Below, piece by piece: positions 1-64,000 of a DNA stretch of 64,000 bases. The notes under the pieces are model-generated. The model was not told the DNA's origin. It searched no databases and was given only the letters and a program-made list of their open reading frames with translations. How positions within the stretch are numbered: the first letter of the stretch is position 1; every line of letters starts with the position of its first letter. The translations under genes were made by a program, and so were the position numbers. Source of the stretch: Fuerstiella marisgermanici (GTDB lineage: Bacteria > Planctomycetota > Planctomycetia > Planctomycetales > Planctomycetaceae); contig NZ_CP017641.1 of NCBI RefSeq assembly GCF_001983935.1, positions 372,001 through 436,000 of the forward strand. The letters are read 5' to 3'.

Positions 1-161
1 GTCCTGGAAATCCGCCCTGCAGCTCGCGGCGTTTGGGGCGTTGTGTGTTCGTGGTCGTCATGATGCAGCAACGGCTTCTTTGTCTTTTTGCCGGTGTCGC
101 TGCTGGCTGGCGAATCGCCACGAATTTTCGATAGCGCATCTGAAGCAGAGTTGTCGTCCAT
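1..161 (-). CDS. Partial hypothetical protein, N-terminus only
   Basis: An open reading frame starts at an ATG at 161 on the minus strand and runs off the left edge, giving 53 residues without a stop. It opens MDDNSASDALSKIRGD and is polar, with a Lys-rich stretch and a His/Asp-rich stretch (LLHHDDHEH). It lies 17 bases downstream of the SafE-like gene on the same strand, so it may be the next gene of that operon. I do not recognise the family. SafE-like genes often sit near cbb3 oxidase assembly genes, but nothing in these residues proves that here. Confidence 0.35.
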   Translation of the reverse strand, partial: MDDNSASDALSKIRGDSPASSDTGKKTKKPLLHHDDHEHTTPQTPRAAGRISR

Positions 162-178
162 TATCGAACCATCAGATT

Positions 179-925
179 TCAGGAATTCCCTTCGGCTTCT
201 GCACAGATCGGGCATGCTTCCTCAGGGTTTTCGGCCGACGCATTTGCTGCGAATGCGATGCCACGACCGACGGTGAGCATGCCAGTGACGATAACACATA
301 AAGCCGCAACTTTCATCAGTCGCTGCCGCAGTTTCAGCGACGCCATTGTCAATCCGGCTCCCGTGACCAGCATCACCGGGACGGTGCCCAACCCGAACGC
401 CAGCATCAGCAGCGGCCCCTTCCAGACACTCGCGCTGGCCGCTGCCAGTGCCAGAAACGAATACACCAATCCGCACGGCAAAAACCCGGTCAGAATTCCG
501 GCCACAAACACGCCAGTTCGCGAACCTCCGCGCAGAAATTTTCCAAACACCGATGCGGTTAAGCATCCGCTACTGCCCTGGATCTTCTTCGAACGAAACC
601 AACCAGCTGCGAGCATTCCCTGAAACACCAGCAACAGGCCCGCCATAATCGCAAAGCCCGCCTGAATACTCACAACGCTGGATTGCGACGTCAGGAATTC
701 GGATTCGCTTAACCGGCCTCCCGCGAACCCCGCCGCCATCCCCAAAAACGCGTACGTAAACGTGCGCCCGATACTCCACAGCATCTGCCGATTCAGTGCG
801 CTTTGCACACCGGTCGTGCCCAGATTCATCGTGGCTGAGATCGCTCCACACATGCCTATGCAGTGTGCTGAGCCAAGCACACCGCTGAAGAAGACAAGCG
901 GCAATTCGTAACTCAGACTATCCAT
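179..925 (-). CDS. SafE/TauE-like (DsbD_2-type) membrane protein
   Basis: A 248-residue polytopic inner-membrane protein with about six hydrophobic segments. The HCIGMCG motif near residues 21-27 and a second FLPCGLVYSF motif in the middle are typical of the 'sulfite exporter TauE/SafE' or UreH/DsbD_2 family. Members often accompany cbb3 oxidase maturation genes and are thought to move metal or reducing equivalents. The paired Cys-containing motifs fit metal or thiol chemistry. A short Cys pair closes the protein (ACPICAEAEGNS). The start lies two bases after the stop of the upstream DUF1559 gene, so co-transcription is possible although the functions differ. The exact substrate is unknown. 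Confidence 0.75.
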   Translation of the reverse strand: MDSLSYELPLVFFSGVLGSAHCIGMCGAISATMNLGTTGVQSALNRQMLWSIGRTFTYAFLGMAAGFAGGRLSESEFLTSQSSVVSIQAGFAIMAGLLLVFQGMLAAGWFRSKKIQGSSGCLTASVFGKFLRGGSRTGVFVAGILTGFLPCGLVYSFLALAAASASVWKGPLLMLAFGLGTVPVMLVTGAGLTMASLKLRQRLMKVAALCVIVTGMLTVGRGIAFAANASAENPEEACPICAEAEGNS

Positions 926-927
926 CG

Positions 928-3195
928 TTAGAAGTCACCGACCACGTTGCCGTCGTTGTGTTGAATCAGGTTGTTCAACTGGTCTGCTGCGATGTCTTTC
1001 GAAACGTTGCGAACGGCCCCGTCGCACATCAGCACCAGGAAGCTGTCGCCAATTTTTCCCAGCAGTTCAATGGAGTCTTTGCCGGTGAACTTCAGGCCGC
1101 CCGGTTTAGTCCAGATCTCCGCCGTATCAGGCCCTGCTTCCACGGCCAGAAAAGTGTTGGACGTACCGTCGCGGTAATCCCGGATTCGCGGTGCTTTCGT
1201 GCCGTCGCCGAAGGCCGTGTCTTCCCCAATGAACACATGCATCGCCGTGTGCCCTGGTTTCTCGACGCCTTCAGTCTTGAAGACATCTGGCATCTCTTCA
1301 ATCAGCGTTTTGTTGTGCTCGCTGTCCCAGGGTTCATCCAGGTGAAATCTCTCGTAGAGTTCCCCTCCTTCCAGAAACGGCAAAAGGTGAACTCGCCAGC
1401 TTAGCCCACGCCGAACGTGACCAGGAACATTAACGCCGCTGCCGTCGTAGCGAGGGAACGCTGTGTACACATCGTGATAATTGTGGAAGGCAAGCCCAAT
1501 CTGCCTGAGGTTATTCATCCGTTGAGCAGCGCGAGCTTCCTTGATCGGCTGTTGCATCGCAATAAGCGTAGGCTTCAGATCCTCCAAAAAGACGTCCATG
1601 TCTTCCGGTTTGGACATCGAGTAGTGGACCTGCTTACCTTCTGGCTTCACTTCGACTCGATCGTACACCTTTGCCACGATGGTTGCCCAGGTTCCGGGAA
1701 CTGGGCTGTTGGGGGCGTTGGCCATGCCCAACATCTGAGCTTTCTGCATTTGCACCAGCCCCTGCAACAGGGCCGACAGTTGTGCGGCGGATTGTTCATT
1801 CGACAGATCGGCTGTGATGGTGTTGAGTTGCTTGCTGGTGCCGCCAACGTCAAATGTTAACTGCAGTGATTCCACGGCCTGCACCAAGCCAGCCATGGGA
1901 ACTCGGCCACCCAGCTTGTCTTTGATGACCTTCAGGTCCTTGAAGTTAACGGCCGCCGCAAGATCGTTCAGGGCCGTTTGTTTCCGCAGTCGCGTACCGA
2001 ACTCACTGGCACCGGCGTTGGCAAGAATCTTCGGAAGCAGATCGGCGGGAGCGGCAACGAGTGTGCGTTCATCCGGGAACGCGACCGTGTATTCTCCCAG
2101 GGTGTGAGTGGCTGTCGTCCCGACTTTGCCAGCTTCCGGAGTTCCCATCGGCTTCAGCGATTCGAGCACGTTTTTCTGATTGATCGGCTTGCGACTGCGG
2201 ACAATCCAGGTGGGCAGTCGCTTTGGTGTTATCGGCTGATTGAGATCGTCCGGGATCACTTCGCGACCATTGCGCGTGACCAGAGCCTGAAACACGTCGG
2301 CTTTCATGTCTGACGATAAGGCGGCCACCGACCCGTCGCACCGAGCCATGAAGAATTCTTTGCCGATCTTCCCAAGTGTCGCTCGCGGACCGCCTTTTTT
2401 GAGTTCCACACCACCGGGCTTGGTCCAGATTTCGGCTTTGTCAGGCCCGGCCACGGCAAACATGATGGTGTTGGACATGCCGTCGAGTATGTCACGGAAC
2501 TTCGTCGGGCGTTCGCCGCTCATAATTGTGGCTTCGCCAATGATGCCGTGTAGCGAGGTCTTCGTTTTGTCCTTGACGCCGGGAGTTTGAAACACCTCCG
2601 GCATCTGGTCGATTAGCGTCTTGTTGTGCTCACTGTCCCACGGTTCGTCCATGTGAAACTGATTGTACAGAGCGGCATGGTCCAGAAACGGCAGCAGGTG
2701 GACTCGCCAGCTAAGGTTGCCTTTGTCGGGGGTATCAACGCCATCGTGATCGGGAAAATGGTTGTACACAGCGTGGATGTTGTGCATCGCCAACCCAACC
2801 TGCTTTAACTGATTCTTCAGCCCCGTCGCATCGAACGCGTCGGGGCCGTCGGGACCATCAGAAACCGGCAGTCCGGCAAGACTGAAGATCGTCTTGCGAT
2901 CCAGTAGCACGGCCATTTCTTCGATTTCACGAGGATCGATTCCGATCGACTTTTCAGCGCTCTTCATCGCGTCTGCCAGCCGTGCTTCTTCGTCGAGCGA
3001 CTTCACGACGGTCGCGACAACCTTGCTTTCCAGAATCCGGGCTGGTCGCATGACTGCTCCGGCGATGTATTCATCCGGCACCGAATTCAAAACGCTGTCA
3101 GCGGCAGGTGGTTGAGCGGCCGCGAACGGACTAACCAGCGTTGCATTCAACAGGGCAGCCGTTGCCAACAGTGATAGACCAATGGCGTGTCGCAT
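928..3195 (-). CDS. Secreted protein with two DUF1559 domains
   Basis: A 755-residue exported protein starting at the ATG at 3195 with a clean signal peptide ([18 protein letters not shown]). An upstream in-frame start at 3270 would put 25 polar residues before the signal and is rejected. The protein contains two copies of the planctomycete DUF1559 fold. Each has the 'Q-[IV]-GLA-x-HN-x-H' opening, a '[11 protein letters not shown]' segment, an '[12 protein letters not shown]' block and a C-terminal DG block. The copies lie near residues 125-310 and 570-755. Between them is a domain that may be structural. Unlike most DUF1559 proteins it lacks a prepilin-type methylation N-terminus. The function of DUF1559 is unknown; it is hugely expanded in Planctomycetes. 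Confidence 0.85.
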
Positions 3196-3409
3196 GATTA
3201 AACTTTCCGCAGTGGAAATGGTGGTCAGTGTCGGCAGACGGTCTCCCCTAATTGTATTCGTTTCCCGCACGCCGTGCGAGTGTTTGGCTTGTCAATCGGC
3301 CTTGCGTTGTCCCGCCGCAGCGGCTTCGCTATCTTTCCGCCACAACTGCGGTTTGCGATTCGCACCGTGTCTTCCACCGATTGCTACGCCTGAACTCAGG
3401 GATGTCAAA

Positions 3410-4462
3410 ATGCCAGAACGTGTCACCATTATCGGATCCGGGCCTGCCGGCTGGACGGCCGCCATTTATGCAGCTCGAGCCAACCTGGAACCTCTGGTTT
3501 ACGAAGGTGCCTTTAACGAAGACAACCGTCTGAAGGGAACTCTACCCCTGGGCCAGTTAGCCCTGACCACTGAAGTGGAAAACTATCCGGGCTTTCCGTC
3601 CGGCGATCTGACCGCCTACCTGGACGATTCGATCGACGGAAAAATTCGCAAATACATGGCTCCTCATCAAAAGGAAGGCGTATCCGGCCCGGAACTGATG
3701 GAGTTGATGCGTCAGCAAGCCAAAAACTTTGGCGCGCGAGTCGTCACTGATGATATTGCGGACATTGATTTGTCAGAACGACCGTTCAAGATCAAGAGTC
3801 TGGGCGGTGATGAATTCGAAAGCCACGCCGTGATTATCGCAACGGGGGCTCGAGCTAACTATCTGGGCCTGGAATCGGAAGAACGATTCAAAAACGCAGG
3901 CGTGTCGGCCTGTGCCGTTTGCGACGGTGCGATGCCGCGTTACCGAGACAGTCCACTGGTCGTCATCGGCGGCGGCGACAGTGCGATGGAAGAGGCGACT
4001 TTCCTAACGAAGTACGCCTCCAAGGTGTACATCGTTCATCGCCGCGACGAATTTCGAGCCAGCAAGATCATGGCAGACCGAGCACTCGCCAACAAAAAGA
4101 TCGACGTGAAGTGGAATTCCGTCATCGACGAAGTGCTGGGCGATGAAGAAAACGGCGTCACCGGCGTCCGTATTCGCAGCAGCATTGATGACAGTAAGAC
4201 AGAAGAGCTGGAAGTGTCCGGCTACTTCGCGGCCATCGGCCACACTCCGAACACCGATTTCCTGAAGGGGCAGTTAGAGACCACTGACAAGGGCTACCTT
4301 GTCTGGCCGGTCTCTCATCGCACCAACACGAGTGTTGAAGGCGTGTTTGCGGCCGGTGATGTGGCTGATGACCACTACAAGCAGGCTGTGACGGCTGCGG
4401 GCACGGGTTGCGCGGCCGCTCTGGATGCTGAACGCTGGCTGGCGGAGCAGGGATTGGAATAG
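3410..4462 (+). CDS. trxB: Thioredoxin reductase
   Basis: A 350-residue FAD/NADPH flavoenzyme that reduces thioredoxin in the cytoplasm. Visible features are the FAD-binding [10 protein letters not shown] near residues 9-18, the redox-active CAVC at residues 168-171, the NADPH-binding [13 protein letters not shown] with [10 protein letters not shown], and the C-terminal [13 protein letters not shown] motif. The start at 3410 places the Rossmann motif where the family has it; the open frame upstream is unlikely to be coding. The protein is about 30 residues longer than typical TrxB. The excess lies around residues 70-93, between the PGFPSGDLT segment and GPELMELM, as a charged insertion. It is a single gene. 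Confidence 0.93.
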
Positions 4463-4744
4463 GACGGGTTGGATCGACTGCGACGATTTGGGTGTCGAGT
4501 CAGCACTGGCAAGCGGTTATCGCTGCGCAGTCGGTAACAGATAGTGAATTCCGGTAGCTGGCGGTGACGATACGTACTGTGACGCCGCTTGCTGTTTCAC
4601 TACCAGCAGGCTCGCGATTATCCGCCGCCGAATTTGCCGCCAGCAACGCCTTGGTTCGTTGATCCAACGGACCTTCAGTAGCTGTTGACTTCCCGCGATT
4701 CGGCACTGCTTCGTACCTTCCGCATCATCATACAGGTCTCAACA
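4463..4744. other. Intergenic region after trxB
   Basis: No convincing gene. A 68-codon minus-strand frame exists at 4500-4706 but has no recognisable feature and no clear ribosome site. I see no hairpin followed by a T run behind trxB. Confidence 0.4.
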
Positions 4745-4996
4745 ATGCCACCACGCTCTGCCATGGCGACAGGAAACAGACATGAAACTCGCACAATTTA
4801 CGGTTCGGATGTATCACCCGCGGATCACTGGCTGACGGACCCAGGGCAAATCAGCCGCTGGCAGGGGAAACTAGTCGACTGCTGCAATGCCATTAATCAG
4901 CAGTTGAGTCAGATTCAGGATGACTTGGCGGTTCAGAACACGCTGCAGCCAGCACCCGCATCATTGAAGCTGATTTGCGACGTTGAACGCGTCTGA
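4745..4996 (+). CDS. Small hypothetical protein
   Basis: A possible 83-residue protein starting at the ATG at 4745 (an in-frame ATG at 4685 would add 20 residues). The C-terminal two thirds (for example WLTDPGQISRWQGKL and NQQLSQIQDDL) has a balanced, helix-prone composition that looks more like protein than noise. No domain is recognised and there is no strong Shine-Dalgarno sequence. It converges on the double-ACT gene. It could be spurious. Confidence 0.3.
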   Translation: MPPRSAMATGNRHETRTIYGSDVSPADHWLTDPGQISRWQGKLVDCCNAINQQLSQIQDDLAVQNTLQPAPASLKLICDVERV

Positions 4997-5057
4997 AGGT
5001 TGAAGGTGCACTCGACGACGATGTTCAGCCGGCGTAGTTCAGTCGACGTGGTGTGGT

Positions 5058-5591
5058 TCAGCCGACATAGTCGGACAAATCGGCCGTGATGTTGAACGAC
5101 TGACCAATGGTGTTCAGTTCGTTCAACAGGTCTTCGGTGTTCATGTCGTCGGGAATGGCGATCTTCATAATCATCTCAAACCCGGTACCGCCTCCAGTGC
5201 GGACGGCGTGCATTCCCACGATGTCGATTCGCCGCATGGAGATCATGGTGGAAAGTTGTCGCAGGACGCCAGGCTTGTTTTCTCCGCCCAGTCGCAGCAG
5301 CCGCAGTTTCGCTTCTTCCATCGACGGAAGGTTAATCTTTTCGGCCGCAGGGTCTTTCAGGTTGACGTCGATTCCGAATGGGCGACAGGTGTCCTGCAGG
5401 TGATCGATGATGACCTGTTGCTCGATATGTTCAGGAAATTCGGCCGAAAAGATCATCGTGAAGTAGCCGCGGACCACGGTCTGGCTGGCCTGCCGCAGAT
5501 CGGACCCCAAATCTGCCATGGCTTTGGTCACGGCCGACAGGATGCCCACGCGGTTCGCGGCTGTCATGGTGATGATGTATTCTCTTGGCAT
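5058..5591 (-). CDS. Double ACT-domain protein (GcvR-like)
   Basis: A 177-residue cytoplasmic protein made of two ACT domains, roughly residues 4-80 and 94-172. ACT domains bind amino acids and act as regulatory modules. The first begins YIITMTAANRVGILSAVTKAM, where the N-R-x-G-[IV] turn is the ligand-binding loop. The second has the matching GGENKPGVLRQLSTMI. This two-ACT layout resembles the glycine cleavage repressor GcvR, which also lacks a DNA-binding domain. The start at 5591 leaves no room upstream. The VOC protein gene starts farther upstream on the same strand with a 36-base gap, so the two may be co-transcribed. The ligand is not predictable. Confidence 0.8.
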   Translation of the reverse strand: MPREYIITMTAANRVGILSAVTKAMADLGSDLRQASQTVVRGYFTMIFSAEFPEHIEQQVIIDHLQDTCRPFGIDVNLKDPAAEKINLPSMEEAKLRLLRLGGENKPGVLRQLSTMISMRRIDIVGMHAVRTGGGTGFEMIMKIAIPDDMNTEDLLNELNTIGQSFNITADLSDYVG

Positions 5592-5627
5592 AATTGATAT
5601 CCCAATTGCTGGGGCGTTCTGGCGGAC

Positions 5628-6047
5628 CTACGGCTGCGACGTGCAAAGTTCCACAACGTGGCTATCGGGGTCGGCGACGAACATCTGGATGGCTCCATCA
5701 GGACGCCGTTTGGGGTCGTCAATCAGTTCAATTCCGCGCTGTTTGAGTGTCTCTGCCGCTGCCGCAGCGTCTGCGACTTCGAACGCGAAATGGTGATTGC
5801 GGCTACTTTTCTCCAGGACCTCTACGGGATATCCCGCCGGGCCGCTGCGGTCGTGTTCCTCGATCAAATGAATCAACGTCGCCCCCGCCTGAAACCAGGC
5901 GCCGGCAAAGTCAAAATCGGGGCGAGCGACTTCTTTCATTCCCAGCAACGACACGTAAAAGTCGCGACTGGCGGCCACACTTTTCACAACCAGGGTGACG
6001 TGGTCGATGTGCAAAACCTGAATGGGGGCTGTAGCTGTCTGAGTCAT
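5628..6047 (-). CDS. VOC (glyoxalase/dioxygenase fold) family protein
   Basis: A 139-residue single-domain vicinal-oxygen-chelate protein. It begins HIDHVTLVVKSVAASRDFYVSLLG, the standard beta-alpha opening with a metal-ligand His. It ends FVADPDSHVVELCTSQP, with the terminal Glu ligand of the paired module. The start at 6047 is chosen because it precedes the domain directly; an ATG at 6077 would add ten residues of no pattern. The family includes glyoxalase I, extradiol dioxygenases and fosfomycin-resistance enzymes. The substrate here cannot be named. It precedes the double-ACT gene on the same strand. Confidence 0.8.
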   Translation of the reverse strand: MTQTATAPIQVLHIDHVTLVVKSVAASRDFYVSLLGMKEVARPDFDFAGAWFQAGATLIHLIEEHDRSGPAGYPVEVLEKSSRNHHFAFEVADAAAAAETLKQRGIELIDDPKRRPDGAIQMFVADPDSHVVELCTSQP

Positions 6048-6253
6048 CGCAATACCTCGCCGGACACATCGCGCCATACCCTATGGCAGCGGCGGTCCGG
6101 TCAGGCGGCATTCTTACGACAAATCGCCTGTTTCACAATCGACAGCGAGACGCAGGAAAACGTCCGTTGTCGGCAGTTTGAGTCCGAGACGGACAACTGC
6201 TAAAAGACGGCCTGCGCTACGTTACCAATGCAATTTTGCGACACAGGGATCTT

Positions 6254-6820
6254 ATGAAATCAAACGACCGCGACAGGCCGAAATGGCGGTCCACAACTGT
6301 CCTCGCCGTGCGTCACAAGGGGGCTGTCGTGCTGGGATCGGACGGCCAGGTGACTCATGGAAACACCATCATGAAGTCCGATACAAAAAAACTGCGTCGG
6401 CTTCGCGACGGCAAGGTGCTGATCGGTTTCGCCGGTTCGACGGCTGACGCTTTCGCATTGATGGAACGGTTTGAAGAGAAAATCAAAGACTATCCCGGCA
6501 ACATCGCTCGCGCCGCCACAGAACTGGCTCGCGACTGGCGGACGGATCGAGCTCTCCGGCGACTGGAAGCCATGATGCTGGTCGCAGATTCGGACCTCAC
6601 CCTGTTGCTTTCCGGACAGGGGGACGTCGTTCAGCCAACGGACGGCGTGGTCGGCATCGGGTCCGGCGGCGCTTACGCCACCTCAGCGGCGAAAGCTCTG
6701 GTTAAGCATTCTGATTTGTCCGCCGTTGAAATCGTCAAAGAATCTCTGGCGATCGCGGCTGAGATCGATATCTACACAAACAACAACATCATCATCGAAG
6801 AGTTACCGTCAAACGCGTAA
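6254..6820 (+). CDS. hslV: ATP-dependent protease subunit HslV
   Basis: The peptidase subunit of the HslVU (ClpQY) proteasome-like protease, 188 residues. The catalytic N-terminal Thr after propeptide removal is the first Thr of TTVLAVRHKG, near residue 14. Also visible are the GSDGQVTHG turn, KVLIGFAGSTAD, and the GIGSGGAYATSAAKAL segment typical of proteasome beta-fold proteins. The start at 6254 gives a propeptide of about 13 residues; a start at 6236 would add six residues and is less likely. hslU follows 35 bases downstream, so the two form the standard operon. HslV assembles as a double hexameric ring capped by HslU. Confidence 0.96.
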   Translation: MKSNDRDRPKWRSTTVLAVRHKGAVVLGSDGQVTHGNTIMKSDTKKLRRLRDGKVLIGFAGSTADAFALMERFEEKIKDYPGNIARAATELARDWRTDRALRRLEAMMLVADSDLTLLLSGQGDVVQPTDGVVGIGSGGAYATSAAKALVKHSDLSAVEIVKESLAIAAEIDIYTNNNIIIEELPSNA

Positions 6821-6855
6821 CGGTTTCGAAGGCACAAACAGGCAACATATTTTCC

Positions 6856-8232
6856 ATGACAGACCCTCACCAGCCGATGACCCCGCGTCAGATTGTCGAA
6901 AAGCTGAGCGAACACATTGTCGGCCAAAACGACGCCAAGCGAGCCGTCGCGATCGCGCTGCGCAACCGATGGCGCTGGCAAAACCTGACGGACGAAATGC
7001 GCAAAGAAGTGACGCCGCGCAACATTCTGATGATCGGTCCCACTGGCGTCGGAAAAACGGAAATCACGCGGCGACTGGCCAAGCTGACCGGAGCTCCGTT
7101 CATCAAGGTGGAAGCCACGAAGTACACGGAAGTTGGCTACTACGGCCGAGACGTAGAGAGCATGATTCGTGACCTTGTGGAAGCTGCAATCAGCATTGTT
7201 CGCTCGTCTAAACGAGCCGATGTGGAAGACGACGCTGTCGCGCGTGTTGAAGATCGTCTGCTGGAATTGCTAGTGCCCGCTGAACCGCCGTCTGCCATGC
7301 CAGCGGTGACGGAAGTCGATGGTGAAGATGCGGAGTCACAACATTCGAAGCATGTGCGAACCGTCGAAAAATTTCGCGACATGCTTCGCGACGGCAAGCT
7401 CGAAGACCGCATGGTGGAGCTGTCATTAGAACAGAAGTCCTCGCCCGTTCAGGTCTTTACGAACATGGGGATGGAGCAGATGGATATGGATCTGCAGGGC
7501 ATGCTCGACAAGATGATGCCCAAACAGAATTCGTCCCGCCGTTTGACGGTCGCAGAAGCTCGCAAGGTGCTGCACGAACAGGAAGTCGAATCGCTGCTGG
7601 ACAAAGACACGATTCAGGAAGAAGCCGTTCGTCTGGCCGAAGAAACCGGCATGGTCTTTATCGACGAGATTGACAAAGTGTGCAGCACGGGCGAAGGCGG
7701 CAAGTCGGCCGACGTCAGTCGGCAGGGCGTGCAGCGCGACCTTCTGCCGATCGTGGAAGGCACCACCATTCAGACTCGATACGGCTTGGTGTCCACCGAA
7801 AAAATAATGTTCATCGCGGCCGGCGCGTTTCATCGAGCACGGCCGTCGGACCTGATGCCGGAATTGCAGGGACGTTTCCCCATTCGTGTCGAGCTGCAGG
7901 ATCTGACCTGCGATGACTTAGTACGCATTCTGATCGAACCGTCCGGCTCGATCACTCGCCAGCATGCCGAACTGCTGGCTGTTGACGGCGTCACAATCAA
8001 CTACACGGACGACGGCATCCGAGCGATCGCTGATCTGGCCTTTCATGTGAACCAGTCGACTCAAAATATCGGAGCCCGGCGACTGCAAACGATCATGGAA
8101 CGGCTGCTGGAAGAGGTCAGCTTTGAAGCTCCTGATTGCGGCAAAAAGCAGATCGACGTGACGGCAGACTTCGTCAACGAACGGCTGGCCGACGTTCGCA
8201 ACGACGAAGACCTGAGCCGCTTTGTGCTTTAA
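6856..8232 (+). CDS. hslU: ATP-dependent protease ATPase subunit HslU
   Basis: The AAA+ unfoldase partner of HslV, 458 residues, normal length for the family. The Walker A motif GPTGVGKTE is at residues 61-69 and the Walker B MVFIDEIDK near 267-275. The pore loop KYTEVGYYGRDVES follows the first ATPase strands. The intermediate (I) domain, about residues 110-240, is acidic and variable, as usual. The protein ends DLSRFVL, matching the conserved C-terminal tail that inserts into HslV to activate it. It lies 35 bases after hslV. Its stop overlaps by three bases the stop of the convergent membrane-protein gene on the other strand. Confidence 0.96.
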   Translation: MTDPHQPMTPRQIVEKLSEHIVGQNDAKRAVAIALRNRWRWQNLTDEMRKEVTPRNILMIGPTGVGKTEITRRLAKLTGAPFIKVEATKYTEVGYYGRDVESMIRDLVEAAISIVRSSKRADVEDDAVARVEDRLLELLVPAEPPSAMPAVTEVDGEDAESQHSKHVRTVEKFRDMLRDGKLEDRMVELSLEQKSSPVQVFTNMGMEQMDMDLQGMLDKMMPKQNSSRRLTVAEARKVLHEQEVESLLDKDTIQEEAVRLAEETGMVFIDEIDKVCSTGEGGKSADVSRQGVQRDLLPIVEGTTIQTRYGLVSTEKIMFIAAGAFHRARPSDLMPELQGRFPIRVELQDLTCDDLVRILIEPSGSITRQHAELLAVDGVTINYTDDGIRAIADLAFHVNQSTQNIGARRLQTIMERLLEEVSFEAPDCGKKQIDVTADFVNERLADVRNDEDLSRFVL

Positions 8233-9701
8233 TTATACAGCGTAACTCGCGACAGTGAGCCTGCCGGCTGGGTCGCTTTTCCGTCCGGGCGACGGGCCGA
8301 CGCTTGCGACGCGGGCGGTTCCGGCGGTACGAAGCGGTCCAGCCTTGGACGGAACATGACCAGCAGTAGCAGCGGCAGGTACCACAGTATGTACGCTCCG
8401 ACATCGTCTGGGTACCAAAGCTGAGCGACCACAATCAGAGCAGTTGAGTTCGCCAACAGGTTCTCCAGATTTCGTTTGCGTGGGATCACGGTCATGGCGA
8501 CCAGCATCACGAAGAAGAAAGCTGCCAACGTGATCCGCAGGAACACATGCCCAATCGCGTTGTCTGGTAGGGGCTCGGCCGCGTTGAACAGGCGATAAGC
8601 GGTCCAGTTGGCTGTCATCACGAGTTTGCTGACAAACGAATCGGCGTTTTCCGACGTTAGTGCAAACGTAATCAGTACAACGGCCGCAACACCAAGCAGC
8701 GACGACCCGAACTTCAGGCTGCCCTTCTTCCCATAAAAAACGGCCCACAGCGGAAGCAGGAAGACAGCGAAGAACAGAGTGCCGCAGGCCAGCCCTAACA
8801 ATACACCAGCAACTGCGGGCTTCCGGTACATGGCAAACGCCCATGTTAAACACGCTCCGGGCACGACATGGCTAAGCTCGTGGGCGTTGTACGCTGTACA
8901 CGGCAGTAGTAGATACAGGCAGCTCATGGAAACGCCCAGTTGAGTGCTGCAGAAGTGCTTTCGGCCGATGTAAAGCAGGCCCAGTATCAGAGCCGTATGC
9001 GCCAAAACGACCAGCACGCGCGCGATCCATCCCTCGATTGCCGTGCGTCCGGATAACTCAGTCACTTTGGTTGCAGCGGCGGCAAAGAGGGTTTCAGTGG
9101 GTGGCGGCGTGACCTGCTTGCCGTCAGCGCCGGGTGGAGTCGTTTCCTGTCGATCCAATAATGCTGCGCCGGACTTCACGACTTCAAGATTGCGGCCGGG
9201 CGGTTCTTTCAGGAAGACGCCAGCCATCAGAATGGAAAACGCTGGCAGAAACAGGAACGTGAGTCCCGCCTGATTGAGGTTTTGTTCCAGCCGAGGGCGC
9301 CGCGTGAGAGCTTCGTCGAATGTGAGTCGCAGGACGAACAGGATCGAAATGCCGACTGCGATCAGAGATGCCCATCGTGCCCCCGGCTCAGCCTGTTCGG
9401 GCTCTGCTAATTCGGTCTCTGCTAACTCGGTCGCGCGAGATTCTGACGCTTCCACGCTCGCAGCTTCGGGGTCCTCGGATTCGCTGGCTGTGTCGGAAAC
9501 TGCGGCCACATCGACATCAGACTTCCCCGCATCGGCCGCTCGAACGGCGGCAATGGAAAGCAACAGCAGCAGAATCAAATCGAGATTGCGCACCGATATC
9601 AGGCGCGAAAACCGAAAGAAGACGGCGACGAGCAGCAGCGAAACATGTAAGAGCCATGTGGGACTCTCAATGTTTACGAAAAATGTTTGCACATGTTCCA
9701 T
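8229..9701 (-). CDS. Polytopic membrane protein of unknown function
   Basis: A 490-residue integral membrane protein with about ten hydrophobic segments. After two N-terminal segments there is an acidic low-complexity stretch rich in Glu, Ala and Ser (roughly residues 55-110), probably a loop. The rest alternates hydrophobic helices with short loops. The motif CTAYNAHELSHVVPGACLTWAFAMYRK resembles the DUF2029/mannosyltransferase style of membrane glycosyltransferase, but no catalytic pattern is certain. The start at 9701 (MEHVQTFFVN) is preferred over 9845, which adds 48 residues of poor pattern. The gene converges on hslU with overlapping stops. No function is assigned. Confidence 0.7.
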   Translation of the reverse strand: MEHVQTFFVNIESPTWLLHVSLLLVAVFFRFSRLISVRNLDLILLLLLSIAAVRAADAGKSDVDVAAVSDTASESEDPEAASVEASESRATELAETELAEPEQAEPGARWASLIAVGISILFVLRLTFDEALTRRPRLEQNLNQAGLTFLFLPAFSILMAGVFLKEPPGRNLEVVKSGAALLDRQETTPPGADGKQVTPPPTETLFAAAATKVTELSGRTAIEGWIARVLVVLAHTALILGLLYIGRKHFCSTQLGVSMSCLYLLLPCTAYNAHELSHVVPGACLTWAFAMYRKPAVAGVLLGLACGTLFFAVFLLPLWAVFYGKKGSLKFGSSLLGVAAVVLITFALTSENADSFVSKLVMTANWTAYRLFNAAEPLPDNAIGHVFLRITLAAFFFVMLVAMTVIPRKRNLENLLANSTALIVVAQLWYPDDVGAYILWYLPLLLLVMFRPRLDRFVPPEPPASQASARRPDGKATQPAGSLSRVTLYN

Positions 9702-10081
9702 AGAAGAACGGACCTGCGGCGGCACAAAGCAATACTCAACACCATCACCCCTGATGACGTTGTACTTCTTGCCACACAAGGCACCAAAAAAGCTTCTGCC
9801 GTGAAGCTTTGACCCAGCAAGGAATTCCCAACGACACCGCCGCATAGTGCGCCGTAGCGTTGGTTGTTCCTGATTTCCCCAACACCATTGAAAAACCTAG
9901 GAGGTGTAATGACAAGGCTGCGGGCGGAGGATTCCTAAATAACGTAGAGCTTCAGCAGCTGAATGCGATGAGCGAGATTGGTTAAAATGGGGTATGGGAA
10001 GGGGTTGCGTAGACGGAGGTCTCCGGCGTGCGGGTCCGGCGGTTGACGATTCGTTAGGCCAGAATCGAATGATTTTTGTGC
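9702..10081. other. Intergenic region upstream of the membrane-protein gene
   Basis: A 380-base gap between hemC and the membrane-protein gene, both on the minus strand. Short frames on both strands have no recognisable content. It probably holds the promoter of the downstream gene. No clear hairpin terminator for hemC is seen. Confidence 0.4.
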
Positions 10082-11011
10082 TCAAACGGTCGCGACCAGC
10101 TCTTCACCGCCATCCGCCAAAAGTGAATTTGCCACACCTACGCCAACTGATGAAGGATTGCTGGTTTCTCCTGACGAGGTTGCCATTAGCTTATTCTTGC
10201 CGTCTGCACTAAGAAGTACGGCGGTGAGTGTCAGCGATGCTTCCGCTACAACCGTTTCCACGCCCAAAGGAGCATGGCAGCCGGCTCGTAGTTCGGCCAA
10301 CAGGGAACGTTCCGCCTCCACCGACGCCGCCACGGCGGGGTTTGTGAGTTGCCGCAGGATCTCCACAGTGCGCTCGTCATCGCTGCGGCATTCCCAACCC
10401 AAGGCGCCCTGCCCGACGGCCGTGAACAGCAACGGCGGGCTCATTAATAGTGAAATGCGGTCGTCCAGATTCAGGCGGCGTAATCCCGCTTCGGCCAGCA
10501 CGATGGCGTCGTATTCGCCATCGTCCAGTTTGCGAATTCGCGTGTCGACGTTGCCTCGAATTTCCAACATCTGCAGATCGGGACGAGCGTTCAGCAATTG
10601 CGCCTGTCGACGAGGGCTACCGGTGCCAATGCGAGCTCCCTGCGGGACTTCATCAATGGATGAGATCGTCCGACCTTCCGGCAGCAGCAATGCATCTGCC
10701 GTCGGCGCGCGATCCGGAATTCCGGCAAGTGTCAGTCCTTTTGTCGGTTGAGTCGGCAAGTCCTTAAGGCTGTGAACGGCGATATCGGTTTCGCCTTTCA
10801 GCACAGACGTCTGCACTTCTCGTGTGAAGACACCAATGCCGCCGAACAATCGGAGAGCATCCGTTTGATTCTTATCGCCCCCCGTTTTGATATGCACAAT
10901 CTCGACGGAGACGTCATCCAATGCGACTTCAATCAACGACTTCGTATATTCCGCCTGCCACAGGGCCAGCCTGCTGGAACGAGTTGCGATTTTAAGGACC
11001 AGGGCTGTCAT
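10082..11011 (-). CDS. hemC: Hydroxymethylbilane synthase (porphobilinogen deaminase)
   Basis: This enzyme condenses four porphobilinogen molecules into hydroxymethylbilane in haem biosynthesis. It has 309 residues, the usual length. The N-terminus reads KIATRSSRLALWQAEY, the family signature, and HSLKDLPT follows with the conserved Lys-Asp. In the C-terminal domain LRAGCHAPLG carries the Cys that holds the dipyrromethane cofactor. The start at 11011 (MTALVLKIATR) fits the family; a start at 11098 would add 29 unrelated residues. It is a single gene, divergent from the FAD oxidoreductase gene. Confidence 0.95.
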   Translation of the reverse strand: MTALVLKIATRSSRLALWQAEYTKSLIEVALDDVSVEIVHIKTGGDKNQTDALRLFGGIGVFTREVQTSVLKGETDIAVHSLKDLPTQPTKGLTLAGIPDRAPTADALLLPEGRTISSIDEVPQGARIGTGSPRRQAQLLNARPDLQMLEIRGNVDTRIRKLDDGEYDAIVLAEAGLRRLNLDDRISLLMSPPLLFTAVGQGALGWECRSDDERTVEILRQLTNPAVAASVEAERSLLAELRAGCHAPLGVETVVAEASLTLTAVLLSADGKNKLMATSSGETSNPSSVGVGVANSLLADGGEELVATV

Positions 11012-11537
11012 TGTGTTGAGATTTGACGGAGTGCGAGAAAAAGGCGACTGACGAATGCAGTGATGCGACCGAGCGAGATTATAGCAGCGCCCATTCAAAA
11101 TTGCCGCTCGGATGAATCAAACAACCTCCGACGAATACTCATGCGGGTGTGCGTAGTCGGAAGCGGGCGAACGCCGTGTGTCAGCGATAACCTGGCACCT
11201 GCGAACATTCATGGTGTGATCGTGGTCGGCAAGCGCTGTTGCGCGTGATCTTCAATGCCAGGCAAAAAATAACCCACATATTTTCCGGACGGTTCCTAAA
11301 CGAAGTTACGGAAGATTAAGATTTGCCGACGGCTCGCTGTCTGTTGTATTACCTGTGTGTCACGGGGCGATGACCATCGGCAACGCTGGCCGTTGGCTCG
11401 GGGCTGCAATATAGTGGCGGGCGTCGGCGGCTGGGGAATGGCCGCGGGCAAAGTAGACAATTGAAAACTTGCATGGCAGCTGAACGTTGCTGCAGCACTC
11501 TTTCGCGGCGGCAACAGAATCGATTGGTGACATCACG
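11012..11537. other. Divergent promoter region between hemC and the FAD oxidoreductase gene
   Basis: A 526-base gap between divergently transcribed genes, so it must hold two promoters. Short frames here (for example 11060-11248) show no protein-like pattern. I see no clear operator or riboswitch fold. Confidence 0.4.
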
Positions 11538-14204
11538 ATGAAAACCATCCTCCGTCTTATTATCTTTGCTTTCGCTTTTCCTGCAGCTCAGGGGGAGGTT
11601 GCTCGTGTTGACACCGAGCTGCTGATCGTTGGAGCCACAGAATCTGGCTGGGCGGCTGCGATTCAGGCGGCGCGAATGGGCGTGAAGTCGATTACGATTG
11701 TGCACGACGGCGAATGGTATGGCGGGCAGTTTACGGAACAGGCTTTGGCGTGCGTCGATGAAGACAAGGGGCCGGGCAAGGTTGGTTGGGGAGTAGACTG
11801 GCATCCCATGAAGCGGTCATTCCACCGCAGCGGTCTGTTCAGGGAGCTGATGGACCGCATCGAATCTTTCAACACAGAAGCCTACGGTTCGCCGATGCCT
11901 GGCAAGCCGTATCACGGCCCGTCGACGTTTCGACCGGCCGAAGCTGAAGCGATCTTCCGCGACATGATTTCGCCGTTCGTCGAAAGTGGCCAGATTCGTG
12001 TTTTCTGGAAACACGTTCCGGTTGCAACTACTGTGGTCGACGAAAAATTGGCAGCCGTTGATTTCGCCCCGCTGGGCGAACAGGCAGCCACTTTAAACGT
12101 CACCGCCAAGCTGACGATCGATGCTTCAGACTGGGGCGATGTGATTCAGTTAAGCGGCGCCGAATACGAATGCGGGGCCGACCCCAAGTCGCGTTATAAC
12201 GAACCGAGTGCTTCCGAAACGGTCGTGCCGAACGAAATGAATCCGATCACGTGGGCGATGATTGTCGAAGAATCACCCGACGCGCAGCCGACGCCCATTC
12301 CCAAACCGCCGAATTTCGACGATCGCAACTATCCTCGCGCCACTCACTTCAGCCGGAAGGAATTTGGCGAGCTGCAATGGGACCGACCGGCTGGCATTGG
12401 CGCGATTGCTCACTGGCCGAACGGTGGCATGGCGTCGCCTCGGCAGTTGAGTGTTTATACCGTGCGGCGAATCGTGGACGGGTTTACAAGCAAAGATCAT
12501 CGAACCAGCATTCTGCTTAACTACATGAACGGGCAGGACTACCCACTGATGCGGCTGCCGGCTCGAGTTGTAGAGGCGCTGGAATCCACCGAACCAGGTG
12601 CGTCGCAGAAGAATATCGTCGAGATGACTCGGCAGCAGCGTGAGATCATTTTTCAAGACGCGAAGAATCATTCGCTGGGCGTTCTTTATCACCTTCAGAA
12701 CTTTGTGCATAACAACGCTCCGGACCGGGCAAATTCGTTTCGCAACTTTCGGCTGAGTCGCGAATTCGGAACGGCCGATCATCTTCCGCCAAAACCCTAT
12801 CTGCGCGAATCTCTGCGGCTGAAAGCGGCGTACATGATGAAGGAACAGGACGGCCGAAATCGCGACGGCGCGACCAAGGATGCGGCTCGAGAACGCTTCT
12901 CGCATGTTATGTACCCGGACGGTTTGTTCTGTTGGCAGTTCCACTACGACTTCCATCGCACGGGGCGAACGTTTCTTCAGGAGGAAGGGGACACTGGTCC
13001 GTGGATCGACTACGAAACTCCGGGCCGACACACTCGACACATCAGCGACCGCTGCGTGTTTCCGGCTCGCAGCCTGATCCCTGTGAAGTTAGACGGCCTG
13101 TTGGGAAGTCAGGGAAATGTCGGCTTCAGCAGCATCGTGAGCGCCGCCATTCGGTTGCATGATCAGCGAATACACATCGGGCAGGCCAGCGGGGCTCTTG
13201 CCGCCATCAGCCTCGCACGGGACGTGACTCCCCGCGAGATTCCCTGGCAGCGACATCTGCTGGAAGAAGTGCGTCGCGGGCTATGCGGCGGCAGCGACGG
13301 GTTGCCGCTGCTGTTGTTTCCGTGGCGTGATCTTTCTGCTGACCATGCGGCCTTTGTTGCGATCAATCGCCTGTCGGCGCTGAATTGTGTGCCCATCGAC
13401 GTGCGCGACGTCGACTTTCGCGCGGACGAACCAGCGGCGGAAGAATGGTCTATTGCTCTTCAAAAGAATATGGAACAGCAGGTGCCTCATTTGCGGCTGA
13501 AGAAGTTCGCGCTGCCATCGAATGCGACTCGCGGTGAACTGTGTGAGTTCTGGTGGGCGGCCATCAAGCACACGCCCTTGAAGCAATTCACCCCGTTTCC
13601 TCGCCACGCGGTCAACGATGCTGACGGAGATGGCATCGCAGACACTGACGATGCGTTACCGTTTTCGGTTAACGAGCCGATTGTTTGGGAGTTGGAACGG
13701 CCGGTACTCACGGCGGAGACTGACGGCCTGGTCGACGTCGGCTTGCCTTCCAATGTTCGGCGGTTTGACTTTGCATCGGCGAACGTACCGAAGGCGAATG
13801 GCTTCCAGCGTGATATCGGTTTGCCGTTTGATAAGACGAAAGGCCACGGATGGAATCGCGATGTGTCGCAGAACGCCCGGCATCGGCACGCTCTTGCCGA
13901 ACCGGAACGCGATGCTTTTCTGTTTACTCGCGGCGAAGATACGTGGGAGTGCGAGGTTGCCAACGGGCAGTGGCGAGTCACAGTTTGCGTGGGCGATTCC
14001 GGACACGAACAGTCCAATCAAAACGTGAGTGTTGAAGGGACAGAGGTAATCGAAAATCGCTTCACCGCAGCCGGGCAGTTTCAGGAGGCATCGACTACCG
14101 TGACTGTGAAAGACGGTCGCCTTACGATCACTATCGGTCGTCCGGAAGGCAATGGCAACACCGCGATTTGCTGGGTGGTCATGTATCCGGCAACCCAATT
14201 GTAG
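11538..14204 (+). CDS. Secreted FAD-dependent oxidoreductase with C-terminal binding-type domain
   Basis: An 888-residue exported protein. A signal peptide (MKTILRLIIFAFAFPAAQG) is followed by an FAD-binding start, VDTELLIVGATESGWAAAIQAARMG, with Gly spacing relaxed from GxGxxG. WYGGQFTEQALACVDED follows, typical of the 'FAD_oxidored' (xanthan-lyase-associated) family common in Planctomycetes and Bacteroidetes. Near residue 695 there is a calcium-binding-like NDADGDGIADTDDALPF loop, as in thrombospondin type-3 repeats or dockerins. The last 170 residues look like a beta-sandwich of the malectin or golvesin type. The start at 11538 fits the signal peptide. The substrate is unknown; a role on polysaccharide is inferred from the family. 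Confidence 0.8.
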   Translation: MKTILRLIIFAFAFPAAQGEVARVDTELLIVGATESGWAAAIQAARMGVKSITIVHDGEWYGGQFTEQALACVDEDKGPGKVGWGVDWHPMKRSFHRSGLFRELMDRIESFNTEAYGSPMPGKPYHGPSTFRPAEAEAIFRDMISPFVESGQIRVFWKHVPVATTVVDEKLAAVDFAPLGEQAATLNVTAKLTIDASDWGDVIQLSGAEYECGADPKSRYNEPSASETVVPNEMNPITWAMIVEESPDAQPTPIPKPPNFDDRNYPRATHFSRKEFGELQWDRPAGIGAIAHWPNGGMASPRQLSVYTVRRIVDGFTSKDHRTSILLNYMNGQDYPLMRLPARVVEALESTEPGASQKNIVEMTRQQREIIFQDAKNHSLGVLYHLQNFVHNNAPDRANSFRNFRLSREFGTADHLPPKPYLRESLRLKAAYMMKEQDGRNRDGATKDAARERFSHVMYPDGLFCWQFHYDFHRTGRTFLQEEGDTGPWIDYETPGRHTRHISDRCVFPARSLIPVKLDGLLGSQGNVGFSSIVSAAIRLHDQRIHIGQASGALAAISLARDVTPREIPWQRHLLEEVRRGLCGGSDGLPLLLFPWRDLSADHAAFVAINRLSALNCVPIDVRDVDFRADEPAAEEWSIALQKNMEQQVPHLRLKKFALPSNATRGELCEFWWAAIKHTPLKQFTPFPRHAVNDADGDGIADTDDALPFSVNEPIVWELERPVLTAETDGLVDVGLPSNVRRFDFASANVPKANGFQRDIGLPFDKTKGHGWNRDVSQNARHRHALAEPERDAFLFTRGEDTWECEVANGQWRVTVCVGDSGHEQSNQNVSVEGTEVIENRFTAAGQFQEASTTVTVKDGRLTITIGRPEGNGNTAICWVVMYPATQL

Positions 14205-14612
14205 ACGGAGCAAAAAAACCGGCACGGCGCACGCGTCAAAGTCATTCGTGGGCGCTGAGAAACTCACTTGGTTGGTGGCAAAGCGATTCTCGGATGGTTC
14301 GCGTCGCAGGGCATTTCGAGCGTGCGTGATTAGGCCAGCGCTTAAGGAAGCCCCAGCTGAATTCCGTGGTATCCACGCCTGTAGTCAGCCCGGAATATTT
14401 CAGGAAATACGTGCTCTGTGCGCGAATTGAGCCATGTTTGGGACAGGAAAAGGCATGGCTCAGGTTTTCGCGATTTGCGAGACGCCTGCTCGCACATTTG
14501 CTTGCGATAAAGCTTCAATTTCGCACACGATTGCCAATCAGGACTTGTCCTGCTGGGATACGCGCTACACTACTTCAGCGGCGGGGCTGGTTTCCGCGTT
14601 TGGCACGTCACT
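14205..14612. other. Intergenic region
   Basis: A 408-base gap between two plus-strand genes. Frames at 14152-14620 show no recognisable domain. It probably contains the promoter for the MlaD-like/MlaFE operon. Confidence 0.35.
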
Positions 14613-15944
14613 ATGAATAAACGTCACGTCATTTTGGGAGTTACCTTCTGGCTGGTTGCTGCTGCCACCACGTGGCTGGTGCTGCGCGCGGAACTGACGG
14701 CTCAATCCAGCAGCGTCGCATCGCTGACGGGACAGGTCGGACAATGGATTTCGGGCCAGAATTCATCGCTGCGGGCGGTCAGCGAAGTGAGCCTGCAGGT
14801 CAAAATTGGCGATCCGATTTTCGTGATTTCAGATGACGGCCTGTTTCGGCAGGTTGGCCTGCTGACAGATATCGACGGTTCCGTTAGTAAAGATCCGCGA
14901 TCAGCAAAAGACTTTGAGGTTGTTATTTATGACGACGCCACAAACGCTTTGGATGGGAACTACCGGCTGGAATACCACACCACTCCGATGTCGCTGGACT
15001 GGGTCGTGCGCACGATGATTCCTCGCGAACGGCAGAAGGAGATTGCTCAGTTCATTGCGACGGAATGGCAACAGCATCAAGTGGTGATCATGACCGAAAT
15101 GCGGCCGGTCATTAAAGACGGGATTCGGACCGCCATGAAGGCTGTGGAGGCTGAGCTGCCGACGATATTGAAGGAGCACCGCGACGAATTTCAGTCGCTG
15201 GCTGATCGCTACGAGACGGAAATTATCAAGGCGGAGGTGTTGCCGCTGGTGAAAAGCGAAATACTTCCCATCGTCGAAGAAGAAGCATTGCCGGTGGTCG
15301 AAGAAGTGGGGCGAGCGTTGTGGAAGCGAGTCTCCCTGTGGTCGTTCGCCTGGCGGTTCCTGTACGACAAGTCTCCGCTGCCGACGAAGGATGCGGTCAA
15401 AGAAGAATTTCAACGCTTTGTCGACGAAGTCGCTTTGCCTGAGCTGCGATCACGCTCAGACCAGTTCATGGACGTGACCGAGACAATCGTGAAGCGGTCA
15501 ATGGACAACCCCAAAATCAAAGCGGCGATGAAACGTAACTTTAAGCGTGTGGCTGAAGATCCGGAGCTGCACAAAGTTGTTTGGTCAGTGGTGCGCGAAG
15601 CCGTTGTTGAAAATGAAACGCTGCGGGCTGAGCTGGAACTGCATCTTAAGGCTCAGGAAACGAAGTCGGCCATGAAACTGGCTGGCGAACGACTGGAGCC
15701 GATGGTGCGTGACATCGGCGATATGATTTTCGGTTCGCGAGATACAGGCATCACGCCTGAGTTCTCACGCATTCTTCGATCGCAGATTCTGCAAAAGGAC
15801 CGCCGCTGGTTTGTGATTGTGCCGACGGACGTCGATTCGAAATCGCACGGACAGTTGACGGTGGTTGTCGCGCGCGAACCGATGGTTTATCCCATGGGCT
15901 TTGGTGGTGCGGAACAAAGTCCTCTGACGCCGGTGGAACAGTGA
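14613..15944 (+). CDS. Membrane-anchored periplasmic protein coupled to an Mla-type ABC transporter (MCE-like?)
   Basis: A 443-residue protein with one N-terminal membrane helix (residues 6-24) and a large extracytoplasmic part. Residues 58-120 look like a small beta domain (VSLQVKIGDPIFVISDDGLF, then VGLLTDIDG). This could be a divergent MCE/MlaD fold, the usual partner of MlaE permeases. From about residue 125 to 400 it is long, charged and helix-rich, with repeated 'EILPIVEEEALPVVEE' type segments that suggest a helical tube or coiled coil. The stop overlaps the GTG start of the next gene as GTGA, so translation is coupled. MCE assignment is an inference from position and architecture. Confidence 0.65.
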   Translation: MNKRHVILGVTFWLVAAATTWLVLRAELTAQSSSVASLTGQVGQWISGQNSSLRAVSEVSLQVKIGDPIFVISDDGLFRQVGLLTDIDGSVSKDPRSAKDFEVVIYDDATNALDGNYRLEYHTTPMSLDWVVRTMIPRERQKEIAQFIATEWQQHQVVIMTEMRPVIKDGIRTAMKAVEAELPTILKEHRDEFQSLADRYETEIIKAEVLPLVKSEILPIVEEEALPVVEEVGRALWKRVSLWSFAWRFLYDKSPLPTKDAVKEEFQRFVDEVALPELRSRSDQFMDVTETIVKRSMDNPKIKAAMKRNFKRVAEDPELHKVVWSVVREAVVENETLRAELELHLKAQETKSAMKLAGERLEPMVRDIGDMIFGSRDTGITPEFSRILRSQILQKDRRWFVIVPTDVDSKSHGQLTVVVAREPMVYPMGFGGAEQSPLTPVEQ

Positions 15945-17599
15945 CAGAGTCTAATATAAATGAAGCCGCAAAGGCCGCGTCCAACTCTGATCGGCAACAG
16001 CAGCGCGAAGTTCCTGCAGGCACAGCCATCACGCTGCGTGCTTTCAGTCTATCCGCCGGTGGAAAACCGCTGCTAAATGATGCGAACGTGACCTTTCCCG
16101 CTGGAAAGCTGACACTGGTGCTGGGTTGCAGCGGCGTAGGCAAGTCACTGTTGTTGAGAATTCTGGCTGGGTTGATCGATGAACATCACGCGGCGATTCG
16201 GTATTCGGGACACATTAATTTCGGCGACGAAGCCAACACCAAGGCTCGCAATCATGCTGAACATCCGGTCGCAGTCGTCTTTCAAAGCTTCGCCCTTTTT
16301 GACGAACTGACGCCCATCGAGAATATTGAGATTGCGATTGAGCATTCTTCGCAGACAACCGTCAGCCGTAACGAAGCCAATCAGAAAGCTCATGCGCTGT
16401 TGAATGAACTGGGAGTGCCGGAAGACCGGACGACGTCAGTATTAAGCGGCGGCCAGCAGCAACGGCTTGCCATCGCACGGGCCGTTGGGATGGAAACGGA
16501 TGTCGTACTCTACGACGAACCTACGTCCGGCCTGGACACCAACACGGCTGCTCAAGTGGCTGAACTGATTCGAGACACGCAGACAAAGTTTACGCGCACG
16601 TCCATTATTGTGACTCACGATTTCGAAGCGTTGAAAGGCATTGCTGACCATGTTGTGCTGCTAAACCACCACGACCGAACGCTGCAGGAAGTCAAGCCAG
16701 ACCAATGGTCCGTGCTGCCGGAACTGCTCGGCGATCCACCACGCGTCGAAAGCTCAGCGGCCGGACCTGCTTCGGCGACGACTAGAGCTACTCAGGCAAT
16801 TGGTCGAGCGATGGCGGCATGCGGTGAGTTTGTCGAACAGGCTTTATTGCTGCCGGTCGCGTTGGTCCCGTGGTGGAAGAGTTTCCGTTGGGGCAGCCGG
16901 ATCACGTGGCACTACATCAAGTTGGTCTGCGGCTGGTCGGCCTGCTTTTACATCGCCATCGCCGGCATGATTATCGGCTTCGTGGCGCAGGACTTCATCT
17001 TCCGTTACCTGCCGTTTCGCCAGTACACAGAACCGTTGCTGATCGAAAATCTGCTGCATGCGACCGGCTTTTCGTTGTACCGGTTTCTGGTGCCGATTTT
17101 GTGTACGATTCTGATTGCCGCTCGATCCGGTGCCGCTGTCGCGGCAGACGTTGGCAGTAAGGTGTACGGCAACCAATTGGATGCGATGAAGACTATTGGC
17201 ATGAATCCGTCACGTTCAGTGCGGACGCCGATTCTTTATGCGTTTCTGATTGGTGTTCCGTTGCTCACGTTTCTGAGCTACGGCGTCGCGTCGCTTACCA
17301 GTGCCGTCGCGTTTCTGTCAACTCATGCGCGGGAAGGCATCGCGTTCTGGGACGCTCATTTTCACAAAGAGCTGCGTCTGCCGACAGGTGTGTTCTACAA
17401 GGGCACCGGCTGGCTGTTTGGAAAGCTCCTCACGTGCGCCGTGGGGATCGCCATGATCTCCTGGAAGTGCGGTTCGGCACCGAAGCAATCGGCTCCGGAA
17501 ATCAGTCGCGGGGTGACTCAGACAATTCTCTGGTCAACGCTGTTCACACTACTAGTGCACTTTGTGTTCTCATTGTTCGAATTCAAAGCACCAACGTAA
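15941..17599 (+). CDS. Fused ABC ATPase-MlaE permease (lipid transport type)
   Basis: A 552-residue protein joining two subunits that are normally separate. Residues 27-260 are an ABC ATPase: Walker A GCSGVGKS at 62-69, signature LSGGQQQR near 167-174, Walker B VVLYDEPTSGLD near 188-199, and the switch His in VTHDFE. Residues 295-552 are an MlaE permease: LVPILCTILIAARSGAAVAAD followed by QLDAMKTIGMNP is the family hallmark. Mla systems move phospholipids between membranes. The start is the GTG at 15941, overlapping the previous stop. The upstream membrane-anchored protein is the probable substrate-handling partner. A perfect hairpin follows the stop. Confidence 0.88.
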   Translation: MTESNINEAAKAASNSDRQQQREVPAGTAITLRAFSLSAGGKPLLNDANVTFPAGKLTLVLGCSGVGKSLLLRILAGLIDEHHAAIRYSGHINFGDEANTKARNHAEHPVAVVFQSFALFDELTPIENIEIAIEHSSQTTVSRNEANQKAHALLNELGVPEDRTTSVLSGGQQQRLAIARAVGMETDVVLYDEPTSGLDTNTAAQVAELIRDTQTKFTRTSIIVTHDFEALKGIADHVVLLNHHDRTLQEVKPDQWSVLPELLGDPPRVESSAAGPASATTRATQAIGRAMAACGEFVEQALLLPVALVPWWKSFRWGSRITWHYIKLVCGWSACFYIAIAGMIIGFVAQDFIFRYLPFRQYTEPLLIENLLHATGFSLYRFLVPILCTILIAARSGAAVAADVGSKVYGNQLDAMKTIGMNPSRSVRTPILYAFLIGVPLLTFLSYGVASLTSAVAFLSTHAREGIAFWDAHFHKELRLPTGVFYKGTGWLFGKLLTCAVGIAMISWKCGSAPKQSAPEISRGVTQTILWSTLFTLLVHFVFSLFEFKAPT

Positions 17600-17600
17600 A

Positions 17601-17630
17601 AAGGCGTCGCCTCAAACGAGGCGACGCCTT
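17601..17630. terminator. Hairpin terminator between convergent genes
   Basis: A perfect 13-bp inverted repeat (AAGGCGTCGCCTC and its complement, loop AAAC), starting just after the MlaFE fusion stop. Read on the minus strand the stem is followed by a run of five T residues. Read on the plus strand the T run is weak. It therefore best serves the minus-strand gene at 17747-18490 and may also stop the plus-strand operon. Confidence 0.85.
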
Positions 17631-17746
17631 CTCTGATCACGATGTCTTCGCGACGACAGCGTGTTACGCTGACCTGTGGCCGTGGCAAACCGCCTTCGAC
17701 AGCAAATCGCCTGGTCCCACGAGCCCACGTGTTTAGGCAAGCTGCT

Positions 17747-18490
17747 CTAGCGAATCGATGCCGGAAACGTGCGAGCGGCACGCGGTGTGACGCCGTAGGT
17801 GGCGGCTCGGACCGGCGTTGTGCCGGAGTGTGAATTCGGAATGATGGGAGCCATCGACGACTGAGTCGGGTATTCGACTTCGCCCATGTATTCGCCCGAA
17901 TGGGCTGGCGATGCGATGCTGGGAGCTGACTGAAGCATGGGCTGAGAATAAACAGGAGCCTGTGCAGCGCTGTAGGTGGCTCCCGGATACACGCCTGCCG
18001 AGTACGTCGGCGTGGTATACGCCATTGTGGATGGCTGTGTGGAATAGCGATATTGCGTTTGGTAGGTGGTTTGCGGCACGTATTGCGTAACAGCACGGTA
18101 CGTCGTGACGGGCACCTGAACGGCCTGCATCGTCGGAGCCATCGCCTGTGGCTGGATCATCATAGGCACTTGGGGTACGCCAACGCCGGCCGAACCGGTG
18201 CAACCGCAGTCTGACGCGGGAGCCACAGGGTACGCCATCTGTGGAGCAGCATATCCGCTGTAAACCTGTGGTTGGTAGGTGTTGTAAACGGGTGGAGCGT
18301 ACCTGGCATATCCACCGCCGTAGCCGCCTCCCCATGCTCCGTACCCGCCACCACAACCGTAGCCGCAGCCGTAAAAGCCGAGCCATGCGAACGGGTCAAG
18401 CCACGGAATATAGCAACATGCCTTCGCCGTGGACGCCGACGAGAAGGCCATTGCGAGCGTTAAGACGGTGAGTACAGTTGAGCGTTTCAT
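17747..18490 (-). CDS. Secreted Tyr/Pro/Gln-rich envelope protein with YTV-like repeats
   Basis: A 247-residue exported protein. A signal peptide (MKRSTVLTVLTLAMAFSSASTAKA) is followed by a Cys/Gly/Tyr-rich segment with closely spaced Cys (residues 25-46) and GGGYGGGY repeats. The remainder is low in charge and rich in Tyr, Pro, Gln, Thr and Ala. It contains VPVTTYRAVTQYVP-QTTYQTQYRY type units that recall the YTV motif proteins of planctomycete cell walls. Early Cys could cross-link. No enzyme domain is visible. The start at 18490 gives the signal peptide. A strong hairpin with a T run lies about 120 bases after the stop. Confidence 0.75.
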   Translation of the reverse strand: MKRSTVLTVLTLAMAFSSASTAKACCYIPWLDPFAWLGFYGCGYGCGGGYGAWGGGYGGGYARYAPPVYNTYQPQVYSGYAAPQMAYPVAPASDCGCTGSAGVGVPQVPMMIQPQAMAPTMQAVQVPVTTYRAVTQYVPQTTYQTQYRYSTQPSTMAYTTPTYSAGVYPGATYSAAQAPVYSQPMLQSAPSIASPAHSGEYMGEVEYPTQSSMAPIIPNSHSGTTPVRAATYGVTPRAARTFPASIR

Positions 18491-18676
18491 CAGTTCAGAT
18501 TCCTGCTTCTGTCGCGCGAGTGGAAGGGGTGCGAAGACAGATTTGGTACGTAAAATCTTCCTTGTCCTCCTAATCGGACTCCCTCACGGCAGATCTTGAG
18601 CAGAATTTTGATTCTTTTGACTTTTCTTAAAGTTGCATGATGTGGGTGTCATCGCCCGGCAGCAAAACGACGGCGT

Positions 18677-18919
18677 CTAGGCCGCTCGCATGTACTCCTG
18701 AGGCCGGAAGCGGCGGCCGGTACGAAGGCTTTGCACAATAATCCGTATCCACTCTGCGGCCGCGTCGCTGACGGCTTCGTCCATCATTAGCCGAACCTGC
18801 TGCTCGTACTGTTCCAGGCACGGTTCGGTGGATGCTGCTTCACGAGTGGCCTCACAAATTCTGTGAAGACGCTGCAGCACCCAAAGTTGCTGTTGATGTT
18901 GTGTTTGCATTTCCAGCAT
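18677..18919 (-). CDS. Small hypothetical helical protein
   Basis: An 80-residue protein starting MLEMQTQHQQQLWVLQRLHRI at the ATG at 18919. It is mostly amphipathic helix, Gln/Glu/Arg-rich, without a signal or membrane segment. An upstream in-frame start at 18967 would add 16 residues. The composition looks real, but I recognise no family. It lies upstream of the secreted Tyr/Pro-rich gene on the same strand, with about 190 bases between them. Confidence 0.45.
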   Translation of the reverse strand: MLEMQTQHQQQLWVLQRLHRICEATREAASTEPCLEQYEQQVRLMMDEAVSDAAAEWIRIIVQSLRTGRRFRPQEYMRAA

Positions 18920-19224
18920 GAAGACGGCTCGAAAAGGTGTCGATGATGGTCCGCTGGCTGCGCACACTGCCGAACCTGGCCACTCTTGAGCCTTGTTCGC
19001 ACAGTGTTAGCCGAGCGATTCTTATAGACCGCTCTAACGGATTGAGGCACCTGCCTCGTTCGACTGTACTCATCGAATATCGAGCCTGCGGAAGTTGCGG
19101 ACAGTTCCGCGATTACCAGCGGTAACGATTATGACGATCCACTTGCGCCGGTCGCTTCAGCTATGCGTGTCGTCGCAGTTTTTCTGGTACGGAAAACTTT
19201 GCGGGTTAGGCAAAATCGTTGAGG
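18920..19224. other. Intergenic region
   Basis: A 305-base gap between two minus-strand genes. No gene, hairpin or repeat is evident. It probably contains the promoter of the small helical protein gene. Confidence 0.35.
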
Positions 19225-20265
19225 CTACTCAAGGTCGCCCAGAAATTCGTCCAGCGCAGCGGCGGCAAGTTCGTGAGCCTTTTGGTTGGGGTGCGAGTCA
19301 TACGGAGCCAACGTCAGGTCCTCTGCAGTATGGCCTTCAAACACATCCAACAGATCCAGATGTGGGACGCCCAGTTCCCTCCAAAACGCCGCCAGCTTTT
19401 CGTGCTCTTCGCGATAAGGATAGTCTGGTCCCAACGCATGCATGACGGGGAAAGTCATCACGTGAAATTTCCCGCCTTGCGACGTCATCGATTCCTGCAG
19501 GCTGGTCAAACGCCCCTTTTGTCGTTCCCAGGTTGCTCCGCTGTAGGCGTCGTGAATCAGTTTTTTGTTTTCAATAAGCTGCGGAAGCCGAGCAACCTTT
19601 GGCCGCACAGTTAGAGTGTCGATCAAGTAGCTGTTTCGTGTCAGCCCCTCATCGCCAACGCCTTCGAAGGCTTTTGTCAGCTCAGCATCCCATTCGGGAG
19701 CGATATCCGATATGTCGTCAAAGTTGTAGACCAGCACTGCGACGTCAAGATCGTAGCTTTGTTCAGCCTGCGGCATGTAGTAGGTGAGTTTCAATTGTTC
19801 AGACGTACTCCACCCGCAGATGGCCAGCGCATGGACTTCCTGATCCGGCCGTCGATTCGCGAGTTCGCCGACGAATCGATCATTGATGTCGCTAATGCCC
19901 TGACCGGCGGTGTATGAATCTCCGAGCAGGCTTATGCGGCGATGACCAGGGCTGACACTGGGTTCGTATGCATGCTCGTCACGGAATCCCCCATTGTTCG
20001 TTTGAAAATGGCGTTCAAACCAGCGGGCGGTCGCCTTACACATTCCCACTGTGTCTGCCTGATCGTAGACGTACCGGTAGTAGACTTCGCCCGCCAGCAG
20101 CCCTGCAGACGCGAGGAACCCGACAATCCAAATTCCCCCAATCAGCAAAGCCGCGGTTTTCTGATTGCCCATTTTCGGCTTCGTCGTACGGAAAAACCGC
20201 CGGGCGCCGAAGAACAGCAGCGTCGGAAGCACGAGAAACAGAACCAGAATTGCGTTTTCGGTCAT
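19225..20265 (-). CDS. Membrane-anchored SGNH/GDSL-type hydrolase
   Basis: A 346-residue protein with two N-terminal hydrophobic segments (residues 4-22 and 38-62) that anchor it, then an SGNH hydrolase domain. Block I is RISLLGDSYTAGQGI, giving the nucleophile Ser. A central VLVYNFDDISD segment fits block III. Block V is DSHPNQKAHELAA, giving the Asp-x-His pair. These enzymes are esterases, lipases or acyl-group hydrolases, and membrane-bound versions often act on envelope polysaccharide. The start at 20265 fits the first helix. No partner is visible; the opposite-strand phosphatase gene begins 290 bases away. Confidence 0.8.
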   Translation of the reverse strand: MTENAILVLFLVLPTLLFFGARRFFRTTKPKMGNQKTAALLIGGIWIVGFLASAGLLAGEVYYRYVYDQADTVGMCKATARWFERHFQTNNGGFRDEHAYEPSVSPGHRRISLLGDSYTAGQGISDINDRFVGELANRRPDQEVHALAICGWSTSEQLKLTYYMPQAEQSYDLDVAVLVYNFDDISDIAPEWDAELTKAFEGVGDEGLTRNSYLIDTLTVRPKVARLPQLIENKKLIHDAYSGATWERQKGRLTSLQESMTSQGGKFHVMTFPVMHALGPDYPYREEHEKLAAFWRELGVPHLDLLDVFEGHTAEDLTLAPYDSHPNQKAHELAAAALDEFLGDLE

Positions 20266-20552
20266 GATGGAAGGCGGGGCTGAGAAGTTTGGCGGGGTGA
20301 AGCGTTAGTTTGCGATAGTCTGCGACGACTGACTTCAACGAAGTTCAGCTTTCGAAAAAGTCCGTCTTTTTAATCAGAATTCCAGTGATGTGAGTCGTCA
20401 TGCTTCACAAACGCGTCGGACAACGGTGAATTTCCGTGCCTGGAAATCGCTGTCTGGAACGCTGTATCGCGGTGCAGGCACACGGTACACTGTGTTTCTA
20501 CGACCGCAATCGGGAACTCTTACAGTTTTGTACGTTCTATTCTGATCGGAAA

Positions 20553-22364
20553 ATGGCCTTACTTCAGCAAATCTTCGGGACTCCCCCGCTTCCGGCCTTC
20601 CCGGTTACAAATAACACGACGGTCATAGGTCGGCACGAAGACTGTGATGTCGTTGTCGAGTCGCCTGCCGTCAGCCGTCGCCATGCGCAGATTGATTGCG
20701 AGGACGGGAATTACTTCATTGAAGACCTGGGCAGCCGGAACGGGACCATGGTCAACGGTACGGTCATTGTTGGTCGTAAGCGGCTGTTTGATGGCGATCA
20801 GGTCGAAGTGTCAACACTGCCGTTTACGTTTCAACAGCACGAAGTTCCCACGGAAGAATCGGGGAGCTGGGGCAGTCAGCCACGAGTTGTCAGCGTTCCG
20901 GATTCAGAATCTGATGACCACCAGGACTCCGTGCGCCGAAAAGCGGTCACCACGGGCGACAGGATTTCCAACGAAGAATTGGGCACGGACCCGATTCGAG
21001 ACACGAAGCTGGTCAGCCGCGTTCAAATTGCCGACGGTGGCTCCGCCTGGCCGGTGACAAACAAGGCGACTCAGAAGCTGAACAATCTTCTTCTGTTGTT
21101 GCATTCGTTGCGTCGCACAGCCGACCCTGAGGACGTCATTTCTCACGCTATGGCGGTCTTGTTTAACGTCTTTCCCGCAGCAGAACGTATTGCGGCCGTC
21201 CAGAACGACGTTAACAACACGGGCATCAAAGTTGTTGCGGCCGCAGCACGGAAAAGCGATCAGCCGGTCGAGGTTTGTCTGCCCGTTGTGCGATCCGCCA
21301 TTCGAAACGCAGAAGCACTGCTATACGTCGAACATTGGAAGAGTGATGAAGCCAGTAGCACCGAATTGCGAGACGGAAGCGTGCGAACCATTTTGGCGGC
21401 TCCGCTGATTGGCGAGGAGGGAACCAGTTTCGGAGCCATTCAACTGGACACGTCCAACCACCGTCGTTCGCTGAACAGCGATGATCTTGAGCAGCTTGTC
21501 GTTTTGAACCACGTCATTGCCTTCGCATACGAGCACGCAGCGTCGTCTCAGAAAAAACTGCAGCAGTTGCTACTGGAACGAGGCACAGCCGACGCGATTC
21601 GCCTCTGCAATCAGTTGTCTCCGTCAGCACCGCCGGAAGTGCACGGTTATCGTATCGCTCACGCTGTAATCACAGCGCCGGATGTGGCGGCCGATTTGAT
21701 CGACTACGTCAGACTGCCGGACGGGCGAATAGCGTGTCTGGTTCTTGACGTGCCAGGGCGAGGACCGGAAGCGGCTGGTCTGATGGCGTTGTTGCTGCGT
21801 CTTTTAACGGGGGCAATCAACGAGACCGGCTCTGCGGCGCGAGCCATCCAGAGTGCTCAAAAAAGCCTGCTGGAACGAGTCAGCGGAGTTCCGAAAGGGG
21901 TCTCTGTCGGCGTGATGATCATGGATCCGGAGCGTTCATCTGTCAGCATTTCCATTGCTGGCGATTGCCCGCTGCTGATGATTCACAAGGGCGAATTGAA
22001 GGAAATCCACAGCGACGAAATCAGCGGGCCGCCATTGGGGATCGCCCGCGATGCCTATAGCGAAGCCGAACTTCAGTTGTACGATAACGATGTCATTTTG
22101 ATCATGACGGACGGCGTGTGGAAACTGAAATCTCCTGACGGCTACTTGTTGAGCCGGGCACGCAAGTTGGAACTTGTGGCAGAAGCAGCCGCCGGGCACC
22201 GCAGCGTGTTCGAATCAAAGCTAAGACGTTTACTCAACGATTTTCGCGGGGACTCCCCACTTTCGGATGACGTGGCTTTTGCCATGATTCACCGCACTCC
22301 ATCTGCTGGCACAGTCGATAGCTTCGGCACCTGGCGAATGGAATCCGAAACTCAGGGTGCGTGA
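20553..22364 (+). CDS. FHA-GAF-PP2C (SpoIIE-type) serine phosphatase
   Basis: A 603-residue cytoplasmic signalling protein. Residues 20-95 are an FHA phosphothreonine-binding domain (TVIGRHEDCDVVV, SRRHAQI, DLGSRNGTMVNG). Residues 160-340 look like a GAF sensor domain. From about 370 to 590 there is a SpoIIE/RsbU-type PP2C phosphatase with metal-binding Asp residues in LVLDVPGRGPEAAGLMAL, IMTDGVWKL and SPLSDDVAFAMI. Such proteins dephosphorylate anti-sigma antagonists or other Ser/Thr phosphoproteins. The start at 20553 (MALLQQIFG) is chosen because the upstream frame lacks pattern. The DinG-like helicase gene begins three bases after the stop, so the two are co-transcribed. Confidence 0.85.
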   Translation: MALLQQIFGTPPLPAFPVTNNTTVIGRHEDCDVVVESPAVSRRHAQIDCEDGNYFIEDLGSRNGTMVNGTVIVGRKRLFDGDQVEVSTLPFTFQQHEVPTEESGSWGSQPRVVSVPDSESDDHQDSVRRKAVTTGDRISNEELGTDPIRDTKLVSRVQIADGGSAWPVTNKATQKLNNLLLLLHSLRRTADPEDVISHAMAVLFNVFPAAERIAAVQNDVNNTGIKVVAAAARKSDQPVEVCLPVVRSAIRNAEALLYVEHWKSDEASSTELRDGSVRTILAAPLIGEEGTSFGAIQLDTSNHRRSLNSDDLEQLVVLNHVIAFAYEHAASSQKKLQQLLLERGTADAIRLCNQLSPSAPPEVHGYRIAHAVITAPDVAADLIDYVRLPDGRIACLVLDVPGRGPEAAGLMALLLRLLTGAINETGSAARAIQSAQKSLLERVSGVPKGVSVGVMIMDPERSSVSISIAGDCPLLMIHKGELKEIHSDEISGPPLGIARDAYSEAELQLYDNDVILIMTDGVWKLKSPDGYLLSRARKLELVAEAAAGHRSVFESKLRRLLNDFRGDSPLSDDVAFAMIHRTPSAGTVDSFGTWRMESETQGA

Positions 22365-22367
22365 CGC

Positions 22368-24383
22368 ATGACCGATAAGCCCGTTTCAACCGCTCAGGTA
22401 CTGGGCCCGGACGGGAGCATTGCGAAGCGACTTAAAAGCTACGAAGTGCGTCCCGAACAACTCGCGTTGGCATGTTCTGTCGAAGAAGCCATCGCCAACA
22501 AGCACCATCTTGTTGCGGAAGCCGGCACCGGTGTAGGTAAGAGCTTCGCCTATCTGGTGCCCGCCATTCTCGCTGCCAGGCAGCGGCGCGACAAAGACGC
22601 AAAGGCGAAAAAGATCATCGTGTCTACGCACACGATCAGTTTGCAGGAACAGCTCATCACCAACGACATTCCGTTTCTGCAGGCCGTTCTGCCGGTGGAG
22701 TTTTCGGCCGTGCTGGTCAAGGGCCGCGGCAACTACATCAGCATGCGTCGAGCCGGGAAAGCCGTTCAGCGAGCGTCTCAGCAAATGCTGTTCGAAATGG
22801 ACGGCCAACGCCAGCTAAGCCAGATCTACGACTGGACGTCGACCACCACCGACGGCAGCCGATCCGATCTGAACTTCCGCCCCTTGCCTCAGGTCTGGGA
22901 CGAAGTGGCCAGCGATCATGGCGACTGCATGCGGAAGAGGTGCCCTTACCACGACGATTGCTTTTATTACAAAGCGCGGCGTCGAGTCTGGAATGCTGAC
23001 GTGCTGGTGGTTAACCACGCCCTGTTTTTCTCAGACCTTGGTCTGCGGCGTCAGGGAGCTTCCATTCTTCCCGACTACGACACCGTCATCTTTGACGAAG
23101 CTCACACCGCCGAGGCCGTGGCGGCCGATCACCTGGGTCTAAAACTGTCCGAAGGGCAGATCGAATACATGCTGAATAAGCTGTACAACGACCGCAGTCA
23201 GCGAGGGATTCTGATCGCTCACAAGATGGAAGACGCTCAACGCAATGTTCAGCACCTCCGTCGGTTGAACAAGGAGTTCTTCTATCGCATTGACGATTGG
23301 TCGCGACGATTCGGCCGCAGCAACGGGCGGCTCGATCGCAAACCAGACCTGTCGAACGATGTGACTCCGGCACTGTACGAACTGGCGACAAAGCTGGAAC
23401 GCAAGGCCGATCAAATAAAAAATGAAAGCGATCAGGTTGAGCTCAAGTCGGCAGCTGAACGTTGCACCGCTTTGGCCGACAACCTGACGTCGTGGTGCGA
23501 TCAACGCGAAGAAGCGTCCGTGTACTGGATCGAGCGTTCGGGGGCTCAAAAACAGCGGATCAGCCTTATGAGTGCTCCGGTTGAAGTCGGGCCAATTCTG
23601 AAGGACGTGCTGTTCAACCAAAATTCGACGGTGGTGATGACCAGCGCCACGCTCGCAATCGGCACGGAGGACTTTCAGTTCTTTCGCAACCGTATCGGGC
23701 TTACGGACGGCAAAGATGATCGCCAGGGCAGTCCGTTTGACTACCAGCAACAGGCGCGGTTAATTCTGTCGGCCAACATGCCCGATCCGTCCGCGAACAA
23801 TCGCGACTTTCAACAGGAATGCTGCAAGCGAATTCAACGGCATCTGCTGGAAACCGAAGGCCGCGCGTTCGTCCTGTTTACCAGCTACGGCATGATGCAA
23901 TTCTGCGCGGAACGCCTGCAAGGCTGGCTGTCGGAGCACGATCTCACGCTATACAGCCAGGGCAAAGGAATGCCTCGATCTGCGATGCTTGAACGCTTCC
24001 GCAAAGATGATCGAGCTGTTCTGTTTGGCACAGATAGTTTCTGGCAGGGAGTGGACGTGCCGGGCGACGACCTTCAAAACGTGATCATCACGCGGCTTCC
24101 GTTTAGTGTTCCCGATCATCCGCTGCTGGAAGCTCGAGTCGACGCGATTAAGGCGCGAGGGGGAAATCCGTTTCAGGAATACCAGGTCCCGGAAGCGATC
24201 ATCAAACTAAAGCAGGGCTTCGGCCGTCTGATCCGTTCTCGGAACGATACCGGCCGAGTCGTCATTCTGGATCCTCGCATTCTGACGAAGTACTACGGCC
24301 GCCTGTTCCTGAAAAGCCTGCCGGACTGTCGTGTTGAAATCGACAACGGCGAAACAATCGACCCCATGCCCGCACGACACTAA
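22368..24383 (+). CDS. DinG/XPD-family ATP-dependent DNA helicase, one Fe-S ligand missing
   Basis: A 671-residue superfamily 2 helicase of the DinG/YoaA type, acting on damaged DNA or R-loops. Walker A is AGTGVGKS at residues 52-59 and DEAH is at 243-246. The late motifs are LFGTDSFWQGVDVPGD, then GFGRLIRSRNDTGRVVILDPR. The iron-sulphur domain keeps three of the usual four Cys: C187, C192 and C198, with the 5- and 6-residue spacing of E. coli DinG. The first ligand, expected in the KGRGNYxC motif, is Ser125. The gene starts three bases after the phosphatase stop. Confidence 0.9.
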   Translation: MTDKPVSTAQVLGPDGSIAKRLKSYEVRPEQLALACSVEEAIANKHHLVAEAGTGVGKSFAYLVPAILAARQRRDKDAKAKKIIVSTHTISLQEQLITNDIPFLQAVLPVEFSAVLVKGRGNYISMRRAGKAVQRASQQMLFEMDGQRQLSQIYDWTSTTTDGSRSDLNFRPLPQVWDEVASDHGDCMRKRCPYHDDCFYYKARRRVWNADVLVVNHALFFSDLGLRRQGASILPDYDTVIFDEAHTAEAVAADHLGLKLSEGQIEYMLNKLYNDRSQRGILIAHKMEDAQRNVQHLRRLNKEFFYRIDDWSRRFGRSNGRLDRKPDLSNDVTPALYELATKLERKADQIKNESDQVELKSAAERCTALADNLTSWCDQREEASVYWIERSGAQKQRISLMSAPVEVGPILKDVLFNQNSTVVMTSATLAIGTEDFQFFRNRIGLTDGKDDRQGSPFDYQQQARLILSANMPDPSANNRDFQQECCKRIQRHLLETEGRAFVLFTSYGMMQFCAERLQGWLSEHDLTLYSQGKGMPRSAMLERFRKDDRAVLFGTDSFWQGVDVPGDDLQNVIITRLPFSVPDHPLLEARVDAIKARGGNPFQEYQVPEAIIKLKQGFGRLIRSRNDTGRVVILDPRILTKYYGRLFLKSLPDCRVEIDNGETIDPMPARH

Positions 24384-24626
24384 AGCAGTTTCCCTTTCCG
24401 CTGTGGACGGGGCGGGCTCGTGGGAAACAGCCTTCATCGTCTGAAACGCCTAATACGCGGCCACAAGTCAGCGAAATTCGCGGTAAGCGAACTGCCAGCC
24501 GGTTCTTGATTCGCTTTGAATCGTGCAGAACATCAGACGCCTAAAGCGTTGCGCCCACTCATTGGCTGGCACCCGTGAGCTGTGTGAATATGAACTGGGC
24601 GAAAGCTCGGGCAGCGCAGGCGTTTT

Positions 24627-25418
24627 CTACAGCACAATCTGCACCAACAGCATCAGGCTGAATCCAAACATGAAGCACCAGGTGATTGCAGTATGGTTTC
24701 CGGTTTCCAGAGCTTCGGGAATCAGTTCATCAATCACCAGAAACATCATCGCTCCGGCAGCAAACCCCAGTAGCGGCAGCATGAGTGGTTCAAACAGCCA
24801 CACCAGCATGCTGGCGGGCACGGCCGCCAAAGGTTGCGGCAGGCTGGTCAGGACAGCAAACCAGAAGCACTTCCAAACGGATGCTCCGCCGGCACGCATC
24901 GGCAAATCAACGGCTAGTCCTTCCGGGATGTTGTGAATCGCAATGGCGAGAGCGATCGAAAAGCCGAGCCCTGAAAATTCGACACCGTGCGTTTCGGCAC
25001 CGTACCCTACACCGACGGCGACTCCTTCAGGGATGGAATGGAAAAACATGGCCACGAATACCAGCGTTTCCATCCGGGAACCGAACGGCTTGAGTAACAT
25101 TGAATTCTTCAGGCGCTTGGGAGTGACATAGCGTTCGACCATCCAGATAAAGACACAGCCCAGCAACAGGCCGAACAAATCGTTGCTGACGGGCCACAGC
25201 TGCATCGCTCCTGAGGTTCCCTGATCGATGGCGGGCAGCAACAGATTGTAAACCGATGCTGCAAACATGAGTCCGCCCGCAAAGCCGTAGCCCAGATGGA
25301 TGCGGTCTTTGACTTTAAGCTGAGGAATCAGCAGCGGCAGCGCGCCAAGTCCACACGCCAGCGACGCGATGACTCCGGCGATCAAGCCGTTGATAACAAA
25401 TTCGTAGTCTTCAGGCAT
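24627..25418 (-). CDS. ZIP-family divalent metal transporter
   Basis: A 263-residue inner-membrane protein with about eight helices. The two metal-path motifs of the ZIP family are clear: HSIPEGVAVGVG in one helix and HNIPEGLAVDLP in the next. They supply the paired His/Glu binuclear site for zinc or another divalent metal. An acidic FLVIDELIPEAL segment follows in a later helix. The start at 25418 (MPEDYEFVINGL) is preferred to 25484 because the latter adds polar residues before the first helix. ZIP proteins usually import zinc, iron or manganese. It is a single gene; no regulator is seen beside it. Confidence 0.9.
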   Translation of the reverse strand: MPEDYEFVINGLIAGVIASLACGLGALPLLIPQLKVKDRIHLGYGFAGGLMFAASVYNLLLPAIDQGTSGAMQLWPVSNDLFGLLLGCVFIWMVERYVTPKRLKNSMLLKPFGSRMETLVFVAMFFHSIPEGVAVGVGYGAETHGVEFSGLGFSIALAIAIHNIPEGLAVDLPMRAGGASVWKCFWFAVLTSLPQPLAAVPASMLVWLFEPLMLPLLGFAAGAMMFLVIDELIPEALETGNHTAITWCFMFGFSLMLLVQIVL

Positions 25419-25761
25419 CGAAGCTCGATCAATCCAGAGTCGATCAGATCGACTCGCCAAAACCCCATTCCACCAACTCAGCAATCAGGCCGCAACTTCC
25501 AGAAACCCGCGTTGGCCGTTGGGCGATCATTCTATTATCCCACATCCTGGAAGTGGAACCTGCTGGACTGTGAAGAATCCAACGACAGCGCGCTGTCTCC
25601 CGGGGACGTGAGCTGTTCATTCGTCGTGTGGCTGACTTGAAACGCTCTCGGAATCTTGTGGGCCTCGCGTGACTGGCGTCGACCGCGTTTGGCGACCACT
25701 TGGAAAGTTCGCAACCATTTCACCGCCGATCGTAACGGCTTACGGAGCTGATGGTTGGTCA
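25419..25761. other. Intergenic region with a doubtful small ORF
   Basis: A 343-base gap between two minus-strand genes. A 75-codon minus-strand frame starts at an ATG at 25762 that overlaps the upstream SGNH hydrolase stop as TGATG, which could allow coupled translation. Its product is basic and Ser/Gln-rich without any pattern I recognise, so I do not call it a gene. Confidence 0.35.
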
Positions 25762-26916
25762 TCACTCTTGAGTTTCATCCACCAGCAGCGCCGATAGCAC
25801 TTGTGCGTAGACACGATGGCCGAAATCGTTGGGATGGTTGACTCCGTTGCCTGTCAAGTCGTGATCCTTCTTACGCTCCAGAAACTCGTGCCAGACGGAC
25901 GTCAAATCGGCAAGCGCGATGCCAGGTTTGCACAGCGATGCGAGCTGATCACGATACTTCGGGAACACGTCATGCTTCAAAACGGTCCAGTCGCGATTGC
26001 CCAGCATTGGTGCGATCAGAATGAATTCAGCGTTCGGTATCGTCTCACGTGCCGTCGAAATCATGCGCGAAATGTTCTTGCCGTATTCTTCCGGCGACCG
26101 GCCGGCAGAATCGTTCATGCCGAAGGCCAGTAAGATCAAGTCTGGTTTTGCTTTCACAACTTCCGGGATCTGCTCCACACCCCACGGCGTCGAGGTTCCA
26201 CCAACTGACAGGTTTGTGAGCGTCACGGTAGTGTCGTAGTGCGTTGCGAGGTGCTGCTTCAGCAGATCCTGATAGGCCGGCTGGAACGGCGCGCCACCGC
26301 CCCAGGCTGACGCGTTGCATCCGGTGGAAATGCTGTCGCCCAACAACACGATCGAAATCGATTCCCCTTTCTTAAGGCGATCAAGCGTTCGTGGCAGCGC
26401 CGCCGGATTAAATGAAGGCATGGCGACCGGCCAGTCGTCTTTGGCTTTTGAGTATGTGATCCATGTCTGCATGTTGTGATATTCCAGCTTCGCCCCGAAC
26501 AAAATTTCTCCGTTGCCGTCGCGATGAGTCAGGCGGTGCCGCTGCGAATTCGCTGGTCGTCGTAGGTCGGCCGCTGTCTTTGTCACGATTCGTGAATTGG
26601 CTGGTACTGAGATCTCACGAGAGCCAGGCACGTGGCTGAAGTCGTCGCCTGCTGTGTAGACAATCGTCCCGGTGGAATCTTCCACGGAAATAATTTTTTC
26701 GATCGGAAACAGCACAGATGCTGAAGCGACCCCGGTCGCCTTGTCACGCACGAACAAAACGGATTCGCGATGAACCACATCCGATTTCCAAAACGGTTTC
26801 AGCTGGTCCGGTGCGTACTTCCACGGCTTTGGTTCGTCGGCAGCAGTGGAAGACAACATCCCGGCCGCGCAGAAAAACGCAAGACTTGCCAGGAACGCGT
26901 AGAGGGTTCGTCGCAT
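25762..26916 (-). CDS. Secreted SGNH/GDSL-family hydrolase
   Basis: A 384-residue exported protein with a signal peptide (MRRTLYAFLASLAFFCAAGM). After an N-terminal domain of about 190 residues, probably a carbohydrate-esterase-type beta domain, the SGNH fold follows. Block I is SIVLLGDSISTGCNA, LTNLSVGGTSTPWG supplies the oxyanion Gly, LILLAFGMNDSAG supplies the Asn, and GVNHPNDFGHRVYAQVL supplies the His. Family members remove acetyl groups from polysaccharides. The start at 26916 gives a proper signal peptide; the upstream start at 26997 does not. It is divergent from the DUF1501 gene across the inverted-repeat element. Confidence 0.85.
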   Translation of the reverse strand: MRRTLYAFLASLAFFCAAGMLSSTAADEPKPWKYAPDQLKPFWKSDVVHRESVLFVRDKATGVASASVLFPIEKIISVEDSTGTIVYTAGDDFSHVPGSREISVPANSRIVTKTAADLRRPANSQRHRLTHRDGNGEILFGAKLEYHNMQTWITYSKAKDDWPVAMPSFNPAALPRTLDRLKKGESISIVLLGDSISTGCNASAWGGGAPFQPAYQDLLKQHLATHYDTTVTLTNLSVGGTSTPWGVEQIPEVVKAKPDLILLAFGMNDSAGRSPEEYGKNISRMISTARETIPNAEFILIAPMLGNRDWTVLKHDVFPKYRDQLASLCKPGIALADLTSVWHEFLERKKDHDLTGNGVNHPNDFGHRVYAQVLSALLVDETQE

Positions 26917-27154
26917 AGGATTTTTCCGGTTTGGCTGGTGGTTCTTCTTCAAAGTTTGCGGAGGGATGGTAAAGGAATGGGCGATGGCGGTGGTCATGTT
27001 TGAGGAATCCTTGTGGTCAAAGACAGAGGCCTATAACCATAGCGACTGGTACGCAAAAAGTGTATCTCCGACAACGTTGCCGCCGGTGGCTTTGTTTTAC
27101 AGTCGACGACCGGTTGAACCGGATCTATACTGAAGTTCCCACCGATGTCACTTT
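26917..27154. other. Divergent intergenic region before the inverted-repeat element
   Basis: Upstream region of the SGNH hydrolase. No gene is seen. It ends where the perfect terminal repeat at 27155 begins. Confidence 0.4.
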
Positions 27155-27412
27155 AGAACCCCTAACCAAACCTGTGTGAGCCGCGACGTTTGTGGTTTCG
27201 TTTCAGGCAAGAAGTGAGGAGGAGGCGACAAGTGTCGTCGACGACGAGCGACGCCGCCTGAGGCGGAACCACAAGCGTCCCGGAGGGTTGCGACGACAGC
27301 AGCCGATCTGCGGCGTCAGCGCTCCTCGACGACATCTGTCGCCTCGTCACTTTTCCTTGCATCTCGACCACTGTCGTCACAACGCGGCCACACAGGTTTG
27401 GTTAGGGGTTCT
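27155..27412. repeat. 258-bp inverted-repeat element (MITE-like)
   Basis: The element is bounded by perfect 24-bp inverted repeats at 27155-27178 and 27389-27412, beginning AGAACCCCTAACC. The arms continue as an imperfect inverted repeat: about 40 bases near 27205-27250 pair with about 40 near 27325-27370 (shared cores GAGGCGACA and GTCGTCGA). The middle, around 27255-27300, is GC-rich with short palindromes. It encodes no credible protein. No unambiguous target-site duplication is seen. It may be a non-autonomous mobile element, or a large hairpin acting on transcription between the two divergent genes. Confidence 0.7.
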
Positions 27413-27451
27413 TAAAACATCTCCGCCGTTGTGCCCTGCCTGGAAACCGCC

Positions 27452-28840
27452 ATGAATCTCGTCACTTCCAACGCGATCGCAAGTCGACGATCCTGGCTGG
27501 CGTCCACTGGTTTGCAGGCAGTCGGGTTAGGGACCCTAAATCAATTTTGGGGACCGATCGGACGGGCGAATTCTGAATTCGATGGCGCACCATCGTTGAC
27601 TACGAAACCGCGTCGAGCGAAGTCGGTGATCATGATTTTCAACGGTGGAGCTCCCAGCCATCTTGACCTGTGGGACATGAAGCCTCAGGCACCGTCTGAA
27701 ACTCGCGGCACTTTTCGTCCCATCGAAACCAATGTGCCGGGCATCGAAATTTCGGAATTGCTTCCGGAAGTCGCCAAGAGAATGGACCGACTCGCGATTG
27801 TTCGGACGCTGCATCACACTCATGGCGGCCACAATTCCGGTATGCACTGGTCCACCGTTGGACGGCCGTATCGCATCGACAGCACGCTCATCAATCCCAG
27901 TCGAGCCGACATGCCATGCATCGGCACCCTTGTCGGCTGGCTCGCTCAGCAGGACGGGTATTCGGCCAATGTGCCTCCGTACGTTATCACTCCTGCCCCG
28001 CACTGCGACAGTACTAAGTATCTGACACCCGGACAGTTCGGCGGTTGCCTGGGAAGTCGCTTCGATCCCTTCGTGCTGAATGCAGATCCCAATGCGAAAG
28101 ACTTTCGTGTACCCGGGCTGCGTCTGAATACTTCGATCACTCGTCAACGACAGCAGGAGCGGCAGTCACTGCTGAAAAGTCTGGATACTCAGGGAAGCAT
28201 GTCGCCGTCGGAGATCACAGCAGACATCGACATGCAACGAGCCAAAGCGCTGGGGTTGATAAGCTCAGACGCGGCCAGTGAAGCGTTCGACCTGACCAAA
28301 GAACCGGATTCTGTCCGAGATCGCTACGGCAGGCACCGCTGGGGGCAGTCTCATCTGTTGGCTCGACGCCTGATTGAGGCTGGTACGCGCTTCGTTACAA
28401 CGGTCAACGGCCCGAGCATCACCTGGGATACGCACAAGGACAACTTCAACCAAATGAAAAATCGGTTGGTGCCGCCGATGGAGAAGGCTTACGTCGCATT
28501 GCTGGATGACCTGTCAGAACGCGGGCTCCTGGATGAAACGCTGGTCATCTGGATGGGCGACTTTGGGAGAACGCCGGTGATCAACAAAGACGCCGGACGA
28601 GACCACTGGCCTCAGTGCTATTCGATGGTTTTGGCGGGCGGAGGAATTCAGGGTGGTCAGGTCGTCGGCGAATCCGACAAAACCGGCGCCTATCCCAAGC
28701 TTCGTCCCGTGACTCCCGCCGACATCCACGCCACTGTCTTCGGAGCACTGGGCTACGATGCTCAACGGATCACGTACCGCATGAGCGACGATCGTCCGAT
28801 GGCCGTGAGCGATGGCCATGTGATTAACGAACTGCTATAG
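27452..28840 (+). CDS. DUF1501 family exported protein
   Basis: A 462-residue protein with a Tat-like leader (SRRSWLASTGLQAVGLGTL). The core is DUF1501, an alkaline-phosphatase/sulfatase-like fold abundant in Planctomycetes. Recognisable blocks are KSVIMIFNGGAPSHLDLWDMKP, TRGTFRPIETNVPGIEISELLP, LHHTHGGHNSGMHW, LARRLIEAGTRFVTTVNG and VIWMGDFGRTPVIN-KDAGRDHWP. The last block carries the DFGRTP and DHW metal or substrate residues. The start at 27452 is preferred over 27431, which adds seven residues. The family's biochemical role is undefined. It often neighbours DUF1549/DUF1553 genes, which are absent here. Confidence 0.85.
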   Translation: MNLVTSNAIASRRSWLASTGLQAVGLGTLNQFWGPIGRANSEFDGAPSLTTKPRRAKSVIMIFNGGAPSHLDLWDMKPQAPSETRGTFRPIETNVPGIEISELLPEVAKRMDRLAIVRTLHHTHGGHNSGMHWSTVGRPYRIDSTLINPSRADMPCIGTLVGWLAQQDGYSANVPPYVITPAPHCDSTKYLTPGQFGGCLGSRFDPFVLNADPNAKDFRVPGLRLNTSITRQRQQERQSLLKSLDTQGSMSPSEITADIDMQRAKALGLISSDAASEAFDLTKEPDSVRDRYGRHRWGQSHLLARRLIEAGTRFVTTVNGPSITWDTHKDNFNQMKNRLVPPMEKAYVALLDDLSERGLLDETLVIWMGDFGRTPVINKDAGRDHWPQCYSMVLAGGGIQGGQVVGESDKTGAYPKLRPVTPADIHATVFGALGYDAQRITYRMSDDRPMAVSDGHVINELL

Positions 28841-28973
28841 CGGCTGAGCGTCGTACGAATTGCGAAATCCAGACGTCGTGCGTTTGTCTGATCGACGCAG
28901 ACTTCTTCGCCGCCTATAACGGCCAGCGCCAGCAGTTGAGCCCTGCCACTCGTCTTAAACAAGGACCCCAAGC

Positions 28974-30560
28974 GTGTTCCCTTCCACAGCCGCGAACGTT
29001 GCTTCATCCATTGTCTTCATGTTCGCCTTCAGCGTACAAATTGGAACGGCTGCCGCGCAGTCGGATGCCTCAGATGTGCAGGCGGTCGACATTGGTTCTC
29101 AACGAGAACTCTTCGTTGAAGATTCGCTGATCGAGCAACTGAAGGGCGAAGCAAAGCTTCAGCTTCATCACCCACAGCCGCAGGAAATTGCCTTGGTGTT
29201 TGACGACCCCTGGGAAGGGACAGGCACAAGCGGCTTTCACTGCATTTTCCAGGACGGCGATCTTTATCGGATGTATTACAAGGCGTGGAATATCGCCTTC
29301 GACGAAACGAAAAAGCGAATCCGCCCATCGCCGGGAGCCACCTGCTATGCCGAAAGCGACGATGGCATTCACTGGCGGAAACCCAATCTGGGACTTGTCG
29401 AATTTCAGGGGACCACGGAGAACAATATTGTCCTGCTGGATCACCTGATGGGATCGATGAAACTCAATGCGGGCTACGTGGCCGCCACCAAAGACGCCAA
29501 TCCCGCCGCACCGCACGACGCGCGATACAAAGCGATGTTTGTGACTTCAAACCCCAAGGGCATGCTTCCGTTCAAGTCCGCTGACGGCATTCACTGGAAA
29601 CCGATGGCTGAAGCCCCCGTGATTACAAACGGAGCTTTTGATTCGCAGAACGTCGCGTTCTGGGACGGTGTTCGCGGTGAGTACCGCGCCTACTGGCGCC
29701 ACTTCTCACACGGCGACAACAACACTGCGACCGCTAACCCAACCGGTATCCGTTCCATTCGGACCGCGACCTCGAAAGATTTCCTCCACTGGGAAAACGA
29801 AGCCGACCTGACCTACGTCGATTCACCCGAAGAGGCGCTGTACACCAACGTCATCAAGCCGTACCACCGTGCTCCTCATCTGCTGATTGGTTTTCCGATG
29901 CGTTACCATGACCGGGCGTGGTCGAAGTCGACGGAAGCGTTGCCGGAACGCGAACATCGGGAAAAACGTCGAGCCATCAACCTCCGATATGGTACGGCCG
30001 TCACCGACAGTTTGGTGATGGCGAGTCGCGATGGTGTCCGCTTCAAACGGTGGAACGAATCGTTTCTGCGTCCGGGGCCGGAGCGTCCAGACACGTGGAA
30101 TTACGGCCATCAGGCTCTGGGATGGCATCTGGTGGAGACGAAGTCAGCGCTGCCCGGTGCTCCCGACGAACTTTCTTTCTACGCCACTGAGAGTTACTGG
30201 ACCGGCAAAGGCAGTGCTCTGCGACGCTACACCTTGCGGCTGGATGGCTTCGTGTCTGTCGAAGCAAAAGCGGCGGGAGGCGAAGTCATCACGAAGCCGC
30301 TGAGATTCCGCGGTGAGAACTTGTTTTTAAACTTCTCCACTTCCGCTGCAGGAAGTGTGCGCGTGGAGATTCAGAGTCCTGATGGCAAGCCTCTGCCCGG
30401 GTTCGCTTTGGAAGACTGTGATCCCATTTTCGGTGACTCTGTCGAACGACAAGCGATCTGGAATTCCGGAAGTGACCTGGCTTCGCTACACGGCCAGGCG
30501 GTGCGACTCCGCGTTGTCCTCGCGGATGCCAATCTGTACGCGTTTCAGTTCAGGGACTAA
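28974..30560 (+). CDS. Secreted glycoside-hydrolase-like beta-propeller protein
   Basis: A 528-residue exported protein. The start is a GTG at 28974, giving a signal peptide ending around IGTAAAQ. The body has repeated propeller-like units of the GH43/GH32 or DUF4185 type: GDLYRMYYKAW, CYAESDDGIHWRKPNLGLVEF, FKSADGIHWKPM, and TATSKDFLHWENEADL. 'SxDGxHW' repeats are typical of five-bladed beta-propeller glycosidases. A C-terminal beta domain of about 120 residues follows. Substrate and catalytic residues are uncertain. It follows the DUF1501 gene by 133 bases on the same strand, so it may be co-expressed. Confidence 0.75.
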   Translation: MFPSTAANVASSIVFMFAFSVQIGTAAAQSDASDVQAVDIGSQRELFVEDSLIEQLKGEAKLQLHHPQPQEIALVFDDPWEGTGTSGFHCIFQDGDLYRMYYKAWNIAFDETKKRIRPSPGATCYAESDDGIHWRKPNLGLVEFQGTTENNIVLLDHLMGSMKLNAGYVAATKDANPAAPHDARYKAMFVTSNPKGMLPFKSADGIHWKPMAEAPVITNGAFDSQNVAFWDGVRGEYRAYWRHFSHGDNNTATANPTGIRSIRTATSKDFLHWENEADLTYVDSPEEALYTNVIKPYHRAPHLLIGFPMRYHDRAWSKSTEALPEREHREKRRAINLRYGTAVTDSLVMASRDGVRFKRWNESFLRPGPERPDTWNYGHQALGWHLVETKSALPGAPDELSFYATESYWTGKGSALRRYTLRLDGFVSVEAKAAGGEVITKPLRFRGENLFLNFSTSAAGSVRVEIQSPDGKPLPGFALEDCDPIFGDSVERQAIWNSGSDLASLHGQAVRLRVVLADANLYAFQFRD

Positions 30561-30615
30561 CAGTCGCTGACAACAAGCATGGCGACGAAGCGGCAGCAAT
30601 CTGCTGGTGCTGCTG

Positions 30616-31569
30616 CTACGGCTCAATCGCCCACACCTGACTCGCGGCCGTGATGGTCTTGTGGTCCGTGAGCGTCCAGGTGATCTTTTTTTCTTTAGAC
30701 AGAATGAACGCATGCGCGCCGCGACCTGTGCTACCGCGTAGAAAGTTCGTGACCAACAGCGAGCCGTCTTTCAACTTCTGAAGGCCACAGGCATTGGTGA
30801 AATTAAGGTCCGGATGGTCACTCGCGGTGAACTTCCAAACGATCCTTCCTGAGGGATCCACTTCCAGCAGACGAGCCTGGGTGCCGCACGCGATCAAAGT
30901 GTTGCCGTTGTCTAATCGCAAAACATCCTGAACAGTTCCGGCTGGATAGCGCCCCGTGCCTTCTTTGGGAACTTGAAATCGCCACACCTCGCGACCATTT
31001 TCGTCGACTTCCAGAGCTGTTCCTTCGCCCCAAAGCTGAGCCAGGAAGTGGTTGTCGCTGAGGGCATACACGTTTCCCAGCTGACCATGAAAAGTTTTGT
31101 ACGTCGCAGGGATTGGCACCCTTCTCTGAATCGTGCCATCCAACTTCATCAGGACGGCTTGAGGCGGCATTTGGCCACTTAGAATCAGCTGTGACTGATG
31201 CTGAGTGATATTCACAACCTCCTTGAATTCGCTGGCGTACGGCCACGACCAGATCACATCCTCTTCGGAGTCAACGCAACGGACTTCCATCTTGTTGGTG
31301 CGCATCGGATAAATCACGTTGTCGTCGTCCGTTAAGACAAAATCCCAAACACGTCCTTCGGGCCGGTGCTCCCAAGTGATTTTTCCACGCTTATCGACAC
31401 GACACAGCTTGCCGCCCACGTAGTCGCAGACCATCAACTCGTACGGATGTTCCGCATTCTTCTCTGCTGGCGTTTTGTCTTCCGCCAACGCCGCGCCGCT
31501 CAGCATTATCGCGAACGCAGCGATGCCGGCAGACTTCAGGAATTTACGCCGTGATGTTGAGTGACTCAT
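30616..31569 (-). CDS. Tat-exported PQQ-like beta-propeller protein
   Basis: A 317-residue protein with a Tat leader (SRRKFLKSAGIAAFAIML). The remainder is a beta-propeller with repeated aspartate/tryptophan strand ends: GKITWEHRPEGRVWDFVL, NDNVIYPMRT, REVWRFQVPKEG, RIVWKFTASDHPDLNF and KKITWTLTDHKTI. This looks like an arylsulfotransferase/PQQ-like repeat fold and probably binds rather than catalyses. The start at 31569 places the twin Arg correctly; the upstream start at 31728 does not. It is divergent from the metallophosphoesterase gene and convergent with the glycosidase-like gene, 55 bases away. The role is unknown. Confidence 0.8.
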   Translation of the reverse strand: MSHSTSRRKFLKSAGIAAFAIMLSGAALAEDKTPAEKNAEHPYELMVCDYVGGKLCRVDKRGKITWEHRPEGRVWDFVLTDDDNVIYPMRTNKMEVRCVDSEEDVIWSWPYASEFKEVVNITQHQSQLILSGQMPPQAVLMKLDGTIQRRVPIPATYKTFHGQLGNVYALSDNHFLAQLWGEGTALEVDENGREVWRFQVPKEGTGRYPAGTVQDVLRLDNGNTLIACGTQARLLEVDPSGRIVWKFTASDHPDLNFTNACGLQKLKDGSLLVTNFLRGSTGRGAHAFILSKEKKITWTLTDHKTITAASQVWAIEP

Positions 31570-31835
31570 ATGACGCGTTCTGTTCCGGATTAAAAAGTGG
31601 ACCCCGTGTGGGCACTGCCCATCGATTGCCCCATTCGTAGAACAGGGCGAACTCTTGGTGAAAACTATGTCCTGTGGTAGCCTTTTTGTCTGGCAACGTC
31701 CAGAGTTCACGTTGAAAACGCAATTCAAATTTGATTGTGAACCATTTTGAACGATCGCTACGGTTCGGGGCTGGCGAAACTCTGGCTGTTGCCATAACGC
31801 TTAAACCGTTCGCAGTTGACCTGGAGGCTCACCCG

Positions 31836-32840
31836 ATGAAACGTCGTTCTTTTGTTCAGACTGCAGTCTCTGCGTCAGCGGTCGGCTCGGTCGGTGGTCA
31901 CGCACTTGCGGGATCGGGACGGCAAACGTCCGCGGCTTCCAGAGTGCCTTTTGCTATGGACGCCAACAAGGTTACGTTTTTTACCGATGCGGTGACTCGG
32001 CCCGTAAACGTGATGGTTGTCGCAGACACGCATCTTTACACCGATGACGAGCGCGGCAAACCGTACCATGAATTCAGCGGCCGGATGGCGAAAGCGTATA
32101 ACACGACAACTCACTTCGAAACTGGTCAGCCCACCAACCCGGAAAAAAGTTTCCAGGCGGCACTGGCTCGAGCGAACTCAAACGAGGTCGACTTGTTAGC
32201 GCTGGTCGGAGACATTTTCAGCTTCCCCTCCGAAGCGGCCATTGATTGGGTCTCGCAACAACTTGAGTCCGTCGATATGCCGTGGTTGTATATCGCTGGC
32301 AATCACGATTGGCACTACGAAGGGATGGAAGGTTCGTTGGAACAGCTGCGAGCGGATTGGATCGAACGCCGGCTTAAGCCAATGTATCAAGACCATCACC
32401 CATTAATGGCGGCGTACGACATCCTCGGCATTCGCTTCCTGGCCATCGACAATTCGCATTATCAAATTCTGCCTCAGCAGCTTGAGTTTTTCCGGGCGCA
32501 GGTCCGCAGCGGGGTGCCACTGGTGCTATTGGTTCATATCCCGCTGTATGCACCGGGACGACCGATGGGTTTCGGCTGCGGGCATCCGAAATGGGGCGCC
32601 GCGACTGATCGTAACTACAAGATCGAGAGACGTCCAAAGTGGCCAGACACCGGCCACACCCAGACGACGATTGATTTTCATCGCGAGGTTTTTGACGCGG
32701 AAAGCAACCAACTGTTAGGAATCTTTGCCGGACATATCCATCGGCAGTCGCTGGATGTCGTCAACGGCGTTCCTCAGTTCGTCACCAACGCCAATGCCTA
32801 CGGCGCCTACATGGATGTTCACTTCGTGCCGCGCACTTGA
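31836..32840 (+). CDS. Tat-exported metallophosphoesterase
   Basis: A 334-residue protein with a leader (MKRRSFVQTAVSASAVGSVGGHALA). The calcineurin-like metallophosphoesterase motifs are all present: VVADTHLYTDD, ALVGDIFSFP, YIAGNHDWHYEG, LLVHIPLYAPG and GIFAGHIHRQS. They give two metal sites. Such secreted enzymes hydrolyse phosphomonoesters, phosphodiesters or nucleotides; the substrate is not inferable. The start at 31836 fits the leader, while 31731 adds 35 residues without pattern. It is divergent from the propeller gene, with a 266-base intergenic region. Confidence 0.85.
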   Translation: MKRRSFVQTAVSASAVGSVGGHALAGSGRQTSAASRVPFAMDANKVTFFTDAVTRPVNVMVVADTHLYTDDERGKPYHEFSGRMAKAYNTTTHFETGQPTNPEKSFQAALARANSNEVDLLALVGDIFSFPSEAAIDWVSQQLESVDMPWLYIAGNHDWHYEGMEGSLEQLRADWIERRLKPMYQDHHPLMAAYDILGIRFLAIDNSHYQILPQQLEFFRAQVRSGVPLVLLVHIPLYAPGRPMGFGCGHPKWGAATDRNYKIERRPKWPDTGHTQTTIDFHREVFDAESNQLLGIFAGHIHRQSLDVVNGVPQFVTNANAYGAYMDVHFVPRT

Positions 32841-33161
32841 CGACTGGCCAATCTACACATGGCGATCATGGTCGTGCCTGGTTGCGGTCAGGTTATGGCG
32901 TGGCCGGTAGGAATGTAGGACCGGAGACGTGGGTAGCGGCAGACGCACTGGGCGAGCTGGCTCTTGTTTGTGTAGTGCGTTTTCTGGTTTGTGGATGCTC
33001 CGTGCCGTTCACAACACGAAAGCGCACCGCATCCACATCGGGGTCTGCCGCCACGCGAATTTCATGGGCCGAAATGGTACGATTCAGCAACGCCCCGAAG
33101 AACGTTTAATGGCGATTTCGGTTTTGTTCGGTTGTCTGGATCTCGTGAAAGGTTTGAGTTG
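32841..33161. other. Intergenic region upstream of fhcB
   Basis: A 321-base gap. The open frame continues upstream of the chosen fhcB start to 32991, but the extra residues lack pattern. No hairpin is seen. Confidence 0.35.
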
Positions 33162-34529
33162 GTGAATCAGTCGTGGAAGAATGTGCCCTGCCCTGGATGC
33201 GCCTGCGTCTGCGACGATATCACGCTGGAACAGCGGGACGACGGTACGATTGATTTTCAGCCGGATTGCCATATGGGCCGTGACTGGTTTGAACGCCACT
33301 CAAAGCCAGTGGAAACTTGCGTCTCCATCGAAAATCGGGACGCCACGCTGGACGCGGCGATTGACAGGGCGGCCAGTATTTTAGGCGCGGCCGACTATCC
33401 GTTGATCTATGGTCTGTCACGCAGCGCGACTCCGGGGCAGCGAGCTGCCGTTGCGTTGGGCGAACAACTGGGAGGCGTCGTGGATACGACGGCTTCGCTA
33501 TGCCACGGTCCTTCTATTATGGCGTTGCAGGAAGTTGGCGAAGTGACCAGTACGCTCGGCGAAGTTGCCAACCGAGCGGACCTTGTGATCTTCTGGGGCT
33601 GCAATCCGTCCGCCTCGCATCCTCGCCACGCCGAACGGTATTCCGTGTTTCCTGAAGGACGGTTCGTTCGCGGGCGAGCCGATCGCAAAGTGGTGATGGT
33701 GGGAGACCAGGATCTGGTGCATGACTGGCGACTGGATCCGCACGGCAGCCAGCCCGATCTTGTGATTCCCATCGCTCCCAACGGCGATTTCGATGCGGTC
33801 GCTCAACTGCGCACGATGCTGCATACAGGCGACACGTCGGACGCTGCCCCGGAATTGCGGCAGCTAATGGAACTAATGCGGAACTGCCGCTATGGAGTTG
33901 TGTTTTTTGGACTGGGACTGGCCAAGACCAGCATGTGGACATCCGATGTCGGTTCGAACACCGGACACATCGACGTTGCCGGCTTGCTGCAATTGGTTCG
34001 AGACATGAATGCCGTAACCCGTTTTACAGCTCGACGGATGAGATTGCAGGGCGACGTATCCGGAGCCGACAGTGTGATGTGCTGGCAAACCGGCTATCCA
34101 TTTGGAGTCGATTTTTCTCGAGGCTATCCTCGTTACAACCCTGGCGAATACACGGCCAACGAACTCCTGGAACGCGGCGACGTTGACGCGTGCGTGCTGG
34201 TCGGCGCGGAGACAGTGAAGTTCTTTTCCGAACCGGCCAGACAGCGCCTGCAGGAAATTCCGACGGTGTTGATCGACTACCCAAACACGTCCGTGGATTT
34301 GTCGCCAACCGTTTCGATCACGACCGCCGTTTATGGCATCCATGTTCCGGGGACTATTTACCGGATGGACAACGTTCCCATGTCCACGAAGTCTCTCTGG
34401 CCCAGCGACCTGCCGACCGACGAAGACGTCCTGCTACGTATCGCCGCTAAGTGCGTGCCAGAATACGCTAGTCCGGCGTTAGCAGTCAGGGAAGGAGAAA
34501 ACGGCCATGCTGCACACGCAGATGTCTGA
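33162..34529 (+). CDS. fhcB: Formylmethanofuran dehydrogenase subunit B (FhcB/FwdB-like)
   Basis: A 455-residue molybdopterin-type subunit of the formyltransferase/hydrolase or formylmethanofuran dehydrogenase complex in tetrahydromethanopterin-linked C1 metabolism. The N-terminus CPGCACVCDD carries Cys at positions 10, 13 and 17 for an iron-sulphur cluster. TASLCHGPSIMALQEVG holds the Cys-His pair that in FwdB binds tungsten/molybdenum and lies in the active site. The GTG at 33162 is chosen because the protein then starts just before the Cys cluster, as in the family. Partner subunits (fhcA, fhcC, fhcD) are not in the window, so this copy is orphaned. Confidence 0.9.
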   Translation: MNQSWKNVPCPGCACVCDDITLEQRDDGTIDFQPDCHMGRDWFERHSKPVETCVSIENRDATLDAAIDRAASILGAADYPLIYGLSRSATPGQRAAVALGEQLGGVVDTTASLCHGPSIMALQEVGEVTSTLGEVANRADLVIFWGCNPSASHPRHAERYSVFPEGRFVRGRADRKVVMVGDQDLVHDWRLDPHGSQPDLVIPIAPNGDFDAVAQLRTMLHTGDTSDAAPELRQLMELMRNCRYGVVFFGLGLAKTSMWTSDVGSNTGHIDVAGLLQLVRDMNAVTRFTARRMRLQGDVSGADSVMCWQTGYPFGVDFSRGYPRYNPGEYTANELLERGDVDACVLVGAETVKFFSEPARQRLQEIPTVLIDYPNTSVDLSPTVSITTAVYGIHVPGTIYRMDNVPMSTKSLWPSDLPTDEDVLLRIAAKCVPEYASPALAVREGENGHAAHADV

Positions 34530-34687
34530 GTGGGATGCTCTTAGTAGTCGCTTTTGAAGGATCACTCAATCAGTGACGTGATGTCGTGGTGTTTGAACGT
34601 CACCATGCTGAGCGGGGTGACTCAGCAGCCCAGTGGTTGTAGGATTCGGCGACGTACGACCGTGATGATTTCGAGTTGGAGACTTCC

Positions 34688-35575
34688 ATGAGGCCAAGCG
34701 TTCATTGTTTGTTGAATTTATCCGTCGTGGCTTTGTTGGTCACAGTGGCGCGAGCTGACGAGAAGTCAACAGAACCTGTGGCAATCGTGAACGTTTGGCC
34801 TGAGCAGAAAATGCCCGGTCGTGCTGCCGACCAGCCTGAAGCGTTCAAATCGCCGGAACGCAAAGACGCCATTCGCATTACGAATGTCAGTCGTCCGACG
34901 CTCTCTGTATTTCCCGCGACCAGTGATCACTCCGGCCCTGCCCCGGCGATGCTCGTTTGTCCCGGCGGCGGCTATGGCTACGTTGTCATGGATAAAGAAG
35001 GCACGGAGATCGCAGAGTGGCTCAGCACAAACGGGATTACTGCAATCGTCTTGAAGTATCGCACGCCCCAAAATCGCGAAGGTGCGTTGCAGGACATTCA
35101 GCGTGCGTTGAGCGTCACCCGTGCTCACGCCACCGAGTGGAAGATTGATCCCAAACGTTTGGGAACGATTGGCTTTTCTGCAGGCGGCCACCTTGCCGCA
35201 ACAGCGAGTACTCAATTCGAACAGCGGTACTATGCACCCATTGACGAAGTCGATAAACAAAGCTGTCGACCGGACTTTGCTGTATTGGTTTACCCGGCTT
35301 ATCTGGACGATTCGAATGGGCAGGTTTCGCCTGATCTGAATCTTAAAGCCAACATCCCTCCCACGCTGATTGTGCACACCGAGGACGATAAGAAATATGT
35401 TCCGGGCAGCAAACTTTATTACGCCGCGCTAAAGCAGAAACCTGAGCCGCATGAATTTATGCTGTATCCCAACGGTGGTCACGGCTATGGGCTGCGGTGC
35501 GAAAAAGCGGCACGCGCATGGCCAGACGCCGCTCTTGCGTGGTTCCGAAAGATCGGGATACACGACGCAAAGTAA
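34688..35575 (+). CDS. Secreted alpha/beta hydrolase (BD-FAE/esterase family)
   Basis: A 295-residue exported protein with a signal peptide (MRPSVHCLLNLSVVALLVTVARA). The alpha/beta hydrolase fold shows an oxyanion-loop VCPGGGYGYVVMDKEG, nucleophile GFSAGGHLAA, acid Asp in VHTEDDKKYVPG, and His in GGHGYGL. This is the arrangement of planctomycete acetyl-xylan or carboxyl esterases. The start at 34688 fits the signal peptide; a start at 34676 adds four residues. It lies 158 bases after fhcB and need not share its promoter. Confidence 0.87.
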   Translation: MRPSVHCLLNLSVVALLVTVARADEKSTEPVAIVNVWPEQKMPGRAADQPEAFKSPERKDAIRITNVSRPTLSVFPATSDHSGPAPAMLVCPGGGYGYVVMDKEGTEIAEWLSTNGITAIVLKYRTPQNREGALQDIQRALSVTRAHATEWKIDPKRLGTIGFSAGGHLAATASTQFEQRYYAPIDEVDKQSCRPDFAVLVYPAYLDDSNGQVSPDLNLKANIPPTLIVHTEDDKKYVPGSKLYYAALKQKPEPHEFMLYPNGGHGYGLRCEKAARAWPDAALAWFRKIGIHDAK

Positions 35576-36027
35576 GGATTGACGCGGCTTGGACGCGTAT
35601 CTTTGCGGCGTGAATCGTAAGAGCGCTCTGCTGGCCCTAGGGACACTTACGCGGCGACGTTGTGGCAGATGCCGCTTCGACGCGGGCTTCTGTAAATCGA
35701 CGGTGATTCTTAGCAATCCGCAACCGCGCCCGGAAATCCGGCCCTACTCGCATCCGGCCGCAGACCTTCCACCGCGTCGCAGGTCGGCCTGAAGGTCGAG
35801 ACGCTGAGTGTGACGCGTGGCTTCCCCGACTTGTTCCGTTTGCGCGGCCTGCGCTGAGATTGCCGGGAACTCCACCGGACTGCTCCTCATCGTGTCACAC
35901 ATTTCAGCGTTTTTCGGAATTCTTCCAGGTCGGCTGTCCGTTTTCGCTGCGCGCCTGCGAGCAAGGTCTGGGAAGGCGATCGGCCTTCTCTCGACCACGT
36001 ATGACTCGATAATCGAAGGGCCGAGCG
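35576..36027. other. Intergenic region upstream of the giant repeat protein
   Basis: A 452-base gap. Frames on both strands show no recognisable protein. It presumably carries the promoter and leader of the 4-kb gene. Confidence 0.35.
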
Positions 36028-39000
36028 ATGAAGACCTCCACTCTGCTTTCCAATCTATTTCGCAAGTCTCTGCGAAAAAGCCGACGCCGACGGCAGTCAC
36101 AAAACCGAATGGTATCACTCGAACGCCTGGAAGCCCGCGAACTCTTGACGGCCGCCATGGCCTGGGACGGCGATGCTCTGCAGATCACCGGTTCGGACGA
36201 ACGAGATTTCATTGCCGTTCAGCAGGACAGCATGGGACTTCGAGTATTCACCGAAGACGCCATCCTTACAGAACATGCAGGACGGGCGTTCGACACAGCC
36301 ACCTCCATCACCGTGTTCGGGCAGGGTGGAGATGACATTCTGCTCAGCCATCAAACCGAAATCCCGGTCAATCTGCATGGAGACGGCGGCAACGACTTTC
36401 TGTATTCGGACACCACCAACGATAGCCTTAACGGCGGAGACGGGTTGAATTGGATTCAATTCCCCAGCAGCCAGGCCACCGACGCTGATGTGTTGGACGT
36501 TTTCGGTCTGGAACTTCTTCCTGACAGTGTTAGCGTCACTCCCGAATTCGACAAAGACGGTCGGATGGAATTGCAGGTTGATATGTTGGGGCAGGTTGAC
36601 ATCGCCGGCCAAAACGTCGACCTGGCGGGGCGTGCCAACCTGTCATCAGATGGCGTCGATGTTGAGTTGACTGGTGCGGTGGCTCAATGGTCAGATGCAT
36701 TTGGAATTGACCCGCTGGATATGACCAGTTCCAGCCTGACGGTGAGTGCCGGCACTCATGTCAATGACGGCAACGGCTATCATATTGACCTGAATTCCAA
36801 TCTGCAGGTGTCCGGCACAGATATCAGTGTGGATGGTTCCCTCGATATTACAGATGCATTAGCGACCGCTGCCTTCACCGGGACAGTGGCCAATTGGGAC
36901 GACGCTTTCGGTATTCCGGGGCTCGATTTGTCGAACGGTGTCCTCACCGCCAGCGGCTCCATCGACGCGGACAACAATCAGAACTTCAGTCTTGGCGTCA
37001 GTGCTGACATGCAGGTGGAAGACACGTTGATCGAAGTCGCGGGCAGCGTTGAATTCACGCCGCAACGTACGAATGGCGTTTTCCGCGGATCCGTCGACAA
37101 CTGGGACGATGCCTTTGGTATTACAGGGCTCGACCTAACTGACAGTGAATTGAACATCGTAGCTTACACGGACCACCAGGGCGACTACGGACTGAGTGTC
37201 GACCTGCTTGCCGACATGCACGTCGAAGGCACCGCGATCGCAATCGCTGGTAACGTTAACGTTACTCCCGATCAGATTGATGCGGTCTTCCATGGCTCCG
37301 TCGCAGATTGGGACGATGCATTTGGTATTGAGGGGCTGGATCTGACCGACAGTGAACTCAACGTCGCGGCCTCTTCCAACCGTGTGGATGACTATCGACT
37401 CAGCATCGACCTGTTGGCGGACATGGTGGTGGACGACGTCGAAATCGATGTGGCCGGCAGCGTTGAGATCACTCCTGAGCAGATCGATGCTGTCTTCAAT
37501 GGGTCGGTTGACGATTGGGACGACGCATTCGGAATTGAGGCCCTCGATTTGACGGACACAGAATTGCAAGTTGTTGCGTTCTCTGATCGCAGGGACGACT
37601 TCGATTTGCGATTCGACCTGTTCGGCGACATGGACATTCAGGGCACCAACGCAAAGGTCTCTGGATCTGTTGACGTTGAACCCAACCGCATTGACGGCAC
37701 ACTAACCGGCAACGTCGCTGGCGACTGGGAAAACGCCTTCGGCATTGCAGGCCTGACTTTCAGCGACACGCGCTTGACGATCAGTGCCGTTATTGATGAG
37801 AGCACCGGTAGTTCGCTGGGCATGAATCTTGAAGCGGACATGGATCTATCCGGTACTGAAATCGCCGTGACCGGCCAGGTTGACGTCGACAATTCCGGCG
37901 TGAGCGGTTCGTTTTTCGGTGTCGTGACGGGCTCATGGACCAGTGCCTTCGGGATCGCTCCCCTGCACCTGCAGGACACGACTTTAAGCATCGCAGGTAG
38001 CCGAACTGCAGCGGGTTCGGAACTGTCGCTGGGCGTGTCGGCCGGCATGTACCTGATGGGGACGCATCTTGGTTTGACCGGCACGGTCGATATGACTCCC
38101 GGCGGAGTCCGCACCAATCTAACCACGTCGGTGGAAGGCGAATGGGTGGATGCGTTCGCCATTCCCGGACTTGAGCTGCGAGATACAGCACTGTCCATCG
38201 GCGCAGGAGTGGGCTTCACAGGTCTGGAAATCGATCTGGACACAGACCTGAAGCTGTTTGGCGATTACATCGAGATGATCGGCGATCTGGACATCAGCAC
38301 GTCCGGGGTCGAGTTGAGCTTTAGCCCTCCTGCTTCAATCGGCTTTACAGATCTGCTGGGTATCCCCGGCTTCACTCTGGACGACGCCGATCTGACGGTC
38401 ACTGGCGGGGCAAACGGACTTGAAGTTGCCGTTGATACGACTTTGGATCTGGGCACCATTGATGTTGATTTTACGGGTGCGTTCTCGGTCTATGGGCCTG
38501 AAGTTCGGGCGAGTATGACTGGCCGGATTGCCGAATGGAACAACGCGTTCGACGTTCCTGGCATGAATCTGGACGACATCGTTCTGACTCTTGGCGCGGA
38601 ATCCGGTGTTGGCGGGGCCAGCATGTATGTTGGCCTCGGTGCCGGGATGGCGATCGGCAGCAGTAATCTGGCCGTCGCCGGACTGCTTGGATTCGGGACC
38701 ACAGGTTGGGAAGTCGCATTTCGAGGCAGCATTGATTCGCTGGAAAGCGACGACCTGATAGATTTCGCAAACTCGATGAACCGGGCAGCTGATCCCAATG
38801 CCACCGAAATTCCAGACGGTGCTTTGGGAGATTTGGAACTGCGAACTGCCTATGTCAATTTCGCTCCGTATGGAGGCAATGCGGAACTTGGCATCACAGA
38901 TGGTTTTGGAATCGGCGGCGCGTTTTACGATGACGGCAAGTTGCTGGGCAGCGGTGAATTCATCGTCGATCTGGCCAGCGGCGTTTTTGAGGTGGGGCTG

Positions 39001-40044
39001 GAGATTCCCGAACTGGATTTGGGTCCAGTCGAACTGAACGATGTTCTGATCGACATTCGTATCGCAACCACGGATTCGCACTATCACGTTGCGGGAACGG
39101 CCGCATTGATGGGGGCTGAAGTTTCGCTCGAAGGCAAGGTGAGTTCGAACAGCTTTTCTCTTCAGGGAACGGCGGCAGTCGACATGGAAGGTCTGTCTGC
39201 GTCTGTTCAGTTTATTGTCGACCAGAACGGAATCCGTTTTGTCGCAACGGCCGGCGGAGGGGCCATCAACGCTGTCAAAGATAATATGACGGCGAACCTG
39301 CGAGCGGCAGCCAACGTGGCACAGGCGGCCATCGACCACGCACAGGCCGGCGTGGATCTCGCGCGAAATGGCGTCAAGAGTCTGGAAGCGGATCTCGCCG
39401 AAGCACGGGCTGAGGCTCAAAAAGCTGCTGACAAGGTGAAAGCCAACATCAACAAAGCGAAAGTCGTTGTCGACAATGCCCGATCCAGCAAAAACAATTG
39501 GTACAGCCAAAAGCAGTCTCGGTACAAGGCGTGGCGCAAAGCTGTCGCTGTGACGAAGAGTGCGGCGTGGTATAAGAAAGCTTACTACAAGGGCATTGAG
39601 GCAGCGAAGTACAGCAGCTACGCCTATGCAGTCGGCCGCTATTCGGCACAGGTCGCGGTCTACAATACGGCCAACGCTGCGTATCACGCTGTACGAAATG
39701 CCGCCGGCTGGGTGCTGGACAATGCTGGTGTCGAAGCCAATCCGGAAGTACTGCGAATCAAGGCGCTGCTTGTCGTTGCCAACGCGGGGTTGGGCGCTTC
39801 GGAGTTCGTTCTCGATGGCATCGAACAGGCCAACTCCGGACTTCTGCAGGCCCTGGACGCTGTGGACAGCGTTCGAGTGACACGCATCACGATCGAAGGA
39901 AATGTTTCGAATTACGCGAATGCTGGCGTGAGAGTGACGATCGAAATGAGCGTGGGCGGACGAACTCGACTGCTCACGTTGAATGCATCCACCGAAGATC
40001 TCGTGCAGCAACTGGGGCGGCAGTTGATCTCTGCGGTAGTGTAG
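36028..40044 (+). CDS. Giant secreted repeat protein with LEPR-XLL-type N-terminus
   Basis: A 1338-residue protein. The basic N-terminus is followed by MVSLERLEARELLTA, the planctomycete LEPR-XLL-type sorting motif of secreted giant proteins. Residues 95-140 contain hemolysin-type calcium-binding units (GQGGDDILL, GDGGNDFLY, LNGGDG). From about residue 175 to 890 there are ten tandem repeats of about 69 residues centred on 'WDDAFGIxGLDLxDSELxV'. A second beta-rich part (890-1085) follows. Residues 1095-1260 are Ala/Lys-rich and helical, likely coiled coil, ending in a small beta tail. No enzyme domain is seen. It is probably a surface or adhesion fibre. Confidence 0.85.
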   Translation: MKTSTLLSNLFRKSLRKSRRRRQSQNRMVSLERLEARELLTAAMAWDGDALQITGSDERDFIAVQQDSMGLRVFTEDAILTEHAGRAFDTATSITVFGQGGDDILLSHQTEIPVNLHGDGGNDFLYSDTTNDSLNGGDGLNWIQFPSSQATDADVLDVFGLELLPDSVSVTPEFDKDGRMELQVDMLGQVDIAGQNVDLAGRANLSSDGVDVELTGAVAQWSDAFGIDPLDMTSSSLTVSAGTHVNDGNGYHIDLNSNLQVSGTDISVDGSLDITDALATAAFTGTVANWDDAFGIPGLDLSNGVLTASGSIDADNNQNFSLGVSADMQVEDTLIEVAGSVEFTPQRTNGVFRGSVDNWDDAFGITGLDLTDSELNIVAYTDHQGDYGLSVDLLADMHVEGTAIAIAGNVNVTPDQIDAVFHGSVADWDDAFGIEGLDLTDSELNVAASSNRVDDYRLSIDLLADMVVDDVEIDVAGSVEITPEQIDAVFNGSVDDWDDAFGIEALDLTDTELQVVAFSDRRDDFDLRFDLFGDMDIQGTNAKVSGSVDVEPNRIDGTLTGNVAGDWENAFGIAGLTFSDTRLTISAVIDESTGSSLGMNLEADMDLSGTEIAVTGQVDVDNSGVSGSFFGVVTGSWTSAFGIAPLHLQDTTLSIAGSRTAAGSELSLGVSAGMYLMGTHLGLTGTVDMTPGGVRTNLTTSVEGEWVDAFAIPGLELRDTALSIGAGVGFTGLEIDLDTDLKLFGDYIEMIGDLDISTSGVELSFSPPASIGFTDLLGIPGFTLDDADLTVTGGANGLEVAVDTTLDLGTIDVDFTGAFSVYGPEVRASMTGRIAEWNNAFDVPGMNLDDIVLTLGAESGVGGASMYVGLGAGMAIGSSNLAVAGLLGFGTTGWEVAFRGSIDSLESDDLIDFANSMNRAADPNATEIPDGALGDLELRTAYVNFAPYGGNAELGITDGFGIGGAFYDDGKLLGSGEFIVDLASGVFEVGLEIPELDLGPVELNDVLIDIRIATTDSHYHVAGTAALMGAEVSLEGKVSSNSFSLQGTAAVDMEGLSASVQFIVDQNGIRFVATAGGGAINAVKDNMTANLRAAANVAQAAIDHAQAGVDLARNGVKSLEADLAEARAEAQKAADKVKANINKAKVVVDNARSSKNNWYSQKQSRYKAWRKAVAVTKSAAWYKKAYYKGIEAAKYSSYAYAVGRYSAQVAVYNTANAAYHAVRNAAGWVLDNAGVEANPEVLRIKALLVVANAGLGASEFVLDGIEQANSGLLQALDAVDSVRVTRITIEGNVSNYANAGVRVTIEMSVGGRTRLLTLNASTEDLVQQLGRQLISAVV
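36568..38720 (+). repeat. Ten tandem 207-bp coding repeats
   Basis: Inside the giant gene the Trp codon of the repeat core falls at 36688, 36895, 37102, 37309, 37516, 37726, 37936 and 38143, spacings of 207, 207, 207, 207, 210, 210 and 207. Two more divergent units lack the strict period (cores near 38341 and 38536). The first units are close in sequence and the later ones drift, consistent with repeated duplication followed by divergence. Confidence 0.9.
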
Positions 40045-40192
40045 TCGATTAATCGAATCAAGCAGTCAAGTCCATGCCACGAATCGTAGGCCAAACGGCC
40101 AAGGGGCATTCTACTCCAGTTAAGGAATCGAATGCCCCTGCCGGTGTCTTGAACGAGCTCAGCGGTGCTGAACGCCGCCAGCAACCTTGTGG

Positions 40193-41446
40193 CTACAGGC
40201 TCGCGAACACTTGTTCCAGCCAGGGAACCGCTCGCTTCGGACGGAAGCAATGATTCTTAGCATCGACATTTGCGTATTCCAGGTACTCGTTCCCCGAGAG
40301 ACCTTCAGGGATCGGCTTGAAGTCGTGAATGCGAGCTGCCGGATCAGCGTACTTTGCATACTGATAAACCTGCATGTTTTCCTCTGCGTCATTCAAACGA
40401 TACGCCGCCTGAATTCTCGCCAGCTGGTTCGCTCGGCCGCCTTCCGTAAACAGTAGCGGTCGCGGTGCAATCGAAGCCTGCAGATCCGTCGCGTCAAACC
40501 ATTTGTACATGCCAGGGACAAGGTGCCAGGCCGGCGGCAACGATCCATTTTGAGCGATCGAACGTTCGATCCAATTGCAGCAGAAGTCATTGTGGATCAC
40601 TGCCTTAATCAGATCCGGGTACAAGACTCCCAATACGTCGGCGGGTTCAGATCCAAGCGAATGGCCACAGACAGCAATACGGCCTTTGTCAATGTAATTT
40701 TGCTGACTGACCCATTCCAGAACATGAGCCTTCTGAAACGACGAGATCCCCAGATAGCTACGGCCCATGAAAATGGCGTTCAGCGATACTTCTGTTCGAT
40801 TAAGAATTCTGCTGTCCGTGTCATTTGTTGCCGGGTTGGCCACGGCAACTCCGATCATGCCTTGCTTGGCAAAATGGAGGGCCATTCGGTTGTCCTGCCA
40901 TTTCCAATCGGTCTTGTTCTTAACGTTATCCTTTGCTTTCCGGCCAATTTCCGGCAAGCCCACCAGACTTTCTAGGCTCCAACCTGACCCCGGAAAACAC
41001 ATCACGGCGGGAGCTGGTGAGCTCTGTCGCACTCCATCCGGAACGACCATCATGAAAGGAACGACGCAGTGTGGTTCCGGATATGCCTCCCATTTCTGAA
41101 CTTGATACCCTTCACGTTTTCGAATCCACAGACGCTTCGGCGCTGGCTGCTTTGGGGGCTCAGGAAACGCCATAAGCTCCAATAGCTTCTCACGAATCGC
41201 AGTCTGCCACGCCGGGTAGTCTGCGCGTTTCATGTCGGGATTGAAGGTTAACTTCGGCGGATTCGTCTTCATCAGGTTATGAATAAAACCTGCCGTGTCC
41301 TGAAAACGCTTGTCGTCGCGATCTGTGGTAAACGTCACGCGATCCTTTTGCTCATCCGCAGCAGCCAAATTCAAGGGCGCAACAGTTCCCAAGGCCGTAG
41401 TGGTTCCTGCTGTAGCCAAAAATCCGCGTCTCGAAATGGAAGGCAT
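40193..41446 (-). CDS. Tat-exported alpha/beta hydrolase (acetyl-esterase-like)
   Basis: A 417-residue protein with a Tat leader (SISRRGFLATAGTTTALG). An N-terminal domain of about 90 residues precedes an alpha/beta hydrolase core: APAVMCFPGSGWSLESL, GVAVANPATNDTD, and the nucleophile elbow RIAVCGHSLGSEPADVLG. An Asp fits in APRPLLFTEGGR and the His in the C-terminal NHCFRPKR. It resembles planctomycete acetyl-xylan-esterase or glucuronoyl-esterase-like proteins (family CE15/CE7 type); the exact class is not certain. The start at 41446 fits the leader. It is convergent with the giant repeat gene. Confidence 0.8.
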   Translation of the reverse strand: MPSISRRGFLATAGTTTALGTVAPLNLAAADEQKDRVTFTTDRDDKRFQDTAGFIHNLMKTNPPKLTFNPDMKRADYPAWQTAIREKLLELMAFPEPPKQPAPKRLWIRKREGYQVQKWEAYPEPHCVVPFMMVVPDGVRQSSPAPAVMCFPGSGWSLESLVGLPEIGRKAKDNVKNKTDWKWQDNRMALHFAKQGMIGVAVANPATNDTDSRILNRTEVSLNAIFMGRSYLGISSFQKAHVLEWVSQQNYIDKGRIAVCGHSLGSEPADVLGVLYPDLIKAVIHNDFCCNWIERSIAQNGSLPPAWHLVPGMYKWFDATDLQASIAPRPLLFTEGGRANQLARIQAAYRLNDAEENMQVYQYAKYADPAARIHDFKPIPEGLSGNEYLEYANVDAKNHCFRPKRAVPWLEQVFASL

Positions 41447-41913
41447 CGTTGAAACATTCTGTTTGGAGGGACACGAGGGGGAGGAAGAAACGGGGCCACT
41501 CAGTTTATGAGTCCGCTTCCATTTGTTCGACTCCCTGTCGCGTTTTATACGCATTTCCCGGCGCGGACAGCTTAGGCCTGAGGCAAGTCATTGTGCAGGC
41601 TTGGCGGAAGGCTCGAGTTCAGCTATAGCTTTGCGTTAATTGTTGTGTGTGGCAGTGGACCCGCACACGATCAGCAGTGATGGCAAGGGCTGCCACATTA
41701 GAACCCCGTACAAGCCTGCGACGCGCTATCGGTAACGGGGAGTCCTCATTAATGGACGAGCAGCGCGACGCCGATTCAGTCGTTGTTTCAGAAATTCTGT
41801 CGAAGCGTGATTCATACATGGACATGTGCGGCCGCTTGTCAGGTGGCGAATTACCGCGGCTTCGATTTCGATCACCAGTCGAATTCAGCAACCCGCCGGT
41901 GTGAAATACTCAC
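41447..41913. other. Intergenic region after the exporter operon
   Basis: A 467-base gap between two minus-strand genes. Frames at 41619-41904 on both strands have no protein-like pattern. No obvious terminator hairpin is seen after the ATPase stop at 41914. Confidence 0.35.
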
Positions 41914-42648
41914 TCATTCGGTCTGGCTTGTCGTTTCAGACAGCGGGGTCTGTTGCTTGTGCATCAGACCGTCTTCCATTTCGTAGATCGTGTCAAACAC
42001 ATCCAGCGCGCGATGGTCGTGCGTCACTACGATCACGCCAGCTCCCTGTTCGTGAGCTACTTTGGCGAACAGTTCCATTACCTGCCGTCCGCGATGTCCG
42101 TCAAGTGCCGCCGTCGGTTCGTCGGCGAGAATCACGCTGGGGCGGTTAGCGATGGCTCGGGCGACCGCGATGCGCTGTTGCTGCCCACCAGAGACCATCG
42201 ACGGCAGATTGTCTGCTCGATCCGCAACGCCGAGGTAGTCCATCAGCTCAATCGCTCGTCGCCGAGCGGCTCGTTTGGTTTCGCCGTTCAGCTCCATCGC
42301 GATTTGAATATTTTCTGCTGCTGACAGAAATGGGATAAGGTTTGATTTCTGGAAAATAAACCCGATGTGCTGGCGACGGAAGGATCGGAGGTTGGTGTGA
42401 GGTGTATCACCATCCTGCACCAGTTGGCCTCCTATTTTGATGCGTCCAGATGATGGCGGATTGATCAGCCCAACGGCCGTTAAGAACGTGGACTTTCCCG
42501 AACCGCTGGGGCCGAGCAGTGCAACGACTTCCCCTTGCCGGACGTGCATTGTGGCATCGCGCATGGCGACCACTTCGGTGTTACCGCTGCCGTAGATTTT
42601 TGTCAGGCCCGCCGCTTCAATGGCGTATTTTGAGGAATCGGCAGTCAC
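41914..42648 (-). CDS. ABC exporter ATPase (DevA/MacB/LolD type)
   Basis: A 244-residue ABC ATPase, last gene of the cyd-exporter run. Walker A is [13 protein letters not shown], the Q-loop lies in [13 protein letters not shown], the signature is [14 protein letters not shown], Walker B is [14 protein letters not shown] and the switch is VVTHDHRAL. The start is taken as the GTG at 42648, which overlaps the permease stop as GTGA; an ATG at 42687 would overlap the permease by 43 bases. It energises the FtsX-type permease encoded immediately upstream. The pair with the HlyD-like protein forms a DevBCA/MacAB-like exporter of unknown substrate. Confidence 0.88.
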
Positions 42649-43856
42649 GACAAGGCCTCGTTTGGGGAAACCTTCATGGCTTTCCAAATGCCCAGCAGGC
42701 TGGAGAGCACCGAAATTGCCAGTACGATGGCGGCGAGTTGCATCAAGTCCGAATCGGCCAGGATGACTCGACGCGGAAACTTCGGAAACAATTGCTTGCC
42801 CACGGCATAGGCGATCGCAAATCCAACGACTCCAAGAATCAGTGCCTGTTGCAGAATCAAACCGAGAATCACGGTGTTCGGAGCACCGATGAGTTTTAAT
42901 AACGCGATGGAATGAATCTTGTCCAGGGTCAACGTGTACAGGATCAGAGCCATGATGATGGCGGCGATCACGGTCAGCAAAACTCGGAACAGCCCAATCT
43001 GCCGACGCACCTTTTCGACGCTTCCTTTCAACAGCAATTCACGTTGTCCGTCGGCCGTGAAAACTGACACGTCCCCCCAGCCGGCAATCGTTTCGACGAC
43101 CTGCTCCACATCGACTCCTGATGAAACCGCCACCATCACGGCGCTTATTTGTGGTCGAGCAATGCCGGGAAGCTGAGCGGTCGGTCGCTGGGCGTTCTCC
43201 AGCATCATGGGCTGTTGAATCGCTAACTCAAAATTTGCGGCGCGAGCTTCTCGCGCTGCACGTTCCAGGCGGATGGCTTCTCCCGGCGTGTCAAACTGAA
43301 TTGCCTGAGCATCGGCGACGGTGAAGAAGGCAATGCCGTCGCCGCCGGAACTCATCATGTTACTTGTCGTACCAACGACCGTGTAGGTTTCTTTGCCGAG
43401 GTGCAACTGGTCGCCAAGGTCCATTCCAAGCGTCTTGTCGGCGATCATTTCGTAGTGCGATTGTCCCAGCGGCCGGCCGGACGTGAGTGGAATCCATTCG
43501 CCTTTGTCCGTCGGCCAGCTCAGCCCCAGCACGGCGATTCGCATTGGCTTGCCGTCTCGCTGCCGCTGAACGGTGTGATAAGCGAATTCACGAGCAGACT
43601 CGACACCAGGAACCGCCGCCGCGCGGTAAACCAAATTGGAAGGCACCCGGGATAATTCGGCAAACGGCCCGCGCGTATCGCGCTGGACTATCCACAGATC
43701 AGCGCCAACTCGATCGATCAGCAGCGTTGCATCTTCGACAACCCCTCGATAGATGCCGCCCATCCCCATTACGACCATCAGCAGCATGCCGATGCCGACA
43801 GCGGTAAGTGCGAAGCGACCGACGTTGTGGCGAATGTCTTTGGTGGCGAGGTTCAT
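42645..43856 (-). CDS. ABC exporter permease (DevC/FtsX family)
   Basis: A 403-residue membrane protein. One helix at residues 10-35 is followed by a large extracytoplasmic domain (about 40-280), then three C-terminal helices (about 285-395), the FtsX/MacB arrangement. The C-terminal segment IALLKLIGAPNTVILGLILQQALILGV is characteristic of the family. Its start codon overlaps the stop of the HlyD-like gene as ATGA, and its stop overlaps the ATPase start as GTGA, so all three are translationally linked. DevC-type permeases work with a membrane-fusion protein and an outer-membrane duct. Confidence 0.88.
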   Translation of the reverse strand: MNLATKDIRHNVGRFALTAVGIGMLLMVVMGMGGIYRGVVEDATLLIDRVGADLWIVQRDTRGPFAELSRVPSNLVYRAAAVPGVESAREFAYHTVQRQRDGKPMRIAVLGLSWPTDKGEWIPLTSGRPLGQSHYEMIADKTLGMDLGDQLHLGKETYTVVGTTSNMMSSGGDGIAFFTVADAQAIQFDTPGEAIRLERAAREARAANFELAIQQPMMLENAQRPTAQLPGIARPQISAVMVAVSSGVDVEQVVETIAGWGDVSVFTADGQRELLLKGSVEKVRRQIGLFRVLLTVIAAIIMALILYTLTLDKIHSIALLKLIGAPNTVILGLILQQALILGVVGFAIAYAVGKQLFPKFPRRVILADSDLMQLAAIVLAISVLSSLLGIWKAMKVSPNEALS

Positions 43857-45022
43857 GGTGTGGTCACCCTTCGGCCGTCGCTCAATAACGTCGTCGATTT
43901 TTTGGGCGTGACAACGGAATCTCCTGGCGAAAGGCCTTCCAGCACTTCCACAGTGTCACGACGTCGGAGTCCAATACTGATCGGACGCCATACCGCAATT
44001 CCGTCCTCGTCGACAAACACGCCTTGCATCTCATTTCTTTTGACGATCAATCTGGCAGGCAACAATAGAGCGTCGTCTTTCTGAGTGATTTGAACGAATG
44101 CTTCCGCTCGCTGACCCACAGCCCAGTTGCTTGGAAGTTCCAGCACACGCACGTCGACGATGAACTCACGTGTCTCGCGATCGGCTTCTCGGCCCAGGCG
44201 GGCAACTGTACCGGGATAGGATTTGTCTGGCTCGGAGCGAAATACGACGCGTGCCGACTGCTCTGTCTGCAATCGAGCCATTTCTGTTTCGTCAACCCAC
44301 GCGCGGATCCACAATTCGTCTGTTGAAATCAGAGTCAGGATCGAACTGCCGGGAACCACCACATCGCCCGGTTCTCGACTGCGTTTCACGACCAGTCCGT
44401 CGAACGGAGCGAGAATCTGTGTGTCATGCAATCTGGCACGGTGGTATTCCAACGTTTTCTCTGCTGCGACCAGTTCTTTTTGAGCTTCGGCAATTGCGGC
44501 TTCCGCACGCGACGCACCGGCTTCAGCAACCGCCAGCGCTTCCACGGCTTTATCTTCGTCATCGGGACTCGCTGCGTTCTGACGGACGAGCCCTTGAATT
44601 CGGTCGTGACTTTTCTTTGCCTGATCGTAGACCGCAGCGGCGCGATTTTTGTCGGTCATCACGCGAACGATCGCCGCAGATGCCGCGTCCACATTAGCCT
44701 GAGCAATTGCGACCTGTTGCTGCAATTCCTCGTCATCCAACCGTACCAACAGCTTGCCGCGCGAGACCTGGCTTCCCTGATCGACAACGATGTCAACGAT
44801 TCGACCTGAAATTTTGGGACTAACTGTCGTCGAGACACGAGCTTCCAGAGTTCCGGTGCCCATGACTTCAGCGACGATCGTTCCCCGTTCGGCCGAATAC
44901 GTGTCGACGGATACGGGTGAGAATTTGATCCAGTAAATGACGCCGGCAGCTATCAAGGTGACAAACGTGAACTTCACGATTCGCTTGAGCCAAACTCGAA
45001 TTGTGTTCCACTGTTCATTCAT
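43853..45022 (-). CDS. HlyD-family membrane-fusion protein (DevB-like)
   Basis: A 389-residue periplasmic adaptor with one N-terminal membrane helix (residues 13-32). The lipoyl/barrel-sandwich motif VSTTVSPKISGRIVDIVVDQGSQVSRGKLLVRLDD leads into a helical hairpin (about residues 90-205), then returns at ILAPFDGLVVKRSREPGDVV. A beta-barrel and C-terminal domain complete it. The start at 45022 fits the helix. It begins 26 bases after cydB and overlaps the permease by four bases, so it joins the bd oxidase genes to the exporter genes. Confidence 0.88.
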   Translation of the reverse strand: MNEQWNTIRVWLKRIVKFTFVTLIAAGVIYWIKFSPVSVDTYSAERGTIVAEVMGTGTLEARVSTTVSPKISGRIVDIVVDQGSQVSRGKLLVRLDDEELQQQVAIAQANVDAASAAIVRVMTDKNRAAAVYDQAKKSHDRIQGLVRQNAASPDDEDKAVEALAVAEAGASRAEAAIAEAQKELVAAEKTLEYHRARLHDTQILAPFDGLVVKRSREPGDVVVPGSSILTLISTDELWIRAWVDETEMARLQTEQSARVVFRSEPDKSYPGTVARLGREADRETREFIVDVRVLELPSNWAVGQRAEAFVQITQKDDALLLPARLIVKRNEMQGVFVDEDGIAVWRPISIGLRRRDTVEVLEGLSPGDSVVTPKKSTTLLSDGRRVTTP

Positions 45023-45048
45023 CGCAAGACATTCTTTGGGCTCATGAA

Positions 45049-46077
45049 TCAATAGCTGTGCGAATCGAGTTTGACTTTACCGCGGAAGATCCAGTAGATA
45101 ATCACGGTATAGCTAAGAACGCAGGGCATCCCAATTCCGGCGATGATAAGCATCGTCTGAAGTGTCTTTGCGCTGCTTCTCGCGTTGTAGAGCGTAACGT
45201 TGAACTCAGGGTCGATTGTTGACAGCATGAAGTTTGGGAAAATTGCAACGCTGAAAAGCGACGCCAATGCGAGGATCACCATCGACGACGTGAAGAAAGC
45301 ATAGGCTGGCTTTCCAAGTTTCATCGCTCTTGGAATGTTCAACACGGCCAATGCGTTGAGTGCCGGGACGATCCATAAGATTGGATAATTGGAAATGTTT
45401 TCCGTCGCATGCGGCACGTGCCACCAGGTTGCGATTGTGACGACGATGTAAAGCCCTGCGAACGCCAAAAATAAAGGCGTGATGGCTTTGCGGACTCGCG
45501 CCTGCAACTCGTCCTCAGTCTTCAAGTACAGATAGATCGCTCCATGCACGGCAAACAGTGAAACCGTCAAAGCGCCGACCAACAGCGGGTACCAGTAGAT
45601 TTGGCCGAGCAAACTTCCCTGATAGTGGTACTTCGCCCCCAGTTCCATTCCCGCCATCACGTTACCGCCCGCGACGCCCAACAGTGCCGCAGCAGAGAAT
45701 GACGACAGGAAGAAGCCGCCATCCCACAGTTTTCGCCACGCGTCTGAGTGAACTTTTGATCGGAATTCCAGACTCACTGCCCGACCAATCAGACAGGTGA
45801 GCAACAAAAAGAATGCCGTATAGAAGCTACTGAAGACAGTCGCGTAAGCAACCGGAAACGCAGCGAAGAGAGCCCCTCCAAACGTCACCAGCCAGACTTC
45901 GTTGCCGTCCCAAAGGGGCCCGATTGAATTCATGACCAGTCGGCGTTCGCGATTGGTTTTCGCGATGAACGGATGCAGAATCCCGACGCCCAAATCGAAG
46001 CCATCGAGAATTGCGTACCCGCAAAGCAATACGCCCAGCAAAATAAACCAGATCAACGTCAGCGTGTCGTAGCTCAC
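45049..46077 (-). CDS. cydB: Cytochrome bd oxidase subunit II
   Basis: A 342-residue inner-membrane subunit of the quinol:O2 oxidoreductase cytochrome bd. It opens LTLIWFILLGVLLCGYAILDGFDLGVGIL, matching CydB, and continues NSIGPLWDGNEVWLVTFGGALFAAFP, the most conserved stretch of the family. Nine hydrophobic helices are visible. The length is slightly under the E. coli protein (379). Its start overlaps the cydA stop by four bases. Cytochrome bd keeps working when sulfide blocks haem-copper oxidases, which fits the sulfide-oxidation genes upstream. Confidence 0.95.
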   Translation of the reverse strand: MSYDTLTLIWFILLGVLLCGYAILDGFDLGVGILHPFIAKTNRERRLVMNSIGPLWDGNEVWLVTFGGALFAAFPVAYATVFSSFYTAFFLLLTCLIGRAVSLEFRSKVHSDAWRKLWDGGFFLSSFSAAALLGVAGGNVMAGMELGAKYHYQGSLLGQIYWYPLLVGALTVSLFAVHGAIYLYLKTEDELQARVRKAITPLFLAFAGLYIVVTIATWWHVPHATENISNYPILWIVPALNALAVLNIPRAMKLGKPAYAFFTSSMVILALASLFSVAIFPNFMLSTIDPEFNVTLYNARSSAKTLQTMLIIAGIGMPCVLSYTVIIYWIFRGKVKLDSHSY

Positions 46078-47546
46078 CGCGTACCCTCGTCATCCATCAT
46101 CGAACCGTGAGATGTTCCGCCATGGCTGATCGCTTCTGAAAGCGATTCCTTCAGGAGGCTGCGTTTGTGTTCCGCCAACTCCTCCACCGTTTCAGGCCCG
46201 TGCTGGATTTTGTTGTTGAGTACGAAGACCCAGATCGCGAAAAGCAGGCTGTAGATCACTCCAAACAAAATGATGGAACTCAGCACCTGTTGCGCTGTGA
46301 CGGATTCACTCAGGCCGTCCGCTGTGCGCATTCCCATCATCTGAACGCCATCCTGCACCGATGGATAAACGACCCATGGTTGCCGTCCAACTTCTGCCGT
46401 CACCCAACCGGCCTGGTTGGCTGTCATGGCTGCGAGTGGCATGAGCACAACCAACCACATCAACCATCGTCGATTCTCATAAGATTTGCGATACCACGAC
46501 CAACAGCCGAGTATAGCCACAGCAATCATTAGCGTGCCCGATGCGACCATGAGGTGAAACGTTTGAAACGGCAGCCAAATGGGCGGCCGCTCATCAACGG
46601 GAATTTGATCCATCGCAGGCACTGGTTTTGTGTGATCACCGTACACCATCCAACTAAGTAGGTTCGGAACCTGCACACCGAAATGCACGGTTTCATTTTC
46701 CGTGTCCGGCCAACCGAACAGGTACAAGCCGGTCGGTTCGTCTGTGGTGTGAAAGTGAGCTTCAATCGCGGCCAGTTTTGCGGGCTGCGTGTCAATCAGT
46801 TTCTGAGCCGAATCGTGTCCGGTCACGGCGGCAAGGCCTGTGAAAAGCAGTGCTGACGGCAAGGCGATTGACAGGCAGCGTCGAGCGACTTCCTGATGGC
46901 GTTTCTTCAGCAGGTAGAATGTACAGACGGACGCGACAAAGAATGCGCCCAGAACGAAAGCGCCGATGACGGTATGCGTTAAGCGGTCGACGGACGATGG
47001 ATTTAGGACCATGGCCCAGAAGTCTGTGACTTCCGCGCAAGGCATCATTTCGCCCTGCACGTCGTGCCAAACAATCTTGTAGCCTGCCGGAGTCTGCTGC
47101 CAACTGTTCGCGACAACAATCCAGACCGCGCTGAACACGCTCCCGAGAAAAACCATCATTGTGCTGAACAGATGCATTTTCGGTCCGACGCGATCCCAGC
47201 CGAAGACCAGCACCGCCAGGAAACCGCTTTCTAAAAAGAAGGCGAAGATCCCTTCTGCCGCAAGTGCTGAGCCGAATACATCGCCGACGAATCGCGAGTA
47301 AGCCGCCCAGTTTGTACCGAACTCGAATTCCATCACGAGTCCGGTCGATACGCCCAGAGCGAAGTTTACGGCGAACACACGTGTCCAGAATCGGGCTGCG
47401 GCTTCCCAGGCGGGATCCTTCGTACGCACATACGACAGTTCGCACAAAAACAGTTGCAGGCCCAGGCCAATTGACAACGGCGGAAACAGATAGTGGAACA
47501 TGATTGTTCCGGCAAACTGAAGCCGACTAAGTAATTCTACGTCCAC
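46074..47546 (-). CDS. cydA: Cytochrome bd oxidase subunit I
   Basis: A 490-residue haem-bearing subunit that oxidises quinol and reduces oxygen. The N-terminal [23 protein letters not shown] places His18 as the counterpart of the E. coli His19 haem ligand. The second conserved stretch, [20 protein letters not shown], contains the Glu pair that serves haem and protons. [17 protein letters not shown] gives a further His ligand, and GRQPWVVYP is the signature near the haem b558 Met region. The hydrophilic Q-loop is of moderate length. cydB overlaps by four bases downstream. The bacterioferritin-like gene lies 97 bases upstream on the same strand. Confidence 0.96.
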
Positions 47547-47643
47547 GAGGTGATGTGCTCGCTCTCATGTCAAAACCATCAAAAGCAGTGGCCGGCAGTG
47601 TTGGGCACCTGACCACTGAGATCCTCGCCGCTGCTTGCAGTTA

Positions 47644-48126
47644 TTAGTCGCCTGCAGTTGGTGCTGGCATGTGCTTCGAAATGAACGCCGGTTCGCCCAT
47701 GCGTTGTAGCAGGTCGAGTTGCAGCTCAAGCCAGCTCATGTGCTGTTCTTCGTCCAACGCAATGCGTTCAAACAGGGTCCGGGTTCCGATGTCGCCATCT
47801 TCCGACGCCTGGGAGGCCGCCTTAGTATAGAACTCGATCGCTTCTTTCTCATCTCCAAGGTCCGACTCAAACATCTTTTGCAAAGACGGTGCGCGAACTG
47901 GGGTTTTTGCCAATGTCAGCTCAGGCGATCCTTTCAGGAACAGTATCCTTGTCATGTATTCATTGGAGTGGCCCAACTCTTCCGCCATTTCTTCCTGCAT
48001 CTTGGCCGCAAGCAGACTCAAACCCCAGTCGTCCAGAACGGCGGCGTGCAGCTGATACTGATGCATCGCGGTTAGTTCCATTGAAAGTGCGGTTTGCAGA
48101 TTTTCCAGTGATCGAGCCTGGCTCAT
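47644..48126 (-). CDS. Bacterioferritin-like protein lacking the haem Met
   Basis: A 160-residue four-helix ferritin-like protein. The ferroxidase residues line up with bacterioferritin: Glu17 (SMELTAMHQY), Glu50 and His53 (EELGHSNEYMTRILFLKG), Glu95 (KEAIEFY), and Glu126 with His129 (DEEQHMSWLE). The residue that in E. coli Bfr is Met52, the haem ligand, is Leu51 here, so haem binding as in classical Bfr is doubtful. Iron oxidation and storage or redox protection is the likely role. It lies just upstream of cydA and after the cytochrome c peroxidase, on the same strand. Confidence 0.88.
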   Translation of the reverse strand: MSQARSLENLQTALSMELTAMHQYQLHAAVLDDWGLSLLAAKMQEEMAEELGHSNEYMTRILFLKGSPELTLAKTPVRAPSLQKMFESDLGDEKEAIEFYTKAASQASEDGDIGTRTLFERIALDEEQHMSWLELQLDLLQRMGEPAFISKHMPAPTAGD

Positions 48127-48328
48127 GGTAGGTTCCTTTTTGTTGGAGTGGGGAGAAGTCGAGAACTGTTGGTTATTGAGACGACATCCGGCAATTTGGT
48201 TCTACTGGACGCCGTTATTCCTGTTATTGAATGAACTCTGTTACTGCCAATGACATCGTAGCAAATTTGTCTGCTCTGGCGATTCTGCCGCCTGGACGTG
48301 TCGACAAAGCGTTCATCGGGGCATGTAA

Positions 48329-49438
48329 TCAGTTGGTGGCCGCAGGGTCTTGGTCTTCGAGGATCGAATGCCCTGAACGCGACGGAATTCGAGGTAACGT
48401 GATATTCGGAAACTCGCCTTCCAAAGCGCCCATGAAGTTGACGATGTCCGTGACTTCCCGCTCGGCCAGTTCCATATCAAGCTGTACGTCCGCCATCACT
48501 CGCACGGCTTCTGCCAGTGACTCGACAGCCCCGTTATGAAAGTACGGAGCGGTCAAGGTGATATTCCTAAGCACCGGCACCTTGAACTGGTGCTTGTCCT
48601 CCGGTTGTTTAGTGACCTCATACCGCCCAAGGTCTTTGGCTAGTGCATACTTGTCCAGAAAACGACGGTTCGAGAATCGCGGAAATTCTTCAAAGCTGGC
48701 GTCGGTTAAGCCTGGTGTCCAGCCGTTAAACGCCGGTCCGGAATGGCACTCGGTGCAACCTGCTGATTCGAAAAGCTGCATGCCACGAACCTGCGACGCT
48801 GACAAGGCAGACCGGTCGCCATCGACATACCGATCGTAGGCACTGTTCGGCGTGATGAGTGTTCGTTCAAAGGCGGCAATTGCTTTGACGGCATTGTCGA
48901 TTGTGACCGAGTCGTCGTCGCCAAACACAGTGGCAAAGGCTGAGCGGTATCCGGGAATGGCTGCAACGCGTTCAATTGCCTTATCATGGTTTGGCATCCC
49001 CATTTCCGGGCCCGCAATCACGGGACCTTTGGCCTGCTCTTCCAGGTCTGGAGCCCGTCCATCCCAGAACTGCGATGTTTGGAACACGGAATTCCAAACC
49101 GTCGGGGCGTTGCGGGGACCGATTCGACCGTGGATTCCCATTGAAGAAGGTCGCCCGTCGTCCCCACCTTCCATCAGGTTATGACAGGTGTTGCACGAAA
49201 CCGTGCCGGTTAGTGAAAGCCTTGGATCGAAAAACAGCTGTTTTCCCAACTCGACTTTCTCGGCCGTTGTCGGGTTGTTCGCGGGGGATTCGGCCCTGGT
49301 GGGAAGTGTTTGCCAGACGTCGCTGACCGTGTGCTTCTCTTGTTCGGATGGTTGCGAGTTTGCCATTGGGGCCGTGACCAGCACTGCAACCAGCGGCAGT
49401 GCAGCGCGGACGACGTGTCTGGTGTGAGCGAATTGCAT
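48329..49438 (-). CDS. Di-haem cytochrome c peroxidase
   Basis: A 369-residue periplasmic enzyme that reduces hydrogen peroxide with electrons from cytochrome c. After a signal peptide (ending ATAPMANSQ or nearby) there are two haem c motifs, CNTCHN near residue 85 and CTECHSGPAF near 225. Also seen are GRIGPRNAPTVWNSVFQTSQFWDGRAPDLEEQAKGP, the conserved MauG/CCP segment, and VPVLRNITLTAPYFHNGA near the C-terminus. The start at 49438 fits the signal. It stands between the DsrE-like gene and the bacterioferritin-like gene in the same-strand array, pointing to peroxide handling alongside respiration. Confidence 0.92.
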   Translation of the reverse strand: MQFAHTRHVVRAALPLVAVLVTAPMANSQPSEQEKHTVSDVWQTLPTRAESPANNPTTAEKVELGKQLFFDPRLSLTGTVSCNTCHNLMEGGDDGRPSSMGIHGRIGPRNAPTVWNSVFQTSQFWDGRAPDLEEQAKGPVIAGPEMGMPNHDKAIERVAAIPGYRSAFATVFGDDDSVTIDNAVKAIAAFERTLITPNSAYDRYVDGDRSALSASQVRGMQLFESAGCTECHSGPAFNGWTPGLTDASFEEFPRFSNRRFLDKYALAKDLGRYEVTKQPEDKHQFKVPVLRNITLTAPYFHNGAVESLAEAVRVMADVQLDMELAEREVTDIVNFMGALEGEFPNITLPRIPSRSGHSILEDQDPAATN

Positions 49439-49511
49439 TTTCTATTCCTTCCTTCAACTATGGAGTGCCATATCAGATTTATTGTCTTTGTGTGATTGCC
49501 CTGGTTCTGTA

Positions 49512-50615
49512 TTACTTTCCCAACGGTACGTAGGCGTAGCCGTCGGCTTGCAGGTTGACCAGCGACGTCAAAGCTGAAACGGCGACGTCAGCGAAGACGA
49601 CAACGTCATCCGGATTGCCGCCCTTCCCAATGAGTGACTGACCGCACACGAAGATTTCGACGCCCGCATCGTGCAGTTTATGCAGGCAATCAAGATTCGG
49701 GTTTCCTTTTGTCTCGTGGCGTTTGGTGTAGGCATCAACGTTCAAAACGGTCAGTGTTGCGTCACCGTGTAACACGATGGCGATGTCGACTTTCGCTGGC
49801 TTCTTACCTGCTCCCTGATAGATGTTCACAAAACGAGCCACCTTTTCGATAGCCGGATTCAATGCGTCCGGCTTACCGCTTTGAGTGAGATCAACAACGA
49901 TTCTGCTTCCGTTGCGCGGCTGTTGTGCTGCGTTTGGCAGCTTCACGACTTTGCCGTATTTCGCGATGGTGGGATTAATGTATTCCAAATTGCCGTTTGA
50001 AAACGCCGCATGGTTGTCCTTTTTGGCATGAACGACCTTAGGCAGCGTGTACGGTTTGTGAATTTCGTCCATGCCGTTCTTAAGAAAACGGCTGACCAGT
50101 TTGGCGTGTTCCTGAACCAGCATGATTACGAACGGATCGTCGGCTTCGTACGTTACCTCCATGCCTTGCTTCGTTTCTTTGTACGTCAACGTGTAGTCGT
50201 CGGCGTGCTTGATGAGTTCGACAAAGACTGGGTGGAAAGTCATTGGAGGCAGCGGCTCGTTTTCATGAACACGATTCTCCATGGCCGGCACGTGTTCTTT
50301 GAGCATCGCGACAATTTTGGTGTCGTCAGACTCGGTGGTTGCCTCGGCTCCTTTCGGAAGCATCTTCACGGTGCGAGTAATTTTTTCACGCGCTGCAAAC
50401 ATGGCGTGTAGTGTCGTCATGTCTTCACGCATTTCCGCTGACATGCCGCGTCCTCGCCCCCTGCCACGGCCAACCCCTTGACCTCGACCGGGCTGAGCCA
50501 CGGCGACATCGCCAATGGCGAGGGCGACCACTACGGCCGCCAATATGTGCGTGATGCGTCGGATTGTTTGGCTTGCTGGGCGGAATGAAAATGGTGATTT
50601 GCGAACTGTGTTCAT
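49512..50615 (-). CDS. Secreted protein with C-terminal DsrE-like domain
   Basis: A 367-residue exported protein. A signal region (ITHILAAVVVALAIGDVAVAQ) precedes a Gly-Arg repeat stretch (GRGQGVGRGRGRGRG, residues 59-73). Residues 80-215 form a helical domain of unknown type with a pattern of conserved-looking His and Glu. The last 130 residues form a DsrE/F-like fold: RIVVDLTQSGKPD, VDIAIVLHGDATL, CLHKLHDAGVEIFVCGQSLI and VVVFADVAVSALTSLVN. The segment with Cys in EIFVCGQSL is the usual DsrE active-site area. The start overlaps the CoA-disulfide reductase stop as ATGA, so translation is coupled. A link to sulfur carrying is inferred from the domain and neighbours. Confidence 0.8.
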   Translation of the reverse strand: MNTVRKSPFSFRPASQTIRRITHILAAVVVALAIGDVAVAQPGRGQGVGRGRGRGRGMSAEMREDMTTLHAMFAAREKITRTVKMLPKGAEATTESDDTKIVAMLKEHVPAMENRVHENEPLPPMTFHPVFVELIKHADDYTLTYKETKQGMEVTYEADDPFVIMLVQEHAKLVSRFLKNGMDEIHKPYTLPKVVHAKKDNHAAFSNGNLEYINPTIAKYGKVVKLPNAAQQPRNGSRIVVDLTQSGKPDALNPAIEKVARFVNIYQGAGKKPAKVDIAIVLHGDATLTVLNVDAYTKRHETKGNPNLDCLHKLHDAGVEIFVCGQSLIGKGGNPDDVVVFADVAVSALTSLVNLQADGYAYVPLGK

Positions 50616-52282
50616 GATTCTGTCTCCGTGGAATGATGCTGTTGCCATGTGCGATAACCGCCGCTGAGGTTGAATACGTCGAAGCCGTTGTGTTTCAATA
50701 ATCGAGTCGCCATGTATCCGCGCTGACCGACGAAGCAATACACCGCGATGCGTCGGTCCTGAGGAATTTCCGCCAATCTTTCGCGAAGTTCTTCCAGCGG
50801 AATGTTTGTCGCATCGCCGATGTTTCCGGCATCGAATTCACGTTGTGTGCGAACGTCCAGCACAAACCAGTCAGGCGATTTCGGTGGTGATTGCAATTCA
50901 GGGACGTGAGTTACCGGATGGTCGCCTCGCAACACGCCTGACGCGACGAAGCCCGCCATGTTGACCGGGTCTTTCGCCGAGCCGTATTGTGGTGCATAGC
51001 AGAGTTCGACTTCTTCCAGGTCGTAGACCGTCATTCCGCCGTGAATCGCCATCGCAATCACGTCGATGCGTTTGTCGACTCCGTTTTTGCCCACCGCCTG
51101 AGCGCCCCAGATGCGGCCGTCTTCGGGATTGAACAACAGCTTCAATGTCATTTGCGAAGCGCCGGGGTAGTAGCCAGCGTGGTCGTTGGGATGAATGTAG
51201 ATTTTGCGGTGGGAGCGATTCGCACGTCGAAGCAATTTTTCGCTGTGGCCGGTCATCGCAGCGGTTTTACCGAACACGCCCACGACAGCCGTCCCCTGAG
51301 TACCTCGGTACGTTGAGTTACGGCCGAAGATGTGGTCAGCTGCGATGCGGCCCTGCCGATTGGCTGGGCCCGCGAGTGGTATCTGCGTTGGCTCGCCGGT
51401 GAGGAAATCTTTGACTTGCGCTACGTCGCCAACGGCGTAGATGTGGGGATCGTTTGTCTGCATGTGATCATTGGTGATGATGCCACCCCGTGGACCACAC
51501 TCGATTCCGGCGTCGGCGGCCAGTTTGCTTTCCGGTCGCACGCCGATGCAAACAACCGCGAAACAGGCGGGAATAGAAGCGCCGGACTTGAGCCTCACCG
51601 TTAGGTTGCCGTCGGCGGTCGGATTGTCTTCAAACGCTTCCGCAGAATCATTCAGTCGTAACGAAACGCCCTGTTCACGCAGATGATCTTCCAACGGACG
51701 AACCATCTCCGCATCCCACGGCGGCAGGATTTGGTCGACCAGTTCGACAACTGTGACATTGAGTCCTCGCCGAACAAGGTTCTCCGCAACTTCGATTCCG
51801 ATGAATCCGGCGCCAACGATGACGGCTCGGCGGCTGCCGCCTGTCGTGACGAGCTCGTGCATGCGATCAGCGTCAGTGAGATCACGCAACTCCAGGACGT
51901 GCGGGCTGTCAATGCCCGGAATCGGAGGACGAAACGGCGATGCGCCAGTGGAAATTATTAGCCGGTCGTATGTCTCAGTGTAGCTTTCGCCTGTTTCCAG
52001 ATTCCTGACTGTGATGGACTGACTGTCCCGATTGATATAAGTGACTTCCTGTCGAGTCCGCACGTCGAGTCGATGTCGCTGACGAAGTTGAGCGGCTGGA
52101 GCCACGAGTAACTTGTCACGGATTTCGATTTCCCCGCCCACGTAATACGGGAGCCCACAATTCGCAAACGACGGTTCAGCCCCGCGTTCAATCAGAATGA
52201 TCTCCGCCTCTTCATTCAGTCGCCTCGCACGAGCGGCGGCAGAAGCTCCTCCGGCAACGGCGCCGACGATGACAATCTTCAT
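50612..52282 (-). CDS. CoA-disulfide reductase with C-terminal rhodanese
   Basis: A 556-residue flavoprotein fusion. Residues 1-450 form the CoA-disulfide/NADH-oxidase-like fold: MKIVIVGAVAGGASAAARAR (FAD), active-site SFANCGLPYYVGG with Cys42, AVIVGAGFIGIEVAENL (NADH), and IYAVGDVAQVKDFLTGEP. Residues 455-550 are rhodanese, with AVYCFVGQRGYMATRLL carrying the catalytic Cys516. Such CoADR-RHD proteins reduce CoA persulfides or polysulfides and release sulfide or pass sulfur on. The gene lies between SQR (53-base gap) and the DsrE-like gene (four-base overlap). It may reduce or recycle low-molecular-weight persulfides made by the oxidation pathway. Confidence 0.93.
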   Translation of the reverse strand: MKIVIVGAVAGGASAAARARRLNEEAEIILIERGAEPSFANCGLPYYVGGEIEIRDKLLVAPAAQLRQRHRLDVRTRQEVTYINRDSQSITVRNLETGESYTETYDRLIISTGASPFRPPIPGIDSPHVLELRDLTDADRMHELVTTGGSRRAVIVGAGFIGIEVAENLVRRGLNVTVVELVDQILPPWDAEMVRPLEDHLREQGVSLRLNDSAEAFEDNPTADGNLTVRLKSGASIPACFAVVCIGVRPESKLAADAGIECGPRGGIITNDHMQTNDPHIYAVGDVAQVKDFLTGEPTQIPLAGPANRQGRIAADHIFGRNSTYRGTQGTAVVGVFGKTAAMTGHSEKLLRRANRSHRKIYIHPNDHAGYYPGASQMTLKLLFNPEDGRIWGAQAVGKNGVDKRIDVIAMAIHGGMTVYDLEEVELCYAPQYGSAKDPVNMAGFVASGVLRGDHPVTHVPELQSPPKSPDWFVLDVRTQREFDAGNIGDATNIPLEELRERLAEIPQDRRIAVYCFVGQRGYMATRLLKHNGFDVFNLSGGYRTWQQHHSTETES

Positions 52283-52335
52283 TTCTCATTCCTGTGGTTG
52301 GGCAAACGGGAAAACGTCAGTGTGACTGATCCGGG

Positions 52336-53520
52336 CTATACGCGGCCTTTTAGCATTCCGTGCCAGTACATCGCCGGAAGGCCGAACTTCTTGGACATGA
52401 ACATACTGAACCGTTCCTTGTCCTGCTCGAATGGAAAGGTTTCGGCGGGCTGTCCGCTATAATCAAACTCCGCCAGCACCAGCGAATCGTAGCCTGTTAC
52501 CACCGGGCAGGAAGTGTAGCCGTCGTAGCTGGCTGTGGGTGACTGTTGATTCATCGAAGCAAGCAGATTGGCTACGAGTACCGGTGCTTGTTTTCGAATC
52601 GCTGCGCCGGTCTTCGAGGTCGGCAAGCTGGATGCGTCGCCAAGTCCATACACGTTTGGGAATCGAGTGTGCTGCAATGTATGTTTATCCACTTCGACCC
52701 ACCCGGTTTCTCCCGCCAACTCGCTTTGCGCGACAAAGTCTGGCGCGCTCATGGGCGGAGTCACATGGATCATGTCGTACTTGATGACTAATTCTTCATC
52801 AGTGTCCATGTGCCGATATACAGCCTCTTTCGAAGCCGGTCGAATTTCGACAAGGTTGTGTCGGTAACGAGGCTCGACCTTTTTTCGCTGGCACACCTGT
52901 TCAAGCACAATTCTGTAACGATCGACAGCAAATAGACGCGGCCCGGCAAGTGTAAAGATCACGTCGACATTGTCGCGAACGCCTGTGCGACGAAAGTGAT
53001 CTTCGGCAAGGTAGCAAATTTTCTGGGGAGCACCGCCGCACTTGACGGCTCCCGCAGGTTGCGTAAACAACGCCACGCCCTGCTTCAATTCACGAATGAA
53101 TTTCCACGTGCTTGCCACAGTGTCGATTGAGTAATTGCTGCATACACCGTCCTTCCCGACCGATTCCTTCAGCCCCTTTACTTGATCCCAATTGATTTGG
53201 ATTCCTGGGGCGACCACCAAATAATCATATCCGATTGTCTCGCCGTCGTCGGTCGTAATTGAGTTGGCCGCTGGTGAGAATGAGGCAACACGCTTTTTAA
53301 TCCAGTTGACTCCGTATGGAATCAGTTCCGCTTCGTTGCGAGCAGATTCGTCCGCCTCAAACATTCCACCGCCGACTAGCGTCCACAACGGCTGGTAGTA
53401 GTGTTTTTCTGAAGGTTCGATAACTGCTACGTCGAGCGACGCGTCAGCATTCTTTAGTCGAGCGGCTACTGTAATGCCAGCTGTGCCGCCGCCAACGATA
53501 ACGATTTGATGATGATTCAT
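52336..53520 (-). CDS. sqr: Sulfide:quinone oxidoreductase
   Basis: A 394-residue peripheral membrane flavoprotein that oxidises sulfide and passes electrons to quinone. The FAD motif is IVIVGGGTAGITVAARL. The redox Cys pair matches the human-type enzyme (SQOR): Cys161 in KCGGAPQKICYL and Cys338 in YTSCPVVTGYDSLVLAEFDY. A third Cys, at 127, lies near the expected flavin-linked position. YGLGDASSLPTSKTGAA gives the second FAD block. The group looks closer to the mitochondrial/type II SQR than to FCC flavoproteins. It sits between DUF1641 and CoADR, and its quinone link to the bd oxidase downstream is the key inference of the cluster. Confidence 0.93.
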   Translation of the reverse strand: MNHHQIVIVGGGTAGITVAARLKNADASLDVAVIEPSEKHYYQPLWTLVGGGMFEADESARNEAELIPYGVNWIKKRVASFSPAANSITTDDGETIGYDYLVVAPGIQINWDQVKGLKESVGKDGVCSNYSIDTVASTWKFIRELKQGVALFTQPAGAVKCGGAPQKICYLAEDHFRRTGVRDNVDVIFTLAGPRLFAVDRYRIVLEQVCQRKKVEPRYRHNLVEIRPASKEAVYRHMDTDEELVIKYDMIHVTPPMSAPDFVAQSELAGETGWVEVDKHTLQHTRFPNVYGLGDASSLPTSKTGAAIRKQAPVLVANLLASMNQQSPTASYDGYTSCPVVTGYDSLVLAEFDYSGQPAETFPFEQDKERFSMFMSKKFGLPAMYWHGMLKGRV

Positions 53521-53611
53521 CGCGAAGGTCCTTATGTGTTCGAACGTATGGGTTCCAGGATATCAGTGTGCAAAAATGCGGGGCGCCGGAAACAGGTGAA
53601 CGGGCTTATGA

Positions 53612-54346
53612 TCACGAACTCACTTTGTGTCTATGTTGATGTGAAAGTTCGCCGCCAAAACATTTGGCAAACTGCAGGCCAAACGACAACGCTCGCTGTG
53701 TGTTCGGATCGCGCATCGCCTTGAGCATGCCGAACAAACCGACCCGTTGGGGAACCGGGTGTTCGCACGTACCGCGACTGCAGTTTGCCAAAGCTGCACC
53801 GGCGATGCCCACGGTTTCCACAGAATGCTCTGCCAGCACGTCGGACTTGACCAGAAACCCAATGCGATCCAGTTCTTCCCGCCGTATTTGGCCGCCTAGG
53901 TAAAGTATGGCGTGCAGCCCCTGGCGAATACTTTGTTCCAGATCAATGCCATCGTCTTTCAGTTGCGTTGCCCACTCATCGAAAACGTCGACTACTGTCG
54001 CGGTTAGCCCTGGCAGGTCGTCCAGTAGCGCACTGCCAGCTTCCAACTGTGGCAATCGAGATATCAGCTTTTCAATATTCCGGATGTTTTCTGGCTCAGT
54101 GAATCGGCCAAACAGCTTGAACAACGTCGTCGCTCGTTGTTCAAGATCGATCCCTTCCTGCGATGCCTGCCTGCAAATCGCGTCCAAAAAGTCGGTTGCC
54201 ATTGCGATCAGGTTTGGGATGTCACCGGCTATCTGCAACATCTGGTCAAGAGCTGCGGCTCGGTCGAGCAGTCGATGCAAAGCTTCGGTCGTTTGTGGAT
54301 CGTTCAAACGATCCGCAAGTGACGGTCTTTCAAGTGTAGTTTCCAT
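53612..54346 (-). CDS. DUF1641 protein
   Basis: A 244-residue helical protein of the DUF1641 family, often encoded beside SQR and related flavoproteins. It has several similar helical segments (LLDRAAALDQMLQIAGDIPNLIAMATDFLDAI and LEAGSALLDDLPGLTATVVDVFD). The C-terminal quarter contains GLFGMLKAMRDPNTQRALSFGLQFAKCFG, the most conserved part of the family. It lacks signal and membrane segments. The ATG at 54346 is preferred; an in-frame GTG lies two codons earlier. Its molecular role is unknown; position suggests it supports SQR. Confidence 0.85.
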   Translation of the reverse strand: METTLERPSLADRLNDPQTTEALHRLLDRAAALDQMLQIAGDIPNLIAMATDFLDAICRQASQEGIDLEQRATTLFKLFGRFTEPENIRNIEKLISRLPQLEAGSALLDDLPGLTATVVDVFDEWATQLKDDGIDLEQSIRQGLHAILYLGGQIRREELDRIGFLVKSDVLAEHSVETVGIAGAALANCSRGTCEHPVPQRVGLFGMLKAMRDPNTQRALSFGLQFAKCFGGELSHQHRHKVSS

Positions 54347-54442
54347 GGTCACCTCGATGATTGAAATTGCAAAGTCGGACTATCGCTGTGATGTTGTCTG
54401 AGACATGGCTTGCAGACCGTTCTTAGAGCTGGGCTTGGACTT

Positions 54443-54709
54443 TCAGTCATTTTCGTAGCGATTGTCGACCGGATCTTCTGGATGCTTTGCGGCGTCGCTA
54501 ACGTGATTTCGCTCATCAGCAAAGGGGGCGATTGTGGTTTTTGCATCGCCTGAATTGGGCTTGCGAGCGTCGGGCGATTTCATGTCGGAGTGCGGATCCA
54601 CCGCACAGCTTCCCGACATTCAAGTCTTCACGCCGAACTTTGGCAGCACCCACGCGTTGAGGACGAACCAAATGACGAGAACGCCCAACGGTAGAAGTAG
54701 CTCTTTCAT
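54443..54709 (-). CDS. Candidate small membrane selenoprotein (in-frame UGA as Sec)
   Basis: The ATG at 54709 has an AAAAGGA ribosome site and lies 14 bases after the dioxygenase stop. The first 29 codons give a membrane anchor (MKELLLPLGVLVIWFVLNA) ending LPKFGVKT. A TGA at 54620-54622 comes next. Read as selenocysteine, the frame continues U-M-S-G-S-C and 53 more residues to a TGA at 54443, 88 residues in all with a polar tail. A stem-loop fitting a bacterial SECIS begins right after the TGA. Without recoding the product would be a 29-residue peptide. Genes of this shape with Cys in place of U (GVxTCMSGxC) are what I recall from similar sulfur clusters. Sec decoding is inferred, not proven. 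Confidence 0.7.
54582..54619 (-). promoter_or_regulatory. Candidate bacterial SECIS stem-loop
   Basis: Immediately after the in-frame TGA the mRNA can fold into a lower 7-bp stem (ATGTCGG with CCGACAT), an internal loop (GAAGCT opposite T) and an upper 6-bp stem (GTGCGG with CCGCAC) closed by the 5-base loop TGGAT. The loop starts 20 bases after the TGA and has G at its second position, which matches the known bacterial SECIS pattern. All stem pairs are Watson-Crick. Confidence 0.7.
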
Positions 54710-54723
54710 AACTGTTCCTTTTC

Positions 54724-56169
54724 TCATGAGCATTGACCGACTTCCGTATCACAGTTAGCGGTTGACGTTGAGTCAGCGACAGGCAAGCCAGTCGTTGACC
54801 ACGCACCAAAGCCGCCAGACAGGTTGATGACTTCACGACCCGAAGCTTGAATGATGCTAGCCGCAATTGCTGACCGCCCACCGGTTTGGCACTGAGCGAC
54901 AATGGGTTTGTCGGTCGCCAGGTTCGCCAAATTGTCGGGCAAGCGGCCTAGAAACTGGTGCTCGGCGGCGAGAATTCGCCCTTTGTTCCATTCATCGTTG
55001 GAACGGACATCAATCAGATCGACGTCGCCCGATTCGATCCGCTGTTTCAGCTCTTGCGGAGTTGCGGATTGGTAGCTTTCTGTCGCGAGTCCCGCCGCGC
55101 GGACTTCTGCCACATCGAAGTAGCCACGCACGTCATCAAGGCCGATTTTCCGTAGGACGCGAGTCGCTTCGGCAAGCTGGCCTGGATCCGCAATCAGATA
55201 TGTGGGGATGGAATAATCGACAACCCAGCCCGCCCATCCAGCAAGCAGCGATGTGGGAATGTTAATGGTCCCGGCAACATGCCCGTCTGCGAATTGCGAG
55301 GCAGGCGAAATGTCGATGACAGTCGCTTCATCCAAAGTCTTCGTTACAGATTCTACGGGCTGAAGTTCTGGAAGACCCTTGTCGCCGATGATATCGGGCC
55401 CTTCCTTGTTGACTCGCTTCATGACTGCAAAGTACTTCGGAGCTTCCGGCTGATCCGATAGGATGTACTTCACGAATTCGTCTTCGTCCTTAAACTGCAG
55501 CGCCGGGTTAAACAGTTTTTCGTAGCCGACCGTGGACGAAGGGATCGCTCCGAGTCCCTTGCCGCACGCGCTACCTGCGCCATGAGCGGGCCAGACCTGC
55601 AGATAGTCCGGAAGCTTCTTGAAGCGTTCAGCAGAGTGAAACAGATCGCGGGCCCCTGGTTCGGCTGTGTTCGCCAGCCCGGCCGCTTCTTCCAGCAGGT
55701 CCGGACGGCCAATCGAACCGACGAACACGAAGTCGCCAGTGAAGATTCCCATCGGCTTGTCAGCGCCGCCGCCCTGGTCAGTCAGCATAAACGAAATACT
55801 TTCAGGCGTGTGACCGGGTGTGTGCAGAACATCGAATTTGATGTTTCCGGCCATGAAGGAATCGCCATCCTTCACCAGTTGATGATCGTATTGATCGGCG
55901 AACAGATACTTCCAGTCCGCCGGACCTTCATCAGAAACATAAAGCTTCGCGCCCACTCGGTCAGCCAGTTCACGCGCACCGGACACATAATCAGCGTGAA
56001 TGTGAGTCTCCGCGACTGCGATCAGCTTGAGACCTTCGCGGTCGGCCATTTCCAGGTATTGGTTGATGTCGCGACCGGGATCGACAACGACGGCCACTTT
56101 GGCTCGCTGGCAACCGACCATGTAAGAAGCATGAGCCAGAGCTTTGTCGTAGAAGTATTTGAGCAGCAT
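54724..56169 (-). CDS. Persulfide dioxygenase-rhodanese (ETHE1/CstB-like)
   Basis: A 481-residue cytoplasmic fusion. Residues 1-255 are a metallo-beta-lactamase-fold persulfide dioxygenase: VAVVVDPGRDINQYLE, THIHADYVSGARELA (iron-binding His/Asp), LHTPGHTPESISFML and GDFVFVGSIGRPDLLE. Two rhodanese domains follow. The first (about 270-365) lacks an obvious Cys; the second (about 375-465) has catalytic Cys in VAQCQTGGRSAIAAS. This matches ETHE1/CstB-like enzymes that oxidise glutathione- or low-molecular-weight persulfides to sulfite. A Cys-containing tail (ANCDTEVGQCS) ends the protein. It fits downstream of SQR in the pathway, with TauE possibly exporting sulfite. Confidence 0.92.
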   Translation of the reverse strand: MLLKYFYDKALAHASYMVGCQRAKVAVVVDPGRDINQYLEMADREGLKLIAVAETHIHADYVSGARELADRVGAKLYVSDEGPADWKYLFADQYDHQLVKDGDSFMAGNIKFDVLHTPGHTPESISFMLTDQGGGADKPMGIFTGDFVFVGSIGRPDLLEEAAGLANTAEPGARDLFHSAERFKKLPDYLQVWPAHGAGSACGKGLGAIPSSTVGYEKLFNPALQFKDEDEFVKYILSDQPEAPKYFAVMKRVNKEGPDIIGDKGLPELQPVESVTKTLDEATVIDISPASQFADGHVAGTINIPTSLLAGWAGWVVDYSIPTYLIADPGQLAEATRVLRKIGLDDVRGYFDVAEVRAAGLATESYQSATPQELKQRIESGDVDLIDVRSNDEWNKGRILAAEHQFLGRLPDNLANLATDKPIVAQCQTGGRSAIAASIIQASGREVINLSGGFGAWSTTGLPVADSTSTANCDTEVGQCS

Positions 56170-56187
56170 CTTTGGATCTCCTTCAGT

Positions 56188-57012
56188 TTATAGAATGACC
56201 GTTTTTGCGATTACGAATACAGCGACCAGTACAACCGCCGTTGCGAATACTTTTTGCAACGTTGGTCCCTTGAGTTTTCCGGCGACCAGGCCACCGAGCC
56301 AAATGCCAATGAATCCGCCGACAAGAAACTGCAGGGTTGTTTCGAGCGACAATTCGCGTCCCGACACCACGTACGACGTGACGCCACTGATACTGATGAG
56401 GAAGATCACGAACAGCGAGGTCCCTACGGCTCGATGAATTGCCATTCCGCTGAACAACACGAGTGCAGGCACGATGACAAAACCCCCGCCGACTCCGAAC
56501 ATTCCTGACAGCATTCCCGTCAGCAAACCAACCAACATCAACAGTTGGGCACACTTTGACGTCATCCGAAGCGTTCCGTCTTCGTCACGCTGGCACGCCG
56601 AGCGATCAGCTGCAGCCTGCCCTTCAATCAAACACACGCCGGTCACCAACTGTGGGTTGCGAGTTTTAGCCCACATCCTCCATGCCACGACCAGCATTAA
56701 ACACCCGAACATCACCAACAAGACTGCTTCCGGAAACAGTGTCGAGAGATAAGATCCAATCGGTGCGCCGATCATCCCGGCAACGGCAAACAGTAAACCA
56801 GTCCGCAGTTCAACCTCGCCTCGCCACAGACGAGGGACGACTCCTGCGAAGGCGGTCCCGCCAACCGATGCGAGTGAAATGCCGACTGCTTCGCGAGGCG
56901 CGATGGAAAGGCCGTAGACCAGAAATGGCACAGCAAAGACACCGCCACCGCCACCAGTGAGGCCAAGTGCGAAACCGACAGCAGATCCAAATAGAACGGC
57001 TAGACCGAACAT
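56188..57012 (-). CDS. TauE/SafE-family anion exporter
   Basis: A 274-residue inner-membrane protein with about eight helices. The two repeated halves start GSAVGFALGLTGGGGGVFAVPFLVYGL and GLLTGMLSGMFGVGGGFVIVPALVLFSG, the DUF81/TauE pattern. Family members carry sulfite, sulfoacetate or other organosulfur anions. A soluble loop of about 30 residues (ACQRDEDGTLRMTSK area) lies between the halves. It overlaps the rhodanese gene by 13 bases upstream and precedes the persulfide dioxygenase by 18 bases. Sulfite export from the dioxygenase reaction is the natural inference; transport of sulfide or thiosulfate is possible too. Confidence 0.9.
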   Translation of the reverse strand: MFGLAVLFGSAVGFALGLTGGGGGVFAVPFLVYGLSIAPREAVGISLASVGGTAFAGVVPRLWRGEVELRTGLLFAVAGMIGAPIGSYLSTLFPEAVLLVMFGCLMLVVAWRMWAKTRNPQLVTGVCLIEGQAAADRSACQRDEDGTLRMTSKCAQLLMLVGLLTGMLSGMFGVGGGFVIVPALVLFSGMAIHRAVGTSLFVIFLISISGVTSYVVSGRELSLETTLQFLVGGFIGIWLGGLVAGKLKGPTLQKVFATAVVLVAVFVIAKTVIL

Positions 57013-57545
57013 GATCCTTTCCCGACCTTATTCCAGGGCATTCTGGCAATCATCATTCCCATCGCGCAGGTGTCTGTGATACCGGCGAACATCAGTCCGG
57101 CCCCAACGAACGCGGGGATTCCGGCGAAGTAGACGTTGCCGGTGACGAGCGCCGTGGCGGCTCCCGCAAAGACGAGGAACCCGGCGGCGATTCGCACCTG
57201 ACGTTCCAGTGACATCGCTTTCTTTCCACGCACGACTGGCAGACCAGCGTCGACCCATGCCTGCGTTCCGCCCTCCACATTGACGACATTGGCGTAACCC
57301 GCATCGATCAGCTTTTGACACGCCTTCCCCGCCCGGTTGCCGGATTTGCAAATGACGTACAGTGGTTCGTCGGCCGAGCCGTTTCGTTCCTTCATCAGCG
57401 AATGTGGATCCAACGCATCCAATGGCACATTGCGAGCGTTCTCAGCCCGCACTTCTCGGAACTCCACCGGCGTCCGCACGTCGACCAGGTCGACACGACC
57501 TTGTTCGGCAAGTTGTGCCGGATGAATGGTCTTGACTCCTGACAT
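57000..57545 (-). CDS. Rhodanese-DUF2892 membrane protein (YgaP-like)
   Basis: A 181-residue protein. Residues 8-105 are rhodanese with VDVRTPVEFREV and the active Cys in YVICKSGNRAGKACQKL; the KSGNR loop matches sulfurtransferases. Residues 115-181 form a DUF2892-type two-helix membrane part (QVRIAAGFLVFAGAATALV and FVGAGLMFAGITDTCAMGMMIARMPWN), as in E. coli YgaP, with Cys near the C-terminus (KVGKGSCSV). It would hold a sulfurtransferase at the membrane. A palindromic operator-like site lies directly upstream of its ribosome site. It is the first structural gene of the cluster. Confidence 0.92.
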   Translation of the reverse strand: MSGVKTIHPAQLAEQGRVDLVDVRTPVEFREVRAENARNVPLDALDPHSLMKERNGSADEPLYVICKSGNRAGKACQKLIDAGYANVVNVEGGTQAWVDAGLPVVRGKKAMSLERQVRIAAGFLVFAGAATALVTGNVYFAGIPAFVGAGLMFAGITDTCAMGMMIARMPWNKVGKGSCSV

Positions 57546-57557
57546 TTAATGTCTCCT

Positions 57558-57581
57558 TATGTCGCGAGGTTACGATATATT
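57558..57581 (-). promoter_or_regulatory. Operator-like palindrome upstream of the rhodanese gene
   Basis: On the minus strand this site reads AATATATCGTAA, two variable bases, then TCGCGACATA. It matches the site upstream of the arsR gene except for the middle pair and two end positions. Half-sites are ATATCG and CGACAT. It touches the AAGGAG ribosome site of the rhodanese gene, so a bound repressor could block transcription of the structural genes. Confidence 0.7.
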
Positions 57582-57599
57582 GAGCGAAATAGAAGACGA

Positions 57600-57932
57600 C
57601 TACTTACGTCGTTTTCCAGACAAAAAGCGATTTTCCACACATTCCATGATGTTGGCCAGATGCGGTTCGGCCACCTGGTAGTACACGCGGCGACCTTCCC
57701 GTTCGCTGGTGAAGAAACCGCAACGCTGCATTAGCCGAAGGTGCTCAGAAGCGACGTTGTCCGGCACACCACAATCTTCTGCCAGTTCTCCCACGGTATA
57801 TCGGCCGTGCAGTAACAACTGCACCATCCTTAACCGTACAGGATGAGCAAGGGTCTTCAGGCATTCGGCGGCCTGAGCGAACGCTTGCGGCGTACCGGCT
57901 GGTTTCGTTTTCGACTTGGAGTTTGTCACCAC
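57600..57932 (-). CDS. ArsR-family repressor, probably sulfur-responsive
   Basis: A 110-residue winged-helix regulator. ECLKTLAHPVRLRMVQLLLHGRYTVGELAEDCGVPDNVASEHLRLMQRCGFFTSEREGRRVYYQV covers the helix-turn-helix and wing, matching ArsR/BigR/SqrR-like proteins. Cys residues lie at 24, 54, 71 and 98. C24 and C98, in the first and last helices, could form the sensing pair as in BigR/SqrR, which detect persulfide. The start is a GTG at 57932 (a second GTG follows at 57929) behind a strong AGGAGG. A palindromic site lies just upstream and a near copy lies downstream before the rhodanese gene, indicating autoregulation and cluster control. Confidence 0.88.
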   Translation of the reverse strand: MVTNSKSKTKPAGTPQAFAQAAECLKTLAHPVRLRMVQLLLHGRYTVGELAEDCGVPDNVASEHLRLMQRCGFFTSEREGRRVYYQVAEPHLANIMECVENRFLSGKRRK

Positions 57933-57949
57933 TTGAACCTCCTGTTGTT

Positions 57950-57973
57950 AATATATCGTAAAGTCGCGATATG
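57950..57973 (+). promoter_or_regulatory. Operator-like palindrome upstream of the arsR gene
   Basis: Reads AATATATCGTAA, AG, then TCGCGATATG on the plus strand. The arms ATATCG and CGATAT are perfect inverted repeats separated by eight bases. It lies 17 bases before the GTG start of the repressor gene, next to its AGGAGG. A near-identical copy occurs at 57558-57581, so the same factor probably binds both. Confidence 0.75.
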
Positions 57974-58043
57974 TCAATGCATTTCACAATGTCGCAGGAG
58001 ACTGAGACCTTGGGGGCAGGCTGTAAGCGGCGCTGGAATTGGC

Positions 58044-59072
58044 TTACTGAATTGCGAGGATCGCCCAGTTTGCGGCGTCCCGAACCAGTGGCGAACTGTC
58101 TGTCTGCAGTTTTTGCAGCAGCGGCAGGTAGGCAGGATCACGCTGGTTTGCGGCGACAATCGCCGCGTTTCGAATAATGACATCGCGCCCCGTACGTTCC
58201 AGCGGCGTATTAGCAAATTGGAAGTTGAACTGAGACTCGGTGAGACTCAGCAGGTCGGCAATCTGCAGGTTGTGCAGGTGCGGCACTGGTTGGAATTCCG
58301 GCAGGCAGTCATTCGGCGCGAAGCGATTCCATGGGCAGACTTCCTGGCAGATATCGCAGCCGAAGACCCAGTTGCCGACGCCGTTTTTTAGTTCATCCGG
58401 TACGGGTTTGTCGCGGCGTTCGATGGTGAGGTAGCTGATGCACTTATTCGCGTCCAGTACGTGCGGTTCCGGGAAGGCGTCCGTCGGACAGGCGTCGAGA
58501 CACCGTGTACACGTTCCGCAGTGTTCGGTTTCGAAGGGAGTGTCGTAGTTCAGTTCGGCGGTCGTAAGAATGGCGCCCAGGAAGAACCAGCTTCCGATTT
58601 CGCGGCTGATCAGCATTGTGTTCTTGCCACGCCAACCGATGCCCGCCAGCTGGGCAAAATCACGTTCCAGCAGCGGAGCAGTGTCGATGATGACTCGCGT
58701 GCGATCGTGCGGTTGATGCTGATGGAGTGTTTCAGTCACTAGCTTTAGCTTGCGTCGCATTAGCGAGTGGTAGTCCTCGGTCCCCCATGCGTAGCGAGCA
58801 ATTCGAGCGGTGTCTGACGCGGGCGGTTGGCTATGATAATTCAGCGCCACCACAATCACGCTGCGAGTATTTGGCAGCACGCCGTTGGGATGCTGGTACG
58901 CATTTTCGCGGCGTGGAATCCAATCCATATCGGCGTGGTATCCGTTGCCGATCCATTCCAGCAGAGGATGGAAGCCCGCAGGAGAAACGGCGGGCGCGAT
59001 TCCGACAAGGTTGAATCCAATCGCCTTTCCCTGCGACTTTAACAGTGCAGAAAGCTGTTCGGTTTCGGACAT
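58044..59072 (-). CDS. queG: Epoxyqueuosine reductase
   Basis: A 342-residue enzyme that performs the last step of queuosine tRNA modification, reducing epoxyqueuosine with a cobalamin and two [4Fe-4S] clusters. The ferredoxin-type Cys clusters are clear: CGTCTRCLDACP and CDICQEVCPWN, with a Cys in LDANKCISYLT. Upstream are SVIVVALNYHSQ, GTEDYHSLMRRKL and GWRGKNTMLISREIGSWFFLGAIL, all typical of QueG. The C-terminal 60 residues form a HEAT-like helical region (ANTPLERTGRDVIIRNAAIVAANQRDPAYLPLLQKL). It lies 15 bases after the dioxygenase gene and ends the hisH-hisA-dioxygenase-queG run. Confidence 0.95.
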   Translation of the reverse strand: MSETEQLSALLKSQGKAIGFNLVGIAPAVSPAGFHPLLEWIGNGYHADMDWIPRRENAYQHPNGVLPNTRSVIVVALNYHSQPPASDTARIARYAWGTEDYHSLMRRKLKLVTETLHQHQPHDRTRVIIDTAPLLERDFAQLAGIGWRGKNTMLISREIGSWFFLGAILTTAELNYDTPFETEHCGTCTRCLDACPTDAFPEPHVLDANKCISYLTIERRDKPVPDELKNGVGNWVFGCDICQEVCPWNRFAPNDCLPEFQPVPHLHNLQIADLLSLTESQFNFQFANTPLERTGRDVIIRNAAIVAANQRDPAYLPLLQKLQTDSSPLVRDAANWAILAIQ

Positions 59073-59087
59073 GGTCGAGACCGCGAT

Positions 59088-59882
59088 TCAATCCGGCTGA
59101 TGAAGGCGCGAAAGCTGCTGCGCTCCGGTTTCGGCAATCCTGTCCGGTGACCAGCGTTCGAGCGGGCTGTAGCGCGGGTGCTTCGATTCCTTCCAGGGAT
59201 TGTTGTGCTTGGTGTTGTAGCAGCAGATGAAAGCCCATCTGGGATTTTCACTATTATTCTGGTCCGACCGATGCAGTGTGTTGCCGTGAAAGACGACCGC
59301 AGAGCCTGGCGGTAGCTCAACATTGACCAGCTCCAGCTGCTGCAAAGCAGCGTCGATACGTTCCTGGTCGGCACCCGTTTGATCGCCGCGTTTGACATGG
59401 TCAACTCGGCCCATTTTGTGAGACCCGCGAATGACCTGCAGGCAGCCGTTTTCTTTGGTGGCCTGATCAACCGCGATCATGCAGCTCGCCATGTCTGGAA
59501 ACAGACAGCCGTTGTTGTACCAGTAACCGTAATCCTGATGCCAGGTCCACGCGCCTCCGGTGCGCGGCTCCTTCAGGATCATTTTGTGGTGATAGTGATA
59601 GACTTCATCACCAAGGAGATGTTCCATCACTTCGACCAAAGGCTGAGCTCGCACAATGGCCCCGTAGATGCTGTCTTCCGGCAAGTCGTTTCGCACGACA
59701 AGTTCAACTGCTCCACCTTCACCGTCGGCTCGAGACGATCGATTCGCGGCGATGTCACGATCTGCACGGGCCACCTTCCTGAGTAGATCTGCTTCATCCA
59801 TTGTGAGCAGATCCGGAATGATCACATAGCCGTCGCGTTCGAAGTCACTCTTTGAGATCGTGCCCAACAGCGTGTTTTTCAT
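59088..59882 (-). CDS. Phytanoyl-CoA dioxygenase-family hydroxylase
   Basis: A 264-residue non-haem Fe(II)/2-oxoglutarate oxygenase. The fold opens DFERDGYVIIPDLLTMDEADLL. TWHQDYGYWYNNG carries the His-x-Asp iron ligands, and GSAVVFHGNTLHRSDQNNSENPRWAFICCYN gives the distal His and the Arg that binds 2-oxoglutarate. The WHQDYGYW motif recalls ectoine hydroxylase-like members, but there is no ectoine synthesis gene beside it and the substrate stays open. It lies six bases after hisA and 15 before queG. Confidence 0.85.
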   Translation of the reverse strand: MKNTLLGTISKSDFERDGYVIIPDLLTMDEADLLRKVARADRDIAANRSSRADGEGGAVELVVRNDLPEDSIYGAIVRAQPLVEVMEHLLGDEVYHYHHKMILKEPRTGGAWTWHQDYGYWYNNGCLFPDMASCMIAVDQATKENGCLQVIRGSHKMGRVDHVKRGDQTGADQERIDAALQQLELVNVELPPGSAVVFHGNTLHRSDQNNSENPRWAFICCYNTKHNNPWKESKHPRYSPLERWSPDRIAETGAQQLSRLHQPD

Positions 59883-59888
59883 CAGGAA

Positions 59889-60629
59889 TTAGCTCCTTAG
59901 CGCCGCACAGGCCTCAGCCACGTCGATCGTACCTTCATAGATGGCTCGACCAACAATTGCCCCGATTAGCGTCGGCACTTCGGCCGCGATTTTGTGAAGT
60001 GTGTGGATGTCGTCCATGGTTGTAACGCCGCCAGAAGCGATCACCGGCAGACCCATCTCAGCCAGAGTTCGCAGGTCGGCCAGAGTGTCTGCGTCGACGC
60101 CCTGCATCATACCATCGTTGGCAATGTTGGTGTAGATGACAGCGGAAATCGGCACTTCGAGGAACTGCTTCGCCAGCTCCATTGCCGACACTTTCGATAC
60201 CTCAAGCCAGCCTTCCGTGGCGACCATGGAATCTCGCGCGTCCAGGCCCAATGCCAGTTTGTGCGGGAACCGCTGGCAGGCATCGGCAAACCAGTCTGGT
60301 TCTTTCAACGCTTTTGTGCCGATGATGACTCGCGATAAACCGAGTTCTTCAATGGCCAGGCGGATGCTGTCGTCATTACGAATGCCGCCTCCCATTTCGC
60401 AGGGGATGCCGGTCTGAGTGACGATCTGCTTTACAACTTCGTGATTAACGGGTCGACCTTCTTTGGCTCCGTCAAGGTCGACAAGGTGTAGCCATTCGGC
60501 GCCCTGCTCTTTCCATTTCAACGCCATTTCGACGGGGTCGTCACCGAAGATGGTTTCGTCGTTGTAGTCGCCCTGACGCAGGCGGACACACTTGCCGCCA
60601 CGGATGTCGATAGCCGGATAAAGTTGCAT
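59889..60629 (-). CDS. hisA: ProFAR isomerase (phosphoribosylformimino-AICAR-P isomerase)
   Basis: A 246-residue TIM-barrel enzyme of histidine synthesis that isomerises ProFAR to PRFAR. The N-terminal PAIDIRGGKCVRLRQGDY has the catalytic Asp8, LVDLDGAKEGRPVN is the half-barrel phosphate segment, and LALGLDARDSMVATEGW has the second catalytic Asp. VIASGGVTTMDDI and IVGRAIYEGTI bind the second phosphate. It lies 17 bases after hisH, its usual neighbour. Confidence 0.95.
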   Translation of the reverse strand: MQLYPAIDIRGGKCVRLRQGDYNDETIFGDDPVEMALKWKEQGAEWLHLVDLDGAKEGRPVNHEVVKQIVTQTGIPCEMGGGIRNDDSIRLAIEELGLSRVIIGTKALKEPDWFADACQRFPHKLALGLDARDSMVATEGWLEVSKVSAMELAKQFLEVPISAVIYTNIANDGMMQGVDADTLADLRTLAEMGLPVIASGGVTTMDDIHTLHKIAAEVPTLIGAIVGRAIYEGTIDVAEACAALRS

Positions 60630-60646
60630 ATTGCTTTCTGATTGCC

Positions 60647-61261
60647 TTACAGATTCACGAAGTTCGTCAACAACTGCAGTCCGGCACTTTGGCTTTTCTC
60701 CGGGTGAAACTGCGTCGCGAACACGTTGTTTTGGTGGATGACGGATACGAACTCACCGCCGTAGTCTGTTCTGCCGGACACCCACGAATCGTCGGTGGGG
60801 TCGACGTAATAGCTATGAACAAAGTAGAACCAGGCATCCGTCGGAATGTCTTCCAACAAAGGATTGTCACCAGTTCGTGACGAAAGCTGATTCCAGCCCA
60901 TGTGCGGAATCTTCAGATCGTCAGCGATATCGAACAGCCGCACGTGTCCGGGAACGATGCCGAGACCTTCGTATTCTCCGTCTTCGTAGGAAAGATCCAG
61001 CAGCAACTGTTGTCCAAGGCAGATGCCCAAAAACGGCTTGCCGCTATCGGTGAATTGATGAATCGCATCGACGAGATTGTGATCCTTCAATGCGCTGATC
61101 GCATCACGGAACGCTCCAACGCCGGGCAGAATCACTTTGTCGGCCGAGGCAATTTGTTTTGGGTCTGAGCTGATCGTGGCGCTGGAACCAACGTGTTCGA
61201 TCGCTTTTTGAACGCTGCGGAGGTTTCCCATTCCGTAGTCGATAATCGTTATTGCGGACAT
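60647..61261 (-). CDS. hisH: Imidazole glycerol phosphate synthase, glutaminase subunit
   Basis: A 204-residue class I glutamine amidotransferase that feeds ammonia to HisF. The nucleophile is in [20 protein letters not shown], and the His/Glu of the triad in [20 protein letters not shown]. The opening [22 protein letters not shown] is typical of HisH. The start at 61261 is chosen because it directly precedes this block; 61318 adds 19 residues. hisF is not in the window. It begins the same-strand run with hisA, the dioxygenase gene and queG. Confidence 0.95.
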
Positions 61262-61318
61262 GGGCCTATCGTAGTGAATCCGGCGGTAGGATGCCGGTCG
61301 ATGGAAGAAACTTCGCAA

Positions 61319-62302
61319 TCAAAGAGCGAAGTTGTAGGCAGTTTCGTCATCAGCGGGAACGGTCTTCTGCTGATGCTGTTGAGGTAGGTTGTACGCTGCT
61401 CCCGTTGGTCCCATGATTGTGATCCTGTGGTCTCCGGGAACAACTCCGGCAACGTCCTGCTTATACATCAACACGTATTCGCCGTTCGCGTCTGTTAACC
61501 CGGTGGACGGGCCGCCGGCTACTGGTGATCCCGATCCGCCTGACGCCACAACGGGTTCGTACATGACTTCGACGTCCGGCAACGGTGCACCGTTAAGAGT
61601 GACGACACCGGAAACGTATTCAAGATCGGGTAAAGATTCCGACATCATCCAGGAAAACAGGAAATACATGAAGACCGCCAATGCGGCGAATGCAGCACCG
61701 CCTTTGACAGCGAACTCTTTCATCGCCTCTTTACGTTCTTCTTCACGACGTTCCTCTCGCGTCAGTACGGGCGCTTCACCCGCCTTGCCGCGTTTCTGGT
61801 CGTAGGTTCGCGTAAGAGCGTCGGCCGCACTGCCAGACGTGTAGGCTTCCGCTGCCATGGCGGCTTCGGCCAGTCCACCTTTTCGACCTTTGTCACCGTC
61901 CCCTTTTTTGCCCTTCTTGTTCTTTTTGCTGGCTTCGTGCTCCCGCATCAAATCGGCCATTGATGGCTTGGGGGCTTCCGCTGTGGTGGGCATCGTCGAC
62001 GTCGAAGACGTGGCTCCGGCAAGAGCTTCTGTCGGATCAAAATCATCCATCGACGACAGGTCAGGCGGCGGGGTGATTTCCCGAGGCATGTCGATTGGAT
62101 CTTCTTCGTCTGCCAAGGCGGTGGCAGAACGTGATGCCGGGCTTGCTGACGATTTGGCCGCGACTTTTGGCTTGCTGCCTTCGGACTGCTGAGGAACCTT
62201 GAAAGCGGCTTTGCATTTGGGGCACTTCGCCGCCGTGCCGGCCAGTTTGGCAGGAATCTTCAGGACGGATTCACATTCCTCGCATTTGTAACGAATCGTC
62301 AT
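61319..62302 (-). CDS. Zinc-ribbon membrane protein with periplasmic Ig-like domain
   Basis: A 327-residue protein. The N-terminus is a short zinc ribbon (YKCEECESVLKIPAKLAGTAAKCPKCKAAFKVP, four Cys). A long polar, Ala/Ser/Lys-rich part (residues 40-205) includes a Lys-rich stretch. One membrane helix (about residues 207-227) leads to a C-terminal domain of 100 residues: YVSGVVTLNGAPLPDVEVMYEP, then GLTDANGEYVLMYKQDVAGVVPGDHRITI. This is the carboxypeptidase-regulatory-like fold common in planctomycete envelope proteins. Cytoplasmic ribbon and extracytoplasmic beta domain suggest a structural or signalling role. The gene lies 57 bases upstream of hisH and is probably unrelated to it. Confidence 0.78.
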   Translation of the reverse strand: MTIRYKCEECESVLKIPAKLAGTAAKCPKCKAAFKVPQQSEGSKPKVAAKSSASPASRSATALADEEDPIDMPREITPPPDLSSMDDFDPTEALAGATSSTSTMPTTAEAPKPSMADLMREHEASKKNKKGKKGDGDKGRKGGLAEAAMAAEAYTSGSAADALTRTYDQKRGKAGEAPVLTREERREEERKEAMKEFAVKGGAAFAALAVFMYFLFSWMMSESLPDLEYVSGVVTLNGAPLPDVEVMYEPVVASGGSGSPVAGGPSTGLTDANGEYVLMYKQDVAGVVPGDHRITIMGPTGAAYNLPQQHQQKTVPADDETAYNFAL

Positions 62303-62512
62303 ACTCTGGACCTGACACTGGGTGGCCGACGAACTGGTGTGACGAATGATACCGAGAACTGAAAGCTCGATTCCACCGTCAACTTGCGGGATTGAAACGA
62401 CAAAACCGCAGTCGGGGACTGCGGTTCTGTTTGTGATGCTGTGTCTGGCGAGCGGGGGATCTCCGATGCCAGCCGCATTTGCCTACGTTTTCGCGTGGCG
62501 CCACAACACGTT

Positions 62513-63640
62513 TTAGAATTCGCCGCCCGCTGCGACACCTTCATTCATCGTGCCCAGGCGTTGCCAGACGATCAGTCCGATATTCTCACCAACCGACCGA
62601 GCTGAACCATCGCCCATGAGAACGTTGACGGTTTGCCCTGAATGCGACGAGCCAGCGGCTTCGAACCATTCCTGCTTGTTGGGTGGTCGGAATGTGGAAA
62701 ACATTGTGGCTGGCCCACCCCAAGCCCAACCATCGCTGGGACGACGTCGAGTGTCATTGACCGCATTTCGGTATTCCGCCTTGGTGCCAATAAACCGCTC
62801 CGCCTCAGAAACCATGATTGTCTGACTGGTCCCGTCCTGAATGTCTGACATGTTGGTGGAACTGTTCGGAGCAAAGATACCAGCCCGGTGCGACAGCTGG
62901 TAAACCTGCCACGGTTGCTGAACAGTGGTGCCTTGATTGCTGTACACGCCCAACTCGGCCGGCGTCAGATTGTAGGTCGCTCGGGTCACTGGATCGAACA
63001 AAGCCCCTGAGCCTGCACAGCCAACGTAATCGTTTCCGCCCGTGGGCGTATTGACATCGACGCGGAAAGCGAACGGAATGCTACCGGTACTGGTGCGTCT
63101 GGATGGGCAGAAGTACGCTTTAATCTCAACGGCGCCCGGCGCTTTATCCACCTGCAGTGCCTGAGTGTTGGTCTGGTCCACGTAACTTTGCCAGAATGTG
63201 AAGTTGGTGTTTCCCCAAACGTTGAGAGCTGGATTCCAGGTCTCGTAAGTATTTGCCGCTTCGATCTGCGGCAGAATGTGCAGCATCCAGCTATCGCCGT
63301 GTGCGGAGAAGCCGTTATTCAGCATCTGCTGGGTTTCAGCTTCCTGTGGATTGACGGCAGACACGGTCCCGCCGCCGGGAGCGGCCACAGAAAATCCGTT
63401 CGCTCCGCCTTGCGGCCAGCCTGTGATCATTCCCGGTGGGAAGACGTTGTGAGTGTCATGGTAGTTGTGCAGGGCCAATCCCAGCTGCTTCATGTTGTTC
63501 AGGCACTGAGTTTTCTTGGCTGCTTCGCGAGCTTGTTGGATGGCTGGCAGTAGCAATGCGATCAGCAACGCGATGATTGCAATGACCACAAGTAGCTCAA
63601 TCAATGTGAAGCCGCGTGAGCGAGTTGATGCTCTTCGCAT
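62513..63640 (-). CDS. DUF1559 pseudopilin-like protein
   Basis: A 375-residue protein with a prepilin-type N-terminus: [20 protein letters not shown] followed by [22 protein letters not shown]. The processing site is after the Gly preceding FTLIE. Behind it come [25 protein letters not shown], the standard DUF1559 block, and the C-terminal [22 protein letters not shown] with the H-x9-DG motif. Planctomycetes carry dozens of these; they are probably assembled or processed by type II/IV pilus-like machinery. The start at 63640 fits the prepilin leader. No export genes lie beside it. Confidence 0.92.
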
Positions 63641-63880
63641 GAAACGATCCTTATTTTCAAAACCCAAATGAGCCACAAGAAGACCTGCGTTGGACGAACC
63701 AAACTGGAGTAGCATTCTAAACCAGTCAGGCAGGAAACGTCATGGAATTTCCTGATGGAGCATCGAACTGACTCAGATTGTCCGGATTTTTCCAGATTTG
63801 GTGACTGAACGGCAGAGAAATACAAGTTTCGAGTTACCGCATCGCGGATATGACGCCCATTTTCCCGCCCTTCGCGTCCG

Positions 63881-64000
63881 CTAAGCTTGCGTCGGAGGCC
63901 CCTGCCTTGCCACTCGCCGCAGGACCTCCGCTCCCTTGCGCAACGTCTCATCTTCTGCAGCAAAGGAAAGCCTGAAATGAGTGTCGGACGGGCTGAAGAC
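63881..64000 (-). CDS. C-terminus of a class I/II aminotransferase (partial)
   Basis: Thirty-nine codons and a stop enter from the right edge. They read VFSPSDTHFRLSFAAEDETL and end RVARQGPPTQA. The 'xxFRLSFAAxxExLxxGxExLRR' pattern is the C-terminal end of PLP-dependent aspartate/aromatic-type aminotransferases (fold type I). The Arg in FRLSF is the substrate-carboxylate-binding Arg. The rest of the gene lies outside the window. Confidence 0.7.
   Translation of the reverse strand, partial: VFSPSDTHFRLSFAAEDETLRKGAEVLRRVARQGPPTQA

Follow-up and report, generated by a model that had tools for sequence, protein, structure and literature searches.

Selenoproteins K and S of animals are small single-pass membrane proteins with selenocysteine (Sec) in a mostly disordered tail. 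They use the eukaryotic Sec insertion system, and the protein described here resembles them by description only. With the bacterial bSECIS selenoproteins it shares an in-frame UGA, a hairpin with an early G in the loop, SelB and tRNA-Sec, and homologs carrying Cys. A 2026 catalogue lists 119 families and subfamilies of bacterial selenoproteins (PMC13188914). The YeeE/YedE selenoprotein and the selenoprotein-type sulfide:quinone reductase (SQR) described there are likewise selenoproteins of membrane or sulfur oxidation proteins, but they have other domains and the Sec motifs GUxSG and HxxU. No motif among the Table 1 entries compared, some of which list none, corresponds to T-U-x4-C on a single helix.

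The gene lies in a planctomycete stretch of 64,000 nucleotides, the whole of the DNA analyzed (the window). Its product very likely belongs to an undescribed family of bacterial selenoproteins with one membrane helix followed by T-U-x4-C, as judged from sequence comparison. In NCBIfam 20.0 (June 2026), 0 families match the window protein, and scans of 12 and 36 members against the same collection gave isolated weak matches only (best E 0.0029, in one member). Scans against Pfam and PHROGs likewise produced isolated weak matches and no fitting model for the family, and the Rfam scan yielded one chance-level match, on the other strand. A literature text search for the family motif strings returned nothing relevant among the matches listed, and a description of the family was not found in the passages compared from PMC12013277, PMC5029168, PMC4807772, PMC1794560, and PMC8318568. 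We could not find the family in the literature compared, a set that leaves aside the S9 Table candidates of the Porphyra planctomycete paper (PMC4807772).

A further resemblance concerns DUF6132 (PF19628), also a small membrane protein. At one locus (L246), a Cys form of the family adjoins a DUF6132-like membrane protein, whose CQSGSC may be compared with the family's CMSGxC, and a DsbD/thioredoxin gene; C-x-S-G-x-C is the common motif. The neighbor scores just under the PF19628 cut-off (22.1 versus 23.2 bits), and among 36 family members scanned none matched PF19628 at E 1. We take this resemblance as a lead only.

Gene layout and the residue at the UGA position

The gene occupies positions 54443-54709 of the minus strand and encodes 88 residues plus a stop, with Sec as residue 30 and a conserved Cys as residue 35. 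The frame runs from an ATG at 54709-54707 through 29 codons to a TGA at 54622-54620, followed by 58 sense codons and a terminal TGA at 54445-54443, in the arrangement given by the initial annotation. The good ribosome-binding site claimed there is also present, as AAAAGGA at 54716-54722, 6 nt upstream of the ATG. Hydropathy and an AlphaFold2 model agree with the earlier prediction of a single transmembrane helix and place it at residues 5-24 (54638-54697); in the model, residues 1-20 have a pLDDT of about 92 and the tail is of low confidence. The Sec position is preceded by W-V-L-P-K-F-G-V-K-T and followed by M-S-G-S-C, in which the Cys at +5 (U-x4-C) is encoded at 54605-54607.

Searched against its relatives, the read-through product gave matches in 40 of 58 at E 1. 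A large share of these are at chance level; the strong ones contain a single internal TGA or none. A family profile was built from 12 rows; it matched 108 of the 397 genomes of the class at the threshold of E 1e-3 or better, and 37 of 392 genomes in a phylum sample at E 1e-4. The UGA column could be read in 116 members including the window, of which 83 have UGA, 31 Cys, one TGG (G064), and one TAT (G305). With UGA or Cys in 114 of 116 readable homologs, the observation goes beyond chance. This count leaves out the two weakest profile rows (G362 and G209) and two members unreadable at the column, G250 with an extra in-frame TAG and G051:C2 with a weak match; it includes G012, a genome with tRNA-Sec that stands outside the class table of genomes.

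The codon at 54620-54622 thus aligns to UGA in 82 other members and to Cys in 31. The family core reads [DE]-...-L-...-W-[FIV]-[VA]-L-[NQ]-x-W-[VIL]-L-P-[RK]-x-G-[VI]-x-T-[U/C]-[ML]-[SG]-G-x-C and is followed by a hydrophilic tail. The Cys at +5 is retained in 79 of the 83 UGA members and 29 of the 31 Cys members of this profile-found set, and both TGC and TGT codons are used. The initial annotation had pointed to Cys forms (GVxTCMSGxC) from similar clusters; homologs with G[VI]xTCMSGxC do align through the TGA, and many other homologs keep the TGA. A sequencing error at this codon was rejected, since scores of genomes share UGA at the same position.

A UGA member and a Cys member occur together in the genomes G138, G114, G194, G203, and G388 (L111/L151, L121, L123/L190, L128/L163, and L181/L188, respectively). 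In G321, which has selB and tRNA-Sec, the member at L143 carries Cys at the Sec site, and a TGA lies six codons before it. G064, a genome rated 100% complete and without selB or tRNA-Sec, has two copies that look degenerate (L161 and L192); the codon at the Sec site is TGG in one and TGA in the other.

Selenium machinery and spread of the family

The host genome (8.92 Mb, one contig) contains selB (336 bits), tRNA-Sec (79.7), selA (506), and selD (263), all above curated cut-offs, so that each of selA, selB, selC, and selD, the genes proposed earlier as a check on the recoding, is present. The open frame that holds the host selD has 772 codons, compared with 311 positions in the selD model, and is perhaps a fusion.

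Of the 397 class genomes, 203 have a selB-model match at E 1e-50 or better, and in 195 the curated cut-off is exceeded. Elongation factors reach E 1e-47 to 3e-58 with this model in the pattern-scan genomes described below, and machinery was accordingly called convincing at selB E 1e-70 or better, or with tRNA-Sec. Class genomes with a UGA form have selB at E 1e-50 in 69 of 78 cases, and 60 of these 69 also have tRNA-Sec under stricter filters; eight of the nine selB-positive genomes without tRNA-Sec have selB at E 4e-96 or better. Five of the nine UGA genomes outside the 203 selB-positive ones have tRNA-Sec. Taken together, 73 of 78 UGA-form genomes have convincing selB or tRNA-Sec, compared with 5 of 26 genomes that have Cys forms only (Fisher p 6e-13, kinship ignored). 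With tRNA-Sec alone the figures are 65 of 78 versus 5 of 26 (Fisher p 5e-9, kinship ignored); nine of the 13 UGA genomes without it come from the stricter-filter run. The five Cys-only genomes have both selB and tRNA-Sec, and the other 21 have neither. Counts throughout are of sequences, not of independent events.

Convincing selB or tRNA-Sec was not found in 5 of the 78 UGA genomes, namely G015 (95% complete), G322 (75%), G147 (92%), G094, and G064 (100%), and the copies in G094 and G064 look degenerate. G015 is counted here because its sole selB-model match, at E 3e-55, falls in the elongation-factor range. The genome whose gene has the added in-frame TAG (G250) is likewise without selB or tRNA-Sec. 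Within a single genus (g46), two genomes (G054 and G079) have UGA, selB, tRNA-Sec, and the hairpin; two others, G153 and G192 (77% and 64% complete), have Cys and a weaker best stem of 5 bp further downstream, and in them no selB at E 1e-50 and no tRNA-Sec were found.

In a scan of 84,980 species genomes, a degenerate DNA pattern accepting TGA, TGC, or TGT matched at least 118 stretches. Seven of the 118 listed matches, which have no helix, were left out by eye (L198, L218, L220, L227, L244, L252, and L281), and the remaining 111 comprise 103 UGA and 8 Cys forms. Eleven of the 111 repeat earlier members, and at least 95 UGA and at least 5 Cys forms are new beyond the profile-found set. Since W, L, P, G, T, U/C, and the Cys at +5 are prescribed by the pattern, conservation of these residues in the pattern-scan members is not independent evidence. 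Among the matches listed, UGA forms come from records whose titles mention Deltaproteobacteria, Acidobacteria, Planctomycetes, Verrucomicrobia, Gemmatimonadetes, Obscuribacterales/Cyanobacteria, and Spirochaetes, as well as Chloroflexi, Armatimonadetes, Zixibacteria, KSB1, LCP-89, and Myxococcota. UGA forms thus occur under at least about a dozen phylum names, taken from record titles that mostly belong to metagenome bins. A tblastn search against plasmids found no family member.

The association with the selenium machinery recurs in 50 of the pattern-scan genomes, where selB is above the cut-off in 36 of the 45 UGA genomes and in none of the 5 Cys genomes. Eight of the nine UGA genomes without selB over the cut-off have tRNA-Sec, and one of the five Cys genomes has a weak tRNA-Sec match (51.7 bits, cut-off 47), giving selB or tRNA-Sec in 44 of 45 UGA genomes versus 1 of 5 Cys genomes. 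In the remaining UGA genome (L229), neither convincing selB nor tRNA-Sec was found.

The hairpin after the UGA

Directly after the UGA, the window RNA is predicted to form a bSECIS-type hairpin (54582-54619, minus strand), which folds at -20.4 kcal/mol for 46 nt (z -4.2; none of 200 dinucleotide-shuffled sequences folds equally well). It consists of an 8-bp outer stem (54612-54619/54582-54589), based on folding of the window sequence, a 6-bp apical stem (54601-54606/54590-54595), and the loop UGGAU (54596-54600) with G at position two, 19 nt from the UGA. The apical stem, the loop, and its G are as first annotated, and the outer stem, given there as 7 bp, is one pair longer. The bSECIS criteria given in PMC13188914 are a loop of 3-9 nt, an upper stem of 4-16 bp, a G at loop position one or two, a spacing of 16-37 nt, and a minimum free energy (MFE) of -7.5 kcal/mol or lower; the window hairpin lies within all of them, the MFE being computed for the window only.

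Across the family, where the tests cover the apical stem, the hairpin was scored by mechanically seeking the best stem that follows the codon, and scores of 9 or more were taken as high. In the comparison of UGA and Cys forms suggested in the initial annotation, a high score is found in 75 of 83 UGA forms versus 5 of 31 Cys forms; those that also have G at loop position one or two and a spacing of 16-37 number 74 of 83 versus 2 of 31. Synonymous recodings of the UGA forms (n=16,600) reach a high score in 16.6% of cases, and in 6.8% with G and spacing; for the Cys forms (n=6,200) the values are 10.6% and 3.5%. The rarity of such scores among recodings indicates that the stem is no by-product of the protein sequence. 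The pattern matches listed score at least 9 in 90 of 103 cases with UGA and in 1 of 8 with Cys. Eight of the 83 UGA forms score under 9, and the loop of G079 has no G in its first two positions.

The hairpin occurs in several registers in the family, with GUC, GGUC, AGUU, GUU, and UGGAU as common loops. In the three commonest registers (34, 17, and 20 of the 83 sequences), 97%, 95%, and 91% of apical-stem cells are paired; sliding the 3' side by 1-3 leaves no more than 64% paired, although picking the register from each sequence's best stem favors the unslid value. Cells changed on both sides of the stem number 23, 10, and 21 in these registers and at most 4 after sliding. At L082 (G098:C121, codon at 1523), in a genome that has neither selB nor tRNA-Sec, a Cys form retains its SECIS-type hairpin intact and seems to have changed from Sec to Cys recently.

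Genomic context, alternatives, and possible role

In the window, the gene is flanked on the same minus strand by sulfur-related genes, whose enzyme names we infer from their Pfam domains. Upstream, ending 14 nt before the ATG, is a gene for a metallo-beta-lactamase fold with rhodanese (54724-56169; persulfide dioxygenase-like), followed by genes for a TauE/SafE transporter (56188-57012), a rhodanese with a YgaP-like membrane domain (57000-57545), and an ArsR-type regulator (57600-57932). Downstream, a DUF1641 gene (53612-54352) starts after 90 nt, and next to it are genes for an SQR-like FAD oxidoreductase (52336-53520; Pyr_redox_2), a CoA-disulfide-reductase-like enzyme with a rhodanese domain (50612-52282), and a DsrE/DsrF-like protein (49512-50738). 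The last, a recurrent neighbor in the neighbor clustering, is long, with an N-terminal extension, and its cluster recurs near the family at 33 loci. The domains agree with the original placement of the gene between persulfide dioxygenase and DUF1641/SQR genes.

Family neighbors include persulfide dioxygenase-like, SQR-like, rhodanese, DsrE, TauE, thioredoxin, DUF302, OsmC, and DsbD genes. With chosen queries, a same-strand sulfur/thiol neighbor is present at 58 of 115 Planctomycetota loci and at 19 of the 111 pattern-scan loci listed, and RND pump parts are found at 20 and 15, respectively; these counts come from short fragments in which ORF picking can miss genes, with queries biased to planctomycetes. 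Outside Planctomycetota, adjoining genes encode thioredoxin (phmmer and inspection by eye), DUF302, OsmC, rhodanese, C_GCAxxG_C_C, and DsbD proteins, and many are unrelated. What the initial annotation did not anticipate is that the family occurs in many phyla; outside Planctomycetota it is not tied to sulfide-oxidation clusters, and that context is weak.

Averaged over 224 sequences, 11 of them repeats, the net charge is -0.62 ahead of the helix and +1 across the seven residues that precede Sec. Positive charge marks the cytoplasmic side of a membrane helix (the positive-inside rule), suggesting that Sec lies on the cytoplasmic side.

Were the UGA a plain stop, the gene would encode a 29-residue membrane peptide, and the frame beyond, beginning at the ATG after the TGA, would be separate or decayed. 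An ATG does directly follow the TGA in 62 of the 83 UGA forms; the remaining ones, however, have CTG, CTA, GGG, GGA, GGC, ACG, or ATT there. The 31 Cys members are moreover fused through the site, the Cys at +5 persists after the UGA in 79 of 83, the stem covaries, and the UGA form is associated with the Sec machinery, all of which makes a plain stop extremely unlikely. A selenium-sensing leader, in which read-through at the UGA and hairpin controls downstream genes and the protein itself is unimportant, would suit a very short product often found among co-directional genes. It fits poorly with a protein core conserved across phyla, with the Cys form kept in 21 genomes without selB or tRNA-Sec, and with a gene order that varies between loci, and we regard it as very improbable. 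The TGG of one member (G064) could hint at non-specific read-through, or at decoding of the UGA as some other amino acid, for example tryptophan, but Cys in 31 members, 21 of 26 Cys-only genomes without selB and tRNA-Sec, and the UGA at which the window gene itself terminates leave this a negligible chance. Recoding of the UGA as Sec, the original reading, is almost certainly correct, with strong computational support from the Sec machinery, the Cys homologs, and the hairpin contrast.

For the role of the selenoprotein, the alternatives are less distant. It may, for example, act as a redox switch that responds to peroxide or metals, or assist efflux pumps as a small partner, as the RND pump parts near 15 of 111 listed pattern-scan loci and 20 of 115 Planctomycetota loci and the very varied neighbors outside Planctomycetota would allow. 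The sulfur/thiol neighbor on the same strand at 58 of 115 Planctomycetota loci speaks against such roles, which we consider a sizeable possibility short of an even chance. The neighboring genes suggest instead a thiol or sulfane-sulfur redox role at the membrane.

In the mechanism we propose, ribosomes would translate 29 codons, producing one membrane helix that ends in W-V-L-P-K-F-G-V-K-T. The hairpin right after the UGA would recruit SelB with Sec-tRNA, leading to insertion of selenocysteine, and translation would continue through M-S-G-S-C into a hydrophilic, probably disordered tail. The Sec/Cys pair at the membrane surface, probably the cytoplasmic one, would then, more probably than not, serve selenenylsulfide/selenol redox chemistry or a sulfane-sulfur relay for thiol enzymes, both membrane and soluble ones. 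That the widespread family acts, in about a dozen phyla, as a general selenol relay that links membrane thiol systems with soluble ones by transfer of electrons or sulfane sulfur is quite possible. A more specific function in the window operon, passing sulfane sulfur or electrons between the SQR-like and persulfide dioxygenase-like enzymes and the rhodaneses, is a tentative and rather unlikely proposal.

If this reading is true, the bacterial selenoproteome would gain a family that gene calling, by stopping at the UGA, would shrink to a peptide of about 29 residues. The family could help explain why some of these lineages retain the selenium machinery. It would also offer a minimal system for asking why a selenol at the membrane surface is preferred to a thiol, for which natural Sec and Cys versions already exist in related genomes.
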